Notes under the pieces: generated by a model
The model's input: the letters and a program-made list of their open reading frames with translations, nothing else
Told to the model about the DNA's origin: nothing
Database searches by the model: none
Position numbers and translations under genes: made by a program
Part shown: positions 1 through 62,506 of the stretch, one piece after another
Layout: every line of letters begins with the position of its first letter
Numbering within the stretch: position 1 is the first letter of the stretch
NCBI GenBank assembly: GCA_030828165.1
Contig: JAURDA010000006.1
Location: forward strand, 1 to 62,506
Direction of reading: 5' to 3'
Length of the DNA stretch: 62,506 nt
Origin: Candidatus Poseidonia sp.
GTDB lineage: Archaea; Thermoplasmatota; Poseidoniia; Poseidoniales; Poseidoniaceae

Positions 1-669
1 GAGGTTGATGACTCCGTCGGGAAGGCCGGCCTGATGCATGATGCGAGCGAGAGCGAAGGACAACAAGGGGGCATCTTGCGGGCTCTTCCAAACGCAGGTG
101 TTGCCGCACATGATGGCGGGGATCATCTTCCAGAACGGGACGGCGGAGGGGAAGTTGCACGCATTGATGATGCCGCAGACGCCAAGCGGGCGGCGGTAGG
201 TGAACAACTCCTTGTCCGGCAATTCCGAATTGACGGTCTGTCCGTAGAGTCGGCGTCCCTCGGACTGGAAGAACAAACAGGTGTCGATGGCCTCTTGGAT
301 TTCCCCACCGGATTCTTTGATGGTTTTTCCAATTTCACGGGTTTCGAGGGCCACGAGAGCGTCTTTGTGCTCCATCAGCAAACGTCCCATGTTGCCGATG
401 ATTTGGCCACGTGTGGGGGCAGGCGTCGCTGCCCAAGCAGGGAACGCCGTGTGGGCGGCGTCGAGGGCGGCCCGGACATCCTCTCGGGTTGAGAGCGGAA
501 ATTCACCGAGGCAATCGGCCAACAGCGCGGGGTTGGTGGAAACAAACGTGGCGTTATCGCTCGCTAATGTCAACCGGCCGTTGATGATGTTGTAGCCCCG
601 AACCGAGGGTTTCCCGTTTGGATTTTGATTGTCGATGAATTCAAGGCCGGTTTCAAGAATGTGAACCAT
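1..669 (-). CDS. Aldehyde dehydrogenase family protein, N-terminal part (truncated by window edge)
   Basis: The reverse strand is open from an ATG at 669 to the window edge, giving about 223 N-terminal residues of an NAD(P)-dependent aldehyde dehydrogenase. Visible family landmarks are an N-terminal 'NIINGRL' strand, the 'STNPA' segment, the helix 'IGKTIKESGGEIQEAID', the Rossmann-entry stretch 'PLGVCGIINACNFPSAVPFWK' region, and 'GNTCVWKSPQ', which matches the cofactor-binding 'KPSE/KP' position but with Ser-Pro. The 'NACNFP' form resembles the ALDH7/antiquitin-like branch rather than the classical 'PWNFP' form. The catalytic Cys and Glu lie beyond the window. The frame stays open upstream of 669 (into a TTG near 735), so the true start may be earlier. 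It is divergent from the CDC48 gene. Family sure, substrate unknown. Confidence 0.8.
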   Translation of the reverse strand, partial: MVHILETGLEFIDNQNPNGKPSVRGYNIINGRLTLASDNATFVSTNPALLADCLGEFPLSTREDVRAALDAAHTAFPAWAATPAPTRGQIIGNMGRLLMEHKDALVALETREIGKTIKESGGEIQEAIDTCLFFQSEGRRLYGQTVNSELPDKELFTYRRPLGVCGIINACNFPSAVPFWKMIPAIMCGNTCVWKSPQDAPLLSFALARIMHQAGLPDGVINL

Positions 670-813
670 GGTCCACGCACCCTCGCTCGTCTCTTGAATG
701 TGATGGCGAAGGAACTTGGAGGCAGCGGTGCCCAACCCGTTTGAACCGTTTTGATGAGGTTTAAAGGGGGGTGTGCGGAACCTTCGTTGCGACCCGTCAT
801 GGTTCGGCTCAAG

Positions 814-825
814 TTTAGTTATATA
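814..825 (+). promoter_or_regulatory. TATA box of the CDC48 gene
   Basis: The AT-rich stretch TTTAGTTATATA stands out from GC-rich surroundings and ends 37 bases before the ATG at 863. The spacing allows a start of transcription roughly 25 bases downstream, with a short leader carrying the purine-rich GGAGAGAGGGGAG ahead of the start codon. Confidence 0.55.
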
Positions 826-862
826 CCGTGAAGCGCACATTTCGGAGAGAGGGGAGAAGAGC

Positions 863-3091
863 ATGGCCACCAAAGACGAATCCATTGAACTACGCGTTTC
901 CAAAGCCATTCCCTCCGACGTCGGTTTCGGGCGAGCTCGCATTTCATCCGAGATGGGCTTGGACCTGAAACCCGGTGATTTTGTTGAAATCAGCGGAGAA
1001 GAGCGCTCCACTGCGGCCATCTACTGGCGCAGCCGGCCAGAGGATGCGAAGATGGACATTATCCGGGTCGACGGCATCATCCGCAAAAACGCGGGTGTCA
1101 GTCTGGGCGACCGGGTCACCGTCCGAAAAGTGGAAGCCAAGCCCTGCACGAAACTCACCATCTCCCCGGTGATGGCCAGCAAACAGAAGGTCAAATTTGG
1201 CCCCGGAATAGAGGGCTTTGCCAAGCGAGGGCTCGCCAAGCGCCCGGTCATGGCGGGCGACCGAATTTTCATTCCCGGCATGACGCTGTTCACCGAAGCC
1301 CTGCCCTTTGCGGTGATGGCCACCGTCCCCAAGGGCATTGTTGTGGTCAACACGGACACCGAGATTGTCATCAAGGACGAAGCGGTTGCCGAAGAGGACA
1401 TGAGTCAGTCGGAGGGCATCACCTACGAAGACGTCGGTGGCATCGGTCAGCAACTCCAGAAGGTTAGGGAGATGATCGAGTTGCCTTTGAAGCACCCGGA
1501 ATTGTTCAGACGACTCGGCATCGACCCGCCCAAGGGCGTTCTCCTTCACGGCCCACCCGGTACCGGGAAAACCATGATTGCGAAGGCCGTGGCTACGGAG
1601 GTCAACGCCCATTTCAAGAGCATCAACGGCCCGGAAATCATCTCGAAGTACTACGGCGAATCCGAGAAACAACTCCGAGAAATCTTCGACGAGGCTGCCG
1701 ATAACGCACCCGGGATTGTTTTCATCGATGAGATTGACTCCATCTGTCCGAAGCGGGAAGAGGTAACCGGCGAAGTTGAGCGCCGTGTCGTCGCCCAAAT
1801 GTTGACCTTGATGGACGGGATGCAAGGCCGTGACAACGTCGTCGTCATCGGTGCAACGAACCGTCGGGACGCCCTTGACCCCGCTCTGCGAAGGCCGGGT
1901 CGCTTTGACCGAGAAATCGAGATTGGCGTGCCGGATCGTGAAGGACGCCATGAGATCATGGATGTCCACACGCGGCAGATGCCCATCGCTGACGACTTCG
2001 ATGTCGGTTGGGTGCTCGACAACACCTACGGCTTTGTGGGTGCAGATTTGGCCGCTCTGGTGCGAGAAGCAGCCATGCGCGCCCTACGCCGCTATCTCCC
2101 CGAGATTGACCTTGAGGAGGAAACGCTTCCGCCGGAAGTCTTGGAGAAGATGGAGGTCTGCATGGACGACTTCAAGGAAGCCATTCGAGACATTGAACCC
2201 TCGGCGCTTCGGGAAATCTACGTTGAAGTTCCTGAGGTTTCGTGGGAGGAAGTCGGCGGCTTGAACGAAGTCAAGGACCGGCTCAAGGAATCGGTGGAAT
2301 GGCCCCTCACGAAGCCCGAATTGTTCGAGCACTTCGGCATCAAGCCGCCTCGAGGCATCGTCTTGTTTGGTGCTCCCGGAACGGGGAAGACGTTGCTTGC
2401 GAAGGCCATCGCCAACGAAGCCCAAGCGAATTTCATCAGCATCAAAGGTCCTGAATTGATTTCCAAGTGGGTCGGTGAATCCGAGAGAGCCATCCGAGAG
2501 ATTTTCAAGAAAGCCAAGCAATCTGCGCCGTCCATCATCTTCCTGGACGAGTTTGAGTCCATCGCCTCCATGCGAAGCGGCGGAAGTTCCTCCGAAGGCT
2601 CCGATGTCGCGAATCGCGTGGTTAACCAACTGCTCGCCAGCATGGACGGCGTTGAATCGCTCGATGGCGTCATCATCGTCGCAGCGACCAACCGTCCCGA
2701 GATGATCGACCCCGCCTTGCTGAGAAGCGGCCGCTTTGAACGGGTGCTGCACGTTCCCCCGCCCGATGCAGGCGCCCGAGAAGCCATCTTCGCCATTCAC
2801 TCCGAAGGCATGCCGCTCGGCAAATTCTCCTTCAAGGACTTGCTCAACGGCATGGACGGCTTCACCGGTGCCGACATTGAAGCGGTGTGCCGAGAAGCTG
2901 CCCTCATTTGCATGCGCGCCGGCAAGAAGAAGGTCACGAAGAGCCACTTCGAGGAAGCCATTTCCCGCGTGCGCCCAACCGTCACGCCCGACATGCTGGA
3001 GTACTACCAGAAAATGGAGACTCGTCTCACCTCCGGTCTGACCAACATCAAGCGAAATCGTGACTTTAGTCGCGGTATGGAAACCATGTGA
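863..3091 (+). CDS. CDC48/VCP-type AAA ATPase (two AAA modules)
   Basis: A 742-residue protein of the archaeal CDC48/VAT family, a hexameric unfoldase that feeds substrates to the proteasome and remodels protein complexes in the cytoplasm. It begins with a double-psi-barrel N-domain (about residues 1-180), followed by two AAA modules. D1 has Walker A GPPGTGKT, Walker B 'IVFIDEID' and the arginine-finger region 'RRPGRFDREIEIG'. D2 has GAPGTGKT and 'IIFLDEFE', an uncommon DEFE instead of DEID, although the catalytic Asp-Glu pair is kept. Length is standard for the family. I chose the ATG at 863, preceded by a purine-rich leader and a TATA box, over in-frame codons from 773. The next gene, a PRC-barrel protein, follows after 65 bases. 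Confidence 0.95.
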   Translation: MATKDESIELRVSKAIPSDVGFGRARISSEMGLDLKPGDFVEISGEERSTAAIYWRSRPEDAKMDIIRVDGIIRKNAGVSLGDRVTVRKVEAKPCTKLTISPVMASKQKVKFGPGIEGFAKRGLAKRPVMAGDRIFIPGMTLFTEALPFAVMATVPKGIVVVNTDTEIVIKDEAVAEEDMSQSEGITYEDVGGIGQQLQKVREMIELPLKHPELFRRLGIDPPKGVLLHGPPGTGKTMIAKAVATEVNAHFKSINGPEIISKYYGESEKQLREIFDEAADNAPGIVFIDEIDSICPKREEVTGEVERRVVAQMLTLMDGMQGRDNVVVIGATNRRDALDPALRRPGRFDREIEIGVPDREGRHEIMDVHTRQMPIADDFDVGWVLDNTYGFVGADLAALVREAAMRALRRYLPEIDLEEETLPPEVLEKMEVCMDDFKEAIRDIEPSALREIYVEVPEVSWEEVGGLNEVKDRLKESVEWPLTKPELFEHFGIKPPRGIVLFGAPGTGKTLLAKAIANEAQANFISIKGPELISKWVGESERAIREIFKKAKQSAPSIIFLDEFESIASMRSGGSSSEGSDVANRVVNQLLASMDGVESLDGVIIVAATNRPEMIDPALLRSGRFERVLHVPPPDAGAREAIFAIHSEGMPLGKFSFKDLLNGMDGFTGADIEAVCREAALICMRAGKKKVTKSHFEEAISRVRPTVTPDMLEYYQKMETRLTSGLTNIKRNRDFSRGMETM

Positions 3092-3156
3092 TGGTGCCTT
3101 CTGCACCGACGCATTGATGGGATTCCCAGCCCACCCGGTGCTCAAGGAGTGAAACA

Positions 3157-3396
3157 ATGGCCGTTTTTGGACGTGAAATGCTCGGGCGCCAGGTCCTCGA
3201 CCGCACGGGGGCGGTCCTTGGAACGCTCCGAGACCTTCAGTTCGACATGAACACGGGCACCATCAGCGAGTTGATCGTTGAGGTGAAGGAGGGCGTAAGC
3301 GCTGCTTCGCTACCGTTTGATCACCACGAAAACACGGTTCAGATTCCGGCATCCTCCGTCGCCCGAATCGCCTCAAACATTCATCTGAACCGTTGA
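3157..3396 (+). CDS. PRC-barrel domain protein
   Basis: This 79-residue protein fits a single PRC-barrel domain: 'GREMLGRQVLDRTGAVLG' opens the barrel, then 'LRDLQFDMNTGTISELIVE', and it ends with 'IPASSVARIASNIHL'. Stand-alone PRC-barrel proteins are frequent in Euryarchaeota and are often found beside cell-division or RNA-processing genes; their biochemical role is not settled. The ATG is preceded by AAGGAGTGA, a good ribosome binding site. It lies between the CDC48 gene and a DUF4350-like gene, all on the same strand. Confidence 0.85.
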   Translation: MAVFGREMLGRQVLDRTGAVLGTLRDLQFDMNTGTISELIVEVKEGVSAASLPFDHHENTVQIPASSVARIASNIHLNR

Positions 3397-3469
3397 GCAG
3401 CGCTTCGGTTGGGATGAGCATTTTCTCCACCGTTCTGGACAACCTTCTAAAGTCAGCGGAGGGCGTGGA

Positions 3470-5119
3470 ATGTCGGGAAACCTCTCCCTCGTGATTCCAA
3501 TGCTTGGCCTTCCAGCAACGTTCAACGCTCGGCGCCTCGCGCTCCAAGCATCGTTCTGGGCGGTGATGCTGATTCTGTTGATGACGATTCTCCTGAATTT
3601 CGTCAACATCAGCGCCACGAATCAACTCTCGGCTTACGACGACGATTGGAACGACATGTCCGCTTTCCGAGAGGACATCAAAGCGATGGGCATCGAAACC
3701 CGCTCGCTGGTGAGCAGCCCCCTCCTTTTGGCGGACATCGAAGACCCAAGGAACACCACTTACATCCTCGCCGGTGTTGAACGGGACACCCTCACGCTGC
3801 CCCAGTTTGACGAAGACGGCTTCATCACCATCGCTTCCGGCAGCGGGTATTCACCCTCCGAGATCGACGCCATCGTCGAGTTCGTTGAGGCAGGAGGAAC
3901 GGCCATGGTCTTCGAGGATTACGGCTATGCCAACACCATTGCTGAAGCCTTCGGCATTCGCTATTCGGGAGAACAGGTCTACGATACGACCTACGTCGCT
4001 GAACTGGATTACAACTACATCTGGATGTGCGTTCAATCCAACCCTTGCGGCATGAACGGCACCCAACTTGACCCTGCGACCCTCTCCCAACACGAACGCT
4101 GGGCGGATGTGGGCAATCCAGGGGAACACCCGTGTTCAAAGTTGGACGGACAACCGTACGCCAATGCGGCTGAAGCCGGTCTCTGCGCCCAGCACCTCAC
4201 GCCAAGCGGCGAAATCGATTACAACGGCACCTACCAAATGCTGCTCAACAACATCACCGGTCTCGAGGTGATTCCCGGTGTCCGAGGCCCGCTCTCCGAA
4301 GTGGCGATTCGGGCCATCACCAGCAACGAAGCGACGGTTGACGTGAACGGCGACGGTGAGATTTGGGTCGGCAACGAAATCACGCCCGAGACGCCCGACC
4401 GGTGGGGCCAATTCAATCTCAGCATCGAAGTCTGTGCCAGAGCCAGCTGCAGCCCGTCCGACGGCGGGCGTATCGTCTTCGTCGCTGACGGTTCAGCCCT
4501 CATCAACGCCATTTACGACTACGAAGGGTTCAACGCTGGGAAATACGGGAAAACCGACACGCTGATGCCCAGCAACGACAATCGAAAATGGGCTTTGGAT
4601 TACATTGCTGAATCCTTGATGAGCGAACGGATCGACGAGACGGGTCAACCTGCAGCCAACGCCATGGTGGTGTTTGACGAATCTCGCCATCCACAGAGTG
4701 CGTTGGCAGCGGATTCGTACAACACCGTTTACTTTCTTCTCGTCTACTTCACTGGCGAAGGATTGGCCATGTTGCTGCTCTTCCTCATCTTGTTCATCAC
4801 CTTTGAAGCCGTTCTCATCAAGAAACGCGACCCGGAGCCCTGGCGGCACGTGTTCAGCATCATCTACTACGGATTTGGTGATGCGAACCGCTACGCATAC
4901 TACTCCAAAGTCGAAAAAATCCGACAGGTTTTCCTTTCCAAAGTGCGCAATCAGAACGGTCTGAACCGAGAAGAGTTCCAAGCCATGCAAGCCAACGAAC
5001 TCGTGTCGATGATCAACGACCCCGTGCTCGCAAAGTTTGCGATTGAATCCAGCAATCGCTACACGCTTGAACAAACCGTAGCGTTGGTCAAACGCATCAA
5101 GGCGTGGGGTCGTCAGTGA
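3470..5119 (+). CDS. DUF4350-like membrane-anchored protein
   Basis: A 549-residue protein with one membrane span near the N-terminus (about residues 24-44), a large extracytoplasmic domain, and a second span around 420-442 followed by a basic cytoplasmic tail of about 100 residues. The external part starts like DUF4350/GATase-like proteins: 'DDDWNDMSAFREDIKAMG', 'RNTTYILAGV', 'EIDAIVEFVEAGGTAMVFEDYG'. DUF4350 proteins are partners of MoxR-DUF58 systems in bacteria and archaea, and the next gene is indeed DUF58. A GGAGGG motif precedes the ATG. It joins the DUF58 gene and the polytopic membrane protein in a tightly spaced operon. The exact function is unknown. Confidence 0.75.
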   Translation: MSGNLSLVIPMLGLPATFNARRLALQASFWAVMLILLMTILLNFVNISATNQLSAYDDDWNDMSAFREDIKAMGIETRSLVSSPLLLADIEDPRNTTYILAGVERDTLTLPQFDEDGFITIASGSGYSPSEIDAIVEFVEAGGTAMVFEDYGYANTIAEAFGIRYSGEQVYDTTYVAELDYNYIWMCVQSNPCGMNGTQLDPATLSQHERWADVGNPGEHPCSKLDGQPYANAAEAGLCAQHLTPSGEIDYNGTYQMLLNNITGLEVIPGVRGPLSEVAIRAITSNEATVDVNGDGEIWVGNEITPETPDRWGQFNLSIEVCARASCSPSDGGRIVFVADGSALINAIYDYEGFNAGKYGKTDTLMPSNDNRKWALDYIAESLMSERIDETGQPAANAMVVFDESRHPQSALAADSYNTVYFLLVYFTGEGLAMLLLFLILFITFEAVLIKKRDPEPWRHVFSIIYYGFGDANRYAYYSKVEKIRQVFLSKVRNQNGLNREEFQAMQANELVSMINDPVLAKFAIESSNRYTLEQTVALVKRIKAWGRQ

Positions 5120-5120
5120 G

Positions 5121-6383
5121 GTGGAGATGATGTGGACCCGAAAAGCAGCCTTCACCTTCACCGGGGGTATCGCCCTCGTGCTCATTGGGATGATGATATC
5201 GAACCAACAGATGATGATCCTCGGCTTGACGCTCGTGGCGTTTATCGTCGTCAACTCGTGGATTTCTGGGCACGGCGACGTTGAAGTCCAACGCACCCTC
5301 TCGGCGGATAACCTGTACAAGGGTGACGATTTGTACGTCGAGTTGCTGGTCACCAACCGAAGCAATCGGAAGACGCAAATGTTGGACATTTACGATAACA
5401 TCCCCCACGAAATGAAGCTCCGCAGCGGCTTGAACCAGATGCAACTCAACCTCCGACCGGGCGAGAGCGCTCGGATTCGATACGTGCTGCGTTGCCCGTT
5501 GCGCGGTCACTACTCCATCGGTCCCGTGTCGCTACGGGCGCGCAACACCTTCAACTTGGGCGTTGAAGAGATGTACGTTGACCACCACAGCGACATTGTC
5601 ATCTTCCCCCAAATCAAGGACATCGAGGAGGCCTTTTTGCGAAGTCGAACGCCAAAGATGTACACGGGCGCGACCACCCTGCGAACGCCGGGTCAAGGCT
5701 CCGAATTCTACTCCCTCCGCGAATACGTGCCCGGTGACCCGTTCAAGAACATCAACTGGAAAGCCTTCGCCCGAACGGGGGAATTGATGGTCAACGAGAA
5801 GTGCCGTGATGCGGTCACCGACCTGTACCTCCTCCTTGACAGCCGAGACCTCGCTCGCATCGGCACCGTTCTCAAGAACCCCCTCGAGATGGGGACGGTC
5901 TCGGCAGCGAGCCTCGCAGCGTTTTTCCTCAAGCGTCGTGATTCGGTGGCGCTGGCGATTTACGACGAAAAACTCGCCTATCTTCCTCCCGATACCGGTG
6001 ACAAGCAGTACTTCAAGATCCTCAGCGCCCTTGCGGGGGTAACCCCCAAAGGTTCGATGCCCCTTCAAGCGGTTACCAACTCGCTGAGCGGTCGATTCAG
6101 CCGAGGAAGTCCGGTGTTCATCATCTCGTCCTGCGAAGGCGACGGAACGGTCCCCGCTGCCGTTCGTGACTTGGTCGGACGGGGCCACGAAGTGACCGTC
6201 CTCTCTCCATCGAGCGTTGACTTTGAGCGCCTTGTGAGCCGCATTCCGCGCATGTCCTACGAGGTGCTGAAGTTGGAACGTCAGAACCGACTGACCACGC
6301 TGGCGGGTTCAGGAGCGCAAGTCATCGATTGGATGCCGGACATGGATTTGTCCCAGGCCTTGATGCAAGTGAGGGGGTATTGA
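5121..6383 (+). CDS. DUF58 domain-containing protein
   Basis: A 420-residue protein with two closely spaced N-terminal hydrophobic segments (about residues 10-50), a beta-rich region ('LVTNRSNRKTQMLDIYDNIP'), and the DUF58 core ending in a vWA-like fold. The DUF58 signature is recognisable as 'LREYVPGDPFKNINWKAFAR' with nearby 'LLLDSR'. DUF58 proteins act with MoxR-family AAA ATPases in envelope-related complexes. The GTG at 5121 starts one base after the preceding stop; an ATG at 5127 is also possible, with GGTGG just upstream. The membrane protein that follows starts one base after this stop. No MoxR ATPase lies next to it. Confidence 0.85.
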   Translation: MEMMWTRKAAFTFTGGIALVLIGMMISNQQMMILGLTLVAFIVVNSWISGHGDVEVQRTLSADNLYKGDDLYVELLVTNRSNRKTQMLDIYDNIPHEMKLRSGLNQMQLNLRPGESARIRYVLRCPLRGHYSIGPVSLRARNTFNLGVEEMYVDHHSDIVIFPQIKDIEEAFLRSRTPKMYTGATTLRTPGQGSEFYSLREYVPGDPFKNINWKAFARTGELMVNEKCRDAVTDLYLLLDSRDLARIGTVLKNPLEMGTVSAASLAAFFLKRRDSVALAIYDEKLAYLPPDTGDKQYFKILSALAGVTPKGSMPLQAVTNSLSGRFSRGSPVFIISSCEGDGTVPAAVRDLVGRGHEVTVLSPSSVDFERLVSRIPRMSYEVLKLERQNRLTTLAGSGAQVIDWMPDMDLSQALMQVRGY

Positions 6384-6384
6384 G

Positions 6385-7602
6385 ATGGCAGGTGAAGTTG
6401 GTCTTCAGTCCGATGTTTACCTTGAAGCCACGGCCAAGCCGCGAACGCTGCACCTGAAGAATCTTCGAAAGCAATGGCAGATTTTGGCCTTGCAAATTCT
6501 TGCCACGGTGGCCCTGGTGGCGATGTATCTCGAAGTGGTCTCAACCTACGTTGTCGGCTCCATTGACCACACCATGCTGTTCGACACCATCGAACTCCTG
6601 ATCGCCGACCAATTGCCCCTCGGTGATTGGTTGACGGGCGAGGGACGGGACGGCATGGGTCGCTTCTTTGTGCCGCTTGTGCTCGGTTTGGGTTTGGGTG
6701 GAACCATGGCGTTTATCGCCTTCCAAACCCCCAAAGTTCAGCAACGCATCAAACTCGGTTTCATCATCGGACTCATCGTGCTTCTCGTTGGCCGACTGAT
6801 GTTTTCGTGGTTGGCAGGCATGCTGTTCTCATTTGACCTCCGCCTGCCGACCGATGCTGAATTGGAAACGCTTCAGTGGCCGCTGCTGATGATCATGTCC
6901 TTGCTGATCCTCTTCGTTTACTTGCTCCCCGTCATCATGGGTACCCGGGGTATTTGGGGGCTCTCTCGCCGTTCCATTGCTTGGTCGATCGGTTTTACGC
7001 TGCTTTTCCTTGGCGTTCACGCCATTCTCACGTTCCCGCTCATCAAGAGTCAACTTGGCGCATACGGTGGAACGTTGGCCGTCCTCGAGAGCCAGACCTC
7101 CAACCCCACCATCGGTTTGTTCGGTTTGAAACTCGTCACGCAAGAACAGTTCAATCTCATCCTCATCGCCGTTCTCATCATGGTGTTCCAAGAAGCGAGT
7201 TACGGCGTTATTCGCAACCTTGAGTATGCGTTCCGCCTGCCCGAATCCTGCAAACGAGACCCCGAATACGTTCGTCAAATGGACAACGTCCTCAACACGC
7301 ATCTGCGCCACACCTTCCTCTTCCTGGGCCTCACCGGTTTGGCGACGATGGTTGCGCTTGGCTTCCACAAGGTGCTGCTCACCGTGGTGTCCGACACGAC
7401 CGGGAGTCAGTGGGCGGGTCAAGTTTCTGAATCCATTGAGTTGACCCTGACCTACGGGCTGGTCATCTCAGCGTTGTTGTTCCTCAGCATGATGGCGGTG
7501 CTCCGATTTTTCATCCCGTGGCAGCGAGTGATCGGTTTCGTTCAAGCAAGAACCAACCGGCTTCCAGCCGACCCGTCGTCCAAGGAGTTTTCACAACTTT
7601 GA
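6385..7602 (+). CDS. Polytopic membrane protein of the DUF58 cluster
   Basis: A 405-residue integral membrane protein with roughly eight hydrophobic segments, for example near residues 35-55, 90-110, 125-150, 170-190, 205-225, 260-280, 310-335 and 355-375. I recognise no family motif. Its position, one base after DUF58, indicates translational coupling and a role in the same membrane complex, perhaps the place that DUF4129-type membrane proteins hold in other DUF58 operons. Its end overlaps by 12 bases the end of the convergent small membrane gene. Confidence 0.7.
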   Translation: MAGEVGLQSDVYLEATAKPRTLHLKNLRKQWQILALQILATVALVAMYLEVVSTYVVGSIDHTMLFDTIELLIADQLPLGDWLTGEGRDGMGRFFVPLVLGLGLGGTMAFIAFQTPKVQQRIKLGFIIGLIVLLVGRLMFSWLAGMLFSFDLRLPTDAELETLQWPLLMIMSLLILFVYLLPVIMGTRGIWGLSRRSIAWSIGFTLLFLGVHAILTFPLIKSQLGAYGGTLAVLESQTSNPTIGLFGLKLVTQEQFNLILIAVLIMVFQEASYGVIRNLEYAFRLPESCKRDPEYVRQMDNVLNTHLRHTFLFLGLTGLATMVALGFHKVLLTVVSDTTGSQWAGQVSESIELTLTYGLVISALLFLSMMAVLRFFIPWQRVIGFVQARTNRLPADPSSKEFSQL

Positions 7603-7845
7603 AACGTGCCGGTGTTGCACAATGCGGCCCGCCATCTCCGCAAACGCCAACAGGGCGAATGGATAGAGAACATAGCCGGTGAGCGGACCTGCAATCGGAT
7701 GGTCAACCCACTCGGTGATGGGTCCAGAAAAGGCCACGAAGGCTCCAACCATCAGCACGAAGACCGCTCGTTCAATCCACAGGGGATACGGCCGTCCTCC
7801 TGTCTCGTCACGTCCTGCCAGTGTCATGGTCTCGGACATGTGCAT
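7591..7845 (-). CDS. Small two-span membrane protein
   Basis: About 84 residues with a short polar N-terminus and two hydrophobic segments ('AVFVLMVGAFVAFSGPI' and 'LTGYVLYPFALLAFAEMAG'), ending with a basic 'RHVSKL' tail. No family is recognised. It follows the coiled-coil gene on the minus strand within about 5 bases, so it is probably co-transcribed with the coiled-coil/roadblock pair. Start choice is uncertain (GTG 7848, ATG 7845 or ATG 7839). Confidence 0.6.
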   Translation of the reverse strand: MHMSETMTLAGRDETGGRPYPLWIERAVFVLMVGAFVAFSGPITEWVDHPIAGPLTGYVLYPFALLAFAEMAGRIVQHRHVSKL

Positions 7846-7850
7846 CACGC

Positions 7851-10800
7851 TTAGAAGTCAAGGTTCGCCAGTTTTGATTCCAATTCAGCCAGCGCTGCAT
7901 CAGCGGGTACGGCAGCTGGAACAGGCGAGGCGCTTGCCCGGTGATGCCGTTCCGCATCCAGGCGGGCCAACTCGGCTTCCAAAACGGCACGCTCATCCTC
8001 CAAAGACCCCTCAAAGACGGTCGTTTGCTCGGTGGTGGGGACGTTGCTCACGGCCGTTGCTTCTTGTGGCGGGGGCAGTTCGCTCCACCCTTCATCATCA
8101 ATGGGTGCCGTGGTTTCCTGTTCGAGGGAGGTGACGACTTCAGCATTGAGGAGACTTGGTTCCAAGTCGTCCTTCATGTCCTCGCTCACCGGAAGACGCT
8201 GCTCAACCGGTAGGTTCTCTCGCTCAAACGGCAGATAACCGTCCCGCTGGAATTCCCACATCATGCCTCGGGGCCGACCGTCGGTCAAGCCCGATGCATC
8301 GAGTTGGGTGATAAGTTCTTCAAGAACGCGAGCGGTCTCTTCCAAGCCGATCGCTTCACCTGCATCACGCTGGTCCGCTTCGAGATAGATGTCGTCGAGG
8401 GCCACCTGTATCAAGCGACGGGTGCCTTGGGCCAAACTCGGGAGGGCTTCTGGCCGCTGACAATTGGCGAGAAGCGCATGGACTTCGTTGGAAGGAGCCC
8501 CCAAACGTTCGACTTGCTCCAACACGTTGCGTATCCGGCGCAGCATCGTGATGGAACGGTCGAAATCTTCCAAGAGGTGTTCAAGGTCAAGCACCACGTG
8601 GTTGACCGTCTCTCCGAGTTGGTGTTCCAAGCGTTGTTGAACCGACCAACGGGCTAACCCTCGCACAGCCCCGGCGGTTTGAGGCACCTGCCGCTCGAGC
8701 AGGGTCATCACTTCGGAGGAGAGCAGATGCCGTGGCGTAGCAGCAACGTGATCAACGGTGGATTGAATCACTTGGAGTGCCCGCTCCACCGCTCGGTCAA
8801 GCAGCGTTACGGAGTAGCCCAAACTTCGTGCATGTTCCAGGCGTTCAAGCACGGGGCCAAGTCCCTCAAAGGTCGTGTTGTCATCAAGAAGGGCCTGTGC
8901 AAGCGGTTCCTCGGCGAGGCGAGCCCGCAGTCGTTCTGCCTCTTGGATATCGGCCAACGCTTCCTCGTGGGCTTCGGCCAATGCCGAGGCCTTGTCGACG
9001 AGAACAGAGAGTTCGGCTTCGCTGTGACCGCGACGAGCCCCCAGGTCGCCGAGTTCACGCAGTAAGGTACGTCGCTCATCCATCAGTTCCCGCAACTCGG
9101 CCTGCAGGTTCGCCCTGCGAGCCTCGTCTTCAGAACGCCGTGTTCGGTCTTCATCAATGCGCTGGCGAGCGTGCTTTTCCTCGGTTCGTACGGCTTCAAG
9201 TTCGACGTTGTTGAGGTGAACCTGCTCCTGAAGGTCTTGGAGGTCGGCTTGGGTTCTGGCATGGCGTTCACGAACGGTGTTGACTTGCTCGGAGAGCACG
9301 CGCAGTCGTCGCTCCTCGTCATCGCTTTGTTGACGGATGGTGGCCAAACGCTCAGAACCTTCGCTTAAGTTGGCTTGCAATTCCGCTTCTTTCAGTGAAA
9401 GCGATTCGATCATGGCGTGCAACGCCTCGCTGCTGGCCGCATCCCCCACCGCCTTCGCCAGTTCTGCTGCCCGCTCACTGACCTGATGCTCGAGTTCGTT
9501 CACGCGCCGCAACAAGCGTTCGGAACGTGACTCGGCCTCTTCAGCCTGGCTGCGGGCTTGGGCGAGATCGACTTGAAGGGTGTTGAGTTTCGCATGGGCG
9601 TCTTCCAAAGCAACGGTGTTCTCTTGGCGGCTTTCACTCGCTTCACGTGCGAGGATTTGCGCAGCGTCTCGCTTCTTTTCGGTGGCTTTGATCTGTGTTT
9701 CGAGGACCGCCTTGGCCTTGTTGAGTTCGTCAACGGTCTGTTCAGCTTTCTCAAGCCGTCGTCGCAGACCTGCATCAACGGCTGCGACGGCTTGCTCCGC
9801 CATGACCGGCAACGGTTCGGCAATGTCGGCCCCGTCCGATTTGAATTTCAGGGCGTTCCGAGCCTTCTTCAAGGCCTCCAAGCCGGACTCAAAGCCGAGC
9901 AGGTCGTCGAGAAGGGCCTTGAGCGATGCCTGTCGGGCTTCGGACCGTGTTCGAACCGTTGAGAGCAATTCGGAGAAGGACTCGAGGGTGAAGGCTTCGA
10001 CGGTCCCGGATTTCGACGAGACGATGGTCCCAGCGGGAAGGCGAATGAGTTTCACCTTGCGCTTTGATTCGGTCAAACCCATCATCGCATCTTCCATGCT
10101 GTCAGCCGATGGCGCCCAGAGGGCAACGGGGACACCGCGTACCACGATGAGCGATACGGCTTTGCTCGATGAGCCGGATTGAATATGACCCGTGACCTCT
10201 TCATCAAGGGCAGCTTTGAGCATCGAAATGACCGCATCCGGTCCGCCACGACCGTCGCGGAGGGTGAAGCCCTCGGGCAGTTGACTGCCATGGGCCCCTG
10301 CAGCGACCAACTCGCCTTCGAGGGCGATGGAAGCCGATGACAACAGTCGTGCGTGATTCGCGTCTTTTTCTGTCCAAACAGCGATGGAGATTTCACCGCT
10401 CGCCGCCAGAAGAAGGGCGCCGTCGCCGCTGTGCAACGTCCAATGGCCGGGCCCTTTCATGCCGAGGTCGGCGGTCAAGCGGTCCGGGCGCATCTTGGAA
10501 AGCAATTCATGCAATTCACTCGCGAGGGCTTCTTCTTCGCCAAGGCCGGGTAAATCGCCGGCGTGGTCGATGAGCATGCCCGTGTCGATGGCCATGGCAC
10601 CCCGCACCGTCGTATGGGCCGCAAGTTCCCGAATCACGGTGGAAAGGTCTCGAGCCAGCAGACGTTCCACGGTGTTTGCGGCGGACTTCAGGCCCTGGCG
10701 GTCGGCTTGATGTTCAAACGCCTCAGGGAGAATTTCAGCAACGCTTCCGAGCCCGTTGAGGCTGTACGAGGTGGCCAAATGACGGACTTTTTGTTCCGCT

Positions 10801-11030
10801 TCCATGGCTTCCATCGCCACTTTCGCTTCGTGTCCGCCCAGCATGACGCCCTTCTCGGCGTCTTCGATCACCCATCCCACGACGCGCCCACCACGGACCA
10901 AGCGATGGCCCACGGGGGTTTTCCTTCGCCCGACATAGGCTGAAATTGCGCCGTGTGCAAAGGGTTGGAGTTCACCCTCGGCCAGGGTGATGGGTTCGTT
11001 GACGGGCTTTCCTTGGGGTAACTCAAACAT
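7851..11030 (-). CDS. Large coiled-coil protein with N-terminal roadblock-like region
   Basis: About 1,059 residues, soluble. The first 340 residues are globular; about 130-245 read like a roadblock/LC7 fold (helix 'LSTVIRELAAHTTVRGAMA', strand, then 'GALLLAASGEISIAVWTEK' and a terminal helix). Residues about 415-720 are a long Glu/Ala/Arg/Gln-rich coiled coil of SMC-like composition. A helical part follows (about 720-960), then an acidic, Pro/Glu-rich, probably disordered tail that closes with a short helix. There is no Walker A motif, so it is not an SMC ATPase. The ATG at 11030 is preferred over a GTG at 11039. It lies directly behind the stand-alone roadblock gene, in the same operon. Function unknown; a scaffold or polarity role is inference. 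Confidence 0.75.
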   Translation of the reverse strand: MFELPQGKPVNEPITLAEGELQPFAHGAISAYVGRRKTPVGHRLVRGGRVVGWVIEDAEKGVMLGGHEAKVAMEAMEAEQKVRHLATSYSLNGLGSVAEILPEAFEHQADRQGLKSAANTVERLLARDLSTVIRELAAHTTVRGAMAIDTGMLIDHAGDLPGLGEEEALASELHELLSKMRPDRLTADLGMKGPGHWTLHSGDGALLLAASGEISIAVWTEKDANHARLLSSASIALEGELVAAGAHGSQLPEGFTLRDGRGGPDAVISMLKAALDEEVTGHIQSGSSSKAVSLIVVRGVPVALWAPSADSMEDAMMGLTESKRKVKLIRLPAGTIVSSKSGTVEAFTLESFSELLSTVRTRSEARQASLKALLDDLLGFESGLEALKKARNALKFKSDGADIAEPLPVMAEQAVAAVDAGLRRRLEKAEQTVDELNKAKAVLETQIKATEKKRDAAQILAREASESRQENTVALEDAHAKLNTLQVDLAQARSQAEEAESRSERLLRRVNELEHQVSERAAELAKAVGDAASSEALHAMIESLSLKEAELQANLSEGSERLATIRQQSDDEERRLRVLSEQVNTVRERHARTQADLQDLQEQVHLNNVELEAVRTEEKHARQRIDEDRTRRSEDEARRANLQAELRELMDERRTLLRELGDLGARRGHSEAELSVLVDKASALAEAHEEALADIQEAERLRARLAEEPLAQALLDDNTTFEGLGPVLERLEHARSLGYSVTLLDRAVERALQVIQSTVDHVAATPRHLLSSEVMTLLERQVPQTAGAVRGLARWSVQQRLEHQLGETVNHVVLDLEHLLEDFDRSITMLRRIRNVLEQVERLGAPSNEVHALLANCQRPEALPSLAQGTRRLIQVALDDIYLEADQRDAGEAIGLEETARVLEELITQLDASGLTDGRPRGMMWEFQRDGYLPFERENLPVEQRLPVSEDMKDDLEPSLLNAEVVTSLEQETTAPIDDEGWSELPPPQEATAVSNVPTTEQTTVFEGSLEDERAVLEAELARLDAERHHRASASPVPAAVPADAALAELESKLANLDF

Positions 11031-11039
11031 GGTTTTCAC

Positions 11040-11381
11040 CTAAAATTCGGGTGTGGTTGCGAGCTGTTTTCGCAGGTGGTCAACGGCGTGTCGCCATCGA
11101 GCAACTTTGCTTCGCTTGCCTTGAAGCATCAAAATTCGATAGGGGGTGATGACATCGATCATCGTGGTTTGTTCGCCCTCAAGCCAAACTTCGTGGAGTT
11201 CACCAAAATTCGTGTGCTGGGTGGCGGCCAGGGCGAGGACGGTCAGGTTCACGGCCTCTTCGGTGGCCGGCAGAACACCCTGCTTGGCCACGCTCGAAAG
11301 CATGCGCCCCCGGTCGTCAAAAACGAGGGCCTGTTCCACGCCTTCGTGGTGAAGGAACTCCGCCAACAGACGCTGCAGCAT
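11040..11381 (-). CDS. Roadblock/LC7-like small protein
   Basis: A 113-residue protein with the size and element order of roadblock/LC7 (MglB-like) domains: N-terminal helix 'LQRLLAEFLHHEGVEQALVFDDRGRMLSS', central helix after 'ATEEAVNLTVLALAA', paired strands 'LHEVWLEGEQTTMIDVI' and 'YRILMLQGK', then a terminal amphipathic helix. Roadblock proteins usually form dimers and often regulate small Ras-like GTPases; none is seen in this window. Its stop codon abuts the start region of the large coiled-coil gene, pointing to translational coupling. The fold call rests on pattern only, without alignment. Confidence 0.65.
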   Translation of the reverse strand: MLQRLLAEFLHHEGVEQALVFDDRGRMLSSVAKQGVLPATEEAVNLTVLALAATQHTNFGELHEVWLEGEQTTMIDVITPYRILMLQGKRSKVARWRHAVDHLRKQLATTPEF

Positions 11382-11702
11382 GGTTGCTCAAACAGCGTGA
11401 CACCGCTGTAGCCTTCAAGAAGTTTTGCGCTCAAACCACCGGAGAGGCCGTTTTGTGGACCTTTCGCGATTTTCCAACTGAAAATCCGGTTTGGACGGCC
11501 TCAATGAAGGGGCGCAGTGGTGCAATTTTCGGGCGAATCCGGTTTTCATTCGGCCTTGGGCTCCGGAAAAACCGAGGGAAGAATAATGCGAAATTACAAA
11601 TTGATAAATCAAATATTCAATTGAAAATTTTTTAGATAAAGAACGATGAAAATCCATCGTCCAGCCGCTCATTTGAAACGAGACGCCTTGCGAGCGTGAA
11701 CC
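11382..11702. other. Intergenic region between divergent roadblock and ncsA genes
   Basis: A 321-base spacer with no convincing gene. Its middle (about 11580-11645) is strongly AT-rich compared with flanking coding DNA and contains several TATA-like stretches (for example AAATTTTTTAGATAAAG near 11625-11641), so it probably holds the promoters of both divergent operons. The 9-base word ATCCGGTTT occurs twice, around 11485 and 11538. I see no tRNA or clear hairpin. Confidence 0.5.
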
Positions 11703-12713
11703 ATGCAGGACGAGGGGCCCCTTCCGTTCACCGTCCCTCGTTGCGATTCGTGCGACAAAGCGGCCGTGGTTGAGCAAGCCTATTCGGGTCGAATTCTCTG
11801 CGGAAAGCACCTTGCAAAGTCCGTTCGGAAGAAGATCAGCAAGGAACTTCGGCTTCAACTCCCGCTCGAGAAAGGCAAGCATACCACGATTCTGGTCGCT
11901 GTTTCGGGTGGAAAAGATTCGGCGGTGCTCCTCGATGTGCTCGTTGATCTGCTGGGGAAACGGCCGGACGTCACCATTGTTGCAGGAACGGTCGACGAGG
12001 GCATCGAAGGTTATCGGCCACCTTCCATCGTCTGTGCGGCTTCGTTGTGTGAGCGTCTCGGTGTTGAACACCACGTGGTGACCTACCCCGAACTTTCCTT
12101 CCTTGAGATGGATGAGGTGGTTCAACGCCTACCGATGGTGATGGAAAAGGACAACGACGCTCCACGAATGGCGTGTTCGTACTGCGGCGTGTTCAGAAGG
12201 CAAGGCATCAACCACCTCGCCACCAAAGTGGGTGCCGATGTGATCGCCTTGGGCCACAATTTGGACGACATGGCCCAGACGGTGTTGATGAACCTGGCCA
12301 ATGCGGACATCGAACGGACGTTGCGCCTCGCTCCTCATACGATGACGCCGGTTGACGGACTTGCCCCCCGCATCGTTCCGCTTCGTTGGGTTCCTGAGCA
12401 AGAGGTTCACCTGTACGCTCTTCACCGGGGTCTTCCGTTGCACCACGAGGAATGCCCGAATGCACGGGGCGCCCTGCGATGGCGTCACCGTGAAATGGTC
12501 GCTCACATGGAGGCCGATGTGCCCGGTACGCGACACGGTTTGGTGCGCATGTCCGACCACATCAAATCGTTGCGTGACGAGGTCGTCGAGTTGGGTGGAG
12601 GCGAGTCCCGTCCGTCCCCGCCGGCCCCGTGTCCTCGTTGCGGCAGTCCGAGCTCTGGAAACCAATGCAAGGCCTGCGATATGCGGGACCTTCTGGGCGT
12701 GAAGATCGATTAG
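11703..12713 (+). CDS. ncsA: tRNA 2-thiolation protein, NcsA/TtuA family
   Basis: A 336-residue protein of the Ncs6/TtuA branch of PP-loop ATPases, which adenylate a tRNA uridine (or U54) and insert sulfur. The N-terminus has a zinc-binding CDSC motif plus a further Cys ('LCGKH'). The PP-loop is 'VAVSGGKDSAVLLD' at about residues 65-78. The catalytic/Fe-S region 'ACSYCGVFRRQGIN' and 'ALGHNLDDMAQT' follow, and the C-terminus carries a second zinc site, 'CPRCGSPSSGNQCKACD'. All expected cysteine clusters are present and the length is normal. The gene ends convergently with pyrI, overlapping by 4 bases. Confidence 0.9.
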   Translation: MQDEGPLPFTVPRCDSCDKAAVVEQAYSGRILCGKHLAKSVRKKISKELRLQLPLEKGKHTTILVAVSGGKDSAVLLDVLVDLLGKRPDVTIVAGTVDEGIEGYRPPSIVCAASLCERLGVEHHVVTYPELSFLEMDEVVQRLPMVMEKDNDAPRMACSYCGVFRRQGINHLATKVGADVIALGHNLDDMAQTVLMNLANADIERTLRLAPHTMTPVDGLAPRIVPLRWVPEQEVHLYALHRGLPLHHEECPNARGALRWRHREMVAHMEADVPGTRHGLVRMSDHIKSLRDEVVELGGGESRPSPPAPCPRCGSPSSGNQCKACDMRDLLGVKID

Positions 12714-13186
12714 ATCAGGTTGCGCACCAGAGCCTCGAGGTCTTGGGGACGTCCGCAATAATGACAGCGAAGTTCGAGGGGCTCGGTCGAGAGCACCTTC
12801 AAACGGTGGGGAAGCGGTTCCCGTGGGTTGGTGGTGATGCAATTGGAGAAGGTGCAGCGAACGACGTTCTTGACTTCCTCGCCGAGATCGATGGTCATTT
12901 TTTCCGCCACGCTGTAGGCTCGGATGATAGCCACATGGGCATCGGGAGCGACCAAAGCCAAGCGGTTAAGCTCGTCTTGATTCAATTCCCGGTCTTCGAC
13001 TTTGATGATGTCCTTGGTCCCCATCTTCTTCGACGGGACGTTCATGACCATGGACACCGGTACAGAGCTGGTCTGATCGATGCCGAGCATCTCGAGGACA
13101 CGCATCGCGTGTCCAGCAGGAACATGGTCGATGACGGTGCCGTTGCGAATGGCCGTTACACGGCGCATGTTGTGCTCCTGCGACAT
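12710..13186 (-). CDS. pyrI: Aspartate carbamoyltransferase regulatory chain
   Basis: A 158-residue PyrI, the nucleotide-binding regulatory subunit that assembles with PyrB in the c6r6 aspartate transcarbamoylase, first committed step of pyrimidine synthesis. The N-terminal allosteric domain starts 'RRVTAIRNGTVIDHVPAGHA', and the C-terminal zinc domain carries the four ligands in 'CTFSNC' and 'CHYC'. The ATG at 13186 overlaps the pyrB stop (TGATG) and has a strong GGAGGTGA ribosome binding site, so pyrB and pyrI are translationally coupled. An in-frame TTG one codon earlier is less likely. Confidence 0.95.
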   Translation of the reverse strand: MSQEHNMRRVTAIRNGTVIDHVPAGHAMRVLEMLGIDQTSSVPVSMVMNVPSKKMGTKDIIKVEDRELNQDELNRLALVAPDAHVAIIRAYSVAEKMTIDLGEEVKNVVRCTFSNCITTNPREPLPHRLKVLSTEPLELRCHYCGRPQDLEALVRNLI

Positions 13187-14127
13187 CAAGCCTCACCTCC
13201 GACGTTGGCGGGCACATCAACGTTCAAGAGGCGGCAGAGCAACGCCATGCGGGCGACCACGCCGTTGAAAGCCTGTTCGAAGTACCGTGCGTGACGGGTT
13301 ACATCAACCGAAGGATGGATTTCGTCAACCCTTGGAAGCGGGTGCATGATGATCATGCCCTCCTTGACATCTTCCAGATTGGAGGCGTGGAGTTTGTACG
13401 CACCGGCCACTTTTGCATATTCATCCTCGTCGGCGAAGCGTTCTTTCTGAATGCGTGTCATGTACACCACATCCGCTCCGGCGAGCGAACCGAGCAGGTC
13501 GTCCGTTTCGACGACGTTTGCGCCGTGAGCCTTCAGGTCGGAGACGATTTCAGCGGGCATTTTCAACAATTCAGGGCTTGCAAAGGTGAGCGTGCACCCG
13601 AAGCGCGTGAGCGCATGGCTCAACGAATGCACCGTGCGGCCGTAACGCAGGTCGCCCGCCAGCACGACGTTTAACCCGTCGAGGCGACCGTGGGCCTGAC
13701 GGATGGTGAAGAGGTCGAGCATCGTTTGCGTGGGGTGATGTCCGGCCCCGTCCCCACCGTTCAAAATCGGTACTCGAGCGGCGTCTTGGGCGTATTGAGC
13801 AGCGCCTTGGCGGGGGTGGCGCATGGCGATGATGTCCGTGTATCCGTCCACCATCTGGACGGTGTCAAAGAGGGTTTCACCTTTGACCACCGAGGAGGTT
13901 TTGACGTCGCCGAGGTTCACGACATCGCCGCCCAGCCGCTTCATGGCCGTTTCAAAGGACATTCGAGTCCGGGTGCTGGGTTCAAAAAAGAGGTTCCCGA
14001 GAATTTTCCCCTGAAGCAACGGGAGGTAAACTTCCCCTCGGGCAACGGGGAGGAGGCGTTCTGCGTCGTCCAGAACCTGAAGGATTTCGTCGTTGGTCAG
14101 GTCGTCCATGGTGATCAAGCCGGGCAT
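13186..14127 (-). CDS. pyrB: Aspartate carbamoyltransferase catalytic chain
   Basis: A 313-residue PyrB, which condenses carbamoyl phosphate with aspartate. Diagnostic motifs are 'FFEPSTRTRMSFE' (carbamoyl-phosphate site), 'MRHPRQGAAQYA', 'HHPTQTMLDLFTI', and 'MHPLPRVDEIHPSVD' near the C-terminus. The length matches catalytic chains. I chose the ATG at 14127 (MPGLITMDDLTND) because upstream in-frame codons would add a low-complexity Arg/Gly leader unlike the family. First gene of the pyrB-pyrI operon, divergent from the coiled-coil membrane protein at 14253. Confidence 0.95.
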   Translation of the reverse strand: MPGLITMDDLTNDEILQVLDDAERLLPVARGEVYLPLLQGKILGNLFFEPSTRTRMSFETAMKRLGGDVVNLGDVKTSSVVKGETLFDTVQMVDGYTDIIAMRHPRQGAAQYAQDAARVPILNGGDGAGHHPTQTMLDLFTIRQAHGRLDGLNVVLAGDLRYGRTVHSLSHALTRFGCTLTFASPELLKMPAEIVSDLKAHGANVVETDDLLGSLAGADVVYMTRIQKERFADEDEYAKVAGAYKLHASNLEDVKEGMIIMHPLPRVDEIHPSVDVTRHARYFEQAFNGVVARMALLCRLLNVDVPANVGGEA

Positions 14128-14252
14128 GGTGCTTCCTCTCCCCCTTCCACCAGCGAAAGACACCCTTGAACATTCCCGCTCCTCCGTTTCTTCAACCCAA
14201 GCCACATCGGGAGGACGGAGTGATTATGACGGTCGTCGGCTGAGGGCTGAAC

Positions 14253-16013
14253 ATGGTCTCGTGGGCGGATGCGGATGAGGCCATCGAAGCCGAACGTGCA
14301 GCCCGCATCAAACGCGTTGAAAACACGACCTTGTTCACGGCCTTGACCCTGCTCGTTTGCGCCGTTTGGTTGGCCTGGCCGACGGTCAAAGCCCTCATCG
14401 CTGGCGAAGGCATCGTGCTTTCTGACCTTGGTGCCCCGTTGCTGCTCGTCATTTGGGGTATTTTCGTTCAGGATTTGACGCTGGACGACCCCGCCGCTCG
14501 AACCCGAGTGGGCTCCGTGACCTCGGTTTCATGGCCGGTTCTCGCCGTTTTGGGAGCCCTTGGCATGGACCTCAGCGACCGTTTTGCCTTGGTCGGCAGC
14601 GGGTTGTTGGTCCTTGTTGGAGCGGTCTGTCGGCGGGCCGCCTCCAACACGATGCGCGGTCATTTTGGTGTGCTCCGGTACCGAGCCGTGCTCACTGGCA
14701 TTGGAACCGCTTCAGCCTGTGTTCTCGCGCTCACGCAATCGGTGCCGTTGAATTCGGTTGCAGGCAGCGCTGCTCTCGCAATCTGCCTTTTGGCCGTCGT
14801 GGACACCGTTTATACTTGGACGGTTGGGGATGAACAGAAAACTGAGCGAAAGGCGTTTCGAAAGCGCCTTGACCAACTCGAAATCCGACTCTTGGGACTG
14901 AAGGCCCAAGGAGCGGCGGTCGCCCAAGCAGCGAGCCTGATCACGACGGCCAAGGAAGAAGGGCATCTCGACCCCGATTACGGCATGCGACTGCTGGATG
15001 AGAGCGAGGAAGACATGGACCGGGCGTTGTCGCTTGCCGACGACGTCGAAATCATCCGTTTGGATGCTTTGAAGACCGTTCAGGAGGCCGCTGAGGTCGC
15101 CCCCCTCGCCCGTCGTCCACAAAAGGCGTACGACATGGGTGAGCGGGAGGTTCAACTGGGTTCGTTGCGCGAGGGCGAGTTGCTTTTCAGGCAGGCCAAG
15201 AAACGCGCCACGGAGATTCTCACCTGGTGGACGCGTGCTGAACAGGCCATTGCCGAAGCAACGCGAGGCCTTGCCGGGAAGAAAGGGCAAGGGATGGAGG
15301 GCCTGCGCGACATGCTTGACCAAGCCAAAGCCAAACTCCAGCAAGAACAGCCCAAAGAAGCGTTTGAATTCGCTGCAACCATCCCTGCGCAATTGGAAGC
15401 AGGGGAAGGGGCGCTTGACCGGGCTGAGGACGCCATCAAGGAAGCAAGCAGGCACCTCAAGCAAGCCGACGGTTTGGACAAGGGACCGTTTGATGACCGT
15501 CTTGCGCAAGCCCAAACCGCCTTGGAGGAAGGAAACGCGAGCCAAGCCATCGGTTTGGCTGACGGGGTGGTTCGCACGCTTGAGCGAGAGCGGGCGGCCA
15601 TGGACGACGTGTTGCGAGCCCTGAAGCAGAAGAAACAACTCGTCAAACGCTTCGAAGGCCGTGATGACGAAGCCTCTTGGCGTCGTGCGCTCGAAGAAAT
15701 TGTTGAGGCCGCCGATGAGAAGCAGTGGAGTCATGCGGGAATGTTGCTGGAACGCATGACCGCAGGCCTCGATCGAGAGGGACATGCCAGCGATGAAGCC
15801 TTGGAACTCTACGATTTCGTCATGGACCAATGGCGTGTGCTACGCAACCAATGCGAAGCGGCCGGGATCGGGGTTCAGGACGAGGACCGTCGTGCGTGCG
15901 AGCAAGCCATCGCTGAAGCTGAATCCATGCTTGGCGTAAGCAAAATTGAGGCCTGTCTCGAAGGCTTGGCCCAAGCGGATGCTGCGATGGAGCGTCTGCG
16001 CCGCCGAATCTGA
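14253..16013 (+). CDS. Membrane protein with long C-terminal helical/coiled-coil domain
   Basis: A 586-residue protein of unknown family. The first 190 residues contain about five hydrophobic segments (near 28-48, 55-75, 90-108, 110-125, 150-185). After residue 195 the protein is soluble, very rich in Ala, Glu, Arg, Lys and Gln, and predicted to be helical with several coiled-coil segments. There is no P-loop or enzyme motif. It runs divergently from pyrB and ends convergently against the next gene with no spacer. A scaffold or stress-sensing function would be guesswork. Confidence 0.7.
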   Translation: MVSWADADEAIEAERAARIKRVENTTLFTALTLLVCAVWLAWPTVKALIAGEGIVLSDLGAPLLLVIWGIFVQDLTLDDPAARTRVGSVTSVSWPVLAVLGALGMDLSDRFALVGSGLLVLVGAVCRRAASNTMRGHFGVLRYRAVLTGIGTASACVLALTQSVPLNSVAGSAALAICLLAVVDTVYTWTVGDEQKTERKAFRKRLDQLEIRLLGLKAQGAAVAQAASLITTAKEEGHLDPDYGMRLLDESEEDMDRALSLADDVEIIRLDALKTVQEAAEVAPLARRPQKAYDMGEREVQLGSLREGELLFRQAKKRATEILTWWTRAEQAIAEATRGLAGKKGQGMEGLRDMLDQAKAKLQQEQPKEAFEFAATIPAQLEAGEGALDRAEDAIKEASRHLKQADGLDKGPFDDRLAQAQTALEEGNASQAIGLADGVVRTLERERAAMDDVLRALKQKKQLVKRFEGRDDEASWRRALEEIVEAADEKQWSHAGMLLERMTAGLDREGHASDEALELYDFVMDQWRVLRNQCEAAGIGVQDEDRRACEQAIAEAESMLGVSKIEACLEGLAQADAAMERLRRRI

Positions 16014-18542
16014 TCAAAGGCTGAGCAAGCCAGCTTTTACCGCCTGTTCGTGTTGGTACGAGACAGGAAGTCCCAAGTCCACGGGTAGACCACCAACGGT
16101 GACCACGATGCCCGAGAGGTGGGTGTAAAGCCCCAACGGCAGGTCGGAGCGCAAGGTACGATGTCCGTTTTTGCTCTTCAAGGCCTTTCGAGCATCCGGT
16201 GTTAACAGCGCCGTCCAAGCGTTGTTTTGGAGGGCGTGGGCCTTGAGGTCGTCGTTGTCCAGAACGGGCGGGACCTTGACGCTGTGGCGGCTCCAGTCCA
16301 TTCGCCAGTCGGTTTCTTGGTCGCAGATCCACTCAATTTTCGTCGGTTCCGATGCCGGCAGCGGTACCTCGCCCTTCCGGGCAAACTGCATCATCACGGT
16401 CTTCACGTTGGGGTCACGTGGATGTTCTTTTGCCAGCTTTTCCAAGGACGAAAGGGCCGTCAAGGTTCGGCCATCATCGTGGTTGAGCAGGGCTTTGACC
16501 AAGTGACCCTGCACCCAGCCCTTGGCTTCTTCAGCGCCCAAATGACGTTCAAGGTGATTGAGGGCTTCCTCGCTCCGCCCAAAGAGGCGCATTCGGCCAA
16601 CGTCCGAGAGGAACATGGCTCGTTGGGCTGGCGTTCGGGGCGGGCGCTCGCCCAACCTTATCTCGAACGCAGCATAACGCTCCAACATGCGGATGTTGTC
16701 TTTCGTGAGCGGGTCCACACTCAACATCGAACGGGCTTCAGCATCGAGTTTTATTTTGGGAGAGAGCAGGCTCGCCACCCACTTCAAACGAACGGCTTCC
16801 ACGTCGTCGTTGGTCAGCAGGTTGAGCCTAGGCAGGGCTTCCCGATAGTCCCGTTGGGCTAAACTTGCAGCGCAAAGCACCAAGCGGGAAATCTGGGCGT
16901 CTCGGCCTCCCTGAAGGGCGAGCAGGTTGACGGCGAGTTCCTCGGCCTCGTCCCAACAACCCATCGCGGCTTTGAGCATCATGTTGGCTTTGGTCTGGCG
17001 AACCATGTCGAGCCCAATCAGTGTTTCTTCCCTTCCTTGGGACATGGTCTCGTACCGCTGAATGGCGGTCGTCCACTCGTCTGCGGCGACCAATTCGTGG
17101 ACCGGCCGTTGTTTGAGGTAGATCATGTCGCTCATGCCGCGCAAGCGTGTTCGGTCCTCGTCCATCGTGGCGTCAAAGGTGATCTCGTCGAGCTGACCGG
17201 CCCGTCGCCACGACAAGGTCCAAATCGCCAAGAACGCTACTTGGCCGCCCGAGGCAAGCATCCAGGTCAACTGCTCAAGGGTGTCCTTCTCCATCACCGT
17301 GCACACGCTCGCTTCCCAAGAACCGCACGCTGCGCCTTGGGGCAGGAAACTTGAATCCCAAAAGGTGATCATGGCCAACGCCAGCAAAAGCATGGATTGG
17401 CCGGCAAAACCCGTGAAGCAAAAGTTGAGCACGTTGGCTTGTTGGATGGGTTCGGCCCGCAGCAATCGGCTGTCAGCAAGGCGAATGCCGCCCACTCCCG
17501 AGACGTCCTGTACGTCGAGGAAGAGAATTCTGGCGACTTCGTAAACGAAGAGGAAGCCGATGGCGGCGACGTTCAAGAGCAGGAACAACAGCAGCGTGGT
17601 GACGATGGGGACGCGAATGCCGGCTTGAGGAATGTTGGAAAAGAGTTCGATGAGGGCAAAGCCGAGCAAGCCTCCTTCCTCCATGTAGGTGGTTTGTGGC
17701 CGGTATTCAGGAAGGTTGAGCACCCGGTCGGAATGCGTGAACATGGTCGGGTCCCAAAGCAAGACCAAGAGCGAAATCAGGGTGTTGATGGCGACAAAAG
17801 GCATCGCCACCAAGTTGAGATGCACGACTTGAGCGATGAATTGTTGTCGGGCGTTGGGCAGATGGTTGTGGAAGGGTGAACTGCCTCCGTTGGCGATTTG
17901 TTTCGAAGATTGCTTGAGAGCGTACCATGCCGAGCCCAATATGCGCCCGTAGGCGAGGACGGCTGGTGAGAACGCAACGAGGGCCACGATGCTGTATCGG
18001 TTGGTCTGCGAGACGTTTTGAGCCTCAAGAACGGCATTGACGGCCACGGTGAGGACGAGCCAAGCAACCGTCAGAGCCACGTAGGCCACGTTTCGGGTTC
18101 GGGTGCTGTTTTGCAGGGTCGCTCGGTTCACGCCCATCGGTCGAATGACCTGTGCCCCGAGGGACGTCCCGCTGGAGACCACGGCGGGTAGAACGATGAG
18201 CATCAACGCAAACGCCACCGAGGGAGCATGGTATCCGGTGGCGTTTCCGCCTCGAAAGTTGAAAAATTCAAACAACAGGATGAGGCTACCGCTCAAGGCC
18301 ATCAAGTAGGACACCACGCCAAACCGAGTGCCTCGTTGAGCCAACAAGCGTTTGACGTCATCGACCGTGGTCGTGATTCGGTGAACTTCGTAGGTCTTCG
18401 TTCCGGTTTGGAACGCCACCTGCAAGCCTTTGAGTTGCCTGGGCACGACGTTGCTCCAAAAGAACCACGCCGTAAGGAAAGCCAGCACCAAGGGCCCCAG
18501 CATCGCTGTGGAATATCCTTGGATGATGACGGGTGAACTCAT
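16014..18542 (-). CDS. Large polytopic membrane protein with TPR-like C-terminus
   Basis: An 842-residue protein. The N-terminal 440 residues contain about ten hydrophobic segments, the first being 'MLGPLVLAFLTAWFFW', with others such as 'VPIVTTLLLFLLLNVAAIGF'. The remaining 400 residues are soluble and helical, with paired-helix spacing and Ala/Leu/Arg patterns that suggest TPR-like repeats (for instance around 500-700). It starts 6 bases after thrS ends, so it is likely the last gene of the thrS operon. No family name can be assigned; a rhomboid-type catalytic Ser-His pair was looked for and not seen. Confidence 0.7.
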   Translation of the reverse strand: MSSPVIIQGYSTAMLGPLVLAFLTAWFFWSNVVPRQLKGLQVAFQTGTKTYEVHRITTTVDDVKRLLAQRGTRFGVVSYLMALSGSLILLFEFFNFRGGNATGYHAPSVAFALMLIVLPAVVSSGTSLGAQVIRPMGVNRATLQNSTRTRNVAYVALTVAWLVLTVAVNAVLEAQNVSQTNRYSIVALVAFSPAVLAYGRILGSAWYALKQSSKQIANGGSSPFHNHLPNARQQFIAQVVHLNLVAMPFVAINTLISLLVLLWDPTMFTHSDRVLNLPEYRPQTTYMEEGGLLGFALIELFSNIPQAGIRVPIVTTLLLFLLLNVAAIGFLFVYEVARILFLDVQDVSGVGGIRLADSRLLRAEPIQQANVLNFCFTGFAGQSMLLLALAMITFWDSSFLPQGAACGSWEASVCTVMEKDTLEQLTWMLASGGQVAFLAIWTLSWRRAGQLDEITFDATMDEDRTRLRGMSDMIYLKQRPVHELVAADEWTTAIQRYETMSQGREETLIGLDMVRQTKANMMLKAAMGCWDEAEELAVNLLALQGGRDAQISRLVLCAASLAQRDYREALPRLNLLTNDDVEAVRLKWVASLLSPKIKLDAEARSMLSVDPLTKDNIRMLERYAAFEIRLGERPPRTPAQRAMFLSDVGRMRLFGRSEEALNHLERHLGAEEAKGWVQGHLVKALLNHDDGRTLTALSSLEKLAKEHPRDPNVKTVMMQFARKGEVPLPASEPTKIEWICDQETDWRMDWSRHSVKVPPVLDNDDLKAHALQNNAWTALLTPDARKALKSKNGHRTLRSDLPLGLYTHLSGIVVTVGGLPVDLGLPVSYQHEQAVKAGLLSL

Positions 18543-18548
18543 GTTCGA

Positions 18549-20573
18549 TCACTCTTGTTGGGCCGGTACCAGGGCGGGTTGGCTCACTTTGGTTTCGATT
18601 TCAACCATCAATCGGTCAACGAAGTCCTGCAGCGGAAGGTCAGCGACTTGGTCGCCGTTGCGGGCGCGCAAACTCACCGTTTCGTTTTCCATCTCACCGT
18701 CACCCAGAATCACCATGTAGGCGGGTTGGAGTTTTCGGTGGTTGCGTATTTTCTTCATGATGTTGTTGTCCGAATCGTCAACCTCCACCCGCACACCGCG
18801 GTCTCGCAAGACCTGCGCAACCCGGTCGGCGTAGGCTTTGTGTTCCCCTCGGATGGTGATGATGTGACACTGCGTCGGCGTGAGCCACGTGGGGAAACGT
18901 CCGGCAAAGTGTTCGATGAGCACGCCGCAAAAACGTTCCATGGAGCCAAAGGGTGCTCGATGAATCATCACGGGACGGTGGAGTTCACCGTCGTTGCCCT
19001 TGTAGGTCAAATCAAAGCGCTCCGGCAGGTTGTAGTCGACCTGGACGGTGCCGAGCTGCCATTCGCGTCCGATGACGTCTTTGACGACGAAGTCGATCTT
19101 CGGACCGTAAAAGGCCGCTTCGCCCTGCTCTTCGGTCCACTTCACGCCCAGCGAGGCGGCGGCGGCTCTGCAGGCGTCCTCGGCTTTGTCCCACCGTGCG
19201 GGATCCCCCACGTACTTCGTTGAATCGGGGTCACGCAAGCCGACTCGGACTCGGTAATCCTCCATGCCGAGTTTGTCAAAGATGATTTGCACCAACTCGA
19301 TACAGCCCAACACCTCCTCGGCGATCTGGTCTTCGGTCACGAACAGGTGGGCGTCGTCTTGGGTGAAACCGCGCACTCGGGTCATCCCCGAAATTTCACC
19401 CGATTGCTCCCACCGGTACACGGTGCCAAACTCCGCAAGACGCAGCGGAAGGTTCCGGTAAGAGCGGGCTTGGCTTGCGTAGATCTTGACGTGATGAGGG
19501 CAATTCATCGGCTTGAGCATGTAGCCGTCGATGTCACCCGTTTTCATCAGGTTCGACAATTCGCTGCACGTGCAGCCTTCGTCGGCGAGTTTGAGCATCA
19601 AATCGCGTTCCACCAACGGCGGATACTGGGACTCCTGATAGTAGGGGAAATGGCCCGAAGTGCGGTACAGGTCCAGCTTCCCAATGTGGGGCGTGAACAC
19701 TTGAGCGTAGCCTTGACGGCGTAGGTGGTGAGAAATGAAGTCCTGCAGTTCTTGACGAATCACCGCACCTCGGGGCGTCCAGAGGATGAGGCCTTGGCCA
19801 ACATCCTCGTCGATGTGGAAGAGTTGGAGGTCCTTGCCCAACTTCCGATGGTCACGTTTTTTGGCTTCTTCCATGCGGTGCAGCGTTGCTTTCAGCGCTT
19901 CCTTGGTCGGTTCAACCAAACCGTAAATCCGGACGAGTTGTTCCCTTGATTGGTCACCTCGCCAATACGCAGACGACACCGAGGTCAATTTCACGAACAT
20001 CAAACGGGCGGTGTTGGGGACGTGCGGACCCAGACACAAATCGTACCAGTCGCCTTGCTTGTAGATGGTTGAACCGTCGCCCGCTTCCAGTTTATCGTCG
20101 ATGATTTCCACCTTGTACGGGTTGTGTTCAAAGTGTTCTCGCAAGTTCTCTTGGTCGAGTTCAACACGTTCAACGGTCAGGTTTTTGCGAGCGATCTCTT
20201 GCATCTTCTTCTCGATGGCCTTGAGGTCGGTTTCGGCGATGGGGTCCATGGCGAAATCGTAGTAGAACCCTCGGTCAATGGCGGGTCCGATGGTCGGTAG
20301 AGCCCCGGGATACAACGCCATCACGGCTTGTGCGAGCAAGTGGGCGGCTGAATGCCGCAAGATGTGCATCCCTTCCTCGGTTTCAGCCGAAATTCCTTCC
20401 ACTGAACATGCTTCGGTGAGGGGGTGCGACATGTCCCGTTCCGTTCCGTCCACCTTGGCGGCCACGCAACCGTGTTTTTTGCCGAGGGCGTCGGTGATGA
20501 CCTCGGAACAGGTGATGCCTGCGGCGTACTCGTTGACCGTTCCGTCCGGGAGCGTGATGTTGATGAGGGCCAT
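18549..20573 (-). CDS. thrS: Threonyl-tRNA synthetase (bacterial-type, with TGS and editing domains)
   Basis: A 674-residue class II synthetase. It has an N-terminal TGS domain ('ITLPDGTVNEYAAGITCSEV'), an editing domain with 'HILRHSAAHLLAQAV', 'GFYYDF' and 'LCLGPHVPNT', and the catalytic core with motif 2 'YRWEQSGEISGMTRVRGFTQ' and motif 3 'APFGSMERFCGVLIEHF'. The zinc ligands are 'MNCPHH' and later His residues. A C-terminal anticodon domain follows. This is the bacterial/eukaryotic architecture: most archaeal ThrRS have a different, DTD-like editing domain, so acquisition from bacteria is likely. The gene sits between a small acidic-protein gene and the large membrane protein on the same strand. 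Confidence 0.96.
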   Translation of the reverse strand: MALINITLPDGTVNEYAAGITCSEVITDALGKKHGCVAAKVDGTERDMSHPLTEACSVEGISAETEEGMHILRHSAAHLLAQAVMALYPGALPTIGPAIDRGFYYDFAMDPIAETDLKAIEKKMQEIARKNLTVERVELDQENLREHFEHNPYKVEIIDDKLEAGDGSTIYKQGDWYDLCLGPHVPNTARLMFVKLTSVSSAYWRGDQSREQLVRIYGLVEPTKEALKATLHRMEEAKKRDHRKLGKDLQLFHIDEDVGQGLILWTPRGAVIRQELQDFISHHLRRQGYAQVFTPHIGKLDLYRTSGHFPYYQESQYPPLVERDLMLKLADEGCTCSELSNLMKTGDIDGYMLKPMNCPHHVKIYASQARSYRNLPLRLAEFGTVYRWEQSGEISGMTRVRGFTQDDAHLFVTEDQIAEEVLGCIELVQIIFDKLGMEDYRVRVGLRDPDSTKYVGDPARWDKAEDACRAAAASLGVKWTEEQGEAAFYGPKIDFVVKDVIGREWQLGTVQVDYNLPERFDLTYKGNDGELHRPVMIHRAPFGSMERFCGVLIEHFAGRFPTWLTPTQCHIITIRGEHKAYADRVAQVLRDRGVRVEVDDSDNNIMKKIRNHRKLQPAYMVILGDGEMENETVSLRARNGDQVADLPLQDFVDRLMVEIETKVSQPALVPAQQE

Positions 20574-20590
20574 GGTCTCCGTTTCTCCGT

Positions 20591-20607
20591 CAACCCCTAC
20601 GGGGTTG
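20591..20607. repeat. Perfect 7-bp inverted repeat upstream of thrS
   Basis: CAACCCC and GGGGTTG are separated by TAC, 18 bases upstream of the thrS start and downstream of the small acidic gene. In RNA it would form a short stable hairpin in the thrS leader, either ending the upstream transcript or affecting thrS expression. No T-tract follows on the minus strand. Confidence 0.5.
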
Positions 20608-20655
20608 AACCCTCGCTATCAATCCCGCGCATGCTTCATCCCGCCTCGGGGGGTT

Positions 20656-20982
20656 CTACCAAGCGACGTCAAAGTCGTCACCGATGGAGTTGGTGGGGGC
20701 GGCGAGGATTTCCTGCTCCGCCGGGGGTTCATCCTCCACTTCATCGTCATCGGTCGTGTTCTCGGTTGAGGGTGCCGGCACCGCAAACGACGGGCGGTCT
20801 TCCACGGCGTTGATGGGTTGGTTGTAGGCGATGGGGCGTTGAACGGTTTCTTCCGGGGGCGCGGCGGTTGCAGGTTCAGGCTCGGTCACGATGTTCTTTT
20901 CGCCAACCTTGAGTTCAGCGAAATCCCGGGCGAGAACGTCGTCCAAGTTGGGTTTGGCGTTCGGGGGTCCCTTCATGGCCAT
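20656..20982 (-). CDS. Small acidic, probably disordered protein
   Basis: A 108-residue protein starting MAMKGPPNAKPNLDDVLARD, with a short helix-forming segment followed by a Pro/Glu/Asp/Thr-rich tail and a closing 'SIGDDFDVAW' motif that may be a binding peptide. No family recognised. I chose the ATG at 20982 because the frame upstream reads across the divergent NAD-kinase-like gene and lacks protein-like composition. It lies upstream of thrS on the same strand with 82 bases between. The divergent start at 21082 is 99 bases away. Confidence 0.55.
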   Translation of the reverse strand: MAMKGPPNAKPNLDDVLARDFAELKVGEKNIVTEPEPATAAPPEETVQRPIAYNQPINAVEDRPSFAVPAPSTENTTDDDEVEDEPPAEQEILAAPTNSIGDDFDVAW

Positions 20983-21081
20983 GGATGAACGGTTCTGCTC
21001 AAGAAGGCTGGGGTGGGTTGTGCTGTTCCAGCGTGGATTTGCCTCGCGGGTCTTTTTGAGGGAGCGACAAGACCGTGGACC

Positions 21082-22260
21082 ATGCGCCTGGGCTTGGTGG
21101 TGAATCCCGATGCAGGTTTGGGCGGAAAATTGGGGTTCAAGGGCAGCGACGGGCGAGCAGCGGAAGCCCGAGCAGCGGGTGCTCAAGACCGCGCCGGCCC
21201 GCGTATGCAACGGTGTTTGGAGCATCTCAACACCTTGGCCAACTCCTCCCTCAACCGCACCTCCGCCACCTTGACTTTGGTCGGTTGGAAGGGTCGAATG
21301 GGTTCTGCATGGGCGCCTGAATCGTCCTCTTTTCTCAACATGTGGACCGAAGCCACACCCGACACGACTACGCCTTCGGACACCGCCCGCCTCGTCCAAG
21401 AATTGGTCGCTCAGCAGGTGGACGCCATCCTCTACGCCGGTGGCGACGGCACGACGAGGGACATCGTGAGCGCGCTGGAGGCCTGCGGGCCTGAAGCCAT
21501 GAAAACGGCGCTTATCGGGGTGCCAGGGGGCGTGAAAATGCACTCCGGTTGTTTTGCAACGACCCCCAAAGCGGCGGCCGAAGTGGCGCTGGCCTACGCC
21601 ATTGGTGACCTTCGCACGGCGATCACCGAAGTCATGGACCTCGACGAAGATGTGTATTCCCAAGGCGAATGGAAAGTCCGAATGTACGGCGAGGCGTGGA
21701 CGCCCTCCTCGCCTCGGTTCATGCAGGGTGCGAAAGAGCAAGTTGAGCGGGTGAGCGAGGAAGACACCATCGAAGGCTTGGCCAAGCACGTCGCCGTCCT
21801 GCTCGAGGATGAACCGGACCTGATGGTGGTTTGGGGCAGCGGCGGGACCTTGCGCCGAATGGGCGAACACCTCGATCTTCAACTTACGCTCCTCGGTATC
21901 GATGTTCAGCACGGTGAAACCCTTCACACCGACTTGAACGAAACCGCCCTTCTGGACATCATCGGTGGGCACGTCAACGCCTCGGCAGAACAACGCCCTC
22001 TTCTCCTCCTTCTTTCCCCGATGGGCGGTCAAGGCTTTTTGATCGGACGAGGGAACCTCCAGCTTTCACCGGATGTTTTGCGGATCATCGGCCAGAACAA
22101 CATCTTGGGCGTGGCGACGCCTTCGAAACTCATCGGCCTTGAAGCGGTCCGAATCGATACCGGTGACGAACGGTTGGACGAAGCGTTCCATTCCAAGCGC
22201 TTCGTCAAGATTCTTCAGGGATTTCGAACGACGAGGCTTCTTCGTGTAGCGGAGTTGTAG
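21082..22260 (+). CDS. ATP-NAD/AcoX kinase-family protein
   Basis: A 392-residue protein of the ATP-NAD kinase-like superfamily (COG3199 type), related to NAD kinase and diacylglycerol-kinase folds. Landmarks: the opening strand and glycine-rich turn 'MRLGLVVNPDAGLGGKLGFK', the nucleotide motif 'DAILYAGGDGTTRDIVSAL' (the GGDGT box), 'VPGGVKMHSGCFATTP', and the C-terminal 'NNILGVATPSKLIGLEAVRID' region typical of this branch. These features fit phosphorylation of NAD or a related cofactor, but the substrate is unproven. ATG 21082 starts exactly at the conserved strand; the preceding in-frame codons are not conserved. The CobB sirtuin, another NAD enzyme, follows after 84 bases. Confidence 0.85.
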   Translation: MRLGLVVNPDAGLGGKLGFKGSDGRAAEARAAGAQDRAGPRMQRCLEHLNTLANSSLNRTSATLTLVGWKGRMGSAWAPESSSFLNMWTEATPDTTTPSDTARLVQELVAQQVDAILYAGGDGTTRDIVSALEACGPEAMKTALIGVPGGVKMHSGCFATTPKAAAEVALAYAIGDLRTAITEVMDLDEDVYSQGEWKVRMYGEAWTPSSPRFMQGAKEQVERVSEEDTIEGLAKHVAVLLEDEPDLMVVWGSGGTLRRMGEHLDLQLTLLGIDVQHGETLHTDLNETALLDIIGGHVNASAEQRPLLLLLSPMGGQGFLIGRGNLQLSPDVLRIIGQNNILGVATPSKLIGLEAVRIDTGDERLDEAFHSKRFVKILQGFRTTRLLRVAEL

Positions 22261-22344
22261 GTCGATATCCCGACCGATTGTGTGAAAAACGGTCGAACAA
22301 GAACGGCTCTTGACTTCAAAAACCCTCACGGCTCGGGCCCGCCT

Positions 22345-23058
22345 ATGAAACCAAAGCGAGTTGTGGTGTTGACCGGCGCAGGGATATCGGCAGAATCGGG
22401 TGTTCGTACGTTCCGAGACAACGACGGATTGTGGGAAAACCATCGAATTGAGGAGGTGGCGACCCCCGAAGCTTGGGCGGCCGACCCCGAGAAGGTTTGG
22501 CGATTTTACCAAGAACGCCGTCGCCAGATGAACGAGGTTGAGCCAAACCCCGCCCACATCGCCCTTGCAAGGCTTCAGCGAGAGCGAGAGGGGACGGTGC
22601 TCATCACGCAAAACGTCGACGACCTTCACGAACGTGGCGGGAGCGAGGATGTCCACCACATGCACGGTCAACTGCTCACGCTCCGATGCGAGGTCAGCGG
22701 CCGAAGCGAACAACGCATGGACGATGCTTCTCTTGGCGATGATTTTGCCTTCTGCAACTGCTGTTCGTCGCCGAAGCGGATGCGGCCCGACGTGGTCTGG
22801 TTCGGCGAGATGCCGATCGGAATGGAGATGATTTACGATGCCGTCCTTCAGTGCGATGTTTTCCTGGTGGTTGGCAGTTCAGGGCACGTCTACCCCGCGG
22901 CCGGGTTGGTCAGGGCAGCCAAGGAAGCGGGTGCGCACACCGTTTTGGTCAACGCTGAACCGCCCACGAACGTCGAGGCCTTTGACGAGGTTCACCTTGG
23001 TGCAGCGGGTGAACTGCTTCCAGGGTTGGTCGACTCGTGGCTCAACGAGATGAACTAA
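22345..23058 (+). CDS. cobB: Sir2-family NAD-dependent protein deacylase, CobB-like
   Basis: A 237-residue sirtuin, which removes acyl groups from lysines using NAD. Motifs: 'VVLTGAGISAESGVRTFRD' at the N-terminus, 'TQNVDDLHERGG', the catalytic His in 'HHMHGQL', 'VVWFGEMPIGME' and 'VGSSGHVYPAAG'. The acyl-pocket pair Tyr-x-x-Arg ('FYQERRRQ') is the signature of desuccinylase/demalonylase-type enzymes. The zinc loop reads 'LRCEVSG...CNCC', the same layout I recall for E. coli CobB, and the overall wording is close to that enzyme. ATG 22345 begins just before the Rossmann strand. It probably shares an operon with the NAD-kinase-like gene upstream. Confidence 0.92.
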   Translation: MKPKRVVVLTGAGISAESGVRTFRDNDGLWENHRIEEVATPEAWAADPEKVWRFYQERRRQMNEVEPNPAHIALARLQREREGTVLITQNVDDLHERGGSEDVHHMHGQLLTLRCEVSGRSEQRMDDASLGDDFAFCNCCSSPKRMRPDVVWFGEMPIGMEMIYDAVLQCDVFLVVGSSGHVYPAAGLVRAAKEAGAHTVLVNAEPPTNVEAFDEVHLGAAGELLPGLVDSWLNEMN

Positions 23059-23107
23059 GGGGTTCTGCGCCGAACCGTTAAATCCGAGCGGGAGGGGCTT
23101 GTGGCCG

Positions 23108-23650
23108 ATGAAGCGCTGGTTACTGTTTTTGATGTTCCTTGTCCTGCTCACGGCGACGAGCGTGGCGGCCGACGGTGATGAGGACGATGACGACGATGAC
23201 GACGATGACAACGACGCCACCCTTCTCGGATTGGACGGCGAAGGGGTCGGGGAAGTCGCCCTTTGGCTGATGGTCGCAACCTTGTCCATCGTCGCGTGGA
23301 AACCGTTGTTCAAGTGGCTCAGGGCCAACGGCCCCGAACGGTTCAACAAAGAGCCCCGAGCGTTCAAAAAATCCCTGGGTGTGTTCAATCGGCGTTACAT
23401 GCGCGCTCACAACTGGATCGGACTTGCAGCGGCAGCCGTGGGAACGGCTCACGGCTACGTCCTCGAGTGGCATTGGACCCTCTGGGCGGCCATGGCGGCC
23501 CTCTGGTTTTTGGTGGTCTCCGGTTATTTGATGCAACAGAAATGGCCTCCCAAGGAATTCCGGAGGGGGGCTCGCCTGCTCCATATGCAACGGGCGCTTT
23601 CGGTCCTTGCCGTCGTGCTGCTGCTCGTTGGCCACAACATCGTGGATTGA
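23108..23650 (+). CDS. Exported small membrane protein with Asp-rich segment
   Basis: About 180 residues. A signal-type hydrophobic N-terminus ('WLLFLMFLVLLTATSVAA') is followed by a run of about 13 acidic residues, then four membrane segments. Histidines lie in or near the spans ('RRYMRAHNWIGLAAAAVGTAHG', 'RRGARLLHMQRALSVLAVV', 'LLVGHNIVD'), an arrangement like small cytochrome b561/ferric-reductase-type haem proteins. That haem idea is inference from histidine spacing only. ATG 23108 is preferred to a TTG at 23099. It ends convergently 23 bases from the end of pyrG. Confidence 0.6.
   Translation: MKRWLLFLMFLVLLTATSVAADGDEDDDDDDDDDNDATLLGLDGEGVGEVALWLMVATLSIVAWKPLFKWLRANGPERFNKEPRAFKKSLGVFNRRYMRAHNWIGLAAAAVGTAHGYVLEWHWTLWAAMAALWFLVVSGYLMQQKWPPKEFRRGARLLHMQRALSVLAVVLLLVGHNIVD
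23171..23217 (+). repeat. GAC/GAT triplet run encoding an acidic stretch
   Basis: Near-perfect alternation of GAC and GAT codons gives a run of Asp/Glu/Asn right after the predicted signal peptide of the small membrane protein. It is a coding low-complexity tract that could vary in length between strains; it could bind cations such as Ca2+ outside the cell. Confidence 0.7.
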
Positions 23651-23673
23651 ACGGTTGCACCGCTTTCTTCGGC

Positions 23674-25299
23674 TCACCGTTTCGAAGCCGCTTGGAGCAA
23701 CCCGAGGAAAGGTGGACTTGGTCGTCCAGGGCGCGATTTGAATTCCGGGTGGAACTGGACGCCGACGTAATACGGGTGACCTTCGAGTTCGAAGATTTCG
23801 CAGCGTTGCCCCGACTCGTCCTTGCCCACGAAGACCAGACCGGCGCTTTCGATGCGTTCGATCAAATCCGGATTGACCTCGTATCGGTGGCGGTGGCGTT
23901 CGTGCACCGCATCGCCCTCGCCGTAAAGGGCACGAATCGTGGAGCCTTCGGTTTGCCAGAGCGTTGGTCGGCTGCCCAGACGCATGGTTCCACCGAGGTG
24001 GGTTTTTGAGATTTCAGGCATGAAGACCACGGCGGCGTGTTCGGGGTTGTCTTCAAATTCGGTGGAGTTTGCCGCTTCAAGGCCAAGCACGTTTCGGCAG
24101 AATTCAACGGTGGCGATTTGCAAGCCGAGGCAGATGCCCAAGTACGGGACCTCTTCGGTCCGGGCGTAGTGGGCTGCGAGAATTTTACCTTCGATGCCTC
24201 GGTCGCCAAAGCCACCGGGAACCAACACACCGTCAGCCAGACGAAGCAACGACCACGCCGCTTGGTGTTCCGTTGCGTCCCAATCCGGTTCAAGGTGGCT
24301 GGCTTCAATCCAGTCGATGACCAGTTTTCGGTCAACCGCCATCGCAGCGTGTTGGAGGCTCTTGATGACCGAAAGGTAGGCATCGGTGAGGTCGGTGTAT
24401 TTCCCGACCATGGCGATATGCACCTCTTCGGTGAGCGTGTCAAGGTGGTGTGCCATCGTCGCCCAGTTCGCCAGGAGTTCAGTGACGTTGCAATCAATCC
24501 CGAGAATGTCGCACATGCCCTGCTGTTGGAGCATCAGCGGAACGTGGTAGATGTTGGGGACGTCGTGCGTTGACATCACCGCTTGGGGCTTGACGTGGCA
24601 GAAGGCAGCGAGTTTTTCCCTTGTTTCGTCGTTCAGCGGTGCGGATGAGCGGCAGACCAGAATGTCCGGTGAAATACCCAAACCTCGTAACTCCTTCACG
24701 GTATGCTGAGTGGGTTTGGTTTTCTGCTCGCCCACAGGCCCCATCACGGGGACGAGGGAGACATGGACGAAGGTCACGTTCTCACGGCCGACTCGGAATT
24801 GGAACTGGCGAAGCGCTTCGACGTACGGGGCCGATTCGATGTCGCCGACCGTCCCACCGAGTTCGATGATGCATGCATCGGGCGATTCATCGCTGCCATC
24901 GGCCGGGCGGGCGGCCACGTCCTCGATCCAGTCCTGCACCGCATCGGTGATGTGGGGGATGACCTGCACGGTCTTCCCCAAGTAATCGCCTCGGCGTTCA
25001 GCCTCGATGACCTTCGAGTAGATTTTGCCGGTGGTGAGGTTGTTGTCTTTTGAGAGGTTGATGTCGAGGAAGCGCTCATAATTTCCGAGGTCGAGGTCGA
25101 CTTCTCCACCATCGTCGAGCACGAACACCTCGCCGTGTTCAAACGGCGACATCGTCCCGGCATCGCTGTTCAAGTAGGGGTCAATTTTGATGGAGGTTAC
25201 TCGCAGTCCAGCGCTTTTGAGGAGGACGCCAATGCTGCTCGCCGTCACGCCTTTTCCAAGACCTGATAGGACACCCCCGCTGACCACGACGTACTTCAT
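23674..25299 (-). CDS. pyrG: CTP synthase
   Basis: A 541-residue enzyme that makes CTP from UTP, ATP and glutamine, last step of de novo pyrimidine nucleotide synthesis. The synthase domain opens with '[18 protein letters not shown]', followed by '[29 protein letters not shown]' region, and '[11 protein letters not shown]'. The glutaminase domain has '[12 protein letters not shown]', the nucleophile Cys in 'YLGICLGLQ', and the His-Glu pair in '[11 protein letters not shown]'. The length is standard, and the ATG at 25299 is fixed by the conserved N-terminus; the frame upstream is antisense to the dehydrogenase gene. Confidence 0.97.
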
Positions 25300-25464
25300 T
25301 GCACCATCAACGGGATTTGAGGCCGTCGCGCCTCCCCTATCAACATACCGAACCCCTTTCTCGCACCGTTCGCCCGAGGACGAGAGGTCAGCGTGAGCGA
25401 AGGATGAAAAGGTGACCGAAGGAATTCGGACCGAGGGCGAGTTGTGCAATCCATCCCAGCAACC

Positions 25465-26502
25465 ATGACCGCCTGGACCAAAACCCAGGACGAGGAAGGC
25501 GGCTTCAGTCTGGAAACCCATCCCGTTCCTTCGCCCGGACCGAACGAAGTGCTTGTGAAATCGCTTTCGACATCGATTTGCGGCACCGACATCCACATCT
25601 GGAAGTGGGACGACTGGAGCCGTGAAAACGTCCCCTTGGGCACCATCACCGGTCACGAAACAAGCGGGATGGTCGTAGCGCTTGGCTCCGAAGTGACCAC
25701 CCATGCTGTGGGTGACCACATCGCCGTCGAATGCCATCTGGCGTGTTGGTCGTGCCCTCGCTGCGAGGAAGGCAATGCGCATGTTTGCGAGAACGGTTCC
25801 ATCTTTGGCGTGCACGGAAACGGCGCCTTTGCGCCGTATTTTGTGGTGCCGGCCGTCAATGCCCGGCATGTCCCTGAGGGACTTGACCCGGGCCATGCCT
25901 CCATTCAAGACCCGCTGGGTAACGCCATTCACACCTTGACGGGCGGGCCGGTTGAAGGCGCAACCGTTGCGATTCACGGCCTCGGCCCCATCGGGCTGTT
26001 TGCGGTGAACGCTGCGAAAGCCATGGGCGCAACCAAGGTGATCGCCGTGGATTGGGACAACGCCTACCGGATGAACCTCGCCAAGGAACTCGGTGCCGAT
26101 GTGGTGCTGGGGAAGGACGACGACATCGTCGAATCCATTCTCGCAGCAACCGAGGGGCGCGGGGTGGACAACAGCTGCGAGTTTTCGGGTTCTGCTGCGG
26201 CATTGGCCAACACCGTTCGGTCAACCCGAATGGGCGGCTATGTCAACATCCTCTCCGTGTACGGCGAATCGATGCCGAACGTGCCGATGAACGAGGTGGT
26301 CTTCCGCTACCTGCATCTTAAGGGCATCAACGGCAGAAAGATGTGGTCGACTTGGGACACGATGCACGATCTCTTGGAGCGGGGTCTCATCGATGTTGAC
26401 CGTGTCTTGACCCACCGCCTTCCGGTCTCGGCGTTTGAAACGGGTGTTCAACTGGCCATGTCGGGGGATTGCGGCAAAGTCGTGTTGGATTTTGAGGCTT
26501 GA
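25465..26502 (+). CDS. tdh: Zinc-dependent alcohol dehydrogenase, L-threonine 3-dehydrogenase-like
   Basis: A 345-residue medium-chain dehydrogenase. Catalytic-zinc region: '[17 protein letters not shown]' (Cys), 'ITGHETSG' (His-Glu). Structural zinc cysteines are in '[19 protein letters not shown]'. NAD-binding: '[21 protein letters not shown]'. The '[11 protein letters not shown]' wording and Tyr/Asn-rich end match threonine 3-dehydrogenase more closely than other alcohol dehydrogenases, suggesting oxidation of threonine to 2-amino-3-ketobutyrate, but sugar or polyol substrates cannot be excluded. A GTG at 25444 would add seven residues; I prefer the ATG at 25465. Divergent from pyrG. Confidence 0.85.
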
Positions 26503-26572
26503 AGCTGGGAAACAACTCCGAATTTCATCGACTGACCGCTTCAACGATATCTCACGCATCCTTACCCTTTGC

Positions 26573-28174
26573 TCAGGATTCGTCGTCGGTCTCGGGCATG
26601 TCGGGCACGGTTGGGTCCTGTTTGGCCCAGAGCACGTCGTCGATACGAAGCACGGAGAGGGCGGCTTCGGTCGCCCCGGAGAGAACTTGACGGGTGATGC
26701 GAAGCGGTTCAACAACGCCCTCTTCAACCATGTTCGCAGGGACTTTGGTTCGGACGTTCATGCCGATGAAATGCCCTTCATCCCCTTCCGCCGTGGTTTG
26801 TTTGGCCACGGTTTGGAGCAGGGTGTCCAAGGGGTCCAAGCCCGCATTTTGGGCGAGCACTCTCGGAATGACCTCAAGAGCATCGGCAAAGGCTTCAATG
26901 GCCAATTGTTCGCGACCGGGAAACTGTTCGGCAAATCGGCGAAGATGCCGAGCAAGCGCGATTTGGGTTGCACCACCGCCGGGAAGCAAATGCGGCTCCT
27001 CAAGCAATTGACACGCCACGCCCAGAGCGTCGGCAAAACACCGCTCCACCTCACCCACGGTTTCGTTGGTTGAACCCTTGGCGATGAAGGTCGCTCCGCC
27101 CTCTTCGGTTTCAACGATCCAATGCATGACCCCGTTCCAGCGTTCGTTTCGGCTGGAGATGAAGACGCCCAAGTCCCGCTCGGTCAAACTGCTGATGTCG
27201 TGGTTGAGGGTGGCGTTGGTTCCCCGTGCGAGCAGGTCCAAATCCGAGCGGGCCACCCTGCGGTAGGCCTGGATGCCCGCATCGCTCAAACGACGGTGCA
27301 CATCATCGTCAATCCCCTCTTTGCAGGCCAGCAAGGTAACACCCATGGCGGCGAGGTGGTCAACCTGCTCGTGCAGCAGGGCTTTTTCTTGCTGGCGGAA
27401 TTCTTCGAGGACACCGGCCTTCGTCAGGTTGACGTTCACGCTGCTCATCAGTTCTCGGCGCTCAAGTCCTCCGTCAACCAGAGCAATTTTTCCCGAGTCG
27501 AGGTGTTTCGGCATGAGGTCCGTGGCCCGTTTCTTGGCGAGAACCAAGCCCGTAACAAGGTGAGAATCGGTCATCGCCCCTCCGGTTTGGGTGAGGATCT
27601 TGACCCGTGTCGGGTCCACCACAATACCGTTGGTTCGCTCTTCCACCACCGCTTGAGCCGCCTCGTAGGCCAATCCGGCGAGATGGTGCTGCATGGCCTC
27701 GTGGATTTTTCCAGCGAGGGAGGTGACGGCGGCTTGACGTTGCCTCTCGGGGGTGGCGTCGACGATGAGTTTTGCAAAATGCTCCCTGCAGGCTTCCTCG
27801 GCCCGACGGTAGCCGCGAGCGATGGCGGAGGGGTGGACGCCCTGGAGCACCAATTCCCATGCGTTTTGCAGTAGCTCAGCGGAGAGCAGGACGGCACTGG
27901 TGGTGCCGTCTCGGGCAATGCGATCTTGGGTGGTCGAGGCGTTGATGAGCATCTTGGCAACGGGGTGTTCCACCTTCGCTGATTCAAGCACCGTCACGCC
28001 GTCGTTGGTCACCATCGTGCGACCTTCGTCATCGATGAGCAACTTGTCCTGACCCAGCGGCCCAAGGGTGGTGCGGACCGCTCCGGCGAGCGCCATCGCT
28101 GCGGTGATGTTGTTTCGAAGAGCTTCTCTCCCCGTTGAGCGGGTGGTCTCCTTGAGGATGGGGACTTCGCTCAT
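26573..28174 (-). CDS. Group II chaperonin (thermosome) subunit
   Basis: A 533-residue TCP-1/thermosome-type subunit of the ATP-driven double-ring folding chamber. The N-terminus reads 'ALRNNITAAMALAGAVRTTLGPLGQDKLLID', followed by 'TNDGVTVLE' and the nucleotide motif 'ARDGTTSAVLLSAELL', in which the usual GDGTT appears as RDGTT with the catalytic Asp retained. The C-terminal ATPase half includes 'LPGGGATQIALARHLR' and 'NAGLDPLDTLL'. The tail is acidic (PETDDES) instead of the Gly-Gly-Met tail found in many subunits. ATG 28174 is favoured over 28207. It lies 59 bases downstream of dnaK on the same strand. Confidence 0.93.
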   Translation of the reverse strand: MSEVPILKETTRSTGREALRNNITAAMALAGAVRTTLGPLGQDKLLIDDEGRTMVTNDGVTVLESAKVEHPVAKMLINASTTQDRIARDGTTSAVLLSAELLQNAWELVLQGVHPSAIARGYRRAEEACREHFAKLIVDATPERQRQAAVTSLAGKIHEAMQHHLAGLAYEAAQAVVEERTNGIVVDPTRVKILTQTGGAMTDSHLVTGLVLAKKRATDLMPKHLDSGKIALVDGGLERRELMSSVNVNLTKAGVLEEFRQQEKALLHEQVDHLAAMGVTLLACKEGIDDDVHRRLSDAGIQAYRRVARSDLDLLARGTNATLNHDISSLTERDLGVFISSRNERWNGVMHWIVETEEGGATFIAKGSTNETVGEVERCFADALGVACQLLEEPHLLPGGGATQIALARHLRRFAEQFPGREQLAIEAFADALEVIPRVLAQNAGLDPLDTLLQTVAKQTTAEGDEGHFIGMNVRTKVPANMVEEGVVEPLRITRQVLSGATEAALSVLRIDDVLWAKQDPTVPDMPETDDES

Positions 28175-28233
28175 GCTTCTGCCACCGACATCCCTGCCAT
28201 AAGCCAAGCGCTCAGCAGGCTTGAGGTACGGGT

Positions 28234-30117
28234 TCAGTCCTCGTCCTCAACGACTTCGAAATCGGCGTCAACCACGCCGTCGTCCACGTTGATGGCACCG
28301 TCTTCTCCGCTCTCTTGTTGCGCCATTTCGGCAGCAGCAGCTTCGTAGAGTTTGGTGGAAACGGCGTGCATGGCTTCCTCGATTTCCTTGACCTTGGCCT
28401 GAATGGCGGCGTCGTCCATGGCTTCGATGTCGACGGGTTTCCCGTCGTCGTCTTGAACCATCTTTTCTAACTCGTCCAAGTGGGCCTTCACGGGGTCAAC
28501 GTCGCTGTCGTCCAGTTTATCGGCGGATTCCTCAAGCGTGCGTCGGGTTTGGTAGACCACCTGGTCGGCCATGTTTCTCAACTCGACCTTGGCCTTGCGG
28601 AGTTGGTCTTCCTCGGCAAACTTCTCGGCTTCAGCGATCTTTTCTTGAATCTCGTCCTCGGACAGAGAGGTGGCGGATTCGATCTTGATGGACTGCTCTT
28701 TGCCGGTTCCCATGTCCTTGGCGCTGACGTTCACGATGCCGTTGGCGTCAATGTCGAAGGTGACTTCGATTTGAGGCACGCCGCGAGGTGCGGGTGGGAT
28801 GCCGACGAGTTGGAACTGGCCCAGCGTGACGTTGTCCTTTGCGAACTCACGCTCGCCTTGAAGCACGTGAATCTCCACGGCGGGTTGGTTGTCCGAGGCG
28901 GTTGAGTAAATCTCGGAGCGTCGAGAGGGGATGGTGGTGTTCCGTTCGATCATGGTCGTCATGACGCCGCCGAGGGTTTCAATGCCCAAGGTCAGCGGGG
29001 TCACGTCAAGCAGGAGAATGTCGGAGACGCCTTCGTCACCGGCGATGATACCGGCTTGGAGGGCAGCGCCCATCGCCACGGCTTCGTCCGGGTTGATGCC
29101 CTTGTACGGTGGCTTGCCCGCTTCTTTCTCAACGGCGTCTTGAACCGCTGGAACACGGGTTGAACCGCCCACGAGGATGACTTTGTCAACATCGCCCTTC
29201 TTGAGGCCGGCGTCTTTCATCGCTTGGCGGGTGGGAACCATGGTCTTCTCGATCAGTTTGGAGATCAAATCCTCAAACTTGGCCCGAGAGAGGGTCAGAT
29301 CCATGTGGACGGGTTGACCGTCGGCCATGGAGATGAAGGGCAGGTTGATCTGCGTTTGTTGGGTGCCAGAGAGCTCGATCTTTGCCTTCTCTGCGGCTTC
29401 CTTCAGGCGGGACATGGCTTGCTTGTCCTTGGAAAGGTCAATGCCGGTGTCCTTCTTGAATTCGGCCGTCATCCACGAGATGATCTTCTCGTCGAAGTCG
29501 TCGCCACCCAACTTGTTGTTTCCTGCGGTCGCCTTGACTTCGATCTGCGGTTGGCCGTCCACTTCGTAGATTTCGAGCACGGAGACGTCAAAGGTTCCAC
29601 CGCCCAAGTCGTAGACGAGGATGGTTTGGTCTTGGGTCTTGTCAACGCCGTAGGCCAACGCTGCAGCGGTGGGTTCGTTGATGATGCGGAGCACTTCGAG
29701 TCCGGCGATTCGTCCGGCGTCTTTGGTGGCTTTTCGCTGAGCATCGGTAAAATAGGCCGGGCAGGTGATGACCGCTTGCTTCACCTCGTGTCCCAGGTAG
29801 GCTTCCGCATCGGCTTTCAACTTCTGAAGGATGAACGCCGAGACCTCTTGCGGCGTGTAGGCGGTGTCGTCGACGTCGGCGGACCACTTGGTGCCCATGT
29901 GCCGTTTGACCGAGATCATGGTTCGGTCGGCGTTGGTCACCGCTTGCCGCTTGGCGGTCACGCCGATGAGTCGCTCGCCGCCGTCTTTCGCAAACGCCAC
30001 CACCGAGGGGGTGGTTCGGGCGCCTTCTGCGTTGGGGATCACGACGGGTTCGCCGTTTTCGATGGTCGCCACGCAGCTGTTCGTTGTTCCAAGGTCAATT
30101 CCAATCACTTTGCTCAT
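28234..30117 (-). CDS. dnaK: Molecular chaperone DnaK (Hsp70)
   Basis: A 627-residue Hsp70. Signatures: '[14 protein letters not shown]', '[16 protein letters not shown]', '[14 protein letters not shown]', the linker '[13 protein letters not shown]', and the substrate domain ending in an acidic tail 'DFEVVEDED'. It uses ATP hydrolysis to bind and release unfolded peptides with DnaJ and GrpE, neither of which is in the window. DnaK is thought to have entered mesophilic archaea from bacteria. It is the middle gene of a chaperone block: Hsp20/CS-like gene 17 bases upstream, chaperonin downstream. Confidence 0.97.
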
Positions 30118-30134
30118 GTTGTTTCACTTCCTTT

Positions 30135-30830
30135 TCAAAAAATGGGGATGCCACCGTCGTCTTCGTCATCGTCGTCGTCGTGTTCGCCGACGTCAATGCT
30201 GATGTCCCCCGGGGCGGGGACATCATCGTCATCGTTCGCTTCCAACGCTTTCCCCTGAGGGGTCAACTTCAGCGTGATGTCGAGAATGCCGTTGTTCAGG
30301 GTCCAATCCACCACGACATCGCAGGGGTGGGGGAGTTCCACCAATGCCAGGGGCTTTGGTTGGGTGGTTCGCATGATTTCGATTTGCGAGCCGTTCTTGA
30401 CGAGTTCAATCTCGAGGTGTTCAGAGTCGATGTCGCCTTTGAGGGCGAAGTCGAGCGTGACCGACATGTTCCATCCATCGAGGTAAACATCTTCGGCCGG
30501 GAGTTTGACCGTTTCATCATCGTTGGACTCCAGGGCCGAAGGGTCGAGCTCGACGGGGGCAGCATCGACGCGAATGTCCATGCCCAGATTCTTGAAGAGG
30601 TCCTCGACCGAGGTTCCAGCGTTGAACATCTTCGAGATGTCGGAGATGTCGAAATTGAAGTTGACTTCCCCTTTAGCGATCTTCTCGGGGTTGATGCCCA
30701 TGGCGTCAAATTGGTCCTTGAACTGGTTCATGAAACCCTTGAGTTGCTCTCGAGTGATGGGCATGCCCATGTTCCGGAGCATGTTCTCCAGTTTGTCAAG
30801 AAATTCGTCTTCCCAAGAATCGTCGGCCAT
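30135..30830 (-). CDS. Hsp20/CS-domain-like acidic protein upstream of dnaK
   Basis: A 231-residue acidic protein. The N-terminal third is helical ('EDEFLDKLENMLRNMGM'), and the middle contains alternating strands ('WNMSVTLDFALKGD', 'HLEIELVKNGSQIEIMR', 'CDVVVDWTLNNGILDITLKL') with the pattern of an alpha-crystallin/CS beta-sandwich, including a final 'NGILDITLKL' like the 'NGVLTVTLPK' motif of small heat-shock proteins. The tail is a run of Asp/Glu ending 'GGIPIF'. Being first in an operon with dnaK supports a small chaperone or co-chaperone role. The family call is tentative. The ATG at 30830 is 50-60 bases from a TATA box. Confidence 0.6.
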   Translation of the reverse strand: MADDSWEDEFLDKLENMLRNMGMPITREQLKGFMNQFKDQFDAMGINPEKIAKGEVNFNFDISDISKMFNAGTSVEDLFKNLGMDIRVDAAPVELDPSALESNDDETVKLPAEDVYLDGWNMSVTLDFALKGDIDSEHLEIELVKNGSQIEIMRTTQPKPLALVELPHPCDVVVDWTLNNGILDITLKLTPQGKALEANDDDDVPAPGDISIDVGEHDDDDDEDDGGIPIF

Positions 30831-30881
30831 CGAATTCACCACTACTTAACCATCGGTTGTATAGTGGCGATGGAGTGACCC

Positions 30882-30893
30882 CATATAAATCTA
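30882..30893 (-). promoter_or_regulatory. TATA box of the Hsp20-like/dnaK operon
   Basis: On the minus strand the sequence reads GATTTATATGGG within a GC-rich context, about 55 bases upstream of the ATG at 30830. A second AT-rich element (CTATACAACC, about 30855-30864) lies at the expected initiation site. This is the only good promoter upstream of the three-gene chaperone block. Confidence 0.5.
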
Positions 30894-30996
30894 ATCAAAT
30901 CGTCGTGCTGGTTGGACATGGGGTCGAGCCTCTCGGCTGAGGGTTTCATGAAATTCATCGAGCCTTTGGCGGCGAAACCCGCCGAAGGACGAGGGT

Positions 30997-32490
30997 TCAC
31001 TCGCCGGTGATGAGCCGAACCATGGTGCGGACGTGGACGCCCGTTGCACCGTAGCCGACCATCTTGTTGGTCTTGGCGCCCCAGTACGTACCGGCGATGT
31101 CCATGTGAGCCCAGGTGATTTGTTCGGCATCGTCGCCTTCACCACGGTCGGGAACGAACTGCTTGAGGAAGGCAGCGGCCGTGTTGGCGCCGCCCCAGCG
31201 TCCAGCACCCAAGTTGCGGGTGTCGGCGATCTTGGAATTGGTCATCTCCTTCTCGAAGGCGGGGAGGAGCGGCATGGGCCATGCGAGTTCACCAACGTCG
31301 TTTCCTGCCTCGTGAATACGGGTTCGGAAGTCGTCGTCGTTGGACCAAAGACCGGTGGCTTCGTGACCGAGGGCGACCACGCAAGCGCCGGTGAGGGTGG
31401 CAAAGTCGATGATGTACTCGGGGTCAAAGTCGGTTCCGGCCTTCCACAACCCGTCGGAGAGGACGAGGCGTCCTTCGGCGTCGGTGTTCAGCACTTCGAT
31501 GGTCTTCCCGGAGAGGGTCGTGATGACGTCGCCGGGTCGCTGGGCGTTGGAGGAGGGCATGTTTTCTGCCATGCAGGTGATGCCGACCACCTTTCCGCCG
31601 TACCCGCTGGCTGCGAGGGCTTCCATGGTCCCGAAGACGGTGGCTGAACCGCCCATGTCGTACTTCATTTCGTCCATGTTGGCGCCGGGCTTGAGGGAAA
31701 TGCCTCCGGTGTCAAAGGTGATGCCTTTGCCGACGAGCACGGGGTGACGACCTTTTTGGTCGCCGTTCAGGGTGAAAATCACCATGCAGGGTTTTCGGGC
31801 CGAGCCCATGCCGACTGCGACCAATCCGCCCATGCCTTGGCGTTTTGCGGATTCGTAATCGATGATTTCCACCTTGACGTTCTCGTAGGCCTTGGCCCAC
31901 TCTTCGGCCTTGAGGGCGAAGGCCATGGGGTACATGTCGTTGGGAGGGCAATTGCCGAGGTCGCGGGAAAGGTGCACGCCGCTCGCGATGGCGGCAGCTC
32001 GCTCAACGGCCTCGGACAACGCGGTTGCGTTGGCTTCGCTGCAGTTGATTCGGGCGGCCAGCGCTGGCTTTTCGTCGTCCTCATCGACCTGTTTGTAGTC
32101 GTCGTAACTGTAGTTGCGCAGCATCATGCCCTCGCCAAAAGCCGCCATGTTCTCCACGCCGGCGTCGTGGAAGACCACGGTCAACTCGTTCCCGTGGACC
32201 TTCTTCAACGAGGCCACCACGGTGGCGCCCGCTTCTCGGTAGGCGTGTGCATCGGCTTTGGCTTGCTTGCCCAAGCCGATGAGGATGGCTTTGCCGCCAT
32301 CGGTGCCCATCAGGGTCATGGTGGCGTTGGCTTTTGCCTTGAAGTCGCCGTCGCCGAGGACGACGTTGATTTGGCTCTTGAGGGAACTCGGAATGCCCTC
32401 AACGGATTCGGGGAGTGCTTCTTCGCCTTCGAACAACGGAAGAACGAGGGTTCCGTTGATGTTGTTTCCTGAACTGATGGTCACTTGCAT
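30997..32490 (-). CDS. pepA: Leucyl aminopeptidase, M17 family
   Basis: A 497-residue cytosolic aminopeptidase with two metal ions. The C-terminal catalytic domain shows 'LVGKGITFDTGGISLKPG' (Lys and Asp ligands), 'MKYDMGGSATVFGTM', and the M17 signature 'VLNTDAEGRLVLSDGL'. The N-terminal domain has the usual small alpha/beta fold. It releases N-terminal residues from peptides, completing protein turnover. ATG 32490 (MQVTISSGNN) fits the family start better than an ATG 39 bases earlier. It follows the secreted M14 peptidase gene on the same strand by about 125 bases. Confidence 0.96.
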   Translation of the reverse strand: MQVTISSGNNINGTLVLPLFEGEEALPESVEGIPSSLKSQINVVLGDGDFKAKANATMTLMGTDGGKAILIGLGKQAKADAHAYREAGATVVASLKKVHGNELTVVFHDAGVENMAAFGEGMMLRNYSYDDYKQVDEDDEKPALAARINCSEANATALSEAVERAAAIASGVHLSRDLGNCPPNDMYPMAFALKAEEWAKAYENVKVEIIDYESAKRQGMGGLVAVGMGSARKPCMVIFTLNGDQKGRHPVLVGKGITFDTGGISLKPGANMDEMKYDMGGSATVFGTMEALAASGYGGKVVGITCMAENMPSSNAQRPGDVITTLSGKTIEVLNTDAEGRLVLSDGLWKAGTDFDPEYIIDFATLTGACVVALGHEATGLWSNDDDFRTRIHEAGNDVGELAWPMPLLPAFEKEMTNSKIADTRNLGAGRWGGANTAAAFLKQFVPDRGEGDDAEQITWAHMDIAGTYWGAKTNKMVGYGATGVHVRTMVRLITGE

Positions 32491-32615
32491 GGGTTCACCG
32501 ATGCTGACCAATGATTTCCCCCACTTCAACCCTTGGGGGTGTTCCTTTCGCTTCCAAGAGGAACAGGCTCACGGCGCAGAACCCTCCGTACGGCTGCCGA
32601 CGCTCAAACGAAAGG

Positions 32616-34007
32616 TCACAAAACGGCTTCTTCATCATCGATTTGGAGGCCGTTTCGCCGTTGCATCCAAGCGCTCACGCCGACCATGGCCAGCAACGTG
32701 CTCACGGGGTTGAATACGCCGAAGCCGATGAGAAAGCGATCGTCTCCATCATCGTCGACGTAGCGTGGCTCGTGCTCGACGCTTTCGTTGACCCAAACCG
32801 AGGCGTTGATGACGCGCTTCTGGTAGTTCAAATTCCACGACCCCCCTTGGACGAAGGTGGACGCTTTCACGTCGAACTGGACGGTGCTGCTGTTGGTCGC
32901 ATTCACGCCGAAAAGGGGCGATGCCCAAACCACGTCACCCCCTTCGTTGAGGTATTCCAAACTGGCGTTGGAGGTGGACGCCATGCCGTGGTTGAACACG
33001 GTGAGTTCAATCGAATCTTGGCTGATTTCGAGGGACTGAACGTCAAGGCGTGCTCGCCAATACCAGACCTTGTTGATGAGGTATCGCATGACGTCCATTT
33101 CTTCCCCGAGGCGTTCGTTGAGGTTCTCAAAGCTTCCAGGAACGAATTGTTCGTCGTCCGTTTCAAACGTGAAGGTTGGGAACCCCATGACACCGTAGCC
33201 GTAATCTCGGCTGGTGCCGCAGTTCGGGTAGAGGCCTTGGTTGGCGTTTTGAATCGGGATGTCGGAGACCGTGGCGTGAACTTCGTCGCGAATTCCCCAA
33301 AACAATTCCCAGTCGGGCGGTTGGTCCGGCCATTTCCCCCACGGGTAGAGCATGATCCACACCCCGGTGTGCATGGTCACGTACAGGTCTGCATCGACCA
33401 CGAACTCGTTCATGTAGGCCGAGTTGGAAGCGGTTTCCGATTCGCTGAAGGCACTCGAACCCGGTTGGGTGGTGGGGCAGGTGTTCCAATAGTGGTCGTA
33501 ATTCCGATTGAGGTCAACCTGGTTGATGTTCCAGCGGGTATCGATATCGTTCCCGTCGGGATTGAGCATGATGAGGATGTGGAGTTCGGTGTTTTGCAGC
33601 ACCTGAATCGCCTCTTCGTTGCCCTCGCTCCAGGCGTTGATGTACCATTTTGCGGTCAAGTAGGCCAAGGCGGTACCGAGGTACTCGTTGCCGTGGTGGC
33701 CCCCGTCGATGTAGACGATTTCTTTGGCCGAGCCGTTGGGCTTGGTCTCCGTTGACCAATCGGAAAGGCGCACCACCCAGAGCGTTTTGCCGAGCTCGGA
33801 GGTCCCGGCGCTGGTGAGGTCGACGATGTCGGGGTGTTCGCTGGCCCAATCGTTCACATCGAGCGTGAGTGCGGCCCATGTCAAGTGGACGTGACTGTCA
33901 ACGGGGTCGCCCGGCCAAGCGGCGTTGTTCTCCTCGTCCGATTGTGCAGCCGCCGCTGGAACGGCGGCGAGCACCATGCAAACAACCAAACCGACGGCCA
34001 CTCGCAT
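32616..34007 (-). CDS. Exported M14-family zinc carboxypeptidase with C-terminal anchor
   Basis: A 463-residue protein. A signal peptide (MRVAVGLVVCMVLAAVPAAA) is followed by an M14 catalytic domain: zinc ligands in 'GGHHGNEYLG' (His, Glu) and 'YVTMHTGVW' (His), the substrate motif 'NPDGNDIDTRWNINQVDLNRNYDHYW' region with its Asn-Arg pair, and the catalytic Glu in 'FTFETDDE'. A beta-sandwich domain (about 310-410) precedes a C-terminal hydrophobic span 'FGVFNPVSTLLAMVGVSAW' and basic 'MQRRN'. It should be a surface-anchored carboxypeptidase that digests extracellular peptides. ATG 34007 starts the signal peptide; 34049 is possible. No cysteine for lipid attachment precedes the mature part. 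Confidence 0.88.
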   Translation of the reverse strand: MRVAVGLVVCMVLAAVPAAAAQSDEENNAAWPGDPVDSHVHLTWAALTLDVNDWASEHPDIVDLTSAGTSELGKTLWVVRLSDWSTETKPNGSAKEIVYIDGGHHGNEYLGTALAYLTAKWYINAWSEGNEEAIQVLQNTELHILIMLNPDGNDIDTRWNINQVDLNRNYDHYWNTCPTTQPGSSAFSESETASNSAYMNEFVVDADLYVTMHTGVWIMLYPWGKWPDQPPDWELFWGIRDEVHATVSDIPIQNANQGLYPNCGTSRDYGYGVMGFPTFTFETDDEQFVPGSFENLNERLGEEMDVMRYLINKVWYWRARLDVQSLEISQDSIELTVFNHGMASTSNASLEYLNEGGDVVWASPLFGVNATNSSTVQFDVKASTFVQGGSWNLNYQKRVINASVWVNESVEHEPRYVDDDGDDRFLIGFGVFNPVSTLLAMVGVSAWMQRRNGLQIDDEEAVL

Positions 34008-34055
34008 GGTTTTGCGTCGGTTACGTGAATGAAAAACGCTTGCATCCAACGGGTT

Positions 34056-34502
34056 TCACCAGTCGGACGTGAAGGCGTTGGGGTTGGCGACCTTTTCGCC
34101 CTCCCTCGTCCAGATGCTCGCTCCGTCTCCGGCGTAAATATCAGCGAAGGGGTCAACCTCCTCTTCCTGCAAGTTGCGTTGCATGTAAGCCTCCACGCGA
34201 TCTCGCAGATCCGGTTTGAACTTCCAGTAGTGGATCCGCCATTCCCGTCCGTCCCACAAGGTGGTTTCCTCGGATTCGGTCGTCAGCAGATCGTAATCTT
34301 GGAACATGTAAAACAAGTTCCGGTCGGTTGGTTCCAGCGCATTGTCAATGATGCGATTGTAGAAGCCAAAGAACCCCAAAGCGTGTTCTGCCATGCCTTG
34401 GGCAACTTCGGTGTCCATGTTTTCGTCTATGTGCTGTTGAATGGCACGTGTGAGTTCTGCGAGCGTCATTCCCATCTTGATTTCCCCCGGTGAGTCGACC
34501 AT
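34056..34502 (-). CDS. Hypothetical protein upstream of the M14 peptidase
   Basis: A 148-residue soluble protein of unknown family, rich in aromatic and acidic residues. The N-terminal half is helical ('LAELTRAIQQHIDENMDTE', 'GMAEHALGFFGFYNRIIDN'), the middle may form strands ('EWRIHYWKFKP'), and a helix follows ('LRDRVEAYMQRNLQEEEV'). The ATG at 34502 lies about 24 bases from a TATA box, so its transcript may be leaderless; an ATG at 34475 preceded by GGGGGA is an equally good start. Forty-eight bases separate it from the peptidase gene. Confidence 0.65.
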   Translation of the reverse strand: MVDSPGEIKMGMTLAELTRAIQQHIDENMDTEVAQGMAEHALGFFGFYNRIIDNALEPTDRNLFYMFQDYDLLTTESEETTLWDGREWRIHYWKFKPDLRDRVEAYMQRNLQEEEVDPFADIYAGDGASIWTREGEKVANPNAFTSDW

Positions 34503-34520
34503 GTTTTGGCCGCTCTTGCT

Positions 34521-34552
34521 ATTGTATATTGGTCGCCAACCCATATTAAGTG
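34521..34552. promoter_or_regulatory. Back-to-back TATA boxes of a divergent promoter
   Basis: Two AT-rich elements sit 10 bases apart: TTGTATATT (34522-34530) positioned for the minus-strand hypothetical gene, and CATATTAAGT (about 34541-34550) positioned for the plus-strand arginase-family gene. They are close enough that transcription factors bound to them could interfere with each other. Confidence 0.5.
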
Positions 34553-34603
34553 TTCCACCGAATTTCATGGAATCGGTGCTTTGAGCCCTGCTTTCGGGGT
34601 TTG

Positions 34604-35668
34604 ATGGACATCGGCAGGATGATGAAGGGTTCGCCGCACCATTCACCCATGTCAGCGGATTTCGAGGAGGGCCAGTTCCTTGGCCTGCCCCAAGCCCAAG
34701 GCAAACCCGATGTCGTCGTGATGCCGCTGGCGTATGAACTCACCACTTCCTACGGAACCGGTGCGGTCGACGGGCCTGCTGCTTGCGTGGAAGCCAGCGG
34801 CCAGGTGGAATTGTTTGATGCAACGCTGGGCGCAGATTTACCCGATGGACGCCGTTTCAAAACCCTGCCCGTTTGGGAGGGCTCGGCCTCGACGTTGCGC
34901 GGCCAACTTGACGAGATGGTCGACCACGTGCAACCCTTCTTTGACGGGTCGGTCTTTCCGCTCGCTTTGGGTGGCGAGCATGGGATTCTGCCGGCGCTCG
35001 TGCGCGCCGCCCGTAGGCATCCTTTGGTCGACGGTGACTTGTCACGGTTGACCGTCGTGCAACTCGACGCTCATGCCGATTTGAGGTCTGAACTCGACGG
35101 AGAGGTGTTCTCGCACGCATGCGCAGCCTCCCGAAGTTTGGATGTCGGCGTCGGTCGTCTGCTTCAAGCGGGTATACGGGCCTACTCGCTGGAGGAATCG
35201 GTCCGGATTGACGAAGACGATCGCATCACGACGTTTTTCGCCAAAGACACCCAACACCCTCACACCGGTGGCGCTGAATGGCAACGCTGGCTTGACACCC
35301 TCGCGGCGATTCAAGGCCCTGTTCATTTGACGTTGGACATCGACGGGCTGGACGGAGCGCTCGTTCCTGCAACCGGGACACCTGTACCCGGAGGTTTGTC
35401 CTACTGGCAGGCTGTGGAAACCATCGAAACCCTGTTCGCCAACCCTTCCGCAACGGTCATCAGCGCCGATGTCAACGAAATCTTTGCTCAAGAAGGAACC
35501 CCGTTAACCCAATTCACCGCTGCGTGCCTTGCGACCAAGATGCTTGCCTGCCACCTTTTGGCTCGGCGGGAGGGCCGCTGGATTCGACGTGAAAAAACAC
35601 CCTCCGATGAAGCGCGGTCGTCCTTTTTTTCGGAAGCAAAAGGAGCAACATTTTCGGCACGTTCTTAA
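34604..35668 (+). CDS. speB: Arginase/agmatinase-family ureohydrolase
   Basis: A 354-residue ureohydrolase. The dinuclear-manganese ligands are all present: 'LALGGEHGI' (His), 'VVQLDAHADLR' (Asp, His, Asp) and 'LTLDIDGLDGALVPATGTP' (two Asp). The N-terminus has 'PDVVVMPLAYELTTSYGTGA' and the end 'VISADVNEI'. Agmatinase (agmatine to putrescine plus urea) is the best guess because AdoMet decarboxylase and a DHS-like gene follow; arginase or formimidoylglutamase is possible. Starts at 34604, 34619 or 34649 are all plausible. The last 30 residues are poorly conserved in composition. Confidence 0.85.
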   Translation: MDIGRMMKGSPHHSPMSADFEEGQFLGLPQAQGKPDVVVMPLAYELTTSYGTGAVDGPAACVEASGQVELFDATLGADLPDGRRFKTLPVWEGSASTLRGQLDEMVDHVQPFFDGSVFPLALGGEHGILPALVRAARRHPLVDGDLSRLTVVQLDAHADLRSELDGEVFSHACAASRSLDVGVGRLLQAGIRAYSLEESVRIDEDDRITTFFAKDTQHPHTGGAEWQRWLDTLAAIQGPVHLTLDIDGLDGALVPATGTPVPGGLSYWQAVETIETLFANPSATVISADVNEIFAQEGTPLTQFTAACLATKMLACHLLARREGRWIRREKTPSDEARSSFFSEAKGATFSARS

Positions 35669-35701
35669 ACAGAAGTGTCCGGCGGAGCGCAGGGTGATAC
35701 C

Positions 35702-36088
35702 ATGGTTGCACACCGTATCCGAGGTGCCCATGTCTTCGTAGACTACACGGGTGCTTTTTTTGAAGATGAGAACAGTCCGGATTGGGTCCTTTCCATCATG
35801 AGGGAAGCGGTTGCCCAAAGCCCTGCGACGGAAGTTCACTCAAGAGTCGTCGCTTTTGACGGTTCAACCTCACCCCCCGGGTTCGCCGCGGTGGTGCTCA
35901 TCGATGAAAGCCACATTACGGCTCACCACTATGCAGACCGTGGCATGCTTGCCTTGGACTGCTTCACCTGCGGTGATACCGACCCCGGGCAAATCGCCGA
36001 CTTCATCCATCACGCGTTGATGGAAGGTGCTCCGGAACTGCACTTGGTACGCCGAGACCGCGTGAACCGGTTTTTGACCGAGGCGTGA
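35702..36088 (+). CDS. speH: S-adenosylmethionine decarboxylase proenzyme (SpeH type)
   Basis: A 128-residue class 1B AdoMet decarboxylase, a self-cleaving pyruvoyl enzyme that supplies the aminopropyl donor for spermidine. The cleavage site is 'DESHITAHH', where the Ser becomes the pyruvoyl group and the His four residues later is the proton donor; the usual ESHISIH reads ESHITAH here. The processing/proton-donor Cys is in 'LDCFTCGD'. Length is typical. A GGTGAT motif precedes the ATG at 35702. It is 33 bases after the ureohydrolase gene and 4 bases before the DHS-like gene, a clear operon. No spermidine synthase gene is adjacent. Confidence 0.92.
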   Translation: MVAHRIRGAHVFVDYTGAFFEDENSPDWVLSIMREAVAQSPATEVHSRVVAFDGSTSPPGFAAVVLIDESHITAHHYADRGMLALDCFTCGDTDPGQIADFIHHALMEGAPELHLVRRDRVNRFLTEA

Positions 36089-36092
36089 TCGC

Positions 36093-37052
36093 ATGAGTGT
36101 TCGTGACTTCGTCAACGAACACTACCGCCACTTCAACGCCGGCACCGTTCAGCGCGCCAGCCAATCGTTGGTTGACACGTTGCAATCCGGCGGGAAAGTC
36201 TTCCTCACCTTGGCCGGCGCCATGAGCACCGCTGAAATCGGCCGGAGCCTCGCCGAAATGATTCGCTCAGGCCATGTTGCCGCGATTTCATGCACGGGAG
36301 CCAACCTCGAAGAGGACGTTTTCAATCTGGTGGCCCACGACCATTATGTGCGTCTGCCGCACTACGAAGACCTCGCTCCAAGCGACGAGGAAGCTTTGCT
36401 GGCTCGCCACCTGAATCGCGTCACCGACACGTGCATTCCGGAAGAGGAAGCCATCCGAGCGATTGAACACGAAGTTCTCCGACTTTGGAAAGAGGCTTCA
36501 GACGAAGATTCTTCCCACCTCCCGCATCGCTACCTCTACCGGCTGCTCGCTTCGGGCGCGCTGGAAGACGCCTACCAAGCCGACCCCCAGAACTCGTGGT
36601 TGCTGGCGGCGGCCCAGGTCAACCTGCCCCTTTTCGTCCCCGGGTGGGAGGATTCAACCCTCGGCAACATCTTTGCGGCTCGTTGTTCGGAGGGCGTGGT
36701 CAACCCAAGTGCGGTTTTGGGCGGTGTTCACTACATGACCGAACTGATGACGTTTTACCGCTCAACCGCTCATCCGTTGGCTTTCCTTCAAGCAGGCGGC
36801 GGTATCGCAGGGGATTTTCCGATTTGCGTGGTCCCTCTTTTGCACCAAGACCTCGGTGAAACCGATGTCTCGCTGTGGGCTTGGTTTGCTCAAATCACCG
36901 ACGCAACCGCTTCCTACGGGGGATATTCCGGCGCGCCGCCAAACGAGAAAATCACGTGGGGTAAACTGAGCGCAGCAACCCCTCGGTTCAACATCCAAAG
37001 CGACGCCAGCATCGTTTTACCCCTGATGTTTGGCTATGTTTTGGACCTCTAG
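36093..37052 (+). CDS. Deoxyhypusine synthase-like protein (bacterial-type DHS family)
   Basis: A 319-residue member of the deoxyhypusine synthase family, whose members move the butylamine of spermidine, via NAD, to eIF5A lysine or to another amine. N-terminal Rossmann features: 'KVFLTLAGAMSTAEIGRSLAEM' and 'ISCTGANLEEDVFNL'. The active-site Lys is in 'NEKITWGKLS' (Lys291). However, the canonical 'GGGVxKHH' reads 'GGGIAGDFPICVVPLL', as in the DHS-like group found in many bacteria, so the canonical catalytic His is missing from that place. The gene follows speH by 4 bases. It could be the hypusination enzyme, a homospermidine-type synthase, or something else; operon context supports polyamine chemistry. 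Confidence 0.85.
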   Translation: MSVRDFVNEHYRHFNAGTVQRASQSLVDTLQSGGKVFLTLAGAMSTAEIGRSLAEMIRSGHVAAISCTGANLEEDVFNLVAHDHYVRLPHYEDLAPSDEEALLARHLNRVTDTCIPEEEAIRAIEHEVLRLWKEASDEDSSHLPHRYLYRLLASGALEDAYQADPQNSWLLAAAQVNLPLFVPGWEDSTLGNIFAARCSEGVVNPSAVLGGVHYMTELMTFYRSTAHPLAFLQAGGGIAGDFPICVVPLLHQDLGETDVSLWAWFAQITDATASYGGYSGAPPNEKITWGKLSAATPRFNIQSDASIVLPLMFGYVLDL

Positions 37053-37067
37053 GAGGCGCAATCCTCC
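37052..37067 (+). terminator. Possible hairpin at the end of the polyamine operon
   Basis: GGAGG and CCTCC flank a 6-base loop (CGCAAT) starting at the stop codon of the DHS-like gene. There is no T-tract, and archaeal terminators mainly rely on T-runs, so this is a weak call. Confidence 0.25.
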
Positions 37068-37103
37068 CAAAGTCTTGAAGGGGACCGCCTCCGGTTTCTT
37101 CTC

Positions 37104-40100
37104 ATGAAAACCGTCCGACCGTTGCTTACGGTAGCGCTGTGTGCAGTTTTGCTCTTCTCCACGCTTCCCGTCCATGCCGACGAAGCCACGGAGATCGGTC
37201 TTGAGATTCGGGTTCATTGGGTCGAATTGAGCGGAGACCCGGTGCATGCTTACTTGCTCACGTTTGCCGACAACGCTTCCTACCAGGTCAACCTGTCCAT
37301 GGAACACCTCCGAAACGATTCGTTGCTTCCTGCTTCCTACGTGCTGGAATGGGGGAGTGAGGACGGTAGGCGGACCGCCCTTGCAACCTTCAACACCTCG
37401 TTGGCGTGGGGCGATCGCATCGTGTTGGACGCGCACATTACTTCTCGAGACGGCAGCCCGGTTGACGTCGCCCACAGCCGTGAGTTGACGGTTGGGGTTT
37501 GGAACCAACCGATGGACGACCACGAAGTGATGCTCACGAGTTCGTGGTCGCTTGAACAAGTCTACGACAACGGTTCGGGTCCGCAACGTTTTGCCTTGAG
37601 TTTTACCGGGCAGGGCTGGCAGGAACGCGTTGGCGAAGTCCTTTCTTCTTGGGAGCTGGGCAACGGCACGTTCCAAACCCTTGAGACCACGGGAGAGGGT
37701 GAAACGGACCTCGATTTGGTCCTCACGCAGGTTTGGAAGAACGAAACACTCGTTGCCGGCATCCTGACCCATCAGGTGTTCGATGCTCGCGGATTTGGGT
37801 CGCTTCAAACCACGGTCGTTGACGGGGAAATGGAAACGGTCGTCCAAGCCGATGTCGCTCAGGCCCTGCTCAACCGGTCGTTGGTCAACGGCGTCGTTGG
37901 TGAGCGCTTGGTGCTCGAAGCGACGGGCAGCCTGAACGTCACCGAAGACGGAGCGGAGAACAATTCGCTGAACATCGACGGCGAACTTGCCGTGTTCTTC
38001 TTTGAATACCACGACGTCAACGGTGAACGCTTGCTTCAACACACCGCTTTCGAGGCCATGGCCGATTTCGTGCTCATCGAAGACGGCACCCGCTTGGACG
38101 TCGACCTTGACGGTTTCATTTCGTTGGAGCGGTGGGAAAACGGCGTTCGCACCGAGCACGTGGAGGAACTCTACGGCGACGGCACCTTTGGGTTCGAGGG
38201 TGAAGACGAGAACGCTTCGGTGCAGGTAAACGGCACCATTCTCGACCTGCACACAAAGATCGAGAACGGGACCACGACCGTTGATGACCTTCACGTCGAC
38301 GGGGTGCTCACGGGCGATGTCCAAGGGTCATTTGGAGTCGTTCGAGGCATTGAGACCACGGGCATGCAAGCCAACGCCACGGGCGAATCCTTCCTCGTCA
38401 ACGTCATCTTCCAAGAATCGTGGTTCAACATCACCGGCGTGAACGGAGGGAATTTCTTCGATGGCGCAGGAATCGGGGCCACCCACAACCAGACGTGGGA
38501 CTACCAAGTTGTTCAATCCGATTGGGACAACCGAACGGTTCGCTTGGTGTGGCGAGAAACCGGTCCGGATGCGGACGAAGGCGAGACCTTCCCCGACCAC
38601 AGCCCGGTGGAACAAGCTCCAACGCCTCCGGTGTCCGAGGAAGGTCTTGGTGACGTGACGGTCGGCCGAGAAACCGGTTTGATGCCCATTCCCATGGCGA
38701 CCAACGACCGCTTGCTGCTCAACGACCAAGAAGGAATGTCGCTTTCTGTGCTCGCTGGGGAAACCACCACCGATGCACGAGACGGCCACAACCTGACGGT
38801 GATTGCGTGGACGGGGACGTACGGAGGTTCGGGCGAATCGGGGACGGCCTCGGGAGCCGTGGTCTCCGTGGGCCCCTTGTCGGGCTTGCTCTCCAATGTG
38901 GAGCGAAACCTGAGTCTTCCCTTTGGTGAAAGCGGTGAAAACATTGCCGTTCGGGAAACACAACACCTCGACCGGGTTCTGTCGCCCGAAATTGTCAGTG
39001 AAGACCAAAACAACCCGCCGGCGGTCGGTGCAATCGGCCTTCGCGAAGGTTTGGTGGTTGGCGAAGGTGGCAGTTTTGCTCATCTTGAGGCGAGTGTTAC
39101 CGATTCGGAATGGAACGTGGTGGAGGTCACCGCAGATGCCAGCAGCGTCGGTTTGGGCATACTTCAACTCAACGACCGCGGCCTTGACGGTGATCAGAGC
39201 ATTGGCGACGATGTCTACACTTCCACGCTGCATGTAACCGGCCTTGAAGTCGGCGAATACTCGGTCAACATCACGGCCACCGACAGTTTTGGTTCGGTGA
39301 GCACCAAGCAGGGGTCCATCACGGTCGTCAACCAAGCCCCTCGTCTGTTGTCGGTTGAATTTGCTCCTTCATCCCTCGAACGGGGGCAATCTACGGTGGT
39401 GAACGCCCGTGCTTACGACGGTCACGGCGTTTCAAAGGTTCAATTGGACCTTCGTCCGTACGAAGGCACCTTGGTTGACCTGACGGCCACCGACGGTGTG
39501 TGGACGGCCATGGTGCCGCTCCCGCTTGGCTTTTCGCCGGGGGTTCAGACCGTCACGATGGTGGTCGAGGACGGTTTGGGAGCCAGCGAACGTTACCAAC
39601 GTTTTACCCAAGGCGAAATCGGCGATGCTGTCAAAGGCCCTCATTACGTCGACGTGGCCTTCGAAAACCCCATCGAAATCGAGGTGCTGAACGACCGGCC
39701 CGTGATGGAGGCGTTGGCCCTGACGGTTGAGAAAAAGCCAGAGGAATCCGCTGTCTTTACCGTCGTCGTTACGGATCGCGATGGCATTGAACGCGTTCAA
39801 ATCGACCTTGGGGTCTATGCGCCCATCGGCCAAAGCTCGTGGTCAGCGATGCACGACGACGGTCGTTCCGGTGGTGATTTGACGGCCGGAGACGGCGTGT
39901 ATTCTGTGCTGCTCTCCATTCGCGACGGGACGCCGCTCGGCACACATGAAGTCAGCGTCAGAAGTTTTGATGCGTACGGAGAAATGAACACCACATCGGT
40001 CGCCATACAATTGGTGGACGCAAGCGGCCCAAGCGAAGAGGGACCCGCATCAACCACCGTTTTGGTGACCGTCCTTGGCGGCCTGCTTGTGTTGGGGGCG

Positions 40101-40178
40101 CTCCTTGTTCTCGGTTTGATGAACCGGCGACAAGGTGGGCAAGACGGTGAGTCGGTTGATCGCTTTGGGACGCAGTGA
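37104..40178 (+). CDS. Large exported surface protein with Ig-like repeats
   Basis: A 1,024-residue protein with a signal peptide (MKTVRPLLTVALCAVLLFST) and a C-terminal membrane span ('TTVLVTVLGGLLVLGALLVLG') followed by a short charged tail. The 950-residue external part is beta-rich, acidic and full of Asn-x-Ser/Thr sites for glycosylation. In the second half, two modules carry the same motif, 'LDGDQSIGDDVYTSTLHV' and 'GGDLTAGDGVYSVLLSI', each ahead of a 'GxYxVxIxAxDSFGxxS' strand, as in Ig-like/cadherin-like repeats of surface proteins. No enzyme motif is visible. Likely a cell-surface or envelope protein; neighbours do not suggest a specific role. Confidence 0.8.
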   Translation: MKTVRPLLTVALCAVLLFSTLPVHADEATEIGLEIRVHWVELSGDPVHAYLLTFADNASYQVNLSMEHLRNDSLLPASYVLEWGSEDGRRTALATFNTSLAWGDRIVLDAHITSRDGSPVDVAHSRELTVGVWNQPMDDHEVMLTSSWSLEQVYDNGSGPQRFALSFTGQGWQERVGEVLSSWELGNGTFQTLETTGEGETDLDLVLTQVWKNETLVAGILTHQVFDARGFGSLQTTVVDGEMETVVQADVAQALLNRSLVNGVVGERLVLEATGSLNVTEDGAENNSLNIDGELAVFFFEYHDVNGERLLQHTAFEAMADFVLIEDGTRLDVDLDGFISLERWENGVRTEHVEELYGDGTFGFEGEDENASVQVNGTILDLHTKIENGTTTVDDLHVDGVLTGDVQGSFGVVRGIETTGMQANATGESFLVNVIFQESWFNITGVNGGNFFDGAGIGATHNQTWDYQVVQSDWDNRTVRLVWRETGPDADEGETFPDHSPVEQAPTPPVSEEGLGDVTVGRETGLMPIPMATNDRLLLNDQEGMSLSVLAGETTTDARDGHNLTVIAWTGTYGGSGESGTASGAVVSVGPLSGLLSNVERNLSLPFGESGENIAVRETQHLDRVLSPEIVSEDQNNPPAVGAIGLREGLVVGEGGSFAHLEASVTDSEWNVVEVTADASSVGLGILQLNDRGLDGDQSIGDDVYTSTLHVTGLEVGEYSVNITATDSFGSVSTKQGSITVVNQAPRLLSVEFAPSSLERGQSTVVNARAYDGHGVSKVQLDLRPYEGTLVDLTATDGVWTAMVPLPLGFSPGVQTVTMVVEDGLGASERYQRFTQGEIGDAVKGPHYVDVAFENPIEIEVLNDRPVMEALALTVEKKPEESAVFTVVVTDRDGIERVQIDLGVYAPIGQSSWSAMHDDGRSGGDLTAGDGVYSVLLSIRDGTPLGTHEVSVRSFDAYGEMNTTSVAIQLVDASGPSEEGPASTTVLVTVLGGLLVLGALLVLGLMNRRQGGQDGESVDRFGTQ

Positions 40179-40212
40179 CCTTTGATGCTCATTTCAACCC
40201 GGCCGACAATCG

Positions 40213-40219
40213 TTTAAAC
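40213..40219 (+). promoter_or_regulatory. TATA box of tRNA-Gly
   Basis: TTTAAAC lies about 28 bases upstream of the first tRNA base, the normal archaeal spacing, in an otherwise GC-rich spacer. Confidence 0.5.
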
Positions 40220-40243
40220 CCCTGCAAGGTGCGAGGGATGCAA

Positions 40244-40315
40244 GCGAGCGTAGTGTAGTGGTTATCACCGGGCGTTGCCAACGCCTGAACCCGGGTTCGA
40301 GTCCCGGCGCTCGCA
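40244..40315 (+). tRNA. tRNA-Gly (anticodon GCC)
   Basis: A full cloverleaf can be folded by eye. The acceptor stem GCGAGCG pairs with CGCTCGC (40308-40314), with discriminator A at 40315. The D-arm region is TAGTGTAGTGGTTATCA. The anticodon arm is GGGCG-TTGCCAA-CGCCT, exposing GCC, and the T-arm is CCGGG-TTCGAGT-CCCGG. No intron, and CCA is not encoded. It reads GGC and GGT glycine codons. Confidence 0.95.
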
Positions 40316-40347
40316 TTTCATGCTCCCCTTCAACGCCTTATTGTGAA

Positions 40348-40357
40348 GTTTTATGGG
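40348..40357 (+). promoter_or_regulatory. TATA box of the Alba-like gene
   Basis: GTTTTATGGG lies about 35 bases ahead of the ATG at 40390 in the spacer after tRNA-Gly, giving the Alba-like gene its own promoter. Confidence 0.4.
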
Positions 40358-40389
40358 ATGGAGGACTCACCTTTCCGAAGGGGAGAACC

Positions 40390-40710
40390 ATGTCCGACCG
40401 ACGAGAAATTTTCATTGGCAAAAAACCGCTGCACGCCTACGTTCGCGCCGTCGTTATGGCGATGGAGGAAGGGAACCGCGCCGTCCAGTTGGTGGCCCGT
40501 GGTGCCACCATCTCACGGGCTGTCGATGTGGCTGAAGTTTGCCGCCGTCGCAGCGGTCACATCGCGCAAAGTTTGCCCGAAACGGTCACGATTGACCAGC
40601 TGGCATGCGAATCGGAAGAAATCCCCGGTGAAGACGGCGTTCGTACCGTCAGCGTGCTGCGCATCGATTTGACCGGCGAGGGCGAGGTTCCTGCCGCTCA
40701 AGAGGCCTGA
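40390..40710 (+). CDS. Alba-like DNA/RNA-binding protein
   Basis: A 106-residue protein with the Alba fold pattern: 'REIFIGKKPLHAYVRAVVMAMEEGNRAVQLVARGATISRAVDVAEV' region, where the Lys-Lys-Pro and the 'ARGATISRAVDVAE' helix correspond to the nucleic-acid-binding surface of Alba dimers, then strands 'ETVTIDQLACESEE' and 'RTVSVLRIDLTGE'. Alba proteins coat DNA or bind RNA in archaea. ATG 40390 follows a TATA box; upstream in-frame sequence runs through the tRNA and is not coding. The last 13 bases overlap the convergent ArsC-like gene. Confidence 0.88.
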   Translation: MSDRREIFIGKKPLHAYVRAVVMAMEEGNRAVQLVARGATISRAVDVAEVCRRRSGHIAQSLPETVTIDQLACESEEIPGEDGVRTVSVLRIDLTGEGEVPAAQEA

Positions 40711-41069
40711 TTGAGCAGTGCTTTCAAGCGGCGCTCAATCTCTTCCGCGGTGCGCTCGTAAACAGCGTACTCGCTTCCAACCGGGTCCTCAAGGCCCCAG
40801 TCTTCGTCGATCTTGATGGCGGGACAATGAACGCCGCAACCCATTGAAATCACCTTGTCGAAGGCCTCGGGTTGGAATTCATCGATGCTCTGAGGATGCA
40901 TGCCGGTGGTATCGATGCCTCGGCTTTCCAATAAGGTCAGCGCATGGGGGGCCACGGCGGCTGCAGGGTGGGTACCTGCCGATGCGCCGGTCACGCCCAT
41001 CGACTTGGCCAAACCCTCAGCCATTTGCGACCTGCAGGAGTTGCCGACGCACACGAACAAGATGTTCAT
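40698..41069 (-). CDS. arsC: Arsenate reductase / low-molecular-weight phosphatase family protein
   Basis: A 123-residue protein of the LMW protein-tyrosine-phosphatase fold. The P-loop is 'FVCVGNSCRSQMAEG' (C-x5-R, with an extra Cys), and the second cysteine region 'ISMGCGVHCPAIKIDEDWGLEDP' has the Cys spacing and 'W.LEDP' of thioredoxin-coupled arsenate reductases. It most likely reduces arsenate to arsenite; a phosphatase role is the alternative. Its end overlaps the end of the Alba-like gene by 13 bases. No arsenite exporter is adjacent. Confidence 0.85.
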   Translation of the reverse strand: MNILFVCVGNSCRSQMAEGLAKSMGVTGASAGTHPAAAVAPHALTLLESRGIDTTGMHPQSIDEFQPEAFDKVISMGCGVHCPAIKIDEDWGLEDPVGSEYAVYERTAEEIERRLKALLNQAS

Positions 41070-41154
41070 GGTTGGGAGGCTGCTTTGAGTGCATTTGAAC
41101 CCTTTCTCCGTAGACTACGGGGGATTGACATAGGGCCGGCGCCTCCCCGCTCCT

Positions 41155-41523
41155 GTGCGGTGGTGTCACCTCGTCAACGGAGGTCTGTTCGCCGTGTTCT
41201 TCAGCCTCCACATCGTCTTCGCTTCGTTGGACCTGGAACTCGCTTTCCGCCTGGTCGCCGTGGTGATCACCGCTCAAATTCTTCTTTTCGGGCCGCTTTC
41301 GGTGCTTCTCGAGGGCTCGCCTTCTCGCCTCCGTCGAAGGACGACCAATCAAACCGGGGCTTTGCTCTCCCTTCCTCTCTGCGTCGGTCTTGCATGGGCC
41401 TACGCCGGGATGGCGTGGTCGTGGCCGCTGGTGCTTCTGCTCAGCGGCACCTCCCTCGGGGTGCATATGATGTTGGACCGGCGGCTGTCCACATCGGTGA
41501 ACGGTCCTTCGTGGGTGGGTTGA
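41155..41523 (+). CDS. Small polytopic membrane protein
   Basis: A 122-residue protein with four hydrophobic segments ('LFAVFFSLHIVFASL', 'AFRLVAVVITAQILLFGPLSVLL', 'ALLSLPLCVGLAWAYAGMA', 'WPLVLLLSGTSLGVHMML') and a basic loop 'SRLRRR'. No family recognised. An in-frame stop at 41131 restricts the start; GTG 41155 is the earliest option. It precedes the Mrp-like gene by 25 bases. Confidence 0.55.
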   Translation: MRWCHLVNGGLFAVFFSLHIVFASLDLELAFRLVAVVITAQILLFGPLSVLLEGSPSRLRRRTTNQTGALLSLPLCVGLAWAYAGMAWSWPLVLLLSGTSLGVHMMLDRRLSTSVNGPSWVG

Positions 41524-41548
41524 AGTAGGCCTCCACGGTGGTTTGGGC

Positions 41549-42562
41549 ATGGCGGATTCCCCCGTGACCATCAACTCCCCCGGCGGCCAGTCGGCACCGG
41601 CCAATTCCGAACCTTCGCCCCAAGAGCAGAAGCAAATGGAGCAGGCGTACGCTCAAATGAAACGGAAAATGGCGATGGAGGAAATCGGTCGGAAAATCAA
41701 GCACAAGATCATGGTGCTTTCCGGCAAAGGCGGCGTGGGGAAGTCCACCGTTTCCACCGGGTTAGCGCTCTCCTTGGCCCAACAAGGCCATCGCGTTGGT
41801 ATTCTCGACATTGACATCACCGGCCCCAACGTCCCCAAGATGATGGGTCTTGACGGGCGGCGCCTCCACGTTGAGAACAAACGCATTCATCCTGCAGAAG
41901 GCCACTTGGGCGTCAAGGTGATCAGCATGGCCTTCCTCCTGGAGGACGAAGACACACCCGTGGTCTGGCGAGGCCCGATTAAACTCGGCGCCATTCAACA
42001 ATTCATTGGCGACGTCGAGTGGGGTGAACTTGACTACCTGATCATCGATTTCCCCCCCGGCACGTCCGATGAACCGTTGACCGTGGCCCAATCCCTCCCC
42101 AACATCGACGGCATGGTCATCGTCACCACGCCCCAACAGGTCGCGTTGCTGGACAGCCGAAAATCGATCACGTTTTCCGAATCCCTGAAGATTCCCGTGC
42201 TCGGCGTGGTGGAGAACATGAGCGGTTTCACCGTCAACGGCACCGCCGCTCCCGGCACAAGCCTCAACATCGCTGCTCCCGGTGGAAAAACCCTCACGGC
42301 CACGGCGGACGATGATGGCCGCTTTTCCGTGACGCTTGACATCTTCAAGCAAGGCGGGGGCCAAGCGACGGCAGACGAATTTGGTGTCCCGTTTTTGGGG
42401 GCCCTGCCCTTTGACCCGGGTTTCGTTCGTGGCGGTGACGACGGTGTCCACCGCATCGTCTCCGAACCCGACGGGCCCTCCGCCCACGCCTTTGCCAACG
42501 TCGTTGAGGCGATTCAAGCCCAACTTTCCGACGGCACCGACAGCGGCCTGGAAATCGTGTGA
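41549..42562 (+). CDS. Mrp/NBP35-family P-loop ATPase lacking all cysteines
   Basis: A 337-residue ParA/MinD-related ATPase of the Mrp (ApbC) family, normally a carrier that assembles and hands over 4Fe-4S clusters. Present: deviant Walker A 'VLSGKGGVGKSTVSTGLA', 'ILDIDITGPNVPKMMGL', 'IIDFPPGTSDEPLT' and 'VIVTTPQQVALLD'. After 'GVVENMSG' the family should carry the C-x-x-C pair that bridges the cluster between two subunits. Here it is replaced by a 38-residue beta-like insertion (about residues 227-264, 'GTAAPGTSLNIAAPGGKT...') before normal wording resumes at 'DIFKQGGGQATADEFGVP'. The whole protein contains no Cys. The DUF971 gene follows by 9 bases. The ATG at 41549 is preferred over a TTG at 41543. 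Confidence 0.9.
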   Translation: MADSPVTINSPGGQSAPANSEPSPQEQKQMEQAYAQMKRKMAMEEIGRKIKHKIMVLSGKGGVGKSTVSTGLALSLAQQGHRVGILDIDITGPNVPKMMGLDGRRLHVENKRIHPAEGHLGVKVISMAFLLEDEDTPVVWRGPIKLGAIQQFIGDVEWGELDYLIIDFPPGTSDEPLTVAQSLPNIDGMVIVTTPQQVALLDSRKSITFSESLKIPVLGVVENMSGFTVNGTAAPGTSLNIAAPGGKTLTATADDDGRFSVTLDIFKQGGGQATADEFGVPFLGALPFDPGFVRGGDDGVHRIVSEPDGPSAHAFANVVEAIQAQLSDGTDSGLEIV

Positions 42563-42571
42563 GGTGGACCG

Positions 42572-42925
42572 ATGAGCAAGCCGCTTCCCACGCTGAAGAA
42601 ACTTGAGCGCCGCCCCAACGACATGGTGCTGACCTACGACGACGACACCACGTTCACGGTGAGTTACGACGATGTGCGGCACGCGTGCCCGTGTGCAAAA
42701 TGTGCACCAATGCGGAACGAAGACGACACCAGCCGGACGCTCCGAAGGCAGGTTGAGGCGCTTCCTGCCGAGAAACCGACCGTCAAAACGGTCGGAAAGT
42801 ACGCTCTTTCCTTTGAGTGGCAGCAAGGGTGTTCAAGCGGAATTTACCGCTTCGAGCGGATTTACGACCTCGCCAACCGACGCGACCCCGACCGAGGTCG
42901 GCCCTACGTCCACGGTGCATGGTGA
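42572..42925 (+). CDS. DUF971 domain protein
   Basis: A 117-residue protein consisting of one DUF971 (gamma-butyrobetaine hydroxylase N-terminal-like) domain: 'DMVLTYDDDTTFTVSYDDVRHACPCAKC', then 'VGKYALSFEWQQGCSSGIYRFERIYDL'. The CPCAKC cluster could bind metal or an Fe-S cluster. In plant HCF101 proteins a DUF971 domain is fused behind an Mrp domain, and here the two are adjacent genes, supporting a common complex. Ten bases separate it from the Mrp-type gene; GGTGG precedes the ATG. Confidence 0.88.
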   Translation: MSKPLPTLKKLERRPNDMVLTYDDDTTFTVSYDDVRHACPCAKCAPMRNEDDTSRTLRRQVEALPAEKPTVKTVGKYALSFEWQQGCSSGIYRFERIYDLANRRDPDRGRPYVHGAW

Positions 42926-42999
42926 AAAGCCAGAATTGAGGCCCGTATTGACGACGAGTTGATGAATACAGGGCCTCGCCCAAAGGAACGAGGGTGACG

Positions 43000-45060
43000 A
43001 TGCAGAGCGTCTATTTGACATGGATGATCAGCGCCCTCGCCTTGGGGGTTCTGCTTCTTCCCGTGTTCAAACCACCGTGGGCAAAGTTATCGCTCCCCCC
43101 CTTTGTTGATTTCTTTCGACGGTATTGGGTTCACATTCTGATCGTTTTCACCATCTACAACCTCAAGGACGGCTTGGACCAACTTGATCGGGTCTTGATG
43201 GCGAGCACCGGACTCGACATGACCCCTTACATTTGGGCGATTGAGGGCAACCTCGTGTTGTGGGTTCAACAAACGTTTGAAGCGGCTTGGCTGACCACGG
43301 CGCTCACGCATTTTTACGTCGCCGGCTTCATGTTCATCTGTTATGTTTCCGTGTTCTATTTCGCCTACTTTGACGACCGTTGGCTCGCCGACCGGGTCAC
43401 CCTCTCCATCGCTTGGGTGTACATCCTCGCCGTGCCGTTTTACTTGTTTTTCAACGTCAGGGTGACCGGCGATACCATTCCTGAAATGCAAACCTTGGCC
43501 TATACCCTGACGCCGGAAATTGCCGACTGGTTTCGTCGAATCGACCCGTTCACCAACGGGATGCCCTCGCTTCACATCGGCATTCCCTTCGCTGTTTGGC
43601 TGTGCTTGACCCGATTTGATGACGACCGACGTTGGAACCGCTACCGGCACACCGTGTTTGCCTACACCGCTCTCACGGCCTTTACCATCATCTACCTCGG
43701 CATTCACTGGTTCATGGACATCATCGGGGGCATGCTCGTCGCAGGTGCTGCGGTATCGATGGCCGACCGGACCTCGAACACCTGGTGGAAGTTCTTTGAT
43801 GAGCGTACGATGAACGTCCGCATTGTCACGGTGCTCACGCGGCCCAAAAAGGCGTGGACTTGGGTGAAAAGCAGCTCGCACAGGATGTACTTGCAGTACC
43901 GCTCGCCAACCAGCACCGAGACCGGTCGCATGGCGCTTGCCATTCTCATCGTGGTCGCCGCCGTCATCACGTGGGACTTGACCAACCGCTCTCTCCCCGC
44001 AGGAGGGGTCGAGGCGCCCGAGGCCGCCGCCGCTATCGACGGCTGGATGGTCACGCTGGACAACCAAACCGAAGGAGCGGCGTTGTTGTTGCACAACCTC
44101 TCCACGAGTACGACCGAGCCTGCTCGGTTCAACGTTCCCGGCTTGACGCTGAACGCTTCGTACGCCGTGTTGAACGACCGTTTGGTGGTGAGCAATCCAA
44201 ACATCATGCACGTCTTTGACATGGAGCAGCCGACAGCGCCCATCGCTTCGTTCTCAACCGGTGACGTGAACGATGTCGCCCTCTGTGGACTCCCCCAATC
44301 CATGGTCGTGGTGTATTCGGAGAGCGGGGCCATCGTGATGCAATCGCTTGATGGGCAACGCCTTGAGGGCGGACACACCGAGGTGAGCAACGTCGCTCGT
44401 TTGGTGTGCAGCGGCTCAGAAATCGCCTATGTTACCGAAACGGCACCTCTTCAGGTTAACGTGCTCCAAATCGGTGTAACCGGTCAGGTGAGTTACGCCA
44501 TCAACGCCACCGCACCCGTCGAAGAGGACGAGGTTCTCGCGGCTTGGGGCACGCCGGTGGACATGGAGAACGCCACGATCGACACGCTTGCCTTCGATCG
44601 GTCGTACTTGGCCGTGACCGTCAACGTCAGCGCTACCGACCGTTTGGTGCTCGTCAATCGGTCCTCGGCCGAGCAATGGTTGGCGAGCAACCCGAAGTAC
44701 GAGGTCTCGGACCCCTCCATGGGACACGGCATTTTGGCTTGGTCGGTCCGCGACCACCTCAATCCAACCTCGCCACAAAGCAAGTACCTTGACCGTGAAA
44801 TCTACTTCCTTGATTTGGTCGAGAACACGACCCACGTGCTGACGTCCGACACCAACGACCAATGGGGTCCGCAGGTGCTGGAAAATCATCTGGTATACTT
44901 TCAACTTGAAGACGAGGCGGTAACCGTCGAAATCCACGCTTGGGAGCCGGAATTGCGAGCGTACTCCAGCTTCGTTTTGCAGGCCGGCGTCTTGCTGGCC
45001 TTCGTGGTGGTTGCATGGCACATGTGGCAGCGACAAAGCGAACGCCGTCAAGCGAATTAG
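43000..45060 (+). CDS. PAP2-superfamily membrane phosphatase fused to a beta-propeller-like domain
   Basis: A 686-residue protein. The N-terminal 260 residues contain six membrane spans and the PAP2/IPT-type motifs 'GMPSLHIGIPFAVWL' and 'GIHWFMDIIGGMLVAG' (catalytic His and Asp), as in Aur1-like inositol-phosphotransferase domains. It may act on polyprenyl or inositol phospholipids. A further span (about 308-325) leads into an external region of 330 residues with repeating four-strand patterns ('ASYAVLNDRLVVSNPNIMHVFD', 'GSEIAYVTETAPLQVNVLQIG'), like a beta-propeller, and a final membrane span anchors the end. GAGGGTGA precedes the ATG at 43000 (GTG 42994 is possible). It ends convergently with bud32, overlapping by 4 bases. 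Confidence 0.78.
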   Translation: MQSVYLTWMISALALGVLLLPVFKPPWAKLSLPPFVDFFRRYWVHILIVFTIYNLKDGLDQLDRVLMASTGLDMTPYIWAIEGNLVLWVQQTFEAAWLTTALTHFYVAGFMFICYVSVFYFAYFDDRWLADRVTLSIAWVYILAVPFYLFFNVRVTGDTIPEMQTLAYTLTPEIADWFRRIDPFTNGMPSLHIGIPFAVWLCLTRFDDDRRWNRYRHTVFAYTALTAFTIIYLGIHWFMDIIGGMLVAGAAVSMADRTSNTWWKFFDERTMNVRIVTVLTRPKKAWTWVKSSSHRMYLQYRSPTSTETGRMALAILIVVAAVITWDLTNRSLPAGGVEAPEAAAAIDGWMVTLDNQTEGAALLLHNLSTSTTEPARFNVPGLTLNASYAVLNDRLVVSNPNIMHVFDMEQPTAPIASFSTGDVNDVALCGLPQSMVVVYSESGAIVMQSLDGQRLEGGHTEVSNVARLVCSGSEIAYVTETAPLQVNVLQIGVTGQVSYAINATAPVEEDEVLAAWGTPVDMENATIDTLAFDRSYLAVTVNVSATDRLVLVNRSSAEQWLASNPKYEVSDPSMGHGILAWSVRDHLNPTSPQSKYLDREIYFLDLVENTTHVLTSDTNDQWGPQVLENHLVYFQLEDEAVTVEIHAWEPELRAYSSFVLQAGVLLAFVVVAWHMWQRQSERRQAN

Positions 45061-45737
45061 CCGTGGTATCGAACGCGGGATCGTACGTCCTCAAGACGCG
45101 CATGAACTTCACTTGCGCTGGGAACGGCGCCGCCTTGCAGGACCAGAGCGGGGCCGAGTTCACGTTCTTCAGCGAGGTAGCCCTCAATCACCCATTCCAT
45201 GGCGCTGGGCCAATGAGGGTGGGATGCGCCGAGGATTTCGTCGAGAACATGCAGGTCGATGCCGAATTTTTCAACATCGTACTCGATGGAGGCGAGTCCG
45301 AAATCGATGAGGTGGACCTCGTTCCCGTCGATGAGGATGTTGTTGCTCGACAGGTCTCCATGGGTCATGGCTTCACGGTGAAGGCGTCGCACGCTTCCAC
45401 CAACCCGATGGAGCGTTGCTCGAACATCACTTTCTTCCGTTCCTTCGGCGTTGAGGACTTCGATGAGCGGGGTACCTTCCAAGTGCTGGACGATGAGTTG
45501 CCCTCCCTCGTAATCCAAATCCCACACCGCCGGTACGGAAAGGCCGGCTTTCCGAGAACGAATCAACAAACGTGCTTCGCTCACCATGCGACGAACGCCA
45601 AGACGGTGATCGAGGTCGGGATGACGCCAAGACCGGGGCCGTCGCTGTTTACGTACAGCGGTTTGACCGAACCAAATCCCCTTCCAAACCTCCGCCTCGG
45701 CCCCCAGGTGAAGGCGCTCGGTGGGCTTGAAGACCAT
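45057..45737 (-). CDS. bud32: Bud32-type atypical protein kinase (KEOPS subunit)
   Basis: A 226-residue small kinase. Motifs: 'LGAEAEVWKGIWFGQTAVRKQR' (nucleotide loop and Lys), 'HPDLDHRLGVRRMVSEARLL' (the characteristic Bud32 basic helix and Glu), 'THGDLSSNNILID' (catalytic Asp and Asn) and 'HLIDFGLASIEYDVEKFGIDLHVL' (DFG). In KEOPS it works as an ATPase with Kae1 to make t6A on tRNAs reading ANN codons. Kae1 is often fused or adjacent in archaea, but is not here. Start at 45737 (MVFKPTERL) is preferred; 45779 would add 14 residues. Confidence 0.9.
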   Translation of the reverse strand: MVFKPTERLHLGAEAEVWKGIWFGQTAVRKQRRPRSWRHPDLDHRLGVRRMVSEARLLIRSRKAGLSVPAVWDLDYEGGQLIVQHLEGTPLIEVLNAEGTEESDVRATLHRVGGSVRRLHREAMTHGDLSSNNILIDGNEVHLIDFGLASIEYDVEKFGIDLHVLDEILGASHPHWPSAMEWVIEGYLAEERELGPALVLQGGAVPSASEVHARLEDVRSRVRYHG

Positions 45738-45822
45738 GGTACGACGCAGGCTTGGGACTTTTTGAAACTTCAGCCCCATCCGTTCATTGAAAAAGGGTAG
45801 GCGCGTGGGTATGTTGAGTCCC

Positions 45823-46977
45823 ATGAGCATTTCCCTCCCCATGTGCTCGGTCAACTTCATGGACACCTCGCTCTCGGTCGAAGAGCAGGCGATTGCGGAC
45901 CGAATCGACGAACTGAAAGCTCAGTTGGGCGATGATTTGCTCATCCTCGGGCATCATTACCAGCGGGACAGCATTGTCATGCATGCCGATTTCCTCGGCG
46001 ACTCCTTCATGCTCAGCCAAAAAGCCGCTGAATCCTCAGCAAAACACATCGTGTTTTGCGGCGTTCACTTCATGGCGGAATCCGCCGATATTCTGACTTC
46101 GGACGAGCAGTCCGTGATGCTTCCCAACCTCCGTGCGGGTTGCTCGATGGCGGACATGGCGACGCTTGTTGAGGTTGAAGCTGCATGGGACGCCATCCTC
46201 GCCGAGTCCGGCCTTGCCGACCCCATCTCCAGAACCGATGCCGATTTGCCCGCTGAGGAGGGCCGTTCCTACCTCGTGCCCGTGACGTACATGAATTCAA
46301 GCGCCGACCTCAAGGATTTCGTGGGTCGCCACGGAGGGGTGGTTTGCACCTCTTCAAACGCAGAAGGCGTGCTCAACTGGGCGTTTGAGCGAGCGGGTCC
46401 AAAGGGGGCTGTGCTGTTCTTCCCTGACCAACACCTTGGGAGAAACACCGGTCATGCCATGGGGGTCCCGGAAACGGCGATGCCGACGTGGACCCCAGGA
46501 ATCGGTGCAAGTACGCCGCTCAATGGGGCACGGATCGTTCTCTGGCACGGATTTTGCTCCGTACACAAGCGGTTCACGCCGGACCAAATCGACGTTTTCC
46601 GCGCTGAACATCCCGACGGCTTGGTCGTGGTTCACCCCGAATGTCCCAAAGCCACCGTCGACCTTGCTGACGCGTACGGTTCAACCAATTTCATTCGCAA
46701 GTACGTGCAGGAGTTGCCCGCTGGGGCTTCGGTCGCGATTGGCACGGAGATCAACATGGTGGCTCGACTTGCCCAAGAACACCCTGACAAGCACATCGAG
46801 TGTTTGGACGAGGAAATTTGTCCGTGTTCAACGATGTACATGATTCACCCCGCTTACCTGATGGACGTGCTCGAGCGCTTGGTCGACGGCGAAATCCCCA
46901 ACCAGATTGTTGTGCCCAAAGAAGTTCAGGACGGCTCGCTCATGGCGCTGAACCGCATGTTGGCCATCAAGGCGTGA
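45823..46977 (+). CDS. nadA: Quinolinate synthase
   Basis: A 384-residue NadA, the 4Fe-4S enzyme condensing iminoaspartate with dihydroxyacetone phosphate to quinolinate in NAD synthesis. Motifs: 'LGHHYQRDSIVMHADFLGDS', the first cluster Cys in 'NLRAGCSMADM', 'WHGFCSVHKRF' (second Cys), 'PECPKATVDLAD', and 'EICPCSTMYM' (third Cys). The length is slightly above average because of the N-terminus; starts at 45811, 45823, 45841 or 45859 are possible. The gene runs divergently from bud32, and its end overlaps the convergent fluoride channel gene by 11 bases. Confidence 0.95.
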   Translation: MSISLPMCSVNFMDTSLSVEEQAIADRIDELKAQLGDDLLILGHHYQRDSIVMHADFLGDSFMLSQKAAESSAKHIVFCGVHFMAESADILTSDEQSVMLPNLRAGCSMADMATLVEVEAAWDAILAESGLADPISRTDADLPAEEGRSYLVPVTYMNSSADLKDFVGRHGGVVCTSSNAEGVLNWAFERAGPKGAVLFFPDQHLGRNTGHAMGVPETAMPTWTPGIGASTPLNGARIVLWHGFCSVHKRFTPDQIDVFRAEHPDGLVVVHPECPKATVDLADAYGSTNFIRKYVQELPAGASVAIGTEINMVARLAQEHPDKHIECLDEEICPCSTMYMIHPAYLMDVLERLVDGEIPNQIVVPKEVQDGSLMALNRMLAIKA

Positions 46978-47347
46978 CGGGGAGCAGGGCTGCGGTCCCT
47001 TTCCAACCAAGCAAGGCCAACAACGGTCCGAAAAACCCGGTCAGAGCGATGTAGAGGCCCAAGGTGGCGTACTGGCCTTCATCGAACATGTTTGCGCTTT
47101 CAACCGAAAACGTCGAAAGGGTCGTGAACGAACCGAGCAGGCCGACGCTCACCAACAACGCCTGCTGTTCCCCAACAACGCTCGCAGCAACCAACGCCGT
47201 CAACACGCCGAGGACAAACGAACCGAGCAGGTTCGCTGTCAGGGTTGCCCAGGGATAGGCATCGGATGCCATGTTTTCGCTCAAGGCATACCGAAGAAGG
47301 GCACCGATTGCACCGCCGACGGCGACCAGCACCCAATTGGAGAACAC
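46967..47347 (-). CDS. crcB: Fluoride channel CrcB/FluC
   Basis: A 126-residue, four-span membrane protein. The family features are 'GGAIGALLRYALS' (GGxxGAxxRY), 'TLTANLLGSFVLGVL' (TLxVNxxG), and 'GLLGSFTTLSTFSVES' (GxxGxxTTFSTF), including the Phe/Thr/Ser positions of the fluoride pathway. Dimeric FluC exports fluoride passively. It begins with GTG at 47347. A fluoride riboswitch was looked for upstream and not seen. Confidence 0.93.
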   Translation of the reverse strand: MFSNWVLVAVGGAIGALLRYALSENMASDAYPWATLTANLLGSFVLGVLTALVAASVVGEQQALLVSVGLLGSFTTLSTFSVESANMFDEGQYATLGLYIALTGFFGPLLALLGWKGTAALLPVTP

Positions 47348-47451
47348 GTTGGTTTTCGGTCACGAGCCGTCTTTGAACATATGCCCCAAAGCGAACACGC
47401 AGAGCCCCGATTCGGAGGTATCGTCATAGGCTAAGCCCGTGTGGCTGGGCC

Positions 47452-48120
47452 ATGGAAAACGTGATTTGGTTTCTCACGGGAAACGCTGGAAAGCTTGCAG
47501 AGGCCCAACAGCATCTCCATCCGATGGGGTACGAAGTCCGTCAGTTGATGGCCGAACCTTCCTCCGTTACTGAACCCCAAGCCTCGGACCTCGAAACCGT
47601 TGCAAGAGCAAAAATCGAACAGGCACGGAGCCTCCTTCCTTCACCCACGGCGAAGGTCATGGTGGAAGACGCCGGTCTCTTTATCGATGCGCTCAACGGC
47701 TTTCCCGGCGTGTATTCTTCGTACGCTTTCGACACAATCGGTTGTCTCGGCGTGCTGCGTTTATTGACTCATCTCACCAGCGATGATCCGGTTCAAGCCA
47801 AGCGATTGCGAGCCGCTCGCTTCCAAGCGGTGGCAGGATTTTGGGACGGAGAACGCACGCTCTTTGGAACGGGAGTATGCCCGGGGTCCATCTCAGCTGA
47901 AATGCAGGGAGAGGCAGGGTTCGGGTTTGACCCGGTGTTCATTCCTGCTGATCTCGACGGTGAGGGCGAGCCGCTATCGCCCGATGTCTTGGGTGTAGAA
48001 AGCACGCACGGAATGACCTTCGGTGCCGTTGAACCGTCCAAAAAGCAGGTCTTCAGTCACCGACGAAAGGCGTTGGACGACCTGTTGCGCCAACTGCCTG
48101 ATTTGTCCGAGAAGGTCTAA
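47452..48120 (+). CDS. rdgB: XTP/dITP diphosphatase (RdgB/Ham1 family)
   Basis: A 222-residue house-cleaning pyrophosphatase that hydrolyses ITP, dITP and XTP. Motifs: 'FLTGNAGKLAEAQQHL' at the N-terminus, the metal-binding 'KVMVEDAGLFIDALNGFPGVYSSY' region, 'GEAGFGFDPVFIP' and the C-terminal 'FSHRRKALDDLLRQL', all family hallmarks. It is somewhat longer than the usual 185-200 residues owing to an insertion around 'DLDGEGEPLSPDVL'. The ATG at 47452 follows crcB divergently by 104 bases. Confidence 0.93.
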   Translation: MENVIWFLTGNAGKLAEAQQHLHPMGYEVRQLMAEPSSVTEPQASDLETVARAKIEQARSLLPSPTAKVMVEDAGLFIDALNGFPGVYSSYAFDTIGCLGVLRLLTHLTSDDPVQAKRLRAARFQAVAGFWDGERTLFGTGVCPGSISAEMQGEAGFGFDPVFIPADLDGEGEPLSPDVLGVESTHGMTFGAVEPSKKQVFSHRRKALDDLLRQLPDLSEKV

Positions 48121-48175
48121 TCTCTCCTTCGCCATCACCGTCATAAAGCACCGAGCGTTGGCCGAGGTGAGGGCC

Positions 48176-49081
48176 ATGGGATTCGCACGCACGGCCGTAG
48201 GGTTGCTGTTTCTCTCGGTCCTTGCGTTTTATCTCCTCACCATCGGTTCCCTGACCGAGGAAGCCAAGTGGGGCTTCGTTGCGGCGATGGCCGTGTTGGC
48301 TTTTCTTTGGGTCAATCTCGCCCCCAAACCAGCGCCTCGTCAGGCGCCTCGCCCACAAGCCCAAGCGGCTTCCCAACCGGTTGAAGTCACCGAACCTGAA
48401 ATCGAAGAAGAGGACGAAGAATTGCCCGCTCCCGTCACGGCGGATTCGCTTGACGGCGCGACCTTGAGGGAACGGAAACTGGCGAAAATCGCTGCAGCCC
48501 AAGCCGCTCAAGAAGCAGCGCTCGCCGACGAGAGCGAAGATTTGGTTGAGGTTGAGGTTGAGATTGAGGACGTGCACGTTGCGGACGAATACGTCGTGGA
48601 CGTGAGCCCTGAGTCGGTTGAAGACGCTGACATTGAACTCACCGTCAATGAACGGCGGGAACGCCATGATGCGATCCGAGAGCGCATCAAGCGACGGCGC
48701 CGAGGCCAAATGGCCGAAATTCGTGCTTCAACTGCTCGAATGTGGGAAGAACACGCTGGCGGTGAAGACTTGGTAGCGCTCTTGCAGACGCCCGGACACG
48801 GCCACACGGTGCTCGAAGAGCCTGAACATCCTCCGCCCGGTCACGTTTACGGCGCTACCTTCATTCGTCTTGACGAGGCGCGTATTCTGAAACTCCGCCT
48901 TCCCTTGGATGTCGGCTTTGAATCCCTCCAAACCCCCGCTCCCGACGTGCCGAAACTCATCGGGCCCGACGGCAAGGAACTCCCTCCTCTCCTCGGCCCC
49001 GACGGTCAACCGCTCGCGCTACCGCCGCTGCCCTCAGCCAGCAGTGCCCTCTCTGCGTTGCGAGAAGAGATGCAGGACTGA
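48176..49081 (+). CDS. Membrane-anchored acidic protein
   Basis: A 301-residue protein. Two hydrophobic segments at the N-terminus ('TAVGLLFLSVLAFYLLTIG', 'WGFVAAMAVLAFLWVNLAP') are followed by a Pro/Ala/Gln linker, an acidic low-complexity region with runs of Val-Glu/Asp, a highly basic helix ('AIRERIKRRRRGQMAEI'), and a Pro-rich C-terminus with the repeated phrase 'GPDGKELPPLLGPDGQPLALPP'. No family recognised; the middle is probably disordered. It starts 55 bases after the ITPase gene. Confidence 0.65.
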   Translation: MGFARTAVGLLFLSVLAFYLLTIGSLTEEAKWGFVAAMAVLAFLWVNLAPKPAPRQAPRPQAQAASQPVEVTEPEIEEEDEELPAPVTADSLDGATLRERKLAKIAAAQAAQEAALADESEDLVEVEVEIEDVHVADEYVVDVSPESVEDADIELTVNERRERHDAIRERIKRRRRGQMAEIRASTARMWEEHAGGEDLVALLQTPGHGHTVLEEPEHPPPGHVYGATFIRLDEARILKLRLPLDVGFESLQTPAPDVPKLIGPDGKELPPLLGPDGQPLALPPLPSASSALSALREEMQD

Positions 49082-49297
49082 TTTCGTCCTCTGTCCTTTG
49101 CTTCCCAAACAGCAAAGGCTTTATTATGTGTTGAACATGATAGATTCTTGTTGGAGACGTAACCATGCCGCTTCATTGTACCAATTCTGGACCTGAATCG
49201 TAGACCTACAAATGCGGAGATGCCGGCAGGTGCTTTTCATGCACCTGTTTAGCGAGCATCGCTGCACAGAAAGATAGGCAGATTTAGGAGAGATACC
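49082..49297 (+). promoter_or_regulatory. Promoter and structured leader before the basic protein gene
   Basis: A 216-base spacer. A TATA-like GCTTTATTATG (49118-49128) would start transcription near 49150, leaving a leader of about 145 bases. The leader can fold: an outer stem pairs CCGC..TTGT (about 49169-49182) with ACAAATGCGG (about 49208-49217), and two tight hairpins follow: CAGGTGC-TTTTCAT-GCACCTG (49227-49247) and AGCGA-GCA-TCGCT (49251-49263). A ribosome binding site, GGAGAGAT, ends 5 bases before the ATG. A tiny 19-codon frame (49137-49196) is present but unsupported. The spacer may be a cis-regulatory leader or overlap a small RNA. Confidence 0.45.
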
Positions 49298-49708
49298 ATG
49301 GTAAAGAGAAGAAACAACAGAAGGATACGACCCAACCAACAACGACGCTACAATCCGCACACCAAGCGCATTGAGCCGTTCCAAGGAAAGAAAAAACCGA
49401 CCAAGGTACCAAAACCGAAGGTCGAAGGCGAAACGCCTCAACGCAACAATGGCGTTGGCTTTGTTCCCATCAAGCCAACCCAAATGCGCACGACGGTCCC
49501 TTGCACGTGCGATGGTGACCTGCTCAAGAGCACCAACCAGCGTATGCTTCGCCGTCTTCGCGAAAAGCGAACCCGTGGTTGCAACACCGCTTCAAATGCA
49601 TTTGACGTGTTGGTTATCAACGGTGCGTTCCGCAGGGAATATCGGCGTCATATGGGGCATTTCCGCGCCTTCCTCAGGGAGGAGCAGATTCGCTTCGTAG
49701 AGGTTTGA
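49298..49708 (+). CDS. Small, strongly basic protein of unknown function
   Basis: A 136-residue protein. The first 55 residues are extremely basic and low in complexity ('VKRRNNRRIRPNQQRRY'), like ribosomal-protein or RNA-binding extensions. The C-terminal 70 residues look folded, with 'MRTTVPCTCDGDLLKST', a helix 'NQRMLRRLREKRTRGC', 'FDVLVINGAFRREYRRHMGHF' and a last helix. Three Cys (two in PCTC, one in RGC) might bind zinc. It has a good GGAGAG ribosome binding site and lower GC than its neighbours. No family is recognised. The long leader suggests controlled expression. Confidence 0.7.
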   Translation: MVKRRNNRRIRPNQQRRYNPHTKRIEPFQGKKKPTKVPKPKVEGETPQRNNGVGFVPIKPTQMRTTVPCTCDGDLLKSTNQRMLRRLREKRTRGCNTASNAFDVLVINGAFRREYRRHMGHFRAFLREEQIRFVEV

Positions 49709-49828
49709 TCCTTCAAGAAAATCAACGTGGCCGGGCACGCTCCCGGACAAGAGGAGGGCAGTGGCGCTTCCTACACCCCCCTTGGCCGACAGGCTCGAGG
49801 TGGAACGTGGGCCCGTTGCAGAGGGTCA

Positions 49829-50671
49829 TCAGCGATGCTTCCAGCGTGCGGTTTCCCGGTTGAGGAACGCCTGAACGCCGATTTCCTTGTCCTCGCTGTC
49901 AAACAGGTTGGCGAAGGCGACGGCTTCGAGTTCAACGCCGTCGGTCAATCCCTCGTCGAGGGCGGCACGGACGGTTTGTTTTCCAACCCGGAGAGCGTGG
50001 GATGATTTGCTTCCAATTCTGCGAGCCATCGCAAAGACCGTATCCTCAAGTTCTTCCGGGGAGACAACATGATTGACAAGCCCGATGCGCTGGGCCTCGT
50101 CCGCCGGCACCATATCGCCGGTCATGATCATCTCGTGCGCTTTGCCGTAACCGACCAAGCGTTCCAGCCGTTGCGTTGCCCCGTATCCCGGAATCAGTCC
50201 AAGATTGATTTCAGGGGTTCCAAAGGTGGAACGGTTGCTCGCGATTCGAACATCGCAGGAACACGCCACTTCGCAACCACCGCCCAAAGCAAAACCGTCG
50301 ACCATGGCGATGGTTGGTTTGGAAAGGTTCCACAAGGCCTCGACGGCATTGTCTCGGAATTTCTCGCGAATCACGCCGCTGCCCGCACCGGCAAATTCCG
50401 TGATATCGGCCCCAGCGACGAAGGCGTGAGGTTTGGCGCGCTTCCCTTCCAGCGGCGCCTTGGGGGCCGCCCCCGTGACCACGAGCACCCGGACGCCATC
50501 GGAGGATTCCATCCAAGCGCAAACCGCCTTGAGCGAGGCCATCACTTCGGCGTTGAGGGCGTTCAATTTGTCGGGTCGGTCAATGGTCATGCAAGCAAAA
50601 AAACCGATGTCATCGTCTTCGCTGATGGGGTGAAGGTCGACCTTGATCACGTCGCTTTCGGGCGGGTTCAT
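49829..50671 (-). CDS. Enoyl-CoA hydratase/isomerase family protein
   Basis: A 280-residue crotonase-fold enzyme. Visible: the CoA/oxyanion segments 'HAFVAGADITEFAGAGSG' and 'VDGFALGGGCEVACSCDVRIAS', and 'TFGTPEINLGLIPGYGATQRL', where the Glu of 'TPEINLG' is the second catalytic acid. Likely hydrates enoyl-CoA in beta-oxidation or a related pathway. Its start is 50671 or 50701; an AGGGGG motif favours the former. It is divergent from the ABC transporter genes. The adjacent spacer (49709-49828) contains nothing recognisable. Confidence 0.9.
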   Translation of the reverse strand: MNPPESDVIKVDLHPISEDDDIGFFACMTIDRPDKLNALNAEVMASLKAVCAWMESSDGVRVLVVTGAAPKAPLEGKRAKPHAFVAGADITEFAGAGSGVIREKFRDNAVEALWNLSKPTIAMVDGFALGGGCEVACSCDVRIASNRSTFGTPEINLGLIPGYGATQRLERLVGYGKAHEMIMTGDMVPADEAQRIGLVNHVVSPEELEDTVFAMARRIGSKSSHALRVGKQTVRAALDEGLTDGVELEAVAFANLFDSEDKEIGVQAFLNRETARWKHR

Positions 50672-50765
50672 GGTCAAGGTCAACCCCCTCTTCTTCTTCA
50701 TGTCATCGCCGGGGTTCAATGAACGCGAAGCAAGGTATCATATCCGTCGCTTTCCTCAACGACTC

Positions 50766-51551
50766 ATGACTGCTGCGTCTTCGCCGATGGTCAGCGCAAA
50801 CGACATGGCCAAAAAATACGGCGATTTCGTGGCCTTGCACCCTTTGAACGTGGAGGTTCATGCGGGCGAATTCTTCGGCGTGTTCGGTCCGAACGGAGCG
50901 GGAAAATCCACCTTCATCAAGCTCCTGACGGGTCAACTTCGTCCAAGCAAAGGACGCATTGAAGTGCTCGGCGTTGACGCCGTCGCCGACCCTCAAAAGG
51001 TCAAAGCAAACATCGGCATCGTGCCGGAATCGGAATCTCCACCGTCCTTCCTGACCCCGACGGAATTTCTCGAATTTGTGGCCCGATTGCGCGGCGTGGA
51101 GGACATGAAGGCCAAGGTTGAGCATTGGCTCGAGTGGTTTGGTTTGCAAGAAAAGAGGGATACGATGTGCAAAGACCTCTCCAAAGGACAACGGCAAAAA
51201 GTGATGCTGGCGAGTGCGTTTATCCACAAACCAAAACTCCTGTTTCTGGACGAACCTTTTGCCAATCTGGACCCGATTTACCAGCGGAAATGCCGGGAGT
51301 GGTTGCTTGACCACGTGGCCAACGGCGGTACGATTTTCCTTTGTTCGCACGTCCTTGAAATGGCCGAACGGATGTGCAATCGAATGGCCATCATCAACGA
51401 CGGAAAAGTGTTGGCGGCCGGCACGGTGAAAGGTCTGAAACGGTCGGAGGACGAGACGCTGGAAGACGTTTTCATCCGTTTGGTGGGCCGTTCCATCGAG
51501 GACGTGGAGCGCCTGAGCGATGAAGGCGTCGGTGACGATTCGGAGGAATGA
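50766..51551 (+). CDS. ABC transporter ATP-binding protein
   Basis: A 261-residue ABC ATPase: Walker A 'FGPNGAGKSTFIKLLTG', Q-loop 'GIVPESESPPSFLTP', signature 'DLSKGQRQKVMLASAF' (LSKGQ in place of LSGGQ), Walker B 'PKLLFLDEPFANLDP', and switch His 'LCSHVLEMAE'. The type is that of ABC-2 exporters (CcmA/NatA-like). Its stop overlaps the permease start by 4 bases (ATGA), so both are translated together. An ATG at 50787 is the alternative start. Confidence 0.92.
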   Translation: MTAASSPMVSANDMAKKYGDFVALHPLNVEVHAGEFFGVFGPNGAGKSTFIKLLTGQLRPSKGRIEVLGVDAVADPQKVKANIGIVPESESPPSFLTPTEFLEFVARLRGVEDMKAKVEHWLEWFGLQEKRDTMCKDLSKGQRQKVMLASAFIHKPKLLFLDEPFANLDPIYQRKCREWLLDHVANGGTIFLCSHVLEMAERMCNRMAIINDGKVLAAGTVKGLKRSEDETLEDVFIRLVGRSIEDVERLSDEGVGDDSEE

Positions 51552-53245
51552 GCGTGCCGGGAACCTTCATCGAATCGCGTCCGTGGACGGACGGGGTCGC
51601 TGAAGAGCACCGCTCGCTCGGAACGTCCTCCCACGGCGTCCAACTCAACGAACCGCTTCGTGGTTGGGCTGCCTTTTCCGCCACGTTTCGCGTCATGTTT
51701 GTTGAGGAGGCTCGCAAGAGCGTTGAATTTGCGAAAAAACGGCAGATGGTGCTCTTCCCGTTGCTGTTGACGTTGGTGACAGCGATTTCGACCATCGGCC
51801 TGCAGTTTTTGGTCGGGGACTCCACCGCACAAACCTCGGACATTGATTCCAAGACCTTCACCTGGCAGGAATTGCGCTTCGCCCTTCATCTCCCGCTCTT
51901 CATGTTCTCCTTGGGCATGGGGACCTTCGCCTTCATGGGTCGGGACGCCATCGTGCGACGGACGGCGACCAAAAATTACCTCCTCGCCGCACCGGCGTTG
52001 CAACCCTTGCCCAATTCCATGGCCCATTTTGTCTATTTTGTCAAGGACATGCTGTTCTACGTGCTGTTGATTCTCACGCCCATCATCAGCGGTATGGCGC
52101 TGGGCATTCTCCTGGACGGTGTCTCGGGTATCCGCACGCCGCTGCTGTGGTCTTCCCTCCCGTGGACCTGGTTGGCGATGGCAACGACCCTCGGGCAAGG
52201 GCTAGCGCTCTCGTTTTTGGCGTCCTCGCTTTGGTTGCGCGGCCGTCCGTTCACGCTCGGTGGCCCGGTGGTGATCGTGGCGGTCGGCATTGCTGTGGGC
52301 GTTGGCGTGCTGCCTGCCGACCTCCTCTTGTGGGGTCTTGCCGCTCAGGCGAGTCAAAGCGGTGTGGCCATTCTGCTCGGATTGGCGTTGTCGGTCGGCA
52401 TCGGTTTTCTCGCTGCGCAACTTATTCTCGATGATTTTGATGTAAGCGTTGTTGAGCAAGGGGATTTGCTCGAGCCGATGTACAATCGACTCGGCTTTCT
52501 GGGCCGGGGCGAAATACGGCTCATCGTTGCCAAGGAGTTCGTCGACCTGTTCCGCTCAGGAGCCATCAAGAAAATGACGGTCTCGTACGCCATCCCGCTT
52601 CTGGTTTTGCTCGGTATGGCTTGGTTGGTGGATTTTGCCGAGGCTCCCATTCCCATTAACCTGCTTTCCTATGCTCCGTTTTTGGGGTTCTTTGGCTTCA
52701 ATTTTTATTCGTGGTTGACCATTTTGGATTCGCCGGATTTCATGAACGGGTTGCCCCTCAAGGTCCCCGATTTGATCCGGGCAAAGGTGGTGGTCTACTT
52801 CTTGGCCACCTCCTGGATTTCCCTGATTTTCATCGTGCTGATGGCCTGGCGTCTTGACGAATGGGCTTCGCTGCCCACGAGCATCATCGTGATGTTTGCC
52901 AATTCCGTGTACATCGTGGCTCTTACGGCGTTCTTGATGGGCCTGCGTCCAAACAAAGCCATCTTCGATGCGTCCATCATGGTCTGGTTTTGGATCGGGA
53001 CGGTCCTGCCGCTGCTCGGTTTGTTTTTGCTTTCGTTCACGCAAGGCGACGTCAGTCTCTACGGGAACTGGTGGGAACGAGCCAGTCAGGACGGTCTCGC
53101 TGCAACCGCCCAAATGTACGACGAAACCATGGTTCAGCAAGGGTACATCGGGATGATCGCCATTTCGGTCGGTCTGATGTTCGCCTCGGCGGTCTTGTGG
53201 AAGTTGATGGACCGACGATGGGGCCGCGCCGAGTTCTCAAACTGA
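51548..53245 (+). CDS. ABC transporter permease
   Basis: A 565-residue membrane protein with about twelve hydrophobic segments, starting with 'QMVLFPLLLTLVTAISTIGLQFL'. The layout, with cytoplasmic 'RLGFLGRGEIRLIVAKEFVDLFRSGAIKK' in the middle and further spans after it, suggests two fused ABC-2-type halves. Substrate unknown. It begins at the ATGA overlap with the ATPase gene, and its end lies 56 bases before the kinase-like gene. Confidence 0.8.
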   Translation: MSVPGTFIESRPWTDGVAEEHRSLGTSSHGVQLNEPLRGWAAFSATFRVMFVEEARKSVEFAKKRQMVLFPLLLTLVTAISTIGLQFLVGDSTAQTSDIDSKTFTWQELRFALHLPLFMFSLGMGTFAFMGRDAIVRRTATKNYLLAAPALQPLPNSMAHFVYFVKDMLFYVLLILTPIISGMALGILLDGVSGIRTPLLWSSLPWTWLAMATTLGQGLALSFLASSLWLRGRPFTLGGPVVIVAVGIAVGVGVLPADLLLWGLAAQASQSGVAILLGLALSVGIGFLAAQLILDDFDVSVVEQGDLLEPMYNRLGFLGRGEIRLIVAKEFVDLFRSGAIKKMTVSYAIPLLVLLGMAWLVDFAEAPIPINLLSYAPFLGFFGFNFYSWLTILDSPDFMNGLPLKVPDLIRAKVVVYFLATSWISLIFIVLMAWRLDEWASLPTSIIVMFANSVYIVALTAFLMGLRPNKAIFDASIMVWFWIGTVLPLLGLFLLSFTQGDVSLYGNWWERASQDGLAATAQMYDETMVQQGYIGMIAISVGLMFASAVLWKLMDRRWGRAEFSN

Positions 53246-53301
53246 GCCTGCTTGCGATTTTTGCAGGTATCTTCTTGAGCGTTCACCGTCGCGTCCAAGC
53301 C

Positions 53302-53856
53302 ATGCCTCAAGTCGTTGCCGTTTGCGGCATGCCGGGGTCGGGCAAGGGTGAATTTGCCGCCGTGCTCGTTTCGGCAGGTGTCCCCGTCGTGTCCATGGGC
53401 GACATGATTCGCGCCGAGGTCAGGCAGCGAGGTCTTGAGGAGGCACCGAACGTGTTTGGCGAAGTCGCCGCATCGTTGCGGGCTGCGCACGGCGAAGACG
53501 TCCTCGCTGTCCGTTTGTGTGACCGGGTTGACGAGCTTCTTGCCTCGCACTCGCTCGTCCTCATCGAAGGCTTGCGAGGCACGGCCGAGCAGACCGTTTT
53601 CTCCTCTCGGTGGGGCGACGCCTACCGCACGGTGGCCATCGTCGCCGAAGCCGAGACGAGGTTTCAACGCATTCAGCAGCGAGGCCGTTCAGAGGACGGT
53701 GACCGAGCGGCCTTCGAGGCGCGCAATCAACGCGAGACGGGCTGGGGTCTCGATCATCTCATCGAGGAGGCCGATGATACCTTGGCGAACGAAACCGATT
53801 TGGCCTCGTTTCATGCGAAATGCCACGCTTGGCTTGATACGGTTTTGAGCGCCTGA
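53302..53856 (+). CDS. P-loop kinase-like protein (UPF0200 / adenylate kinase-related)
   Basis: A 184-residue P-loop protein with 'VVAVCGMPGSGKGEFAAVL' (Walker A), 'PVVSMGDMIRAEVRQRGLEE' and 'LVLIEGLRGTAEQTVF', followed by an Arg-rich lid 'RFQRIQQRGRSEDGDRAAFEARNQRE'. This matches the archaeal UPF0200 family, related to nucleotide and dephospho-CoA kinases. The substrate is uncertain. ATG 53302 starts at the conserved strand. An ATG at 53218 would add a hydrophobic 28-residue leader overlapping the permease gene, which is unusual but possible. Confidence 0.82.
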   Translation: MPQVVAVCGMPGSGKGEFAAVLVSAGVPVVSMGDMIRAEVRQRGLEEAPNVFGEVAASLRAAHGEDVLAVRLCDRVDELLASHSLVLIEGLRGTAEQTVFSSRWGDAYRTVAIVAEAETRFQRIQQRGRSEDGDRAAFEARNQRETGWGLDHLIEEADDTLANETDLASFHAKCHAWLDTVLSA

Positions 53857-53923
53857 ACCCGGGTGTTTTCGCCCCCCCAAAGTTCGTCACTGCAAGCCGA
53901 TTTGGGTGCGATTTTCACCCAAG

Positions 53924-53931
53924 TGTTATAG
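53924..53931 (+). promoter_or_regulatory. TATA-like element of the pilus operon
   Basis: GTTATAGT lies in the AT-rich spacer after the kinase-like gene, about 46 bases before the ATG at 53977. It is the only promoter-like element before five tightly packed pilus genes. Confidence 0.4.
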
Positions 53932-53976
53932 TCGGGGAGATGTTGTAGCAGAATGCATTCGGCGGTGTTGGTGACC

Positions 53977-55503
53977 ATGGCAAGAAAAAAAGGCGGTGGC
54001 GGTGGCGGCCGGCAACGAGGCAAACAACGTGCCCAATACGACGAGTTGGACAAATATCCGGTGATGCCTCCACACGCTTTTGCTCGTATCGTTCGTGACA
54101 AAACCACGCTCAACATCATCTACCAAATCATTGAGCCTCCGCTCACGAAAAAAGAGCAAGAGCAACGCGACGAAATCATGGACATTTTCATCCGCTCGTT
54201 GACCGCCAACATCGAAGAAATCGATTCCAACCCCGATGCGTACGTCCGCACGGCGATGGACAAGGTCATCAAAGCCTACGGGATGAAAATCAACAAGAAA
54301 TCAAAATCCAAGATTTTCTACTATCTCCGCCGAGACTTGATTGGCTACGGCAAGATGGACGTCTTGATGAACGACGTGAACGTTGAGGATATTTCCCTGG
54401 ACGGGACCAACGTCCCTATTTTTGCCTACCACCGAAAATTTGAGTCCGTGGAGACGACCTGTGTCTGGGAAACCGACCATGAACTTGAGTCTTACGTCAT
54501 CAAACTCGCTCAACGGTGTGGAAAGCACATCTCGGTGGCCGACCCGCTTCTCGATGCAACGCTGATGGACGGTTCTCGTATCGTCATGAAATTGGGCCAT
54601 GAAATTTCAACGCGTGGGTCAGCCTTCTGTATTCGACGGTTCAAAGACGATCCCTTTTCACCCGCCGACATCGTGGCGTTCCGGACCATGTCGTCGTTGA
54701 TGGTCGCCTACCTCTGGATTGCCTTCCAGAACGAAGTCCCGATGCTCTTTGTGGGCGGTACGGCTTCCGGCAAAACGACCACCCTCAACGCCATGTGCAT
54801 TTTCATTCCGTGGCAAATGAAAATCGTCTCTATCGAATCCACGCGTGAAGTCAACATCCCGCAACCAAACTGGGTTCCCGGTCTCACTCGGCAAGGTTTC
54901 GGTGGTGAGAGCGACGACGGTGTTATCGGTGAGTTCGAGTTGCTCAAGGCCGCCCTTCGTGAACGACCCGAATACATCATTGTGGGTGAAATCCGTGGTG
55001 CTGAAGCCTACGTGTTGTTCCAAGCAATGGCGACGGGGCACTGTGCTTACTCGACGGTTCACGCCGACTCGGTTCCTTCGCTTGTGCACCGGCTTGAGAA
55101 CAAACCCATCGACATCCCCCGTGTTTTGCTGCCCGCGCTTGAGGCCTGTGCCATTCAGATTCAGACCCGTATCAACGGCCGTCGTGTCCGACGGACAAAA
55201 CAAATCGTCGAAATCGTCGGCATTGACCCGAATTCGATGGAGGTCATCACCAACGAAGTGTTCCGTTGGGATGTGACGAACGACGACTTCATCTTCAGCG
55301 GCAAGTCGTACGTGCTGGAGAAAATCATGGTGAAAATCAACTACAGTCAGGAAGAGATGCGACGCGAATTGCGTACGCGTAAGCGCGTTTTGGAATGGAT
55401 GGTGTTGAACGATATTCGCAAAGCCGACCAAGTGTCCCAAATCGTCACGGAATACTACGTTCGCCCGAACGAGATTTTGGCCCGCGTTGACGGTCTGAAG
55501 TGA
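53977..55503 (+). CDS. tadA: Type II/IV secretion (TadA/FlaI-like) ATPase
   Basis: A 508-residue secretion ATPase that powers pilus assembly on the cytoplasmic side. The N-terminus has a Lys/Gly-rich leader. The N-terminal domain includes 'MDVLMNDVNVEDISLDGTN' and the catalytic domain 'LFVGGTASGKTTTLNAMCIF' (Walker A), 'SIESTREVNIPQPNW' (Asp box with Glu), 'RPEYIIVGEIRGAEAYVLF' (Walker B) and 'ATGHCAYSTVHADSVPSLVHRL' (His box). This fits the archaeal TadA/FlaI class. ATG 53977 is preferred over 53953. The two membrane platform genes follow. Confidence 0.93.
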   Translation: MARKKGGGGGGRQRGKQRAQYDELDKYPVMPPHAFARIVRDKTTLNIIYQIIEPPLTKKEQEQRDEIMDIFIRSLTANIEEIDSNPDAYVRTAMDKVIKAYGMKINKKSKSKIFYYLRRDLIGYGKMDVLMNDVNVEDISLDGTNVPIFAYHRKFESVETTCVWETDHELESYVIKLAQRCGKHISVADPLLDATLMDGSRIVMKLGHEISTRGSAFCIRRFKDDPFSPADIVAFRTMSSLMVAYLWIAFQNEVPMLFVGGTASGKTTTLNAMCIFIPWQMKIVSIESTREVNIPQPNWVPGLTRQGFGGESDDGVIGEFELLKAALRERPEYIIVGEIRGAEAYVLFQAMATGHCAYSTVHADSVPSLVHRLENKPIDIPRVLLPALEACAIQIQTRINGRRVRRTKQIVEIVGIDPNSMEVITNEVFRWDVTNDDFIFSGKSYVLEKIMVKINYSQEEMRRELRTRKRVLEWMVLNDIRKADQVSQIVTEYYVRPNEILARVDGLK

Positions 55504-55529
55504 AATCGAAATGAGCACGAGGTGAGACG

Positions 55530-56549
55530 ATGGACTTGACAGCATGGCAGCGAATTTGCAATCGCTTGCTGGGTGGGTTTGTCAAGAAACGGGCCCGAAA
55601 CGACAAGGAATTGTCCGGTAACCTCGTCAAGGGAGCCATGGGCATGATGCCCGAGGTTTACCTCGCAACCGTGATCGTAACGACCATTGCCATCACCTTC
55701 ATGTCGTGGGCATTTGTGGCGATCTTCTTCGTCCCTGATATCGGTGTCATCGCCTTCTACGAGGGCATTCAGGACTCGTCTTCCCTCGACCCTTGCTTCG
55801 AGTGGGAGTACTGGAATCCAACCCTGGTTGACCCCTCCCTTCCCGGCAACGGTTGTCCCGAATACAGGCTTCAGGTCTTCCCGCCCGCCCTCAAGGTCCT
55901 GCTTGTGGCGTTGGGTGGTTTCATCATCCCCTACGGGGCTTTCAAGTACAACAAAGGCGGTGCTGCTCGAGAAGCCCAGCGCCGTGGCGACATGATTGAG
56001 AAGTACCTTCCCTACGCTGCTTCCTACACCGCTGCCATGTCCGCTGCCAACGCCACGCCGGCCAAGATTTTCCGCTCCCTCGCCATGAACAAGGACATCT
56101 ACGGGGATGTCGCCGACGACGCCGCCATGATTTACCGAGACGTGACGTTGCTCGGTTACGACCTGATCACCGCCATCAAACTCAGCGTTGACCGGGCGGC
56201 ATCGGTCTGGCTAACGGAGTTCTTCCAAGGCATGGTGGGAACGCTGACCGCTGGTGGCCAGCTCAAGTTGTTCTTCCTGAACCGTGCAGAACACTACATG
56301 CGCGAAAACCGAACACGGCTGGGCATGTTCCTCGAATCGATTGCGTTGCTCGCCGAGTCGTACATTGTGGTCGCCGTCGCCATGCCGCTTTTCCTGATCG
56401 TCATGCTGGTCATCATGTTCTGGGTGTCCGGTTCCGGTGCGCAAATGAGCGAAGGCATGCTCTACGGCATTGTTCTGGGCTTCATTCCAATGATTCACAT
56501 CGCCTACGCGATTTTGGTGTACACGAGCAGCAAGGAACAGGACATGTGA
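55530..56549 (+). CDS. Pilus assembly platform protein 1 (TadC/FlaJ-like)
   Basis: A 339-residue membrane protein with type II secretion F (GspF/FlaJ) character. Spans lie at about 50-75, 113-133, 265-290 and 305-330, with a cytoplasmic helical domain between the second and third ('KYLPYAASYTAAMSAANATPAKIFRSLA', the GspF-type helix bundle). It anchors the ATPase and pilin filament. A GAGGTGAGACG motif precedes the ATG. It lies 26 bases after the ATPase gene and 12 bases before a second paralogous platform gene. Confidence 0.85.
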   Translation: MDLTAWQRICNRLLGGFVKKRARNDKELSGNLVKGAMGMMPEVYLATVIVTTIAITFMSWAFVAIFFVPDIGVIAFYEGIQDSSSLDPCFEWEYWNPTLVDPSLPGNGCPEYRLQVFPPALKVLLVALGGFIIPYGAFKYNKGGAAREAQRRGDMIEKYLPYAASYTAAMSAANATPAKIFRSLAMNKDIYGDVADDAAMIYRDVTLLGYDLITAIKLSVDRAASVWLTEFFQGMVGTLTAGGQLKLFFLNRAEHYMRENRTRLGMFLESIALLAESYIVVAVAMPLFLIVMLVIMFWVSGSGAQMSEGMLYGIVLGFIPMIHIAYAILVYTSSKEQDM

Positions 56550-56561
56550 GGGGGTGAAAGC

Positions 56562-58133
56562 ATGGCAAGAAAGAAGGAAAAAATCGTCGTAAATCTTGAC
56601 CTCCCCAAGGACGATTCCACCCTCACACGCTTGTACATCATCTTGTTTTTCTCCATCATTCTCGGCCTCGCCAGCGGTTTGTTTTGGGTCACGAATTCAG
56701 GCTTTATCCCAACGGCGAACGGTGAACCGATGTTCACCAATTTGTACTGCGGTGCCACCGCTCAAGACGAGGTTGGAAACCCTACGGGTGAATTTTTCCA
56801 AACCAATCAAAAACCCACTTACACGCAGAACCAAACCTGCTCCATCCTCCAAGATCAGCCCGACCGCATCACGTGGGAGGGCGAGGAATGGACCATGGTC
56901 ACCAAACGTGGCAAAAACTTCGATGTTCCGGGTGTTCCGGAAACAGCGACCGGTGGCACGACCGTGTTACAGCCATTGTGGCTCAACTGCACCGTTGAAG
57001 CCTCTGGAAATTACGATTACACGGTCGCCATCCGTTCCTCGGCCGGCGATCTTCTGGAATTCAACAACGCCACGGCCAACCAAGGCGGTTGCGGTTTTGA
57101 GATGGTCACCATTTCGCCTGATGACCGGTACGAACTGATTTTCATCTCCAGCGGAGAAGGCCAATTTCTCTCAACCGTCACCTTCGACATGACCGTGCAT
57201 TACTACGACGGGATTCCTACGAACATGAACAACAAGTCCCTGTGGCTTGGTCCTGCCCTTGAAGCCGGCCCCCTCAAGGTGCACCCCACCATTTTCTTGA
57301 ATTTCTTCGGGCTGACCTTCTTTTTCTTCATCTTCCCAGCCTCGTACTACTGGGAGAAGGTGGAAGAGGCCAAGAACGAGGTTGAAGAAAAGTTCCCGGA
57401 CTTCCTTCGTGACCTTGCAGAATACTGGAAGGGTGGCCTTTCCATGACGGTGGCTGTTCAAACCCTCGCGACTTCTGAATACGGCGCATTGAATGACGAA
57501 GTCAAGAAAATGTCCGACCAACTCAGTTGGGGCATCAAATTCAGCGACGTGATTCGTCAATTTGCAGACCGGGTCGGCACCCCGTTGGTGCAACGAGCCA
57601 TTGCCCTCATCGCCGAAGCCGACCGAGCCGGCGGTAAAATTTCTGACATTTTGGTCACGGCCGCCAACGACTCCCGTGAACTGAAGTTCTTAGAAGGTGA
57701 ACGAAAACGAGCCATCGGCTCGTACATTGCGGTCATTTGGACGTCCTACTTCGTTTTCCTCGGCGTGATCGTCGTTCTCGCGAAGGTGTTTATTCCCGCT
57801 ATCGCCGGAAGCAATTCCGGTGGGGAAGACGGGGGCGACAGCGGCGGTCAGACCATCGGGAACATGACCATTCGAAACATCGACCCGTTGTTTTTCCTGA
57901 CGATTTTCTACTACGGTGTTACCATGCAAGCCATGGGCAACGGTTCGATGGCGGGTTTGATGGCCACGGGTCGTTTCTCGACGGGCTTCAAACACTCAGG
58001 AATGATGATCGTCGTTGCGTTGGTCATCTTCAACCTGGTCGCCTTTTCGCCCGACTTGATTGGAATTACGGAAGTGCCGGGGTTGAATCCATCTTCGGGC
58101 ACCTTCGTCCCCGCGCCGCTGTATTGGGGATGA
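56562..58133 (+). CDS. Pilus assembly platform protein 2 with large external domain
   Basis: A 523-residue GspF/FlaJ-type membrane protein. The first span (about 22-45) is followed by an extracytoplasmic beta-rich domain of nearly 200 residues with four or more Cys ('LYCGATAQ', 'NQTCSILQ', 'WLNCTVEAS', 'GGCGFEMV'). A second span (about 247-268) leads to the cytoplasmic F domain ('FPDFLRDLAEYWKGGLSMTVAVQTLA', 'VQRAIALIAEADRAGGKISDIL'), and three spans close the protein. The platform part is usual for TadC/TadB-like proteins; the external domain is not. GGGGGTGA precedes the ATG. Confidence 0.85.
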   Translation: MARKKEKIVVNLDLPKDDSTLTRLYIILFFSIILGLASGLFWVTNSGFIPTANGEPMFTNLYCGATAQDEVGNPTGEFFQTNQKPTYTQNQTCSILQDQPDRITWEGEEWTMVTKRGKNFDVPGVPETATGGTTVLQPLWLNCTVEASGNYDYTVAIRSSAGDLLEFNNATANQGGCGFEMVTISPDDRYELIFISSGEGQFLSTVTFDMTVHYYDGIPTNMNNKSLWLGPALEAGPLKVHPTIFLNFFGLTFFFFIFPASYYWEKVEEAKNEVEEKFPDFLRDLAEYWKGGLSMTVAVQTLATSEYGALNDEVKKMSDQLSWGIKFSDVIRQFADRVGTPLVQRAIALIAEADRAGGKISDILVTAANDSRELKFLEGERKRAIGSYIAVIWTSYFVFLGVIVVLAKVFIPAIAGSNSGGEDGGDSGGQTIGNMTIRNIDPLFFLTIFYYGVTMQAMGNGSMAGLMATGRFSTGFKHSGMMIVVALVIFNLVAFSPDLIGITEVPGLNPSSGTFVPAPLYWG

Positions 58134-58137
58134 TCCC

Positions 58138-58578
58138 GTGCAGGACGACGAAGAGGCACAAATCCACATTTTGGAGATGCTGACGCTCTTTTGGTTGTTC
58201 TTCATGTCTGCGACTTTCTTGATTCGGGTGCACGTGCCCGATTCGGCTTCGGTTGCCCTGGATGCCTCCTTGGAGATGGCGGGCGAAGACGCCATTCGGT
58301 ACGGCTTGGGGCTCGACGCCGAAGTGGCGGGCGAAAATCACTTGTTCGAATTGCTGGAAAACGATGACCGTGAAGGTGCATGTACCTTGCTCCAATCTGC
58401 AGTTGCACCCGGGAAAGAGGCCAACTGTTGGCTTGCAAAGGACGCCTCGGTTGCCACACCGCACGGCACCGTCGGTACGCCCTCCGGCGGGACGGTGGCG
58501 GTACACCAGCTCGTTGGTATCGGCCCCTATGTTTGGACGGTGACGTTGGACGTGTGGGCCCGGGGAGGCGGTGCCTGA
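58138..58578 (+). CDS. Pilin-like or pilus accessory protein 1
   Basis: A 146-residue protein with a GTG start, 4 bases after the platform gene. A polar acidic N-terminus of 12 residues leads into one span ('LEMLTLFWLFFMSATFLIRV'), then a 115-residue external region with two Cys ('GACTLL' and 'ANCWLA') that may form a disulfide. Type IV pilins and TadE-like minor pilins have this layout, but a clear prepilin peptidase site is not visible. Its stop overlaps the next start (TGATG). Confidence 0.6.
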   Translation: MQDDEEAQIHILEMLTLFWLFFMSATFLIRVHVPDSASVALDASLEMAGEDAIRYGLGLDAEVAGENHLFELLENDDREGACTLLQSAVAPGKEANCWLAKDASVATPHGTVGTPSGGTVAVHQLVGIGPYVWTVTLDVWARGGGA

Positions 58579-59015
58579 TGCGCTCAACGAGCATGGAGAG
58601 GTCCGAAGGCGGGCAAATGCTGCTCGCCACCGGCGTGGTCCTCCTGATGTCCCTTCTCTCGATGGCGATTTTCGGCGTCAAGGTTGCAGGACTAACGTTG
58701 CCCCACGACCCGGCTTCGGACGACGTCATCGTCACCACCGAAGAGGTGCTTGAGATCCTCGAGCCGCTGACACAGGCACGAACGGAATTGTGGATGGAAG
58801 GCGGCCTTGAGGGGCTTGAGGCGGCAGAATTGGCCCTCGAAACGGTTCACGACGACCTGCTCCACCACGGGGAAATTCGCGGTGTTGAGGTCAAATTGAC
58901 CGATTTGGCCGTGGTCCAAATCGACGACACCACCCTTTCGGTTACCGGTGAACTCGGGGTTTCCGACGGCGAAGCGATGTTAAGTTTCGACGTCGACTTC
59001 ACGGTGACGCTTTGA
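58578..59015 (+). CDS. Pilin-like or pilus accessory protein 2
   Basis: A 145-residue protein, translationally coupled to the previous gene through a TGATG overlap. The N-terminus 'MERSEGGQMLLATGVVLLMSLLSMAIFG' resembles a type III (prepilin) signal followed by the hydrophobic helix of a pilin; the 'GGQ' before the hydrophobic stretch would be the cleavage region. The rest is acidic and alpha/beta ('GVEVKLTDLAVVQIDDTTLSVTG'). It could be a pilin or a minor subunit. It ends against the convergent kinase-like gene. Confidence 0.6.
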   Translation: MRSTSMERSEGGQMLLATGVVLLMSLLSMAIFGVKVAGLTLPHDPASDDVIVTTEEVLEILEPLTQARTELWMEGGLEGLEAAELALETVHDDLLHHGEIRGVEVKLTDLAVVQIDDTTLSVTGELGVSDGEAMLSFDVDFTVTL

Positions 59016-59675
59016 TCACGAGGTTGCTTCGTGCACCGCACGGTTGAGCAGCGTGTGAATGCGTTCAACATCGTCGTCGACTCTCGTGGGGTCCACCAGC
59101 GTCCAGTTGGTGATTTTCGCACGCTCAACAAAAGCGTCCTGAATGGCCCGGATGCGCTTGAAGTTCGCCAAATAGCGGTCCGAGCGTCGGTACGAATGGG
59201 CGTCCCTGGTCTTCAACATGTTCTGGTGGGCGCGTTCCTCGTCGACCATCATCACCACGCCGAGGGCCACGCCACCCGCCTCTTCCCAAGCGCGCAACCA
59301 GCGCGAAGCGGGGACGAGATGGACGCCTTCGATGAGCAGGTCGATGCCTTCCCTTCGCGCTCGGTCAATGCTTGCGCCGATACCGGCTTCGACCGCACGG
59401 CACGTTTCGGTCCAATCCAGGACCGCCTCACCGCTTTCACCCGTTGAAAAGGAAGAGCGGTGCAAAGCGGGAACGCTTTGTTCGGTATCGGTCGCCCTCA
59501 TGATTTCCCGAATCGCATCGGTTGACATCACTCGGGTAAAACCGGACCGTTGCGCCACACCAACGGCAGCGGTGGACTTTCCCACCCCCGTCGCTCCAGC
59601 GATGAGCAGGAGACGGGGTGGCCGAGTGGTCAGCGTTTGCGCCGTGCTTTGCGCAAGACCAACGGTTCGGGCCAT
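59016..59675 (-). CDS. 2-phosphoglycerate kinase-like P-loop protein
   Basis: A 219-residue P-loop kinase. 'PRLLLIAGATGVGKSTAAVGVAQRSG' holds the Walker A, followed by 'VMSTDAIREIMRATD', 'LHRSSFSTGESGE' and 'IDLLIEGVHLVPASRWL', wording characteristic of archaeal 2-phosphoglycerate kinases, the first step of cyclic 2,3-diphosphoglycerate synthesis in methanogens. C-terminal 'SYRRSDRYLANFKRIRAIQDAFV' is also typical. The true substrate here is not proven. Start at 59675 or 59702. It is divergent from the aldehyde dehydrogenase gene. Confidence 0.8.
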   Translation of the reverse strand: MARTVGLAQSTAQTLTTRPPRLLLIAGATGVGKSTAAVGVAQRSGFTRVMSTDAIREIMRATDTEQSVPALHRSSFSTGESGEAVLDWTETCRAVEAGIGASIDRARREGIDLLIEGVHLVPASRWLRAWEEAGGVALGVVMMVDEERAHQNMLKTRDAHSYRRSDRYLANFKRIRAIQDAFVERAKITNWTLVDPTRVDDDVERIHTLLNRAVHEATS

Positions 59676-59794
59676 GCCTACGACGATGGCGCAACGGCAC
59701 ATGAGGCTTCTGTCAGCGTTGTGGTTTCTTTGGGGGGTTTTGGTGCGGACCGCCTCACCGATGCCCCTTTGAAGCGCTTGGACCTCCCCGATGC

Positions 59795-61231
59795 ATGAGC
59801 GAAGAACAGATGTGGATTGGAGGCGAATGGTGCGCATCGTCCACCGGCGAGACGAGCGATGTTCTCAACCCCGCAACGGGCGAGGTCATCGCCACGGTTC
59901 CACGTGCGAGCATCGAGGATGTCGAGCGCTGCGTGGCTTCCTCCAGAGCGGCCTTCGAACATCCCGATTGGAAAGCGATGGACCCTGCTCAGCGCGGTCG
60001 AATCTTGAACAAAATGGCGGCGGTCACGTACGCGAAAGCGAAGGAATTTGCCGTTTTGGAATCCACCAACAACGGGAAGACCTTCCGTGAAGCACTTTCG
60101 GAAATCCGCTACGGTGCATGGACCTTGGAGTACTTTGCTGGTCTCTCCGATAAGATCGAAGGCAGCACGATTCCCGTCCCCGGTCCTCGTCTGAATTACA
60201 CCTTGCGTCAACCGTTGGGGGTTACCGCTCACATCGTGCCGTGGAACTTTCCCCTGCAACTCGCCCTGCGCTCCATCGCACCGGCGCTTGCTGCTGGATG
60301 CACGGTGATTGCGAAACCGGCGTCGTGGACCCCGCTCTCGCTCTTGGCTTGGGCAAAAGCGGTCGATGAAGCCGACACGGGGCTGCCCTCCGGGGTCCTC
60401 CAAGTGTTGACGGGTTCGGGCGCTCTGGTGGGTGACGGGCTTGCCGGTCACGGTGGCGTTGACGGCGTGGTCTTGACCGGCGGTGTACCGACGGGACAAA
60501 CCGTGATGGCCAAAGCCAGTGAAAACTTGACCCCCGTTACCCTTGAATTGGGTGGGAAAGGCGCGAACATCGTCTTCCCCGACGCCAACCTCCGATACGC
60601 AGCGAAAGCGATTTGCTTTGGCATCTTCATGAACGCCGGCCAAATGTGTTGGGCCGGGTCGAGGCTTCTTGTGCACGAAGACGTTCACGATGAATTGGTG
60701 AAAGCGGTCTGCGATGAAGTCAGCAAATGGGCCGTCGGCCCCGGCATGGAGGAAGGTGTGCGCATGGGCAGTTTGGTCCACGAACGCCATCGGGCTGAAG
60801 TTCTTGAGAAATTGGAAGCCGGCCTTGCGCAGGGCGGCACCGTCGTTCTCGGTGGGAAGGCTTTGGAGCGAGAAGGGGCGTTCATGGAGGCCACCGTCGT
60901 GACGGGCGTCGGTCATAATGACCTGTTGTTCCAAGATGAATTGTTTGGCCCTGTTCTCGCCGTCACGTCCTTTGCGAACGACGAGGAAGCGCTTGCGTTG
61001 GCCAACAACACACCGTTCGGATTGCTCAACGGCGTTTGGACCAACGACCTGGGTCGTGCTCACCGCCTTGCACGGGATTTGGAATGCGGTATGGTGTCCA
61101 TCAACGAGTACCCCATCACCTTCCCTCAAACGGCGTTCACGGGCTGGAAGCATTCCGGCATTGGCGTTGAACAAAGCCAGGACGCCCTTCGGTTTTACAC
61201 CAAGGTCAAGAACGTCAACGTCAAGTTGTGA
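59795..61231 (+). CDS. Aldehyde dehydrogenase family protein
   Basis: A 478-residue NAD(P)-dependent aldehyde dehydrogenase. Motifs: 'AHIVPWNFPLQLALRSIAPALAAGCTVIAKPA' region (cofactor site), 'LTGGVPTGQTVM', the catalytic Glu in 'VTLELGGKGANIVF', the catalytic Cys in 'NAGQMCWAGSR', and 'LFGPVLAV'. In the cofactor motif the usual 'FTGS' reads 'LTGG'. It oxidises an aldehyde to an acid; substrates cannot be deduced. Nine bases separate it from an enoyl-CoA hydratase gene, suggesting a shared catabolic route (for example amino-acid, diol or fatty-acid breakdown). Confidence 0.93.
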   Translation: MSEEQMWIGGEWCASSTGETSDVLNPATGEVIATVPRASIEDVERCVASSRAAFEHPDWKAMDPAQRGRILNKMAAVTYAKAKEFAVLESTNNGKTFREALSEIRYGAWTLEYFAGLSDKIEGSTIPVPGPRLNYTLRQPLGVTAHIVPWNFPLQLALRSIAPALAAGCTVIAKPASWTPLSLLAWAKAVDEADTGLPSGVLQVLTGSGALVGDGLAGHGGVDGVVLTGGVPTGQTVMAKASENLTPVTLELGGKGANIVFPDANLRYAAKAICFGIFMNAGQMCWAGSRLLVHEDVHDELVKAVCDEVSKWAVGPGMEEGVRMGSLVHERHRAEVLEKLEAGLAQGGTVVLGGKALEREGAFMEATVVTGVGHNDLLFQDELFGPVLAVTSFANDEEALALANNTPFGLLNGVWTNDLGRAHRLARDLECGMVSINEYPITFPQTAFTGWKHSGIGVEQSQDALRFYTKVKNVNVKL

Positions 61232-61240
61232 GGGAGAGCG

Positions 61241-62020
61241 ATGAGCGTCCAAGTGGAGCAGCGCGGTCCGGTTCGAATCATCACGATGGCTGGTCAGTCC
61301 TCAACCCAATCGTTTTCTCGGGCCTTCCTGCCACAAATTGCCGCAGCCGTTGACGACGGCTTGAGGGACGGGGCGACAAAGGCCATCGTCCTGACCGGCG
61401 AAGGTCGATTTTTCTCAGCAGGAGCCGACATCAACGCCTTTCAACAATCCATTGACGACAACGAGGCCCCCGAACTGATTCGAGAACTCACGGGCATCCT
61501 CCACCCCTTGCTTCAGCGCATGCGGACCTCCTCCACGGTTGTGGTTGCTGCGCTCAACGGAGTGTCGGCAGGGGGCGGGTTGGGCTTGGCGCTAGCCTGT
61601 GATGCAAGGGTTGGCACCGACGATGCTCGGATGGCGGCCTCCTATGCGGGTATGGGGTTGTCACCTGACGGAGGTACCACGTGGTTGCTGCCCCGGCTGG
61701 TCGGTGAACAACGAGCGCGTCAATTCTTCTTCGGCAACGAGATTTGGTCCGGCCGTGAGGCCTATGGCCACGGTGCAATCGACGTGCTGGTGGACCCCGA
61801 CGCTTTGCTTGAAACGGCCGTTGGCCTGGCTACGATGTGGTCTTCTTGGGGACAACACACCAAGGAAGCGACGAAACACCTCTTGCATGTCCAAGCCGAC
61901 AACGATTTCGCCACGCATCTCGACCATGAACGAACGCTCATTGAGGCGGCGGGCACCACCGAAGCTTTTCGTGAAGGCGTCGCCGCTTTCCTTGAGAAGC
62001 GAAGTCCCCGTTTTGAGTAA
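61241..62020 (+). CDS. Enoyl-CoA hydratase/isomerase family protein
   Basis: A 259-residue crotonase-fold protein. The oxyanion segments are 'FFSAGADINAFQQSI' and 'LNGVSAGGGLGLALACDARV'. In the third segment 'ASYAGMGLSPDGGTTWLLPRLVG' the second catalytic position reads Asp ('SPDGG'), like PaaG/isomerase-type enzymes rather than hydratases with Glu. It may therefore be an isomerase. GGGAGAG precedes the ATG. It shares an operon with the upstream aldehyde dehydrogenase. Confidence 0.9.
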   Translation: MSVQVEQRGPVRIITMAGQSSTQSFSRAFLPQIAAAVDDGLRDGATKAIVLTGEGRFFSAGADINAFQQSIDDNEAPELIRELTGILHPLLQRMRTSSTVVVAALNGVSAGGGLGLALACDARVGTDDARMAASYAGMGLSPDGGTTWLLPRLVGEQRARQFFFGNEIWSGREAYGHGAIDVLVDPDALLETAVGLATMWSSWGQHTKEATKHLLHVQADNDFATHLDHERTLIEAAGTTEAFREGVAAFLEKRSPRFE

Positions 62021-62021
62021 C

Positions 62022-62506
62022 TCAGTTCATTTGGTAGTGGACGGTTGGTGGTTTTCCTCCACCGAGGCGTAACAGCCCGATGATCAACGCCACGAGGCCC
62101 CCGCATATCGAACAGCAGCCAGCGAAAAACGACGTGCCCATCAAGGCGGCACTCCCTACAATCTCGCCGAGAACGGGGATGAGCATGGCGTCAATGTCCA
62201 CGACTTTCATCGAAACGTTGTTGGCGTTGGAGACAAAAATTTCCTCGCCGATTTCACATTCATTGAACGAATCGGTTTCCACCTCCTGCTCGACGAGGGT
62301 GTTGCAGATGACGCCCACGATCACGTGGTCTTCGATATCGTAGTAGTCCCACATGGCGGTGCAATCAACGGTAGCGACACGCTCCCCGATATCATCTCCG
62401 TCGGAATCGGTGAAACTCAACTCTCCAAGGTTGTCGCAAGCGTCCGGAACACCGTTTTCATCGATATCCTCTTTCGGGTCACCTGGAATGAGCAGGTACC
62501 ATCCCT
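62022..62506 (-). CDS. C-terminal part of an exported protein with calcium-binding-type repeat (truncated)
   Basis: The minus-strand frame is open from the stop at 62022 to the window edge (about 160 codons). It contains 'DPKEDIDENGVPDACDN', the wording of thrombospondin type-3-like calcium repeats, then a second 'DSDGDDIGE', an external region with paired Cys, a hydrophobic segment 'FFAGCCSICGGLVALIIGLL', and a short basic/His tail. This is the end of an exported, membrane-anchored protein whose N-terminus lies outside the window. Its end is 1 base from the enoyl-CoA hydratase stop. Confidence 0.7.
   Translation of the reverse strand, partial: GWYLLIPGDPKEDIDENGVPDACDNLGELSFTDSDGDDIGERVATVDCTAMWDYYDIEDHVIVGVICNTLVEQEVETDSFNECEIGEEIFVSNANNVSMKVVDIDAMLIPVLGEIVGSAALMGTSFFAGCCSICGGLVALIIGLLRLGGGKPPTVHYQMN

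Follow-up and report, generated by a model that had tools for sequence, protein, structure and literature searches.

The Mrp-type ATPase of Poseidoniales, an order of surface-ocean archaea, is by its sequence and those of its relatives a real, order-wide and selected variant of a known family, and relocation of its metal site to a DUF971 protein is plausible. The gene pair lies in a stretch of 62,506 nucleotides of Candidatus Poseidonia sp., referred to as the window. For comparison, families are abbreviated as f1 (Poseidoniaceae), f2 (the second Poseidoniales family), f3 (MGIII) and f31 (outside the class Poseidoniia). Among the matches listed from open PMC papers, none had a title dealing with the Mrp of Poseidoniales or with Mrp and DUF971 paired in an archaeon.

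An Mrp ATPase without cluster-binding cysteines

The following features of the ATPase gene were assigned:

41549..42562, + strand: Mrp/NBP35-family P-loop ATPase gene, 337 aa, zero Cys (PF10609, E 2.2e-90)
41720..41749, + strand: deviant Walker A motif SGKGGVGKST, residues 58-67 (Mrp alignment)
42047..42076, + strand: Switch II/Walker B region DFPPGTSDEP, residues 167-176 (no variation at the key positions in 43 aligned Mrps)
42230..42337, + strand: 36-residue insertion (228-263) replacing the CPxC loop, with four predicted beta strands, a candidate truncated Big_6-like module (Pfam, AlphaFold2, Foldseek, relatives)
42338..42559, + strand: C-terminal ATPase part, from DIFKQGGG onward, resuming past the insertion (sequence, Mrp alignment)

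The protein has the PF10609 domain and the deviant Walker A (GKGGhGK[ST]) of the Mrp/NBP35 family and lacks its CxxC. In this widespread family of Fe-S carriers the pair is described as conserved, essential in vivo and bridging a [4Fe-4S] cluster between monomers, as far as the available part of the source extends (PMC6345978). The first-pass annotation had reported an ATPase with intact motifs and no cysteine, and on both points it was right: Walker A, D87/D89 and DFPPGTSDEP are all present, and no Cys occurs over the 337 residues. In an alignment of 43 Mrps the key residues of Walker A, A' and switch II are invariant. Complete absence of cysteine holds for the window protein but is not a conserved trait, being found in 79 of 96 distinct Mrps of f1, five of 12 of f2 and one of two of f31; loss of the CxxC, unlike zero Cys, is conserved.

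The nearest named relatives belong to Poseidonia sp. and Candidatus Poseidoniaceae assemblies (best 80 of 262 matches). In a structure search the solved folds nearest to the predicted model were those of ApbC, Cfd1, AF2382 and ATPase-type HypB, and by sequence Cfd1 (190 bits) and AF2382 (188 bits) outscored the HypB of Thermococcus kodakarensis (115 bits). The Poseidoniales protein shares the P-loop, the deviant Walker A, PF10609 and the fold with the Mrp/NBP35 carriers (ApbC, Cfd1, archaeal ApbC/Nbp35), but differs from them in the missing CxxC, the Big_6-like insertion at that place and the mostly zero cysteine content.

A beta-rich insertion at the former cluster site

The insertion sits between NMSGF (223-227) and DIFKQGGG (from 264), where relatives have CPHCGKEI or similar. 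A replacement of the motif had been proposed before and stands, with its size corrected from 38 residues (227-264) to 36 (228-263). The suggestion that it forms a small beta domain agrees with AlphaFold2 (43 sequences, mean pLDDT 87, pTM 0.83), which predicted strands at 227-232, 238-242, 248-252 and 258-263, with a pLDDT of 84-96 over the block. The same four strands were predicted for the fragment alone (52 sequences, mean pLDDT 80.5).

Residues 224-271 matched Pfam Big_6 with an E-value of 5.8e-5 and 23.7 bits, under the curated cut-off of 27.6; the match covers positions 12-60 of the 83 in the profile, with four strands, and is short of a full domain. A Ca2+-stabilized adhesin repeat of NCBIfam matched residues 215-264 (E 2.1e-6), likewise under its cut-off. 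Among the 43 A1 members, Big_6 was matched at E<=0.1 in 21 and the insertion was present in 27, the overlap of both sets being unspecified. With the fragment as Foldseek query, the adhesin domain Bap-C ranked top and SiiE lower, with an rmsd of 1.1-1.5 over 37 columns; none of these matches reached E < 0.1. By similarity the insertion is thus probably a truncated Ig-like module, its family membership being unproven.

Counted from NMSG to DIF, the length is 37 residues in 95 of 96 distinct Mrps of f1 and in all 12 of f2, with a conserved G/P/D pattern. Two proteins have a longer insertion of 44 residues, the 96th of f1 (L125) and one of f2 (L120, a row dropped for an X), which is likewise without CxxC. 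The relatives that were read, of either Poseidoniales family, have the insertion at nearly fixed length, and an assembly error as its source is thereby excluded. It is under purifying selection and yet more variable than the core, with a dN/dS of 0.068 against 0.015 (42 close pairs) and a pN of 0.314 against 0.074 (400 random pairs). Copying of the insertion from another gene was considered and rejected: a search of 11 genomes with an insertion profile recovered the Mrp locus in 10 and, besides Mrp, a single weak match (E 0.05, in a 3124-aa frame). Base composition was uninformative as to a foreign origin (GC 0.649 for the insertion and 0.594 for the core; GC3 0.703 and 0.749).

Distribution of the CxxC loss

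An Mrp match at E <= 0.001 was obtained in 93 of 97 relatives, with only weak P-loop matches in G038, G041 and G062. The CxxC was found in none of the distinct Mrps of f1 (0/96), f2 (0/12) and f31 (0/2), against 39 of 39 for Mrp proper elsewhere in the phylum. A simpler CxxC expression missed two of these 39, both misses being explained, and more distant CxxC-less relatives were left out of the count. Loss of the CxxC together with the insertion is order-wide in Poseidoniales.

Among the matches listed from 292 phylum genomes, those outside Poseidoniales stop near residue 228, except in f31. In the two f31 genomes (G150, G219) the insertion is present, at 36 residues, and the CxxC is absent; their Mrps lie at L178:4689-5663 and L179:4144-5130, outside the class Poseidoniia. 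The best tree places f31 apart from Poseidoniales, which would give two independent gains, but a single origin of the insertion was not rejected by the AU test (p 0.20), and two gains were not adopted. CxxC-less Mrp relatives also occur in other families of the phylum, and the five that were read (L314-L318) have no insertion. The one compared (the same protein as L315) is clearly of HypB type, scoring 251 bits with T. kodakarensis HypB and 126 with ApbC. In some phylum genomes (e.g. G170, G187) such a CxxC-less relative is the only type matched.

A second, normal Mrp in the same genomes, which the first-pass annotation had named as grounds for giving up its idea, was looked for and not found. 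The genome of the window gave one match only, and secondary matches in the 97 relatives extend over at most 78 residues, apart from the second piece of a broken gene in G039. With the family model PF10609, secondary matches reach 41 bits, some above the cut-off, among the matches listed; the seven secondary P-loop matches that were read are ParA-type (six) and ArsA-type (one). In the one-contig genome G039 (C1:1777267-1778270) the Mrp frame is stopped near residue 300-313 and the rest lies in another frame, which is either a sequencing error or real.

The DUF971 partner

The second gene of the pair has the following features:

42572..42925, + strand: DUF971 (GBBH-like_N) gene, 117 aa (PF06155, E 7.6e-15)
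42686..42703, + strand: CPCAKC of DUF971, with C39, C41 and C44 (alignment)
42830..42832, + strand: fourth cysteine of DUF971, C87 (a site occupied by His in those bacterial relatives that were read)

Its match to PF06155 scores 55.9 bits, above the cut-off of 22.8. The gene directly follows the Mrp gene as described earlier, at nine bases past the stop codon and not ten. In f1, DUF971 lies on the same strand and downstream of Mrp in all 78 loci measured out of 80. The spacing is 8-23 bases at 74 of them and 171 bases at one, and at the other three a start was not located. PF06155 was detected in 94 of the 97 relatives. Of 292 phylum genomes, 81 have it (38 of f1, 39 of f2 and four of f3), and none of these lies outside the class Poseidoniia. 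It is missing from four f1 and two f3 genomes; one of these, G320, has a contig that breaks off where the domain begins. The f1 genomes G034, G038 and G041, which have no full Mrp, lack DUF971 too, as expected if one assembly gap covers both genes.

In the second family the two genes are unlinked. No DUF971 was found within about 2 kb of Mrp at any of 14 f2 loci; the same query found the gene at its own loci in 18 of 18. The f2 Mrp retains other neighbours, a LMW phosphatase at 12 and PAP2 at 13 of the 14 loci, and at the one locus annotated DUF971 is flanked by an MMPL transporter and Pus10. In the two f31 genomes no DUF971 was detected at E<=0.001, nor did a Poseidoniales profile detect one at E<=1, in a search without positive control. 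The adjacency of Mrp and DUF971 noted earlier holds in Poseidoniaceae, but it does not track loss of the CxxC: the genes are unlinked in f2, and DUF971 is not detectable in f31. As few independent events are involved, the co-occurrence of CxxC loss and DUF971 can be tested only without power.

Two other parts of the window were also recorded. Downstream of the pair are genes for a Bud32 kinase (45057-45866, - strand) and for the quinolinate synthase NadA (45787-46974, + strand), a 4Fe-4S enzyme; of the 80 named f1 loci, 69 have the former gene and 68 the latter. At 37104-40178 (+ strand) a 1024-aa protein is encoded that has, by eye, a secreted-like start, a terminal membrane segment and Ig-like repeats, and no Pfam match at E 0.001.

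A fourth cysteine in DUF971

The CPCAKC noted in the first reading of this gene was found again as C39, C41 and C44, and its CxCxxC pattern is invariant in the DUF971 of the pair. The fourth site of the distinct DUF971 proteins is Cys in 98 of 99 of f1 (the other being X) and 24 of 24 of f2, i.e. in all 122 that are readable. It is His in PDB entries 3luu, 2l6n and 2l6p and in eight of eight bacterial DUF971 proteins read from plasmids, a sample of 51 matched records of which nine were fetched and the unannotated L291 gave none. The exchange of His for Cys in Poseidoniales, as read from these sequences, is new in this analysis. An invariant fourth cysteine fits a metal binding that has moved.

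The GBBH-like_N domain of gamma-butyrobetaine hydroxylase shares PF06155 and the CxCxxC with the Poseidoniales protein, which differs from this zinc domain in having Cys instead of His at the fourth position. The CPC-x-x-C of BBOX1 chains aligns with the CxCxxC of DUF971. The zinc ligands of BBOX1 are C38, C40, C43 and H82, and on our reading of the printed residues its His would correspond to the fourth DUF971 site. By analogy with this CCCH zinc site, the CCCC site of Poseidoniales could bind zinc as well. The His is retained in DUF971 proteins without CxCxxC (L287, L289 and 2l6n), so it need not act only as a metal ligand. On rhizobial and Methylobacterium plasmids (L287, L288, L289) a lone DUF971 gene lies directly before an annotated fumarate reductase/succinate dehydrogenase flavoprotein gene; the CxCxxC is missing in two of these three.

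Fused relatives in MGIII and bacteria

In MGIII, the sister order in the same class, Mrp is part of one long frame at 11 loci (L198-L208), among the matches listed; one of these frames is truncated, and the other 10 continue into DUF971. In G099 and G232, the two genomes tested for it, the frame also contains DUF59. By its domain order the protein is an HCF101-type DUF59-Mrp-DUF971 fusion, new in this analysis. Genus g23 has CPEC in five of five and the DUF971 His in five of five. In genus g24 the CxxC is absent (0/6, NMAGFTPPGS), there is no insertion and the fourth DUF971 site is Ala in six of six; here the CxxC has also been lost, by another route, from a DUF971-fused Mrp. The MGIII Mrp stands far from that of Poseidoniales in the tree, and its branch of 1.45 suggests that a bacterial gene displaced the original one. 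That g24 lost its CxxC through a loss of SUF was considered and rejected, SufBD being present in four of six g24 and three of four g23 genomes.

A bacterial Mrp-DUF971 fusion was found on the Polaromonas plasmid pE5SP1 (L283), within a cluster of SufU, BolA, Grx4, NifU and LipA. Its location amid Fe-S assembly genes is new in this analysis. Two further bacterial fusions adjoin NifU-family genes and one adjoins a DUF6522 gene; all four retain the CxxC and the His.

HCF101 is described with the architecture DUF59-Mrp-DUF971, the function of its DUF971 being called elusive in the part of that paper available (PMC7980591). In the plant protein C128, C347 and C419 are reported to be required, with a C339x7C347 arrangement, and each monomer may carry one cluster, according to the available portion of PMC5890173. 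A conserved CxxC is, however, described in HCF101 and Ind1 (PMC7980591, same portion), and between these sources the state of the CxxC in HCF101 is unsettled. A parallel with HCF101 had been drawn from the window alone; it proved to be real, since MGIII, also of the class Poseidoniia, has the fusion and one of its genera lost the CxxC. As in HCF101, Mrp and DUF971 belong together in the Poseidoniaceae pair. Unlike HCF101, with three domains in one chain, the pair consists of two genes, unlinked in f2, and no DUF59 match was found in the window Mrp.

Interpretation of the pair

We tentatively favour, at rather less than even confidence, the reading of the pair as a split and altered HCF101-like carrier of metal or Fe-S clusters, of the Mrp type, with its metal site moved to DUF971. 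It is preferred because bacterial fusions lie in or beside Fe-S genes, SufB/SufD are present, the nearest folds are those named above and HypB-HypA offers a precedent. The sequences show that the Mrp subunit kept its ATPase and lost the two cluster-bridging cysteines, with a four-strand, bacterial-Ig-like piece filling their place. The metal or cluster would now sit on DUF971, and the Mrp dimer may act as an ATP-driven clamp that grips DUF971, or its targets, via the beta insertion. The clamp is modelled on ATPase-type HypB with the small zinc protein HypA, or on the domains that HCF101 has in one chain. In T. kodakarensis, complex formation between HypB and HypA, which is small and bears zinc, is regulated by nucleotide, according to the available part of PMC7055735. 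The HypB/HypA system likewise combines an Mrp/MinD ATPase without nickel site and a small partner, but the Poseidoniales partner is from a different family and the Mrp is nearer the Fe-S carriers by sequence. Evidence against a split carrier comes from f31, which has the insertion and the CxxC loss and yet no detected DUF971, from the separate DUF971 locus in f2, and from g24, which lost the CxxC and gained no fourth Cys. The possible zinc at the CCCC site, the His kept without CxCxxC and the conflicting sources on HCF101 also weigh against it. A fuller version is rather unlikely: the cluster site itself would have moved to the partner, the CCCH of DUF971 becoming a four-Cys cluster site, the two half-Ig inserts at the two-fold axis of the dimer would make a composite beta clamp for ATP-driven holding and release of a DUF971 cluster, and a similar CxxC loss would have occurred separately in the MGIII fusion and perhaps in plant HCF101.

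It is quite conceivable, if doubtful, that Mrp is instead a cluster-free ATPase in Fe-S maturation, an assembly chaperone or a factor onto which SUF, SufT or a carrier docks, with the insertion as a new docking surface and DUF971 as a zinc protein in its own right, adjacent in one family only. The presence of SufB/SufD in seven of eight Poseidoniales genomes tested (that of the window, 84% complete, has no SufBD) and of a SufT/DUF59 match in all eight agrees with this, as does a DUF971 gene that is unlinked in f2 and not detected in f31; harder to reconcile with it are the DUF971-Mrp fusions of MGIII and bacteria, the bacterial ones in or beside Fe-S genes, and the restriction of DUF971, over 292 phylum genomes, to the class with the altered Mrp. 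That the ATPase was recruited to insert another metal or cofactor, as ATPase-type HypB is for nickel, we consider improbable, having lowered this reading a little further because the HypB-type protein of the phylum scores 251 against 126 bits. In its favour, chains of ATPase-type HypB rank with the best matches by structure, HypB is an Mrp/MinD-family ATPase in which, in the available part of PMC7055735, no nickel site was found, and CxxC-less HypB-type relatives exist in the phylum; against this, Cfd1 and AF2382 outscore HypB, the five CxxC-less relatives read have no insertion, and a hypA-like match was absent among the neighbouring ORFs scanned. There is an equally slim chance that the protein just ceased to bind a cluster, with the insertion as a neutral spacer, and is drifting to a ParA/MinD-like or moonlighting role. 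The faster variation of the insertion (by pN) and the two longer examples point that way, but its near-fixed length, its G/P/D pattern and the purifying selection on it across two families argue otherwise, as do the invariant ATPase residues.

Poseidoniales offer a natural experiment on how an Mrp ATPase acts without its own cluster and on the role of DUF971, because a marine archaeal order keeps the ATPase, drops the CxxC and keeps a four-Cys DUF971. With two short, separate proteins, the question of Mrp and DUF971 becomes experimentally tractable.
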